From positions 1-20,043 of IMG/VR virus record IMGVR_UViG_3300045931_000172: a DNA stretch of 20,043 nt; one strand, written 5' to 3'. This DNA comes from a virus. A model generated the notes under the pieces. That model was given only the letters and a program-made list of their open reading frames with translations. It did not search any database and was not told the origin of the DNA. Each line of letters begins with the position of its first letter. Position 1 is the stretch's first letter. This document shows positions 1 to 20,043 of the stretch, one piece after another. A program made the position numbers and the translations under genes.

Positions 1-620
1 TCACGGAACAGCCAGTACGCCACGCGCCGACCGATCGCGTCGAACTCAATACCGTGGATGATGCGGCCGCCGTTCGGCAACGTGACGCCCGTGCGAGAGG
101 TGTCGATGTAATCAGGCTCGAGGAGTTGCAGTTGAATCGGCAGCGGGAGCCCGTCCTCGACGAGTCGGAATCGGCGACGGACCAGCACCTCTCCAGATTC
201 GACGATGGCGCGCATCGCGAGTTTTTGGAGGCCATAGAAATCGTGACGCCCGTCCGCGTCGCACGCGGTCGTTTCGGCCCATTCCTTCCAACTGTCAGCG
301 GCGCCCTGATTCGTCTTCGCCGGCTTCGCGAGAATGCCCCACCCGACCACCTGGTTCGCGATCGTGCCGAGCGCGCGGGTCGCATGCGCGTTATTCCTGA
401 CCAGGTCCCGCGCATGGTCGCGCAGACTGGCGAGGCTCGCCCCGGCTGCCGCATTCGCATCACCTGACGTCCGACGCCAGCCCTGCGTGCGGCGCCCCGT
501 CGACGCCGCCTCATAGTGGCGCTGGAGCAGTTCAGTTGCGACACGGGCCCTGATGCGCCGCAGGCCACGCTGCGGTGAGAAATACCCCACCGCACGATCG
601 ATCCAGGTTGAAGGAGTCAT
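1..620 (-). CDS. Phage portal protein, lambda family (N-terminal part, runs off the window)
   Basis: The portal forms the dodecameric ring at one capsid vertex through which DNA is packaged and ejected. The reading frame opens at an ATG at 620 and stays open to base 1 (206 codons), so the C-terminal majority is missing. Translation shows features of the lambda-type portal family: an N-terminal RxxxxGD motif with A-rich follow-up (about residues 44-56), 'LRDHARDLVRNN' with later 'NQVVGWGI' (about 60-85), the acidic W-containing segment 'WKEWAETTACDADGR', 'LQKLAMRAIVESGEVLVRRR', and 'QLQLLEPDYIDT' followed by a G-I-E-F segment. The start overlaps the gpW stop (ATGA), and terminase, gpW and portal follow the lambda order A-W-B. 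What I see is the N-terminal third; the family call rests on these motifs and on context. Confidence 0.93.
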   Translation of the reverse strand, partial: MTPSTWIDRAVGYFSPQRGLRRIRARVATELLQRHYEAASTGRRTQGWRRTSGDANAAAGASLASLRDHARDLVRNNAHATRALGTIANQVVGWGILAKPAKTNQGAADSWKEWAETTACDADGRHDFYGLQKLAMRAIVESGEVLVRRRFRLVEDGLPLPIQLQLLEPDYIDTSRTGVTLPNGGRIIHGIEFDAIGRRVAYWLFR

Positions 621-829
621 ACGCCTTTACTCGTGGCCGCGAGCCTCGTCCGCGAGCCCGTGGTTGAGGCCGCGACCGTGACATCGGCCTGCATCGCCGT
701 GAGCAGCTTGAGCATCTCGTCGACCGAATGGAACGTGATCGTCTGGTCGGCGAAGGTAAGTGTCTTTGCCCCGCGCCCGTCGGCGATTGCTTGCTTCAGG
801 TTGTCGACGTCCTGCTGGGTGAAAGGCAT
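617..829 (-). CDS. gpW-like head-tail joining protein, 70 aa
   Basis: gpW of lambda is a roughly 68-aa protein that binds the portal vertex after packaging and is needed for tail attachment. This product has 70 residues, a matching length, with the expected helix-hairpin-helix order: an N-terminal helix (QQDVDNLKQAIADG), a short beta hairpin (KTLTFADQTITFHS), a second helix (VDEMLKLLTAMQADV) and a flexible basic tail. The ATG at 829 is chosen over an upstream in-frame start at 907 because it gives the family length, has an AGGTG ribosome site at about -7 to -12, and lies in a TAATG junction with the small ORF before it. Its stop is fused to the portal start. Position between terminase and portal matches lambda. 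Confident from size, fold pattern and synteny; sequence similarity itself is weak in this family. Confidence 0.85.
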   Translation of the reverse strand: MPFTQQDVDNLKQAIADGRGAKTLTFADQTITFHSVDEMLKLLTAMQADVTVAASTTGSRTRLAATSKGV

Positions 830-912
830 TAGGCACACCTCGAGGCCGGCATGTTCGGCCACCAGCGGTTCTTCTTCGCCGAGTTGGCTTCTTTCTTCGG
901 CGCCCACGGCAT
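829..912 (-). CDS. Putative 27-aa microprotein between terminase and gpW
   Basis: An 84-base frame fits exactly between two genes. Its ATG shares one base with the large-terminase stop (TAATG at 910-914) and its TAA shares one base with the gpW start (TAATG at 827-831). A strong ribosome site, GGGGAGG at 919-925, stands 6 bases before the ATG. The peptide is basic and tryptophan-rich: MPWAPKKEANSAKKN, then RWWPN, then MPASRCA. I recognise no family. It may be a true small virion or packaging peptide, or a translated spacer that only keeps ribosomes moving from terminase to gpW. The two one-base overlaps and the good ribosome site are seen directly; a function is not. Confidence 0.55.
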   Translation of the reverse strand: MPWAPKKEANSAKKNRWWPNMPASRCA

Positions 913-2864
913 TACCGGCCTCCCCTCAACCAGCCGCCTGGCCGCTGTTGAATCCATCCGGGCTTGAGCTTCTTCGGTGCCGCCGACGCGGCAGCCGTAG
1001 GTGTCGTCCCTGGGCGCTCGACCGGCGGCGCTTCCTCGCGCCGAGCGATGCCTCTCCGATCCTCAAGCTTGCGCCAGTCCGACTCATGGAACCGATCGAG
1101 GCCCGCGAGCGCAGCCGCGCAGCGGCCGTAGATCCTCGCGTCGAGCACGTGGTTCTGGCGCCCTGGGATCTGCTCCCACTGCATGCGGATGTAGCCGCGA
1201 CGCGACTTGTGCGACACGAGCTGCTCGGCCGTCAGCTGCTTGAAGTACTCCTCCCCGTATTCAGGGAAGTGACAGAACCCGTCCGGCTCTGACCCGTCCT
1301 CTCGGCGTTCGAGCCGCAGCCATCCAAAGAGCTCGTTTTTCCCGATCGCGCCGCAGACTGGCCACAACCGACCGCCGTTCTTCAGCTTCTTGCCGCGGAC
1401 CGTGACCTCGACGGCCGTCGGCGACATCACCAGCGCGCTGCCGTGGTCCTGGCCCTTGATCGCGACGACTCGGCTCAGTGGATACTTCCGCGTCCAGCTG
1501 ACCACGGTATTCTGGTTGTAACCGGCATCGACCGCCATCATCAGGATCGACAGCTCGAGTCCGCTCTCATGGGCGTAGCGGCGATTCAGCAGCGCATCAA
1601 CTTGCGGCCACGGGCCCTCGTCGATGTCGGCGGTGTCCCCAGGGATCTCGCCGTAATCGATCGACCAGGAGCGCTTCCCGCGGCCCCACCCGATGACCTC
1701 ATAGACGAGGCGATCCTTCTGCACGTCCACCCCGGCCGTGAGCACCAGCGCGCCCATTGGCACGGTCCCGATACGGTAGTTCTCCCGCCGACGCTGCACG
1801 GTTTCCCACTCGGGCGCATCGCCGCGCGACGTCCAGACCTCCCCGAGCACGGTGTTGATGAACACCCGGAACTTCTCCGGGTCGCGGTGGGTGTCCTCGA
1901 ACGCTTTCGCGATGTCGCCCCAGGACATCCAGCCGACCGGCGCATAGAGCGCGTTCAGGTGATACCCGCGCACCTTCCCGCCGGCCCGCTCCGGCACCTC
2001 GGCCCGCCATTCACCGGCCGCCAACATCTGCGCCTTTTGGTGGTTCCGGATGTGGAACAGGCAGGCACGGCACTCGTAGACCGCCTGTTCCGGCGGCAGT
2101 CCCAGCTGCGTCCAGCGGAGCTGCGCGAACACCAGTGGCTGCATCTCGCCGCAGTCCGGACAGGGCACGTAGAACCGGCGCTGGTCCGACACGTCATACG
2201 CGTGCTCGATCGCCGACCGCCCGGCAATCGTCGGCGTCGAGACCTTCATCCGCTTCTTTCGGGCAAACGTCCGCTGCCTGACTTCGACCAGGCCGATCGG
2301 TGACCCTTCCTCGTCGACATCGACCGGATACCCGTCGACTTCGTCCAAGAGCGCGTATTGCGCCGGCATCGACCGGAGCCCGACGGCGCTGTTGGCGCCG
2401 GTGATGATCAACTGCCCGCCAGGGAACTCCTTACTGAGCACGGTATTCCCACTGTCGCGTGACCGGGCCGGCGGCACGCGTTCGGCCAGGCGCGGCGTGT
2501 CGGTCAGCAACGGGTCGAGCCGCTGGCGGCTGAAACGCTTCGCGAGCTCCACCGTCGGCTGCACGAGGATGACCGGGCCGGGGCAATGGTCAATCGCGTA
2601 GCCCAGCGCGTTCAAAATCGCTTCGCTTCCGCCGACCTGGGCGGCCTTCATCAAGACGACCTCTTCGACTGGTGACGCCGACGAGAAACAATCCATCAGT
2701 TCACGCAGATACGGTGTCCGGGATGTGCGCCATGGCCCTGGCTCGGCGCTCGACTTCTTCGGCAGCTTCCGGTGCGCGTCGGCCCACTGCGAGACGGTCA
2801 GCAAGACGTCGGGCCGGATGCCATCCGCGTGCGCCTGGCGAATCGCCTCGATCGCGCTAGGCAC
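912..2864 (-). CDS. Terminase large subunit, GpA family, 650 aa
   Basis: This is the ATP-driven motor and cos/pac-cutting nuclease of DNA packaging. Length is typical (lambda gpA 641 aa). The N-terminal ATPase carries a deviant Walker A, MKAAQVGGSE (about 72-81), and Walker B with the catalytic acid, YALLDEVDG (170-178). A zinc-binding insert follows (C235xxC238 and C265xxC268). The C-terminal nuclease has the three acidic positions expected for the family: D380 in TAGVDVQKD, D446 in MAVDAGYN and D575 in NHVLDARIY. The start is a GTG at 2864, overlapping the small-subunit stop by 8 bases, which indicates translational coupling. The last 45 residues are low complexity (A/P/R-rich), as expected for the portal-binding tail. 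No lesion is visible. Confidence 0.97.
   Translation of the reverse strand: MPSAIEAIRQAHADGIRPDVLLTVSQWADAHRKLPKKSSAEPGPWRTSRTPYLRELMDCFSSASPVEEVVLMKAAQVGGSEAILNALGYAIDHCPGPVILVQPTVELAKRFSRQRLDPLLTDTPRLAERVPPARSRDSGNTVLSKEFPGGQLIITGANSAVGLRSMPAQYALLDEVDGYPVDVDEEGSPIGLVEVRQRTFARKKRMKVSTPTIAGRSAIEHAYDVSDQRRFYVPCPDCGEMQPLVFAQLRWTQLGLPPEQAVYECRACLFHIRNHQKAQMLAAGEWRAEVPERAGGKVRGYHLNALYAPVGWMSWGDIAKAFEDTHRDPEKFRVFINTVLGEVWTSRGDAPEWETVQRRRENYRIGTVPMGALVLTAGVDVQKDRLVYEVIGWGRGKRSWSIDYGEIPGDTADIDEGPWPQVDALLNRRYAHESGLELSILMMAVDAGYNQNTVVSWTRKYPLSRVVAIKGQDHGSALVMSPTAVEVTVRGKKLKNGGRLWPVCGAIGKNELFGWLRLERREDGSEPDGFCHFPEYGEEYFKQLTAEQLVSHKSRRGYIRMQWEQIPGRQNHVLDARIYGRCAAALAGLDRFHESDWRKLEDRRGIARREEAPPVERPGTTPTAAASAAPKKLKPGWIQQRPGGWLRGGR
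919..925 (-). promoter_or_regulatory. Ribosome binding site of the 27-codon ORF
   Basis: GGGGAGG on the minus strand, six bases ahead of the ATG at 912, inside the last codons of the large terminase. It is the strongest such site in this neighbourhood and is the main reason to treat the tiny frame as translated. Confidence 0.6.
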
Positions 2865-3411
2865 TGGCCACCTCGAGGATCGTGTCGGCGGCGATGTTCA
2901 ACGCTTCCCGGAGCGCCGCGTCGAGAATGATGAACACCCGCGCCGGGTCGGTCTCGGCCGCGAGCTCCGCCGCGAGCCGCGGCGTGACGTTCAGGACCGC
3001 TTCCCGAATGGCGCGCTCGGATTCGAAGGCCACCTTAGTCGCCTTCTCGACCTCGACTATCCGGCCCTCCTTCAAGTCGTTGGCCAGGCGGTCCCGACGG
3101 GCCCGCTCGAGCGTCGCCAGCATCTGCGCGTCGTTCAGCGTAGCGGCCGAAATGACGCGCCCTGGCGCCGGTGCCGCGGACTCTGACGGTGCGGACTCTG
3201 GCGCGGACCCTCCAGTCCGCGTTTGGCGGCACGCATTCTCCCGGAGCTCCACGATCGCCAGCTCCATGTCGGCGATGAACGGCTTGCCCTTCTCGTCTCG
3301 GCCGATGGACTTCTTGAGCCGGCCCGAGGCGATAGCCTTCCGGATCACCTTGTCGCTCACGCCTCGCTGGCGGGCCAACTCCCGAAGGGAGCACGACTTA
3401 GGCGCGCTCAC
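2857..3411 (-). CDS. Terminase small subunit (Nu1-like), 184 aa
   Basis: Small terminases recognise the packaging site and load the large subunit. The length is close to lambda Nu1 (181 aa). The N-terminal 45 residues read as a MerR/excisionase-type winged helix: 'CSLRELARQRGVSDKVIRKAI' followed by a short wing (SGRLKKSIGRDEKGKPF). After an A/P/S-rich linker (about 67-87) comes a helical oligomerisation segment with charged heptads (LATLERARRDRLANDLKEG, then VEKATKVAFESERAIREAV). It ends in an A/E-rich helix that would contact GpA. The start is GTG at 3411, fused to the stop of the HNH gene (GTGA), and the stop overlaps GpA. Identification rests on the HTH plus the position directly before GpA. 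Confidence 0.85.
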   Translation of the reverse strand: MSAPKSCSLRELARQRGVSDKVIRKAIASGRLKKSIGRDEKGKPFIADMELAIVELRENACRQTRTGGSAPESAPSESAAPAPGRVISAATLNDAQMLATLERARRDRLANDLKEGRIVEVEKATKVAFESERAIREAVLNVTPRLAAELAAETDPARVFIILDAALREALNIAADTILEVASA

Positions 3412-4376
3412 CGACCCCCCTCTGCGGACCCGTGTGCGAGTCTGGAACTAGATGGTTCTTGCGCCGCGCTGACCCGCTCTATGAAAAGTTCTGAGGGGAA
3501 ACTAAGCCACCCCCCACCCCCAACCTCTCGGTTGCCTTTCGAAATATTGCAGCGCGAGTGAGCGAGTTGGAGATTGTGCGACTCGTGCTGTCCTCCTTTT
3601 GAGATAGGGACGATGTGGTCGATCGTCGCTGACATCGGGTGCGGATACCGGAGCGTTCGATCAACTGGCGCCTTGCAGATGCCACACATTCCGCTATCGC
3701 GGCGGTAGAGTTGCGCCACTGGTACGACTGTTGGGTTCAGGCCCTTAAGCCTCAGTTTTCTACGCTTACTCTCGTACCGCTGGCGACAGACTGTTGAGCA
3801 GGCCACTTGCCTCGAGTTCACGCCTATAAACAACTCTCGACACCAGAGACACTCTCTCGGCGCTGGCGCTCTACGCGCTTTAGGTGTTGGAGGCTTAGGT
3901 GCAGCCTTACAACAGAACTTCCGAGCGTGACTGCCGTTCGCCCAGGGCCAGAACTCACTCCCACATCGTGGGCATGAGACCATCCGGCGCCTAGGTTGGC
4001 GGGCCACTCGTTGCCTGCTAGGCCATAGCGCCTGTCTTTCCCTGCGTCGTTTCACTGAACACGATTGGCAGAACTTTGCCTTTCCTCTGATCTCGCCTTC
4101 GCACCCGAGACACACGCGCGCGCCCTTTGCCGCACGCTTACGACACCGGGCCGCTTCGCTCGATGCGCGCTGACAACAATCCATCGAGCAGAAGCGGGTT
4201 TTTCGACCAATGTGGAATGGCTTACCACACTGGAGACAAAACCCCACGCTGGGCCCGGCAGTCGGGCGGATGCCTTTCGCGTGCGCTCTTCTCAGGCGTA
4301 AGAGGTGCTCGCGCTCAATTAAGGGCCTTATCCAAGCCCCAGCCTCCAGAGAAAGCGCCTGGGTCATCTCGACCAT
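3408..4376 (-). CDS. HNH endonuclease with four zinc knuckles, 322 aa
   Basis: A predicted DNA nicking/cutting enzyme. Residues about 230-280 hold the HNH core: CGIC, then TIDHIVPISKGG (D253-H254), HNLQL (N268) and AHSRCNISKG (H273, C276), which form the beta-beta-alpha-metal site. Before it are four Cys pairs-of-pairs typical of DNA-binding zinc ribbons: C47/C50-C63/C67, C89/C92-C103/C106, C135/C138-C155/C156 and C176/C179-C193/C197. The ATG at 4376 is chosen because it overlaps the upstream stop (TGATG); an in-frame start at 4436 would overlap the membrane-protein gene by 60 bases. HNH proteins beside terminases can assist cos cleavage in some phages (HK97 gp74), but homing enzymes look the same. 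The 3' half is visibly less GC-rich than neighbouring genes, suggesting acquisition. Confidence 0.88.
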   Translation of the reverse strand: MVEMTQALSLEAGAWIRPLIEREHLLRLRRAHAKGIRPTAGPSVGFCLQCGKPFHIGRKTRFCSMDCCQRASSEAARCRKRAAKGARVCLGCEGEIRGKAKFCQSCSVKRRRERQALWPSRQRVARQPRRRMVSCPRCGSEFWPWANGSHARKFCCKAAPKPPTPKARRAPAPRECLWCRELFIGVNSRQVACSTVCRQRYESKRRKLRLKGLNPTVVPVAQLYRRDSGMCGICKAPVDRTLRYPHPMSATIDHIVPISKGGQHESHNLQLAHSRCNISKGNREVGGGGWLSFPSELFIERVSAAQEPSSSRLAHGSAEGGR

Positions 4377-4582
4377 CACCGGCGCCCCAGCGCGAGCAGT
4401 GCGGCGAGCATGACGCCGACCGAGGCCACTATGCACCCGAGTCCGAACGCGGCGAGGCTCGCGCGCGCGTAGGTGACGCGCTCGAGCACGAACCCGATGG
4501 CGAGCAGGACCACGGCGCAGAACACCACGAGCAGCACGCCCAGGAGGAACGAGGGCACCGCTGGTACTCCACTCTGAGTCAT
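4376..4582 (-). CDS. Small two-helix membrane protein, possible holin
   Basis: A 68-aa protein with two strong hydrophobic segments, about residues 11-33 (FLLGVLLVVFCAVVLLAIGF) and 42-65 (SLAAFGLGCIVASVGVMLAA and following), joined by a short charged turn (ERVTYARA) and ending in RR. Size and topology fit class II phage holins, but no endolysin or spanin is seen in this window, so the lysis role is only a suggestion. It begins at an ATG two bases after the stop of the previous gene and ends in a TGATG junction with the HNH gene, so it belongs to the same coupled transcript. Alternative: an unrelated membrane-associated phage protein. Confidence 0.75.
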   Translation of the reverse strand: MTQSGVPAVPSFLLGVLLVVFCAVVLLAIGFVLERVTYARASLAAFGLGCIVASVGVMLAALLALGRR

Positions 4583-4584
4583 CG

Positions 4585-4833
4585 TCAGTCGACCCTCACA
4601 TGCACGCCGGTCATGTCTTTCACGATGTCCTCACGAACGGATCGACGTTTGTGAACACCATCGATGTAGTCGGCCACACTCGCACGCGCCGCCTGGAGGA
4701 GCACGACCGCATCAGTGAGGCGGACATCCGCCGGCATAGCCTCGACCACCTGCACCGCGTCATAGATGGCCCGCTCTGCTGGCGTGAGTTCGGTTAACTT
4801 CGAGCGGCGCGGGATACTGTCTCTGGTGCTCAC
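4585..4833 (-). CDS. Hypothetical protein, 82 aa, alpha-helical
   Basis: I do not recognise this family. The GTG at 4833 is taken as the start because it forms a GTGA overlap with the preceding gene; a longer frame up to 4986 would run antiparallel through that gene in an arginine-rich, unnatural composition. The product looks wholly helical: TELTPAERAIYDAVQVVEAM (about 14-33), then LTDAVVLLQAARASVADYID (39-58) and a charged C-terminus (KRRSVREDIVKDM). There are no cysteines, no membrane segment and no catalytic motif. It sits between a beta-type structural candidate and the membrane protein. It could be a small chaperone or adaptor, but that is a guess. Confidence 0.7.
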   Translation of the reverse strand: MSTRDSIPRRSKLTELTPAERAIYDAVQVVEAMPADVRLTDAVVLLQAARASVADYIDGVHKRRSVREDIVKDMTGVHVRVD

Positions 4834-5150
4834 AGCCGGATGATCCATTCCTCGGCCTCGCCGCCGGGGAAGAACGCGACCTTTCCGAGCGCGTCGACCA
4901 CGCGCCAGCGGACAAACAGCTTGCCGGCCACGAGGTCGTCGGCGTGAGGGTTGAATCGGACCCGGCTGACAGCGGCGTCTGCCCAATCCGTCGTACCGGC
5001 CTCCGTCACGACGTCGCCGTTCCTGTCCCTGAGTTCGAGGGTCACGGTCATCCCTGATGCATCGAAGGCCGCCGCGGCCCCCCTGGGCCCCTTCTTCAGA
5101 GTGCGATCAATTGGAACGGTGCGCCCCTGTACGTATGAGAAGACCGACAT
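4830..5150 (-). CDS. Hypothetical phage protein, 106 aa, beta-sandwich-like
   Basis: The protein is beta-rich, with alternating strands such as MTVTLELRDRNGDVVTEAG (about 34-52), SRVRFNPHADD and GKLFVRWRVVDALGKVAFFP, ending in EEWIIRL. The pattern 'polar strand, D-x-G turn, strand, V-x-W-x-V strand' resembles small Ig-like domains of phage baseplate or neck proteins (for instance upper-baseplate N-terminal domains), but the resemblance is structural only. It starts at an ATG five bases after the repeat-protein stop and couples to the next gene by GTGA. Location at the end of the surface-protein module favours a virion role. Confidence 0.72.
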   Translation of the reverse strand: MSVFSYVQGRTVPIDRTLKKGPRGAAAAFDASGMTVTLELRDRNGDVVTEAGTTDWADAAVSRVRFNPHADDLVAGKLFVRWRVVDALGKVAFFPGGEAEEWIIRL

Positions 5151-5155
5151 ACGAC

Positions 5156-6718
5156 CTACTCCTCCGTCTCGTACGTGTCGCCTGCGTCATCGGTATCAAA
5201 CACGTCTCCCGCCTCCTCGGTAGTGGCGGCAGCGAACACCCCGAGAACCACCTCGACGGCCGTGCCGGAGAACACCTGCGTCGCGCTGATGTGCGCGCCC
5301 GCCGCCACCTGTGTGTTGCTGACCGTCCCGGTAAACAGTTGGGTCTGGGCGATGGACGCGCCGGCCACCGTGCCTAAGGTGGTGACCGTGCCAGGAAACA
5401 GCGAGGTCTGACTGACAGACGCGCCACTCACTGCGTAGGCTGGCGCACCGGCGAACAGGCTGGTCTGAGCGATCGTCGCACCGCTGACGGCGTACGTGGC
5501 CGTGGCCGCGCCTGGAAACACCGCCGTCTGGCTGACGTGCGCCCCTGTGACGGTGTCAGAGGGCGTGACGGTGCCGGCAAACAGCGCCGTCTGGGCAACC
5601 GACGATCCGCTGATGGCGTAGGCGGCGCTACCTGGGAACAGTTGCGTGGCGCTGATCGTGGCCCCGCTGACCGCGTAGGCCGCCGATCCAGCGAACAGGG
5701 CGGTCTGGCTAATCGACGCTCCAGCGACCCCGCCGTCGGCGGTCACGGTCCCAGCGAACAGGCTGGTTTGGCTGATGGAGGCCCCGGCGACCACAGAGGT
5801 CGCTGACCCGGCAAACAGGCTGGTTTGGCCGATCGACGCGCCCGCGATCGTGTCCGAGGTGGTGACCGTGCCAGGGAACAGGGTCGTCGCGCTGATCGAG
5901 GCCCCGTTGACCACGTAGGCCAGACTCGGCGCGAAGACCTGCGTCTGACTGATGTGCGCGCCCACCACCTGCTGCGTGGAGCTAACCGTCCCGGCGAACA
6001 ACTGGGTCTGGCTGATTCGCGCCCCATAGACCACCGGGGCGTACAGGAGCGCCGCCCGCCGGTCCAGGCGCGGGTGCGTGACCCGCTGCTGCCAGAACCG
6101 CTGCTCCGGCTTCAGCTTGTGGCGCTTCTTTCGGATCGGTGTGTAGGTCGTTTCCGCGCCGCCAGCGACCGTGCCGGCAAACAGCTGGGTCTGGCTGATG
6201 GTGGCCCCCGCGGCTCCGACCGTGACGCTCCCCGCGAACAGTTGCGTCTGGCTGATGGTCTGGCCCGCCACGACATACGCGGCGGACCCCGCGAACAGCT
6301 GTGTCTGGCTAATCGAGGCCCCGGTGACCGCGCCGGTGGAGGAAACCGATCCCGCAAAGAGCGCGGACTGGCTGACCGTAGCCCCATCGACCACGTGCGC
6401 GGCGCTGCCGGCAAAGACCTGCGTCTGACTGATCGACGCGCCGTCGACGGGCTGGCCCGGAAAGCTGACCGTCCCCGCGAACAGGGCGGTTTGATTGATC
6501 GACGCGCCGTCGACCACAGCGATCGCGCTGCCGGCGTTGACGGTCGTCTGGGCGATGTGCGCGCCCTCGACCACGTGGCGCACGTCCCCGGCAAACAGGG
6601 TCGTGGCACTGATCGTCGCGCCCTCGATCGCGCTGGCGGCGACGACCAGCACGAACAGCCGCTTGACGGTGCGGCGTGACTTGAACGCGAGGCGCGGCGT
6701 CTCGAATAGACGTCTCAT
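5156..6718 (-). CDS. Repeat protein, 520 aa: 21 tandem 19-22-residue beta repeats
   Basis: After a basic N-terminus and a hydrophobic stretch (KRLFVLVVAASA, residues 19-30, possibly a weak signal sequence), residues 31-490 are copies of one unit with consensus V-x-G-A-x-I-x-Q-T-x-L-F-A-G-[ST]-[VA]. Most units are 19 residues ending in A-Y-[VA], or 21 ending in a T-rich turn, and they tend to alternate. A basic 45-residue segment (185-229, including RKKRHKLKPEQRFWQQ) splits the array after the eighth unit. The last 30 residues are degenerate and highly acidic (DTDDAGDTYETEE). The regular G, I, T, F/L spacing suggests a beta-solenoid or stacked-strand fibre. The ATG overlaps the upstream stop (ATGA). 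Context favours a virion fibre or surface protein; no enzyme motif is present. Confidence 0.85.
   Translation of the reverse strand: MRRLFETPRLAFKSRRTVKRLFVLVVAASAIEGATISATTLFAGDVRHVVEGAHIAQTTVNAGSAIAVVDGASINQTALFAGTVSFPGQPVDGASISQTQVFAGSAAHVVDGATVSQSALFAGSVSSTGAVTGASISQTQLFAGSAAYVVAGQTISQTQLFAGSVTVGAAGATISQTQLFAGTVAGGAETTYTPIRKKRHKLKPEQRFWQQRVTHPRLDRRAALLYAPVVYGARISQTQLFAGTVSSTQQVVGAHISQTQVFAPSLAYVVNGASISATTLFPGTVTTSDTIAGASIGQTSLFAGSATSVVAGASISQTSLFAGTVTADGGVAGASISQTALFAGSAAYAVSGATISATQLFPGSAAYAISGSSVAQTALFAGTVTPSDTVTGAHVSQTAVFPGAATATYAVSGATIAQTSLFAGAPAYAVSGASVSQTSLFPGTVTTLGTVAGASIAQTQLFTGTVSNTQVAAGAHISATQVFSGTAVEVVLGVFAAATTEEAGDVFDTDDAGDTYETEE
5249..6628 (-). repeat. Tandem coding repeat array, period about 57-63 bases
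   Basis: The DNA behind residues 31-490 of the repeat protein. On the plus strand the most conserved block is a variant of 'ccggcgaacag.tgggtctggct', recurring every 57 or 63 bases, with a 135-base unrelated interruption at about 6032-6166. Copies differ mostly at third codon positions and in the linker, so the array is old or diversified rather than freshly expanded. Copy-number change by recombination is plausible. Confidence 0.9.
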
Positions 6719-7395
6719 CGGCGGCGTCGGTAAAAGACGTTCTGTGCGCCGCCGCCGCCACCGCCGCCGCCAGCGCCAGGCTTGAACACCGCGATCGTTA
6801 CGGCCTGCTCGCCCGTCGTGTCAAACGTCCATGTCGGATTGGCCGCTGCTGCCGTCGTTTGGATGAGATACGACACCCCGCCGCCACGCTCAGCGGTGCC
6901 GCTGTCATAGTCAATGTAGACCGGAGACGAGAAGCCCTCATCAATCACCGGCGAGTTCGGTTCCGTGCTCCACGCAATCGCCGTCACTAAAAGGCTATCG
7001 TTTTGATCGGGCGTGACCGACCCAGGCTGCGCAGTCGTTCCGCTCAGTCCGGCACCGCTTTCTTTGTTGAAAGGGCTGCTGGCATGCGAGCCGCTAAACG
7101 CCATGAACGTCACGACGGCATAGATGCTTGTGGCCGTATACGTCACGGTGTGTCCGGACCCGACCGAGGTGGGCACGGAATAATACATCCGCACCCTGCT
7201 GTACCCGCTTCGAATATAGGCCGTGAGAGGCGTCCAACTGTTGCTCTTGCTGTCACTGATCGTGCCAGGAGTTCCAGGTTCGTACTCGTGGACGACAGCA
7301 ATCAGCAGGTCCGCTCCGGTGGTGTTGACCGATGGCGTGACCGGATCGGTCACGGCCTGAACCTGCTGGATCGAATCAACCAACGCGAACGCCAT
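6715..7395 (-). CDS. Beta-sandwich surface protein with poly-glycine tail, 226 aa
   Basis: Residues 1-205 form a pattern of alternating strands seen in phage and bacterial jelly-roll domains: an N-terminal 'ALVDSIQQVQAVTDPVTPSVNTTGADLLI' region (29 residues, summarised here by its ends), S-D-S-K-S-N-S-W-T-P-L, RMYYS, VTYTATSIYAVVTFMAFSG, DSLLVTAIAWST and a final TWTFDTTGEQAVTIAVFKPG strand pair. A run of nine glycines broken once by alanine (about 207-216) leads to a basic end, NVFYRRRR. Poly-glycine stretches are common in tail-fibre and adhesion proteins. No signal peptide. The ATG is one codon after the giant-protein stop (TAAATG) and its stop is fused to the repeat-protein start. Likely a virion surface component, inferred from composition and place. 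Confidence 0.78.
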   Translation of the reverse strand: MAFALVDSIQQVQAVTDPVTPSVNTTGADLLIAVVHEYEPGTPGTISDSKSNSWTPLTAYIRSGYSRVRMYYSVPTSVGSGHTVTYTATSIYAVVTFMAFSGSHASSPFNKESGAGLSGTTAQPGSVTPDQNDSLLVTAIAWSTEPNSPVIDEGFSSPVYIDYDSGTAERGGGVSYLIQTTAAAANPTWTFDTTGEQAVTIAVFKPGAGGGGGGGGAQNVFYRRRR

Positions 7396-10300
7396 TTACT
7401 GGATCGCTCCCTTCCGCCACACACCGGCGTAATCCTGCGCGATGACCGCACCATCTGTTCCCACGGACGGATCAAACACGGTGTTCGTCCAGACCTCCGG
7501 ACCCGTCCCTGAGGTACTCAACTGCGTAAAACTCCTCGCCACCGGGTCGTAGATCCAGACGCCGGATTGGCCGTCGTTGCTGTTCCGGTGGCTGGTCCGC
7601 ACGTAGAGGTACTTGCCCTTCCAGCGCCCCCCGGTGATCGGCACCGTCAGCGACTCCAGCATGGTCGACGACTGGTTACTCGGCGCCCCCGTCGGGTTCT
7701 GGTTGGTCATGGTCTTCGACTCGACGTCGTATTCCCAAACCGTGTTCGACCACGTCCCGCTTTCGTCGAGGTTTTTAAAGATCAGTATCTTGTCAAGCGT
7801 GGCGTCGTAGAACACGTCCGCGTTGACAATCGAATTGCGCGGCGGCGAGGTCGCGGTCGCGTCGGCGTAGACTTCATCGGCCCAGGTGTTCGCCTGCGTG
7901 CAGCCCGCCGCGGACTGCGGAGCGGAGAGTGAGGACGCCGTCGGACAGTAGGCTTTAACGCTGATCGTCGCACCGCTGCCGCGCGTGCCGAACAGGAGCA
8001 GCACGTCGTGCGTCGGGTCGGCCGCCATCGAGGAGTTAGTGTCATGGGCGTCATCGGTCGCCGGGGTGAGCTTCGCCGTCGTGTTGTCGGTCGGGTCGGC
8101 GTTCAGCGCCATCTTTAGGACGTCGTTCGGGATGTCCCCACAGACCAAGCCGCCCGACTGCCAGTAGAACCCGCCCATGAGGGCGCTCCGGTGATCGGGG
8201 TGGCGATCCGATAGCCAGGGCTGCAGGTCCGAGCCGCTGCCGTCATCGACCCCGCCCGGCGTGTCCGCCGGATAGTTCGTGCAGGCATGGGAGGGGGACC
8301 CGGTGCCGCCGATGCGTGTGAACACGCCCGTGTTGGAGGCCAGCGCGAAGATGTCCGTCGAGTAGATCCCCGAGCCCGTGCTCCGCATCAGATACGCCAG
8401 CACCCGCCCCGAGACGGGGTCGTAGTGATGCTTGACCTGATTGAGCGGATTAGGCACGTCACCAGAGGTCGACATGGTGCTCCACGTCAGCGACGGCGCC
8501 CCATCCTCGACGCGCGGGTAGTAGGCCTTAACGCTGAAGTTCTCGAGGGTCAGGCCGGTGTCGCCGGTCGCCACCGTGGTCGACTGCTGGGAGCCCGCGG
8601 CCCCGGGGGTCGGGATCTCGCCGGACGCCGCGTTGGTCGCCGCGAACCAGTTGGTCTGCGTGGCCGGGTCGCCGATGAAGTCGAAGGTCCGCTCGTTGAA
8701 CCCGATCCAGTCGACGATGGTTTTGTCCGACCACTTAATGCGGTAGGAGGTCGTCCCGTCGGGCACCGCCCACTGCAGGCGGTAGGTGCCGCTCCCGAGG
8801 TGGGTGAAGGTGTTGATGTAGACGTCCTGCAGCTCCACCGGGCTCGGGTCCTCGATGTTCGCGACCAGCGTGGAGATCTGGTAGTTCCCCAGCTCCGGCC
8901 AGCTCACCCCGGAGGCGGCGATCAGCTTCTGGACGGCGAGGGTGAATTGATCCAGCCAGTCGGTGTTCTGATCCACCAGCCACTGCGTGTAGTACAGCAT
9001 CCACAGGGTCGCCCGCGCCGTGATCTCGTAGTTGCTGTCGTCGGGCGGGCAATCCGGATCGGGCACGTCGCCGTCGTTCGAGTTGTGGTCCAGCAGCACC
9101 CACGGGTGATACCCGTCCTCGTCCCACTGCCCGTCGCCGAACGCCTCCCAATTCTCCTCCAGCACCACCCGCGTGATCCCATACGCCAGATCGAGCGCCT
9201 CCCAATAGTCCGCCCAGGCCGCCCCTTTGGCCGCACGGAACTCCAGGATGCCGTGCGCCACGATGGCACTGAACAGGTCGCCGCTGTTGCGGTAGACCAG
9301 CCCGGTCGCCCCGCACCAGTTTCCCAGGCTCCCACCCGACCAGTGGGCGCCGCGCAGACGGCTGGTGCCGAACACGGAATCTTCGTGGAGGTTGCCGGGA
9401 TTCGGCGTGAAGGTGCAATAGCCCGCGTCCTCGTCGGACTGCGGACACATCACCGGCTTGACCTGATTCGTATAGAGGGCGGTCCCGTTGGTCAGCACTG
9501 TGGAGTTAGAGATGCCGACGTCCGCCAGGAACTCCGCCATGCGGGCGTAGCCGAGCAGAAAGATGCCGACCGATCGCGAGGTGCTCAGGCGGCCATCCGT
9601 CGGGAAATGGCCGAAGAAGTTGTGGCTGTAGTACTCCTGAATCCCGTCCAGCAGCGCGTCCTTGGCCCGTTCGTCTCCAGTCATGAAGTAGTAGGAGGTG
9701 AGCCCGTACCAGTGCGCGTGGGACTGGTCCACCCACGTCACGTCGCGGCCATGGACCTCCGCCGAATTCGCGGACGTGCGCGATGGTCGCCCTATCGCAT
9801 TGATGCCGCTCTGACCGACCCACGTGAACCCGTCGCTGTGCGGGAAGGCCGAGTCGATCACGAAGTGGTAGAACTGCATCGCGTCGACGTAGCGGCCGGT
9901 CATCCCCCGGGTGATCCAGTTAAAGAAATGCGAGTAGCCGTATTCCAGCTGGTTGCCGCCGCCGGGATCGTTCCACGCCTTCACTCGAAAGGCCTGGATG
10001 TTCCATGAGCCGTTGTTCGTCGTCTCGTCCAGGTAGGGCCACGCGGTGAACCCGGACATCGACGGTGTGCCGGAGGCCTTGGCGTCCTCGTAGAACGCCT
10101 GCTCGTCGGCGGGCGCCGCCATCTTGAACATGCCAAAGGCGCCCGTGTCGTTGTAGTGGGTGTAGGGCGCGCGGGCAATCAGCGCGTGCTGCCACTTCAG
10201 GAACTCATTTTTAGCGGTCGACAGGGCCTCATGGTGGAAGTTGAAGTAGAGGTCGTGCGTGGAGTACTGCGGCCATTGCTGGTAGTAGGCCTCGCTGTTC

Positions 10301-11814
10301 TGCCGCGCCCAGATCCCGACGGTGGCGAGGGACCCGCCCGAGGCGAACTCCAGCGACTTCGGCCAGTACGCCGCCATCTGATAGACACCGATCGACATGC
10401 CGACGCCCGAGGCATTCCGGATGTCCGCGTAGCCCGCGATGGCCTGCGCCACGGAGTTGTTCCCGGAGTCGACCGGCGACCCGGTGTTGTCGTTCAGGAT
10501 CAACTGCCACCCGGAATCCGTGGTCGGCGGCACCACCTCACTGCTCGCGTCCCAATCGTTGCCCTCCATAAAGAGGGAGGCGCCCGAGTAGAGGTAGATG
10601 GTGTCGGTGCCGGAGATGGACCCGGTCTGCTCCCCTCCGGCGTCGATGCCGTAGATATAGCTGCGGGTGCCGCTGATGTTGACCGTGGTCCTCCACTCGA
10701 ACGACTCGAACCCTTTGTGCGCCACCGCGAACGAGTTATCCGCGCCCAGCTCGGCGTTCCGCAGACTGACGGTGGCCTTCGTGGCCGACTTGCCCTTCCA
10801 GAAGTACATCCTGACGGTGAACTTCATGTAGGTGTTGCCGCTCCCGTCCTTCAGGGAGCCCATCGCCTTGATCACGGCCCGCACCGGCCCGTTCTCTTCG
10901 ATGGTGACGGAGGTCGAGCTATCGTTCGCGGAGGTGAATTCGGTGTTGCACGTCCCGCAGGAGGTCGTGCTCCCGTCGTACGCCGGGCCCTTCAGGACGA
11001 GCCCCTGCGAGGCGCCGCTCGAGACCACCGTGGTTGGGCCTGCGCCGCACGTCACCTGATCGAACCCGTTGAAGCCGGACTCCTTAATGGTGAAGGTGCA
11101 GGCGCCTGTGGCGACACTGATCGCGCTGCCGGTGTCCGTGGCAAGGTCCGACCCGCCGAAGTTCCCGCTCCCGGTGTTGGTCAGGGTTATGTCGGTGGAC
11201 GTGGCGCCCGCGCTGAGACTGTCCTGGATGCCGTCGACCAGCACCCACTTGATGCAGCCAGACTCCCAATGGCCGAGCGCCCGGAACTGACCCGCGGACG
11301 ACCCCGTCAGCCCGAAGTTCGAGGTATCGGTCTGGCAGCCCTCGCCATCCGGCAGCGGGATCCCGACCGTGACCGGTTCGTCGGTCCGGTCCACGCCCGC
11401 GCTGCCGCCAGCATAGATCGCTTCCTGCACCGTCAGGTTGACCGACACGTCCTCACTCGTGCCGCTCGACACGGTCACGACATCACTCCGCTGCACCCCG
11501 CCATTCGTCGTGCAGGTCACCGTGATCACGTTGTCGCCGTCTGCGAGCGCAATGCTCGAGACGCTCCATGACGTCGTCCCGGTCGCGGATCCACCGCCGC
11601 CGAGGCTGTTCGTCCAGGTGCAGCCGGTGATCGTCTGGCTCGAGGTCGCCGTCCCGGCGAGCGTGGTCAGCTCGGTTGCAGAGCCCGCGTTATACGTCGG
11701 GCTCGCCGTGGGCGCCGTGATGACGACGTGCAGGACAGACAGGCTCGGATTCGTGGGCGCCGCCGGCGCTTGCAGGAGGATCGACCAGAGCAGCAGGGAA
11801 GACAGGGCCGTCAT
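7396..11814 (-). CDS. Giant multidomain protein, exo-rhamnogalacturonan-lyase-like, 1472 aa
   Basis: The domain order by eye is: hydrophobic N-terminus (1-20, weak signal-peptide look, no basic n-region); an Ig-like domain (about 30-116, ADGDNVITVTCT strand); a beta-barrel domain (about 125-410) with hallmarks of the PcRGLX/YetA-like RIFT barrel, namely EPVTVGIPLPDGEG and 'ALGHWESGCIKWVLVDG'; a helical toroid-like region (about 500-970) with paired aromatic helices (HAHWYGLTSYYFMTGDERA, SVGIFLLGYARMAEFL, TLWMLYYTQWL); an FN3-like strand set (about 985-1060); and a kelch/propeller-like C-terminus (about 1090-1472, repeated GxWxxxxxxYDxxxxxxT patterns). This architecture suits a polysaccharide-cleaving enzyme. 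It could be a virion depolymerase or a phage-carried accessory carbohydrate enzyme. Catalytic residues cannot be assigned. Its ATG overlaps the upstream stop (ATGA). Confidence 0.72.
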   Translation of the reverse strand: MTALSSLLLWSILLQAPAAPTNPSLSVLHVVITAPTASPTYNAGSATELTTLAGTATSSQTITGCTWTNSLGGGGSATGTTSWSVSSIALADGDNVITVTCTTNGGVQRSDVVTVSSGTSEDVSVNLTVQEAIYAGGSAGVDRTDEPVTVGIPLPDGEGCQTDTSNFGLTGSSAGQFRALGHWESGCIKWVLVDGIQDSLSAGATSTDITLTNTGSGNFGGSDLATDTGSAISVATGACTFTIKESGFNGFDQVTCGAGPTTVVSSGASQGLVLKGPAYDGSTTSCGTCNTEFTSANDSSTSVTIEENGPVRAVIKAMGSLKDGSGNTYMKFTVRMYFWKGKSATKATVSLRNAELGADNSFAVAHKGFESFEWRTTVNISGTRSYIYGIDAGGEQTGSISGTDTIYLYSGASLFMEGNDWDASSEVVPPTTDSGWQLILNDNTGSPVDSGNNSVAQAIAGYADIRNASGVGMSIGVYQMAAYWPKSLEFASGGSLATVGIWARQNSEAYYQQWPQYSTHDLYFNFHHEALSTAKNEFLKWQHALIARAPYTHYNDTGAFGMFKMAAPADEQAFYEDAKASGTPSMSGFTAWPYLDETTNNGSWNIQAFRVKAWNDPGGGNQLEYGYSHFFNWITRGMTGRYVDAMQFYHFVIDSAFPHSDGFTWVGQSGINAIGRPSRTSANSAEVHGRDVTWVDQSHAHWYGLTSYYFMTGDERAKDALLDGIQEYYSHNFFGHFPTDGRLSTSRSVGIFLLGYARMAEFLADVGISNSTVLTNGTALYTNQVKPVMCPQSDEDAGYCTFTPNPGNLHEDSVFGTSRLRGAHWSGGSLGNWCGATGLVYRNSGDLFSAIVAHGILEFRAAKGAAWADYWEALDLAYGITRVVLEENWEAFGDGQWDEDGYHPWVLLDHNSNDGDVPDPDCPPDDSNYEITARATLWMLYYTQWLVDQNTDWLDQFTLAVQKLIAASGVSWPELGNYQISTLVANIEDPSPVELQDVYINTFTHLGSGTYRLQWAVPDGTTSYRIKWSDKTIVDWIGFNERTFDFIGDPATQTNWFAATNAASGEIPTPGAAGSQQSTTVATGDTGLTLENFSVKAYYPRVEDGAPSLTWSTMSTSGDVPNPLNQVKHHYDPVSGRVLAYLMRSTGSGIYSTDIFALASNTGVFTRIGGTGSPSHACTNYPADTPGGVDDGSGSDLQPWLSDRHPDHRSALMGGFYWQSGGLVCGDIPNDVLKMALNADPTDNTTAKLTPATDDAHDTNSSMAADPTHDVLLLFGTRGSGATISVKAYCPTASSLSAPQSAAGCTQANTWADEVYADATATSPPRNSIVNADVFYDATLDKILIFKNLDESGTWSNTVWEYDVESKTMTNQNPTGAPSNQSSTMLESLTVPITGGRWKGKYLYVRTSHRNSNDGQSGVWIYDPVARSFTQLSTSGTGPEVWTNTVFDPSVGTDGAVIAQDYAGVWRKGAIQ

Positions 11815-12131
11815 GTCAGAGGCACCGCGAAGTTGATCCCCATGGACTCGGACGAGCCGCCTGGCGCGGTCGCCTGCACCTTGGCGGTGTAGTTCCCTGG
11901 CGTCAGCGGCGCCACGAGCGCCGTAATGTCGTAGCTGATCGAGTTATCCGCCGCCGGCGTCGGCTTGCCGATGTTCACAGACGCGACCGTGGGGCTGCTG
12001 GTCCCCAGCGCGTAGATGTTGATCGTGTAGGAGGTCACGGATGCATGATCAGCCGACGCAGTGAAGGTGAAAATGCCGGGCTGTTCGCCGGGCGTCGAAA
12101 TCACCCGTACCCGGCCCCGGCGGCCAGACAC
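11811..12131 (-). CDS. Fibronectin-III-like small protein, 106 aa
   Basis: The frame opens with GTG at 12131, three bases after the stop of the previous gene. The product is basic for ten residues and then gives a single beta-sandwich: FTFTASADHASVTSYTINIY (about 21-40), NSISYDITALVAPLTPGNYT (63-82) and AKVQATAPGGSSES. The 'L-x-P-G-x-Y-x-A-x-V-x-A' F/G-strand signature is typical of FN3 or Ig-like domains that phages use on virion surfaces to bind carbohydrate. Its stop overlaps the start of the giant lyase-like protein (ATGA), so the two are made together, perhaps as accessory and enzyme. The start codon is uncertain; another in-frame GTG lies nine codons downstream. Confidence 0.72.
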   Translation of the reverse strand: MSGRRGRVRVISTPGEQPGIFTFTASADHASVTSYTINIYALGTSSPTVASVNIGKPTPAADNSISYDITALVAPLTPGNYTAKVQATAPGGSSESMGINFAVPLT

Positions 12132-12134
12132 GGG

Positions 12135-12599
12135 TTACAGTTCCTCGACGACCGCGTACCCGCCGACGACCGCACCAGACATCGATTCCTCAATGCCGAC
12201 GATGAACCCCTCGCCGTTTTTGATGATGGGACGTTCGCTGACGTCTGGCAGGTATTCGAACCCGCCCTGCGACGGAAAGCCCTCGTCGGCGTGATAGGCC
12301 GCCGTGCCCGAGGTCGTCGCCCGGGTGGTGTTAAACGCTTCCGCAGTGAACCCGGCCGAGGCGTCGCTCTCGTTCTTTTTGTTAATGGACGGCGACGATC
12401 CGCCCGATCCGGAGGTCAGCGTCGCCGGCAGCGTGCGGCAGGTGACCTGCACCTGTTGATTTGTTTCCGACACGGTCGGCGAGATGACGACCTTGTGAAT
12501 CACGACCGGCTTTTGTGTGGCCGGGGCGATCTCGAGGAAGTCGAGCGCGGCACTGACAGCCGTCGGGGTCACGCGAACGGTATAGATGCGTCCATACAT
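12135..12599 (-). CDS. Phage structural protein candidate, 154 aa
   Basis: The N-terminus 'YTVRVTPTAVSAALDFLEI' followed by APATQKPVVIHKVVIS matches a pattern I associate with a widespread phage protein family with unassigned role (A-x-D-F-[FL]-E-I-A-P-A-x-x-K-P-V-x-I-H). The middle is S/T/G-rich and the C-terminus has strands EGFPSQGGFEYLPDVSERPI, GEGFIVGIEES and GGYAVVEEL. There are no membrane or enzyme motifs. An ATG at 12599 is preceded by GAGGAG about ten bases upstream, overlapping the previous gene's stop region. A virion decoration or capsid-fibre role is plausible from context; no function is shown by the sequence. Confidence 0.78.
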   Translation of the reverse strand: MYGRIYTVRVTPTAVSAALDFLEIAPATQKPVVIHKVVISPTVSETNQQVQVTCRTLPATLTSGSGGSSPSINKKNESDASAGFTAEAFNTTRATTSGTAAYHADEGFPSQGGFEYLPDVSERPIIKNGEGFIVGIEESMSGAVVGGYAVVEEL

Positions 12600-12613
12600 G
12601 GGTCACTCTCTCC

Positions 12614-13156
12614 TCACAGTGAAGCGGCCCGCAGCCGCCGGATCCGCCGCACACGGCGATGCTGCCGCGTGCCCCCGATCAGCTCAACGTATTCGAGCGC
12701 CATCGTCACGTAATCGACGGTCATGTTGTGCGCCGAGGTAAACCAGAACCGCACGCCGAAATCGGCGTCGTTCACGATCGCCGAGGTCAGCGTCGCGCCC
12801 CAGAGATCGGACGTGCTCCCAAAGGTGTAGACCGTCGGCGACGTCCCGTTGACCGACGCCGTCTTGCTCGACCCGACCAGCGTCCCGCTCTCATTCTGCA
12901 ACTGCGCGTTGAGCGTCTCCGACCCCGCGCTCGACTCGGCTGCCTCGATTCGCACCGTTACGCCGACGATGAGGGCGTTACTCGGCAGGCCGAAGCTGAA
13001 GTTCCGTGCGACCAGATACTGCGAGCTCGCCCCGGCGTTGCACGAGGCGTCCGTGGCGTTGTCGCTCGTGATGTTCCCCGGGTTCGTCCAGGCCGTCGCG
13101 CCAATCCCGGCGTTGTTCTCGCCCGTGCCGGCGAACACGTTGCCCGTGCTCGGCAT
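12614..13156 (-). CDS. Beta-rich structural protein with arginine tail, 180 aa
   Basis: ATG at 13156 is chosen because GGAAAGG lies just before it; an open frame continues to 13294 but runs across the HNH 3' end and a gene remnant. The protein has a jelly-roll-like pattern: W-T-N-P-G-N-I (24-30), 'LVARNFSFGLPSNALIVGVT' (48-67), VRIEAAESSAG, LNAQLQNESG, TLTSAIVNDADFGVRFWFTS and VDYVTMALEYVE. The 'N-F-x-F-x-[IL]-P-x-x-A-x-I-x-G-[IV]' strand signature recurs in phage surface proteins. The last 17 residues are very basic (RQHRRVRRIRRLRAASL). Likely virion-associated by composition and neighbours. Confidence 0.77.
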   Translation of the reverse strand: MPSTGNVFAGTGENNAGIGATAWTNPGNITSDNATDASCNAGASSQYLVARNFSFGLPSNALIVGVTVRIEAAESSAGSETLNAQLQNESGTLVGSSKTASVNGTSPTVYTFGSTSDLWGATLTSAIVNDADFGVRFWFTSAHNMTVDYVTMALEYVELIGGTRQHRRVRRIRRLRAASL

Positions 13157-13178
13157 CGCCTTTCCGCGCGCGGTCGAC

Positions 13179-13229
13179 CTACAGGTCGAACCAGCCGCTG
13201 GCGTGGACGGTGAGGTCAATCGAAACACC
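13179..13229 (-). pseudogene. Orphan 3' end of a paralogue of the 137-aa structural gene
   Basis: These 51 bases end in TAG and translate, in the right frame, to IDLTVHASGWFDL. The intact gene ending at 13730 closes with INFTVHASGWFDL. Over the aligned 42 bases about 32 match, and nearly all differences are at third codon positions, so both copies were shaped as coding sequence. There is no start or upstream coding part here: the HNH gene abuts and overlaps it (HNH stop at 13216-13218, in another frame). This is either the displaced original C-terminus of the 137-aa gene after the HNH gene inserted with its own 3' patch, or the relic of a deleted tandem copy. Confidence 0.75.
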
Positions 13230-13701
13230 GACACGTCGGACAATGCGGCTTCGCTTGAGCCACGCGCACGCCCCGGCCATGTCGGTCCTTCCACAATTCG
13301 AGATTCTCATCGGCGTTGTCCTTTCGATCACCGTTCTTGTGATGCACCGTCTCGGTTTTCAACAGCGGACGCCCAAGACGCTGCTGCATCACGTAGCGAT
13401 GCTCGAACATCCAGCGATCCCTCGTCGCGCCGTGAGTCATCGTGCCGGGCGTGCCTTTCGGCACTTTGACGATGACGTAATCTCCCTGCTCCTGCCGCGC
13501 TCCAACTGGATACAACGCCTTGTCCCAGCAGTCCCGCGAACAAAACTTTCCTCGGGACTTCCGAGCAGGCACGAACGACTTACCGCACTGTTCACACGTT
13601 CGGACCCCTCGACAGCATTCGACGGAACACCACCGACTGTTCGCGTGGACTGGCTGAAATTCTTTCCCACATCGACGGCACGGCTTCGGTTTGTAGGGCA
13701 T
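13216..13701 (-). CDS. Zinc-ribbon HNH homing-type endonuclease, 161 aa
   Basis: Two N-terminal zinc knuckles (C8/C11-C25/C29 and C36/C39-C54/C58) precede an HNH_3-type core: HRYVMQQRLGRPLL (101-114), TVHHKNGDRKDN (118-129; H120-H121 and N123) and ADENLELWKDRHG (130-142; N133, H141). A further Cys cluster, CPTCRC, ends the protein. This arrangement is typical of free-standing phage homing endonucleases. ATG at 13701 is preferred to the GTG two codons before it. The gene sits 28 bases after the 137-aa gene and overlaps, at its 3' end, a second copy of that gene's tail. The 5' flank (13708-13735) is AT-rich against the surroundings, consistent with insertion. It interrupts an otherwise continuous structural module. 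Confidence 0.92.
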   Translation of the reverse strand: MPYKPKPCRRCGKEFQPVHANSRWCSVECCRGVRTCEQCGKSFVPARKSRGKFCSRDCWDKALYPVGARQEQGDYVIVKVPKGTPGTMTHGATRDRWMFEHRYVMQQRLGRPLLKTETVHHKNGDRKDNADENLELWKDRHGRGVRVAQAKPHCPTCRCFD

Positions 13702-13729
13702 GCCCACAGCATACCATCAAACGGTGGAA

Positions 13730-14143
13730 TTATAAATCGAACCACCCGCTCGCATGGACTGTGAAGTTAATGTTGCCGCCATTCGGCGTCACCGGCATCC
13801 CCGTCATCGAGCTGTCGTAGAACGCGACGAGCCGGTCGTTGGTGACCGTGTCGTCCCACAGAATCACCGCCTCGCTCTGGTCGCCCGTGACCGACGACCA
13901 TGTGAAATCGGCGGTGTCGAACGTGCCGTTGGTGCACGTGGGCGACCCCAGCGCTGAACTCTCGGCCACTTTCGCGGCGGTGGCCACGTCGGTGGAGCCG
14001 CCGCTGTATTCGTCGTGCGCCGCCGAAAACGTGTAATCGGCGCTGTCGATCAGCGTGGCCTTGATCACATCGCCATCCATATCGATGGCGGTGGTGTTAT
14101 CCAGCAGCTGCTGAGTGAACGGGTTATAGAGCGCGTTGGCCAT
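13730..14143 (-). CDS. Phage structural protein candidate, 137 aa
   Basis: The start 'MANALYNPFTQQLLD', the I-K-A-T-L-I-D-S-A-D-Y-T-F segment (27-39), 'AAKVAESSALGSPTCTNGTFD' (21 residues, given by ends A56 to about D76), 'FTWSSVTGDQSEAVILWDDT' and 'GMPVTPNGGNINFTV' match a phage protein family often encoded near tail or fibre genes and of unknown exact role. It is beta-rich and has no signal or membrane segment. An AGGAG site lies about ten bases before the ATG. The last 14 codons (13730-13771) use more A/T third positions than the rest and are mirrored by the orphan tail at 13179-13229, so the C-terminus may have been supplied by the HNH insertion. Confidence 0.82.
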   Translation of the reverse strand: MANALYNPFTQQLLDNTTAIDMDGDVIKATLIDSADYTFSAAHDEYSGGSTDVATAAKVAESSALGSPTCTNGTFDTADFTWSSVTGDQSEAVILWDDTVTNDRLVAFYDSSMTGMPVTPNGGNINFTVHASGWFDL

Positions 14144-14156
14144 GTGTCAAGTGCTC

Positions 14157-14423
14157 CTACGTGCGGACGGGGTTGCCGGCCTTGTCACGTTCCCCGGCCA
14201 ACGCCACAGCATCCGTGGCTTGGCTCGGCGTAAAGAACGTGCCCTTGATCAGCCGCTGCCGGTGCGCGGGATCCGCGTGGCACGGGCCGCAGACCGGGAC
14301 CGCCACGAACCGCAGCGGATCGTCCCCGGTGCCGGCGTCGACTGTGTTAAGCACGGCCACCATCGGATGCGCCGGCGCGTAGAGCCCACACCCGAAACAC
14401 TGCTGTCCCGTGAAATCAGCCAT
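14157..14423 (-). CDS. Small zinc-finger protein, 88 aa
   Basis: Two cysteine pairs, C9xxC12 (QQCFGCGLYAP) and C45xxC48H (VPVCGPCHAD), separated by a strand region (PMVAVLNTVDAG, PLRFVAVPV), form a likely treble-clef or zinc-ribbon. The second half (HRQRLIKGTFFTPSQATDAV and following) is helical. The GAGGAG site stands about eight bases before the ATG, and the start overlaps the previous stop by eight bases. The family is not recognised. Together with the many other Cys-pair proteins between here and 17818 it may bind DNA, RNA or host proteins. Confidence 0.78.
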   Translation of the reverse strand: MADFTGQQCFGCGLYAPAHPMVAVLNTVDAGTGDDPLRFVAVPVCGPCHADPAHRQRLIKGTFFTPSQATDAVALAGERDKAGNPVRT

Positions 14424-14844
14424 GTACTCTCTCCTCGCGGGCGTGCTCCCGCACCTCCGCGATCAACTGCCACCATGTTTTGTCGTGCAGCATTACTAAC
14501 TGTTCTGCCGCTGTGCCGTCCTGCCGCGATCCGGCCTCGAGCTTAGCCGTCACGAGCCGCACCCGGCTGCCCGGACCGAACATCAGCGTCACCCACGCCC
14601 GCCAGCGCGCGTGCATCGCGCTGACGAACGTCGGATCGTGCACGGGATGCCCTTCCGACCGCACACCGATCTGCCAGTCGTGCACGCGCTGGTTCACCCG
14701 CATCGCCGTCGCCGCGCCAAAGCACTGGCGGCCGAACGCGGCGGCAGCTAGTTTGACCGTCGCGTACGGAGGATGACCACGATGGCCGGGCACGATCTGC
14801 CACGTCCACAGGCTCCACCATTGGTTGAGGCTGTTGGGGTCCAT
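14416..14844 (-). CDS. Hypothetical protein, 142 aa
   Basis: No family recognised. The protein is tryptophan-rich near the ends (QWWSLWTWQIVPG at 8-20; KTWWQLIAEVREHAREERV near the C-terminus). In the centre, GRQCFGAATAMRVNQRVHDW and SAMHARWRAWVTLMFGPGSR look helical, with G-V-R-S-E-G-H-P-V-H-D as a loop. There is no signal peptide, only one cysteine and no clear catalytic motif. Its ATG follows a GGGTGAG tract and it overlaps the downstream zinc-finger gene by eight bases, which supports it as a real, coupled gene. Confidence 0.72.
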   Translation of the reverse strand: MDPNSLNQWWSLWTWQIVPGHRGHPPYATVKLAAAAFGRQCFGAATAMRVNQRVHDWQIGVRSEGHPVHDPTFVSAMHARWRAWVTLMFGPGSRVRLVTAKLEAGSRQDGTAAEQLVMLHDKTWWQLIAEVREHAREERVHG

Positions 14845-14887
14845 CTCACCCGCGCATGGTTGTGTGGCGACGCTTCATTTGCTCCGC

Positions 14888-15364
14888 TCAGCGAATGATG
14901 GTGATGACCTTGGGCGCCGCCGGCAACGGCGTGTCGTCAACGGCGGCGAAAGGAAAAGGGGGCGACGGATCCCCGAGTTGCATCTGCCCGGTGAGTTGAT
15001 TGCGGTTGTAGGCCCGGACCGTCAGGGTATGTGACCCCTTCGCGACTTGCAGGAACGCGCCAGATTCATAGAGCACCTGCCCGGTCGTGCTCGGTGGCGT
15101 CTTTGCGGTGATCGGCAAGAGGTCAAAGGGGGTCGCATCGATCACCGCGAGGATCGCCTCGGCGGCGGCGGTCTGCGGGAGACACAGCTGCACCTTGTGC
15201 GGCGCGCCGCTCACAATCGTCACGGTGGCCGGTGCTGGCTGATCGCACGGGTGGGTCTGCGCAGCCACGGTTGTGGCAAACGATCGCGTGCCGAAGGCGC
15301 CACCAATGACCAGGAGGCAGAGTACGCATAAGAACCCTGTGGACGTACGCCTCACTTGCGACAT
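14888..15364 (-). CDS. Secreted Ig-like protein with signal peptide, 158 aa
   Basis: The N-terminus is a good Sec signal: basic RR at 5-6, a hydrophobic core FLCVLCLLVIGGAF (11-24) and a small-residue region ending TTVAAQ (31-36), with cleavage probably after A35 or nearby. The mature part has one likely disulfide pair (C40, C61) and Ig-like strands (ATVTIVSGAPHKVQLCLP; 'GAFLQVAKGSHTLTVRAYN'), then a proline-rich linker. A signal peptide is not expected on a virion protein, so it may work in the host envelope, for example in superinfection exclusion or host-surface alteration. A GGAG site lies nine bases before the ATG. It heads the structural module after a 107-base gap. Confidence 0.75.
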   Translation of the reverse strand: MSQVRRTSTGFLCVLCLLVIGGAFGTRSFATTVAAQTHPCDQPAPATVTIVSGAPHKVQLCLPQTAAAEAILAVIDATPFDLLPITAKTPPSTTGQVLYESGAFLQVAKGSHTLTVRAYNRNQLTGQMQLGDPSPPFPFAAVDDTPLPAAPKVITIIR

Positions 15365-15471
15365 CGGGCTGTTCTCCAGTCACACAGTTTTCTTCGTTTC
15401 AGGCGCGCGAAACGGAAGAGTCCGAGACTGAAGATACGGCTGAAGTCCGGTGCTGCGACAATCCGTCTACG
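15365..15471. other. Intergenic gap between regulatory/replication genes and the surface module
   Basis: One of only two sizeable gaps in the window. Apart from the inverted repeat at its right edge and the ribosome site (GGAG) of the next gene, I see only a weak promoter-like pair on the minus strand (TTGTCG with TATCTT 19 bases on). It is the natural place for a late promoter or a terminator, but neither is convincing by sequence. Confidence 0.35.
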
Positions 15472-15482
15472 CTATGTAGACG
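15464..15482 (-). promoter_or_regulatory. Perfect inverted repeat over the stop codon of the NrdR-like gene
   Basis: CGTCTAC, a 5-base loop and GTAGACG make a 7-bp perfect stem that includes the TAG stop. No U-run follows on either strand, so it is a poor intrinsic terminator. It could be an operator, an RNA end-protecting hairpin or chance. Confidence 0.4.
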
Positions 15483-15657
15483 TTCGGCGCTCGACCGTCA
15501 CGCGTCGAGGGTCGATGACTGAGAGATAGGCTGACCAAGTGGCGCCGCACACCTTGCACTGGTGGACGCGGCGCCGGAACCCTTTTCGCTTCCGGCTGTC
15601 GATGACGCGGAAAGCGGCGTGACCGTTCGGGCATTCCTCGGGGTCGCGGAGTTTCAC
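15472..15657 (-). CDS. NrdR-like zinc-ribbon protein, 61 aa
   Basis: The sequence CPNGH (9-13), RVIDSRKRKGFRRRVHQ (17-33), CKVCGATWSAY (34-44) closely follows the N-terminal zinc ribbon of the ribonucleotide-reductase repressor NrdR (C-P-x-C, R-V-[IV]-D-S-R, R-R-R-x-x-C-x-x-C-x-x-[RW]-[FW]-[ST]-[TA]-Y). Here the first pair is C-x-x-x-H. The ATP-cone that follows in NrdR is absent, as in small phage zinc-ribbon activators such as Ogr/Delta. The GTG at 15657 forms a GTGA overlap; a longer frame to 15843 would run through the previous gene. It is the last gene before the surface/packaging module, a place suited to a late-gene regulator, but that role is inferred. Confidence 0.72.
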   Translation of the reverse strand: MKLRDPEECPNGHAAFRVIDSRKRKGFRRRVHQCKVCGATWSAYLSVIDPRRVTVERRTST

Positions 15658-15884
15658 ACCCGTCTCTCTCGCGGCACCCAGTTCGCCCCCGCCCGGTTCC
15701 GTTTCCTGAATGCGAGATCGCCGCGCTTCCGTTCCGCCGCCAGCTTCGGATCGCCGTCGCGCGTGGCGTTCTTCGCCGCGGCAACTTCCGCCCTGTTGAC
15801 CGGTTGTGGGAAGAGTGTCGGCATCACCTCGCACATGTAGCACCCTGGTCGTCCGCAGCCGCCAGGAAGGGCGCAGCAGGCCAT
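15654..15884 (-). CDS. Cys-rich small protein, 76 aa
   Basis: The N-terminus is packed with cysteines: MACCALPGGCGRPGCYMCEV (C3, C4, C10, C15, C18), followed by MPTLFPQPVNRAEVAAAKNA and a basic C-terminal half (KLAAERKRGDLAFRKRNR). This looks like a compact metal site plus a basic helix, suitable for nucleic-acid contact. The ATG at 15884 shares one base with the previous stop (TGATG), and the stop is fused to the following GTG (GTGA). The family is not recognised. A longer frame up to 15980 exists but overlaps the 40-codon gene. Confidence 0.68.
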   Translation of the reverse strand: MACCALPGGCGRPGCYMCEVMPTLFPQPVNRAEVAAAKNATRDGDPKLAAERKRGDLAFRKRNRAGANWVPRERRV

Positions 15885-16006
15885 CACTTCGGCCGGCGGC
15901 CCGGCTTCCCCTTCGGCGCCATCAGCGCTCGGCAGCTCTGGCACGCCGCGCCTGGCGTCTTCACCTCGCGGCGGTTGCACACGCGGCAGCGTGGGCGAGG
16001 TGTCAT
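15884..16006 (-). CDS. 40-aa zinc-ribbon mini-protein
   Basis: A very short frame with two cysteine pairs, C7xxC10 (CRVCNRREVKTP) and C22xxC25 (CQSCRALMAP), and a basic tail KGKPGRRPK. Its ATG at 16006 forms ATGA with the upstream stop and its TGA forms TGATG with the next start, so it is tiled seamlessly between neighbours. Spacing of the pairs fits a single zinc knuckle or ribbon. The coupled junctions on both sides and the intact Cys pairs make it more than a chance frame. Function unknown. Confidence 0.65.
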   Translation of the reverse strand: MTPRPRCRVCNRREVKTPGAACQSCRALMAPKGKPGRRPK

Positions 16007-16275
16007 GACATCGAGCGAAGAGACGAGTTGCCCTGGTAACTGGTCAGCCCGCCTCGCCCATCCCAGATCGACTCGTACTCTTCCTGCTCGCGGTCCAGCC
16101 GTCGCCTGGCGTCGAGCAGCGACTCGCCGGCCTGCACAGTCGTCGAGACTGGCGGCGTGAACGTGATCGAGCCCTTACAGGTCGTGCATCGCGCCAGGTG
16201 CGTCGGCTTCTCGGTGGGCTCCTGCTCGATCGGGGCGCTTTCGATTTCGAGGTCGTCTGTCGCGCTGGTCATCAT
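16003..16275 (-). CDS. Hypothetical protein with one CxxC, about 90 aa
   Basis: Start chosen at the ATG at 16275; a GTG two codons upstream (16281) and the ATG at 16272 are alternatives. The product has an acidic N-terminal region (DDLEIESAPIEQEPTEKP), a single knuckle C30-T-T-C33-K-G-S-I-T-F, and a long charged helix ESLLDARRRLDREQEEYESI (51-70) that could be a coiled coil. With only one Cys pair it would need to dimerise to bind zinc. It starts just after the RusA stop (15 bases) and is coupled to the 40-codon gene by ATGA. Confidence 0.68.
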   Translation of the reverse strand: MMTSATDDLEIESAPIEQEPTEKPTHLARCTTCKGSITFTPPVSTTVQAGESLLDARRRLDREQEEYESIWDGRGGLTSYQGNSSLRSMS

Positions 16276-16289
16276 TCTCACGCTCGCTT

Positions 16290-16757
16290 TCAGAGAGGCA
16301 GTCCATTCGTCTCGTGCTTCTCGCGCACGACGATCACGGCTCGGGGGAACCCGTCGGCAGCGGCGTACCGCTTCCGGGCGATCAGGTCGGTCACCTGGGA
16401 GTCGTCGTTCCAGGCCACGCCTTTGAGCGCATCGGCAGCCGCCCTGGCCAGCTTGTCAACATCTGGCTTTTTCACGTGCGGCACGTCCTGCACCGCCAGT
16501 CGCTTCGTGAGGAGCGCCTTCGGACGCGGGAGGTAGAACGTGACGTCAATCTCCACCGGCCCGACGAAGTGCTTCCCGGCGTGCTCCGGACGCTGGAGTT
16601 CCAGCGCCGCGCAGGCGGCGATCGTCTGCTGCCACCCCTTATTCTTCGGGTTGTCGCTGGTCACGATCGGCCTGGTCCAGCCCTTCGGGAGGAACGGCCT
16701 TGTCGAGCCTTTCGGCTGGGCGACGCCGATTGCGGTGAAGCGGAGTTCGCGCGTCAC
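16290..16757 (-). CDS. rusA: RusA-family Holliday junction resolvase, 155 aa
   Basis: RusA-type enzymes cut four-way DNA junctions during phage recombination and before packaging. The core signature is clear: HVKKPDVDKLARAAADALKG (94-113; D99, D101 and D109) and VAWNDDSQVTDLIARKRYA (114-132; D118-D119). This matches the acidic residues known to bind metal in E. coli RusA (Asp70, Asp72, Asp91). The beta-strand VEIDVTFYLPRPK (68-80) precedes it as expected. The GTG at 16757 forms GTGA with the previous stop and gives a normal family length; a GTG/ATG further upstream would overlap the neighbour by 40 bases. Location among replication genes fits. Confidence 0.93.
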   Translation of the reverse strand: MTRELRFTAIGVAQPKGSTRPFLPKGWTRPIVTSDNPKNKGWQQTIAACAALELQRPEHAGKHFVGPVEIDVTFYLPRPKALLTKRLAVQDVPHVKKPDVDKLARAAADALKGVAWNDDSQVTDLIARKRYAAADGFPRAVIVVREKHETNGLPL

Positions 16758-17230
16758 GCGGCCTGCTTCCGAGCAAAGCATTTTCGCCCGAGCCATTTCG
16801 CTTCACACGCGTGGTACCCACGGTCGAACCCCTGCCGATCGATCTCGGCGAAGGCGTCCAGAATCGCCTCTTTTGTGACGCGTTTTCCTCCCGCCGTCAT
16901 CCGGTCGAACGTGCGTCCGAATCGCATCGTCCGAGACTTGAACGCAAACGCGCGCCGCGCCTTCCGCCCGCCTTCGGCCCGTACCGACGATGGGATATGG
17001 CCTGCAAGGTACTGCCGCCCTGGCCGTCGCACGCGCTGACCGCAGCCACAGGCGCACTTCGGACGCTGGCGGCGGGCGCCAACCTTTCCGGTCGCGAACG
17101 CCTGTCGGCGGGCCGCCTGGAGCGCCGCGAGACGGCAGGCACGCGTGCCACATGTGGCGCCCACCTTGCCCTGCCCGCCTCTCCAGCGGCCGCGTGGACG
17201 CACCCGGCAGAACGGACACAGGCTATTCAT
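16754..17230 (-). CDS. Cysteine-rich nucleic-acid-binding candidate, 158 aa
   Basis: The N-terminus has C5xxC8 (SLCPFCRVRP) and a second pair C27/C32 (TCGTRACR) forming a possible zinc finger. A further motif, KCACGCGQRVRRPGRQYLAGH (21 residues, summarised as C-x-C-x-C followed by Y-L-x-G-H), resembles the short metal-binding segment found before HNH nucleases. However, no HNH core follows; instead a basic stretch (GGRKARRAFAFKSRTMRFG) and a helix (EAILDAFAEIDRQGFDRGY). It could be a nuclease relative that lost its core, or a DNA-binding protein. ATG at 17230 overlaps the upstream stop by eight bases; a GTG at 17239 is an alternative start. Confidence 0.68.
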   Translation of the reverse strand: MNSLCPFCRVRPRGRWRGGQGKVGATCGTRACRLAALQAARRQAFATGKVGARRQRPKCACGCGQRVRRPGRQYLAGHIPSSVRAEGGRKARRAFAFKSRTMRFGRTFDRMTAGGKRVTKEAILDAFAEIDRQGFDRGYHACEAKWLGRKCFARKQAA

Positions 17231-17507
17231 CGCGATCACCGGCCGCGGCCTTACCCCAATCGTGCTCAGGCTTCAGTTTTCGACCCGCTAACAAGCGGGC
17301 CAGAATTCCAGACGATGACAGGTCCGGCTCCGGCTCCGGCTCCGGCGACAGCTCGGCCCGGAGCAGCGCGGACCGCTGCAGGATCGCCAGCAGCCGGTCA
17401 CAGCCGAGACACGGCGCCTCGACCGGGCTCATGTCTGCCATCTCACCGTTGGTGTCGGTCGCCCACCGGGAGCCGCACTGGAAGCAGGTCCACTCGCGGG
17501 GCGTCAC
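17223..17507 (-). CDS. Zinc-ribbon protein, 94 aa, with E-P repeat
   Basis: Two Cys pairs, C8xxC11 (EWTCFQCGSRW) and C33xxC36 (APCLGCDRLLA), frame a zinc ribbon. A helix follows (LLAILQRSALLRAEL), then a hexanucleotide-encoded SPEPEPEPD spacer and a basic tail (LLAGRKLKPEHDW). The GTG at 17507 is fused to the previous stop (GTGA); the longer frame to 17738 has arginine-rich shadow composition. The family is unknown. It may bind DNA or act as an adaptor for the replication proteins around it. Confidence 0.68.
   Translation of the reverse strand: MTPREWTCFQCGSRWATDTNGEMADMSPVEAPCLGCDRLLAILQRSALLRAELSPEPEPEPDLSSSGILARLLAGRKLKPEHDWGKAAAGDRDE
17323..17346. repeat. Hexanucleotide microrepeat, 4 copies of TCCGGC
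   Basis: Four perfect tandem TCCGGC units inside the 94-aa gene code for the Glu-Pro run. Such in-frame hexamers change length by slippage without breaking the frame. Confidence 0.9.
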
Positions 17508-17818
17508 AGCCGTGCCGCCTTTCGCTTGCCGGCCGCCTGCAGCGCGGCCTCTCGCGGGAACGTCAACGGCTTGACCGACAACCCAACCGCGGCGAGCTCC
17601 GCGGCCGCGTAGATGTCCTCGAGCCGGAACACCCGTGACGGGTCGACTTGGTTGGCGGCGCACCAGACCTGCCAACCGAACACGCGCACGTTGCGGCCGG
17701 CGTTTTGATTGCTGCGATACCAGGACGCAGCCGGACACAGGCAGATCGCGAAGTCGTGCGGAGCGTCAGTCCACTCCTGAATCAGCATCCCGAGGCCGCC
17801 GCAGACGTCGCAGCTCAC
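17504..17818 (-). CDS. DnaJ-type zinc-motif protein, 104 aa
   Basis: It starts VSCDVCGGLGMLIQ, a C-x-x-C-x-G-x-G motif like one repeat of the DnaJ zinc finger, paired with C26-x-C28 (AICLCPAAS). The rest is mixed helix: VRVFGWQVWCAANQVDPSRV, then RLEDIYAAAELAAVGLSV and a basic end (AAGKRKAARL). The GTG at 17818 is fused to the stop of the replication gene (GTGA), and it overlaps the next gene likewise. Small proteins of this type following a replication initiator could recruit a helicase loader or host DnaK system, by analogy with lambda P and DnaJ, but this is an inference. Confidence 0.66.
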   Translation of the reverse strand: MSCDVCGGLGMLIQEWTDAPHDFAICLCPAASWYRSNQNAGRNVRVFGWQVWCAANQVDPSRVFRLEDIYAAAELAAVGLSVKPLTFPREAALQAAGKRKAARL

Positions 17819-18666
17819 GACGCCACCTGCCGCGCCAACAGCACGCACTGGCTCACCCGTGACGCAAACTTCGGAATCGTCCGAGTGCCGTTGGTGGCGA
17901 AGTCGTCGTCCATCCCAAACCACACCAGCGCGGCGTCTCGCAGCTCGGCGTCAGTGAGCTTCGCCACCATCAACAGCGCGGATTCGTAGTCTTTCCTGGG
18001 ATTCCCGATGTAGCCGACGCCGACGTGCCGCAGATGGGCGTCGGCATACCACTCGCAGAACGCGCCAGCTCGCTCCGAAGGCGTCTGCGGCTCAGGCGGA
18101 TCAACCGTGCGCGCGCGTTCCCAGCCTGAGCCTGGTTCTTCAGCCTTAGCCTTAGCCTGAGCCAGCGCGCGCGCGCACGTGAGGGGAAAACGTTCGGTTA
18201 ATATTTCAGAAATCGTTACAGAACCATTCTCGAAACGTTCGACGAAAACTTTCTGTCTGTTTAGGGCCTCTTTTCCTCCTGGATGAGCAATGAAGAGGAG
18301 GGCCGTCGTCGCCTCGCTGGTGAGGAGTTCCGGAACCGGTGGGCACGGCTGAATCGTCTCTCGGGGATAGGTCACCTTCTGGTACTTCTGCCAGTCTCGC
18401 GAGTAGCAGTAGGTCCGGCCCTGGTGTTCGAACGTATGCAGCAGGCCGACGTGACGAATCCGTTCGAGGGCTTTCATCACGACGCGTTCAGCGCGATTTT
18501 CGGCCCGTTCGTGGTCGGTCCTGATCTGGGCCGGGGTGAAACGCATCACCCCGAAGTCGTCTGACGAGAGCACGTAGTACCGCCAGATCAACTCTTCGAA
18601 GTCGGTGAGTCTGTTCACCTTCTCTGAGTGTCCGGCCCGCTTGTGGAAGAACCGATCGTCAGGCAC
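17815..18666 (-). CDS. Phage replication-initiator-like protein, 283 aa
   Basis: The N-terminal 110 residues show the winged-helix pattern of phage replisome organisers: RLTDFEELIWRYYVLSSDDF (19-38), 'GVMRFTPAQIRTDH', a helix VMKALERIRHVGLLHTFEH and a wing QGRTYCYSRDWQKYQKVTYP with basic ends. A linker (about 125-165) is coded by AT-rich DNA with repeated CGTT motifs. Then come an A/K/E-rich hinge (ALAQAKAKAEEPG) and a helical C-terminal domain (FCEWYADAHLRHVGVGYIG, YESALLMVAKLTDAELRDAA, and following). The design of N-terminal DNA-binding domain, internal origin-like DNA and C-terminal partner domain parallels lambda O. Start GTG at 18666 (TAGTG). Name withheld because similarity is by pattern only. 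Confidence 0.72.
   Translation of the reverse strand: MPDDRFFHKRAGHSEKVNRLTDFEELIWRYYVLSSDDFGVMRFTPAQIRTDHERAENRAERVVMKALERIRHVGLLHTFEHQGRTYCYSRDWQKYQKVTYPRETIQPCPPVPELLTSEATTALLFIAHPGGKEALNRQKVFVERFENGSVTISEILTERFPLTCARALAQAKAKAEEPGSGWERARTVDPPEPQTPSERAGAFCEWYADAHLRHVGVGYIGNPRKDYESALLMVAKLTDAELRDAALVWFGMDDDFATNGTRTIPKFASRVSQCVLLARQVAS
18142..18178. repeat. Microrepeats coding the hinge of the initiator
   Basis: AGCCTT-type hexamers (AGCCTTAGCCTTAGCC, then TGAGCC) next to a CG-dinucleotide run encode the A-Q-A-K-A-K-A-E-E hinge. Slippage could vary hinge length. Confidence 0.75.
18186..18265. other. Candidate replication origin inside the initiator gene
   Basis: An AT-rich island of about 80 bases within GC-rich DNA. 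The 9-mer AAACGTTCG occurs exactly at 18188-18196 and 18233-18241. A third CGTT (in AAATCGTTA, 18210-18218) sits midway, and a degenerate TGTT follows at 18258, so the four cores start at 18191, 18214, 18236 and 18258, about 22-23 bases apart, two DNA turns. Iterons inside the initiator gene are the lambda arrangement. Confidence 0.45.
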
Positions 18667-18992
18667 TATGCCGCCTCCAACTTCGCGACGGCCGCGTAGC
18701 CGGCCACGGTGAGGCCCCACGTCGCGCAATCTTTCCCGTGTGGTCCTACTTTGATCTGCGCGCGCCGCTCGACCAGGCCGGCATGGACAACGCCGTTCCT
18801 AAGGCTGCAGATGCTCTGGAGTGGCAGCCGCAGGCCAGCGGCGAGCTCGTGATCCGTCGCTGGCGCGCAGGCGAGAATCCGCATCAACGCCTGAGTGTTC
18901 TGGCTCCGGCGTCTTAAGTCGATCGAGTCGGCGGCCTTGAACGACGTGTGTGAACCGCGCGCAAAGGGGAGGCCGGATTGCGTCCAGGGCAT
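18666..18992 (-). CDS. Winged-helix protein, 108 aa
   Basis: The first 15 residues (MPWTQSGLPFARGSHTSFKAA) are unstructured, then a DNA-binding winged helix follows: NTQALMRILACAPATDHELA (32-51), AGLRLPLQSICSLRNGVVHA (52-71) as the HTH, GLVERRAQIKVG as the wing, and ATWGLTVAGYAAVAKLEAA at the end. The 'ATDxELAxxLxL...R..L...GLV' pattern is common in small phage MarR-like or DnaD-like proteins encoded before replication genes. It may regulate early transcription or help load the initiator. ATG at 18992; its stop is fused to the initiator start (TAGTG). Confidence 0.75.
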   Translation of the reverse strand: MPWTQSGLPFARGSHTSFKAADSIDLRRRSQNTQALMRILACAPATDHELAAGLRLPLQSICSLRNGVVHAGLVERRAQIKVGPHGKDCATWGLTVAGYAAVAKLEAA

Positions 18993-18995
18993 TAG

Positions 18996-19220
18996 CTACT
19001 TCCGCTTCCCGAACATTCGCGCGAGCTGGATCTCATCGACCGCGCGCTTCGCCACAGACTCGGCGATCTCGACGTGTCCCAGCAGCAGCAGGGATGCGGC
19101 TAGCTTCAACTTGTCGACGGTCTGCAGGCCGAGCACCTTGTTGGCCAGGTCGGCCACCTTCCGCCCGGACGCGAGCGCCTCGGCGATCTGTTTGGCTTGC
19201 TGGGACGTGTCGCGCATCAT
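18996..19220 (-). CDS. Small helical protein, 74 aa
   Basis: ATG at 19220 is chosen because it forms ATGA with the previous stop; an ORF to 19343 would be antiparallel shadow. The protein is fully helical: SQQAKQIAEALASGRKVADL (6-25), TVDKLKLAASLLLLGHVEIA (34-53), ESVAKRAVDEIQLARMF (54-70) and ends GKRK. The L-rich centre is not long enough for a membrane helix with certainty. No family recognised; lack of cysteines sets it apart from the Cys-pair proteins downstream. Confidence 0.7.
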   Translation of the reverse strand: MMRDTSQQAKQIAEALASGRKVADLANKVLGLQTVDKLKLAASLLLLGHVEIAESVAKRAVDEIQLARMFGKRK

Positions 19221-19477
19221 TCCCGCCAGTTCACCGGGCCGACCGTCGCGAACAGCGGATTGATCGGCCCGTGCGACAGCAGCGTGATGTAGATGTCTTC
19301 GCCACGGACGACAGCCGCCCGCTCCTCGTCTGTCAGCGACCACCGCGTGATCACGTAGCCGTTCGGTGTGCGAATCGACGGCAGATCGCGGTACTCGTCC
19401 TGGTGCTCGGCGATGACGACCGCCCGTGAGCCTTCCGGCACCAGTTGCGGGTTCACGCGCGGATCAACGATTTCCAA
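19217..19477 (-). CDS. Conserved phage hypothetical, 86 aa, TTG start
   Basis: No ATG or GTG lies near the expected start, but a TTG at 19477 is preceded by a perfect GGAGG with a 5-base spacer, so I take TTG; a GTG at 19456 is the alternative. The product has strands SRAVVIAEHQDEYRDLPSI and YVITRWSLTDEERAAVVRGE, then DIYITLLSHGPINPLFATVG. The pattern W-x-x-T-D-E-E-R-x-A-[VI]-x-x-G-E-D-[IV]-Y-[IL]-T-L-L is one I associate with a phage hypothetical family often next to early genes. The gene overlaps the previous one by 14 bases and the next by 4. Confidence 0.72.
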   Translation of the reverse strand: MEIVDPRVNPQLVPEGSRAVVIAEHQDEYRDLPSIRTPNGYVITRWSLTDEERAAVVRGEDIYITLLSHGPINPLFATVGPVNWRE

Positions 19478-19736
19478 TGACGCCTCCGTGACGACGACCG
19501 AAGTTTGTGAAGTGGTCCATGCACTCCTGGCGGATCGCCTCCAGCCGTCGAGCGCCGGTATCCTCGTCCGGCGCCTCGGCGCTCGCATTCGAGACGAGCC
19601 CGAACATGACGTACGCCCCGGCGTAGAACGCGAGCTTGCATTCCTGCACCTGGACGTCAGGCGCATTCGACGGGATAACGCCCTTCAGGTAGTCGGCCCA
19701 CTCTTCGCCGAGCGTTGTGTCGGTTCTCAGCTGCAT
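19464..19736 (-). CDS. Conserved phage hypothetical, 90 aa
   Basis: The ATG at 19736 begins MQLRTDTTLGEEWADYLKGV. Next, QVQECKLAFYAGAYVMFGLV (29-48) is a helix with the A-F-Y-A-G-A motif I have seen in small phage proteins of unknown role. The C-terminal half is acidic then helical (APDEDTGARRLEAIRQECMD) and ends in a basic tail (FGRRHGGVIGNR). Two cysteines (C33, C72) are too far apart for a knuckle. Only a weak ribosome site is seen. It is the first gene after the 261-base gap and so could be expressed from a promoter there. Confidence 0.72.
   Translation of the reverse strand: MQLRTDTTLGEEWADYLKGVIPSNAPDVQVQECKLAFYAGAYVMFGLVSNASAEAPDEDTGARRLEAIRQECMDHFTNFGRRHGGVIGNR
19483..19487 (-). promoter_or_regulatory. 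Ribosome binding site deciding a TTG start
   Basis: GGAGG on the minus strand, 5 bases before the TTG at 19477. It lies inside the end of the 90-aa gene and is the reason for choosing the rare start codon. Confidence 0.6.
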
Positions 19737-19997
19737 CGTTGAATCTCAGGTGCCGTCTCTCCGGCTGTCACGCCTGGCCGATTGTCCGGCGTTCAACTAG
19801 ACGGTCGAAGGGTTGCGATCGCCAACCAGCGCGTCGATGTTCTGCGCTGGGCTTTGTCACTCAAAAACATGTCAGCGGCTCAGCCCCCGGAAGGCGCGGC
19901 ATGGGTTTCCCTCATCAGGGACAACTTCACCGGCAGCGTTTCAGCTGAGCGCGTCGCTGGCCGCACAGCCTTCCCACGGGAGCGCTGACAACTTCAC
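19737..19997. other. Intergenic region with direct repeats and a small palindrome
   Basis: No credible gene on either strand. It holds an 11-base direct repeat GACAACTTCAC at 19920-19930 and 19987-19997, the second touching the SSB stop. The palindrome TCCCT-CATC-AGGGA lies at 19908-19921, merged with the first repeat. It probably carries regulatory DNA between the SSB gene and the following operon, but I find no clear promoter or intrinsic terminator. Confidence 0.45.
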
Positions 19998-20043
19998 TCA
20001 GAACGGAATCGAGTCGTCCTCTGCCGGAGGTGCAGCAGCCGGC
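19998..20043 (-). CDS. ssb: Single-stranded DNA-binding protein, C-terminal tip only
   Basis: The frame entering from the right edge reads PAAAPPAEDDSIPF and then TGA. A proline/alanine-rich linker ending in the acidic D-D-x-I-P-F tip is the hallmark of bacterial and phage SSB proteins. The tip is the docking site for replication and repair partners (such as exonuclease I and PriA in E. coli). Only 14 codons are inside the window, so the OB-fold cannot be checked, but the tip is very specific. Presence here marks the right part as the replication region. Confidence 0.85.
   Translation of the reverse strand, partial: PAAAPPAEDDSIPF

Follow-up and report, generated by a model that had tools for sequence, protein, structure and literature searches.

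A probable homing gene that carries a replacement gene end in a viral contig

Gene order and the two versions of a gene end

The window, by which we mean the whole 20,043-base virus record analysed here, contains on its minus strand an 88-aa gene, a 137-aa gene (14143-13730), an HNH ORF (13707-13216), a short orphan coding end (13220-13179) and a 180-aa gene (13156-12614), in this order. The features of the locus are as follows.

12614..13156, minus strand: next downstream gene, 180 aa, an ORF that marks the native right flank
13179..13220, minus strand: orphan tail, i.e. the displaced C-terminal coding end, terminated by a TAG of its own and recognized by its homology to the attached end and its position behind the HNH gene
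13221..13222, no strand assigned: putative right junction of the inserted element, where the HNH codons for CRCF give way to the target ATT; placed from the conserved C-x-C-F/H end, with one base uncertain
13216..13707, minus strand: HNH endonuclease, 163 aa, with a GTG start and an ATG at 13701; match to PF13392 (HNH_3), E=1.4e-6
13708..13729, minus strand: spacer of 22 nt from the new stop codon to the HNH start, read from the sequence
13730..13786, minus strand: attached C-terminal patch, putatively donor-derived, about codons 120-138, delimited by a drop in GC3 and by homology to the orphan tail with mostly synonymous differences; the core homologous to the orphan is 13730-13771 (minus strand) and the left edge is approximate
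13730..14143, minus strand: target gene, 137 aa, phrog_644 family (profile match E=3e-21)

The phrog_644 family, for which we found at least 100 relatives in viral contigs, is of unknown function; members from isolated phages carry the annotation hypothetical protein, minor tail protein or minor tail subunit. The 137-aa protein ends in INFTVHASGWFDL before its stop (longer form: GGNINFTVHASGWFDL), encoded by ATT AAC TTC ACA GTC CAT GCG AGC GGG TGG TTC GAT TTA TAA. The HNH protein scores 28.3 bits against the HNH_3 profile (cut-off 24.8) and has zinc-ribbon Cys pairs and a conserved, intact HHKNG..DN..NLEL motif. Its sequence reaches HCPTCRCF, and the frame takes its last codon and stop from the orphan tail. 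Among HNH relatives the C-x-C-F/H end is conserved and the sequence beyond it differs, which fits a mobile part that stops at this point.

Directly behind the HNH gene, the orphan tail encodes IDLTVHASGWFDL and a stop (ATT GAC CTC ACC GTC CAC GCC AGC GGC TGG TTC GAC CTG TAG). An earlier note on this DNA had described a duplicated 3' end flanking the HNH gene, and this was borne out: the orphan and attached ends are identical at 32/42 nt, and of the changes in their 14 codons, 7 are synonymous, counting the stop, and 2 are non-synonymous. The note had placed the orphan fragment at 13179-13229. A fragment with its own stop is indeed present, but its true core is 13179-13220, i.e. 42 nt and not 51, because the homology begins at ATT (13220), right after the HNH end C-R-C-F (13222-13233). 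The claim that the orphan is GC-rich at third positions and the attached copy A/T-richer agreed with our counts (GC3 of 13/14 versus 12/19, with 0.66 for the HNH gene). Within the 137-aa gene itself, GC3 is 104/119 in codons 1-119 versus 12/19 in codons 120-138 (p=0.014). No further match to the tail at 29/42 or better occurs elsewhere in the window, and among the viral contigs that match the tail pattern no other carries it twice.

In the collections searched we found no close HNH-less relative of the window, and the equation of its displaced end with the native end therefore rests on analogy, composition and distant relatives. Over the last 30 nt, 25 of 32 HNH-less relatives were closer to the orphan and 3 to the attached end (p=7e-5, the relatives not being phylogenetically independent); over 42 nt the numbers were 19 and 5. 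A search for the empty allele by synteny retrieved relatives of the 180-aa gene in three contigs (L146-L148), none adjoining a phrog_644 gene. By analogy with the allele pairs described below, we infer that the orphan of the window represents the native end. FDL is the ending of both window tails and was absent from all other relatives checked, which points to closely related donor and recipient, or else to convergence.

Recurrence of duplicated ends and empty alleles in relatives

The closest HNH proteins in viral contigs are those of L012/L022 (70% identity), L158 (53%) and L157 (51%), and the genes of L012, L157 and L158 all lie directly behind a phrog_644-family gene. Double tails like that of the window are present at L157 and L158, with attached ends SGSGIFAL and NASGIFAL and displaced end NASGIFAL, each before a stop. 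A clear displaced tail is absent from three further loci where an HNH-type gene follows a member of this family (L012, L004 and, in antisense, L015); a decayed tail behind the L012 HNH gene (SSG..AL) was considered and found not significant. In L004 (4001-4456 and 4478-5152) the target preceding the HNH gene lacks the usual stop and is extended by 14 residues. In L015 the HNH-like gene lies, in antisense orientation, directly behind a phrog_644-family gene ending at 4411, so that the phrog_644 gene end is a repeated landing place.

A first comparison of wide flanks, with a threshold of 45, gave matches at 71/482 control loci versus 10/89 HNH loci; because repeats and paralogues produced many of the control matches, it was replaced by a stop-anchored test in which the last codons of the upstream gene are compared with the frames behind the HNH gene. 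We collected 136 distinct HNH ORFs, 129 of which were testable, and 9 of these scored at least 25: the window (67), L274 (59), L172 (46), L158 (38), L157 (29), L173 (29), L160 (27), L218 (25) and L242. The null consisted of 5000 mismatched pairs of flanks from other HNH genes, with a 99% level of 20 and a 99.9% level of 30, both far below the window's score of 67. L242, the sole tail match among the HNH relatives found in genome contigs, is a near-identical repeat with 0 synonymous and 1 non-synonymous change and was not counted. Control non-HNH ORFs reached 25 in 12/787 cases (HNH versus control, p=0.001), and in the eight strongest controls, which we inspected, the matching end was the control ORF's own end, in look-alike genes lying side by side.

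The window's layout thus recurs at about nine, and at least eight, further HNH loci involving several target genes, with L157 and L158 in the phrog_644 family. The displaced tails of L157, L158, L274, L172, L173, L160 and L218 occupy the same position relative to the HNH gene as the window orphan, and the gap from the attached stop to the HNH gene is 0-34 nt at the other double-tail loci, similar to the 22 nt of the window. In four cases (L172, L173, L160 and L218) the HNH frame continues into the displaced end and uses the target's own stop codon. Across eight loci and 75 codons, attached and displaced tails show 46 synonymous versus 7 non-synonymous differences, and GC3 of the attached tail is below that of the displaced tail in 8/8 (sign test, p=0.008 two-sided).

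Several other loci were noted on the way. In L213 (HNH gene at 2899-3447) a recT-like gene end reading AIYGDNELDG... precedes the HNH gene and AIYGDGELDG with a stop follows it, the same pattern without stop anchoring; this is probably a further example, with a recombination gene as target. Weak matches over 3-5 codons (L247, L195 and L241) were not counted, nor was flank similarity of another kind, from paralogues or mid-gene duplication (L221, L023 and L230/L231). In L230 and L231 the HNH gene (2566-3231) sits midway along a long gene, and a segment of 21 residues is found on either side of it (RTAKIFELNVGDPVLMGKYKN and RTGKTFELNIGDPVLLGKYRN); this is possibly the same type of insertion inside a gene.

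The earlier note had proposed that the uninterrupted gene should end in the displaced version, and this was confirmed for L158 when it was compared with its HNH-less alleles L302 and L303, in the same target family and with a related HNH subfamily. The L158 and L302 target proteins are identical (134/134 aa). Codons 1-113 agree at 330/339 nt, i.e. with 9 differences, versus 46/66 in the last 66 nt, where all 20 changes are silent (body versus end, Fisher p=4e-11) and every codon from 114 to 125 is changed. Behind the L158 HNH gene, 26/27 nt match the native end of L302, followed by the native downstream sequence; upstream, 1446/1500 nt agree. From this comparison, the displaced end of L158 is the native one and the attached end is the respelled one. 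The recoded stretch begins at about codon 109-114 and the insertion lies to its right, at about codon 126-127, and recoding left of the insertion point would fit co-conversion or a recognition site that spans the cut.

Among sixteen HNH loci examined in named phages, a double tail was found at that of Gordonia phage Kabocha only. Here the HNH gene lies behind the terminase gene, and Gray, Hanem, Chidiebere, ChisanaKitsune and Schomber are without it. Kabocha and Gray are identical until 55 nt before the terminase stop. The attached last 54 nt of Kabocha then differ from Gray at 17 nt and in 14/18 codons, with 0 amino acid changes, whereas the tail behind the HNH gene equals Gray's native end at 54/54 nt and the next 150/150 nt are identical. 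Relative to Gray and Chidiebere, Kabocha thus has a clean 813-bp insertion within the terminase coding sequence, and its displaced end, judged by this identity, is the native terminase end, which extends the confirmation to an isolated phage and another target. The Kabocha patch is not A/T-richer (GC3 of 9/18 versus 9/18). It matches all natives seen at 36-41/51 and is farther from them than Gray's native end is from most natives.

The HNH-less terminase end of ChisanaKitsune (L297, 930-996) shows 8 patch-type sites followed by 10 native-type sites. It is possibly the product of a single crossover between patch and native tail with loss of the HNH gene, and would then be a scar or a resistance allele; in reverse, part of the Kabocha patch may derive from a ChisanaKitsune-type allele.

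A homing gene with its own gene end, and the alternatives

Comparison of the loci establishes the architecture and its recurrence and, in two relatives, the native identity of the displaced tail and respelling without amino acid change. In our view, the HNH gene is very probably a homing gene that entered the coding sequence of a virion gene some 14 codons ahead of the stop, bringing a recoded C-terminal patch with it. Pairs of alleles with and without the insert at one site, as expected of a homing gene, are present in relatives (L158/L302 and Kabocha/Gray). The earlier note had likewise favoured a homing element that brings its own C-terminal patch and pushes the original end downstream; this is supported by L158 and Kabocha, and for the window it is carried over by analogy. 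New here are the recoding of the attached patch, with codons changed and the protein kept, and the position of the HNH gene inside coding sequence. In the window, the patch has 2 amino acid differences from the orphan and hence is not purely silent.

Cutting, its site, the direction of transfer and selection for resistance are what we infer from this architecture. The mobile unit would consist of the recoded 3' coding patch, its stop, the short spacer and the HNH ORF. Insertion would join the target gene to the patch, leaving the target protein therefore essentially unchanged, and the original last codons would end up behind the HNH gene, untranslated or as a junk frame. When two phages infect one cell, the HNH protein would cut the uninterrupted allele near the insertion point and repair would copy the donor unit. 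The gene body would serve as the left homology arm and the displaced native tail as the right one, a part that the tail can play because the insertion falls within the coding sequence. A classical homing gene splits its recognition site by inserting into it. Here the patch would restore the whole target at the protein level, so that its DNA must differ from the native sequence to escape the enzyme, and this need would be the reason for the synonymous respelling, which would shield the rebuilt end from self-cutting.

On a broader proposition our confidence is evenly split, namely that tailed phages harbour widespread natural home-and-rescue drives. HNH elements would invade the 3' ends of conserved genes (virion genes, terminase, recT-like), the silent changes of their ends, recoded codon by codon, would have been selected for immunity of the carrier to its own nuclease, and the patch would also circulate nuclease-free as a resistance allele, as in the ChisanaKitsune-type recombinant.

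The alternative that survives best, although we judge it unlikely, is that the HNH gene merely happens to lie at a mosaic boundary. A foreign gene end and a free-standing HNH gene would have been placed ahead of the native end by illegitimate recombination between two phages, with no homing and no selection on the patch, and the silent differences would be donor-recipient divergence. A survey reports phage homing genes at exchange boundaries (PMC10448857), any distant donor alone would give silent divergence, and the window tails differ at two amino acids too. However, the insertions are clean on both sides, the patches of L158 and Kabocha keep every amino acid with the rest of the gene unchanged, the Kabocha patch is more distant from every native end than Gray's is from most, and the arrangement recurs. 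For the step of selected self-immunity in particular, plain donor divergence is a possible explanation and the main rival.

The earlier note had offered a deleted tandem paralogue as its own alternative: a second copy of the 137-aa gene would have shrunk to its final 14 codons, and the HNH gene would stand between the two copies by chance. Tandem virion-gene paralogues do occur in such phages, as the control matches illustrate, and the FDL ending on both window tails, unique in the family, is a mild point in its favour. Nevertheless, we regard this reading as very unlikely, because short tails right behind HNH genes recur in several unrelated targets and the empty alleles of L158 and Kabocha hold one gene only; nor did any relative have two copies.

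Splicing of the body to the orphan tail, as by an intron or intein, is possible in principle and HNH genes often reside in introns, but an Rfam scan gave no match up to E=1, the HNH ORF takes 492 of the ~509 bases between the attached stop and the orphan and so leaves no space for a ribozyme, and the stop codon at 13730-13732 ahead of the HNH gene breaks the continuous frame that an intein needs, so that this reading has next to no probability. Equally negligible is a plain duplication at insertion (target-site or strand-slip) that later drifted: it would explain one insert flanked by two copies, but a released copy should drift regardless of the protein, against the excess of synonymous differences at the eight loci, and it is contradicted in L158 and in Kabocha, where the displaced copy is still identical to the native allele.

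Relation to known systems and wider context

The homing reading has its nearest precedent in mobile ORFs of fungal mitochondria, found in atp6 of Allomyces macrogynus and in atp6, atp9, cox2 and nad3 of Glomus sp. (PMC3630166). Like these, the phage arrangement combines an endonuclease ORF with a foreign, silently diverged C-terminal end joined to the target, and the native end, matching an element-free relative, lies behind the endonuclease ORF with the protein nearly unchanged (PMC3630166). An endonuclease gene lies between an attached and a displaced end in the window and at no fewer than eight further loci. In contrast, the fungal elements are mitochondrial, encode LAGLIDADG or GIY-YIG enzymes and are sometimes fused in frame (PMC3630166); ours encode HNH enzymes and are found in a viral contig and tailed phages, as inserts of ~0.6-0.8 kb in many different target genes. 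The phage element works like a fungal mobile ORF and is not a member of that group.

Free-standing enzymes of the T4 type (seg/mob) lie between genes and cut hundreds to thousands of bp away (PMC2988022). The present elements share with T4 intronless homing that they are phage-borne, lack an intron or intein and have an HNH domain with a zinc-binding region, and they would be expected to spread by double-strand-break repair and co-conversion (PMC2988022). Unlike the T4 type, the HNH gene lies between the body and the native end of one gene, and the element brings the target's end. Group I intron-borne HNH genes also lie inside conserved coding sequence with exact flanks, but with a ribozyme; here Rfam gave none to E=1, and function would be kept by the carried gene end and not by splicing.

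An engineered parallel is the HomeR drive, in which the 3' coding end of an essential gene is targeted, a re-coded remainder of 22 or 27 aa downstream of the cut is supplied, and carriers stay functional and uncuttable (PMC7968924). HomeR is a CRISPR system in flies (PMC7968924), whereas the phage arrangement is natural and its patch resistance would be the expected counterpart. By these analogies, the element may be seen as a phage counterpart of fungal mobile ORFs that resembles engineered home-and-rescue drives. The passages found in the PMC10448857 survey make no mention of displaced ends in connection with homing genes at exchange boundaries, and no phage precedent for a carried recoded gene end was found in the open-access literature searched.

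By carrying a replacement end, a homing gene would reside in conserved coding sequence without destroying it, which adds a third solution to introns and inteins; engineers have devised the same trick for gene drives. Kabocha and Gray, with one Gordonia host, form an exact occupied/empty pair in cultured strains that makes cutting, homing, self-immunity through silent respelling and recombinational loss testable. For annotation, this means that the last 10-25 codons of a phage gene can be of foreign origin when an HNH gene follows, and that a small orphan frame or an unusual C-terminus behind an HNH gene can represent a displaced gene end.

The window contains three other ORFs of interest, all on the minus strand. 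A second HNH gene (3408-4436, 342 aa, PF01844) with several Cys-pair motifs lies near the terminase large subunit gene, and its flanks hold no duplicated gene end. A 520-aa ORF (5156-6718) is built of ~20-residue repeats of the type GASISQTQLFAG, and similar repeat proteins are present in several relatives (L046, L049, L143 and L004). Finally, a 1472-aa ORF (7396-11814) has a weak match to PcRGLX-like sugar lyase domains and is possibly a polysaccharide-degrading tail protein.
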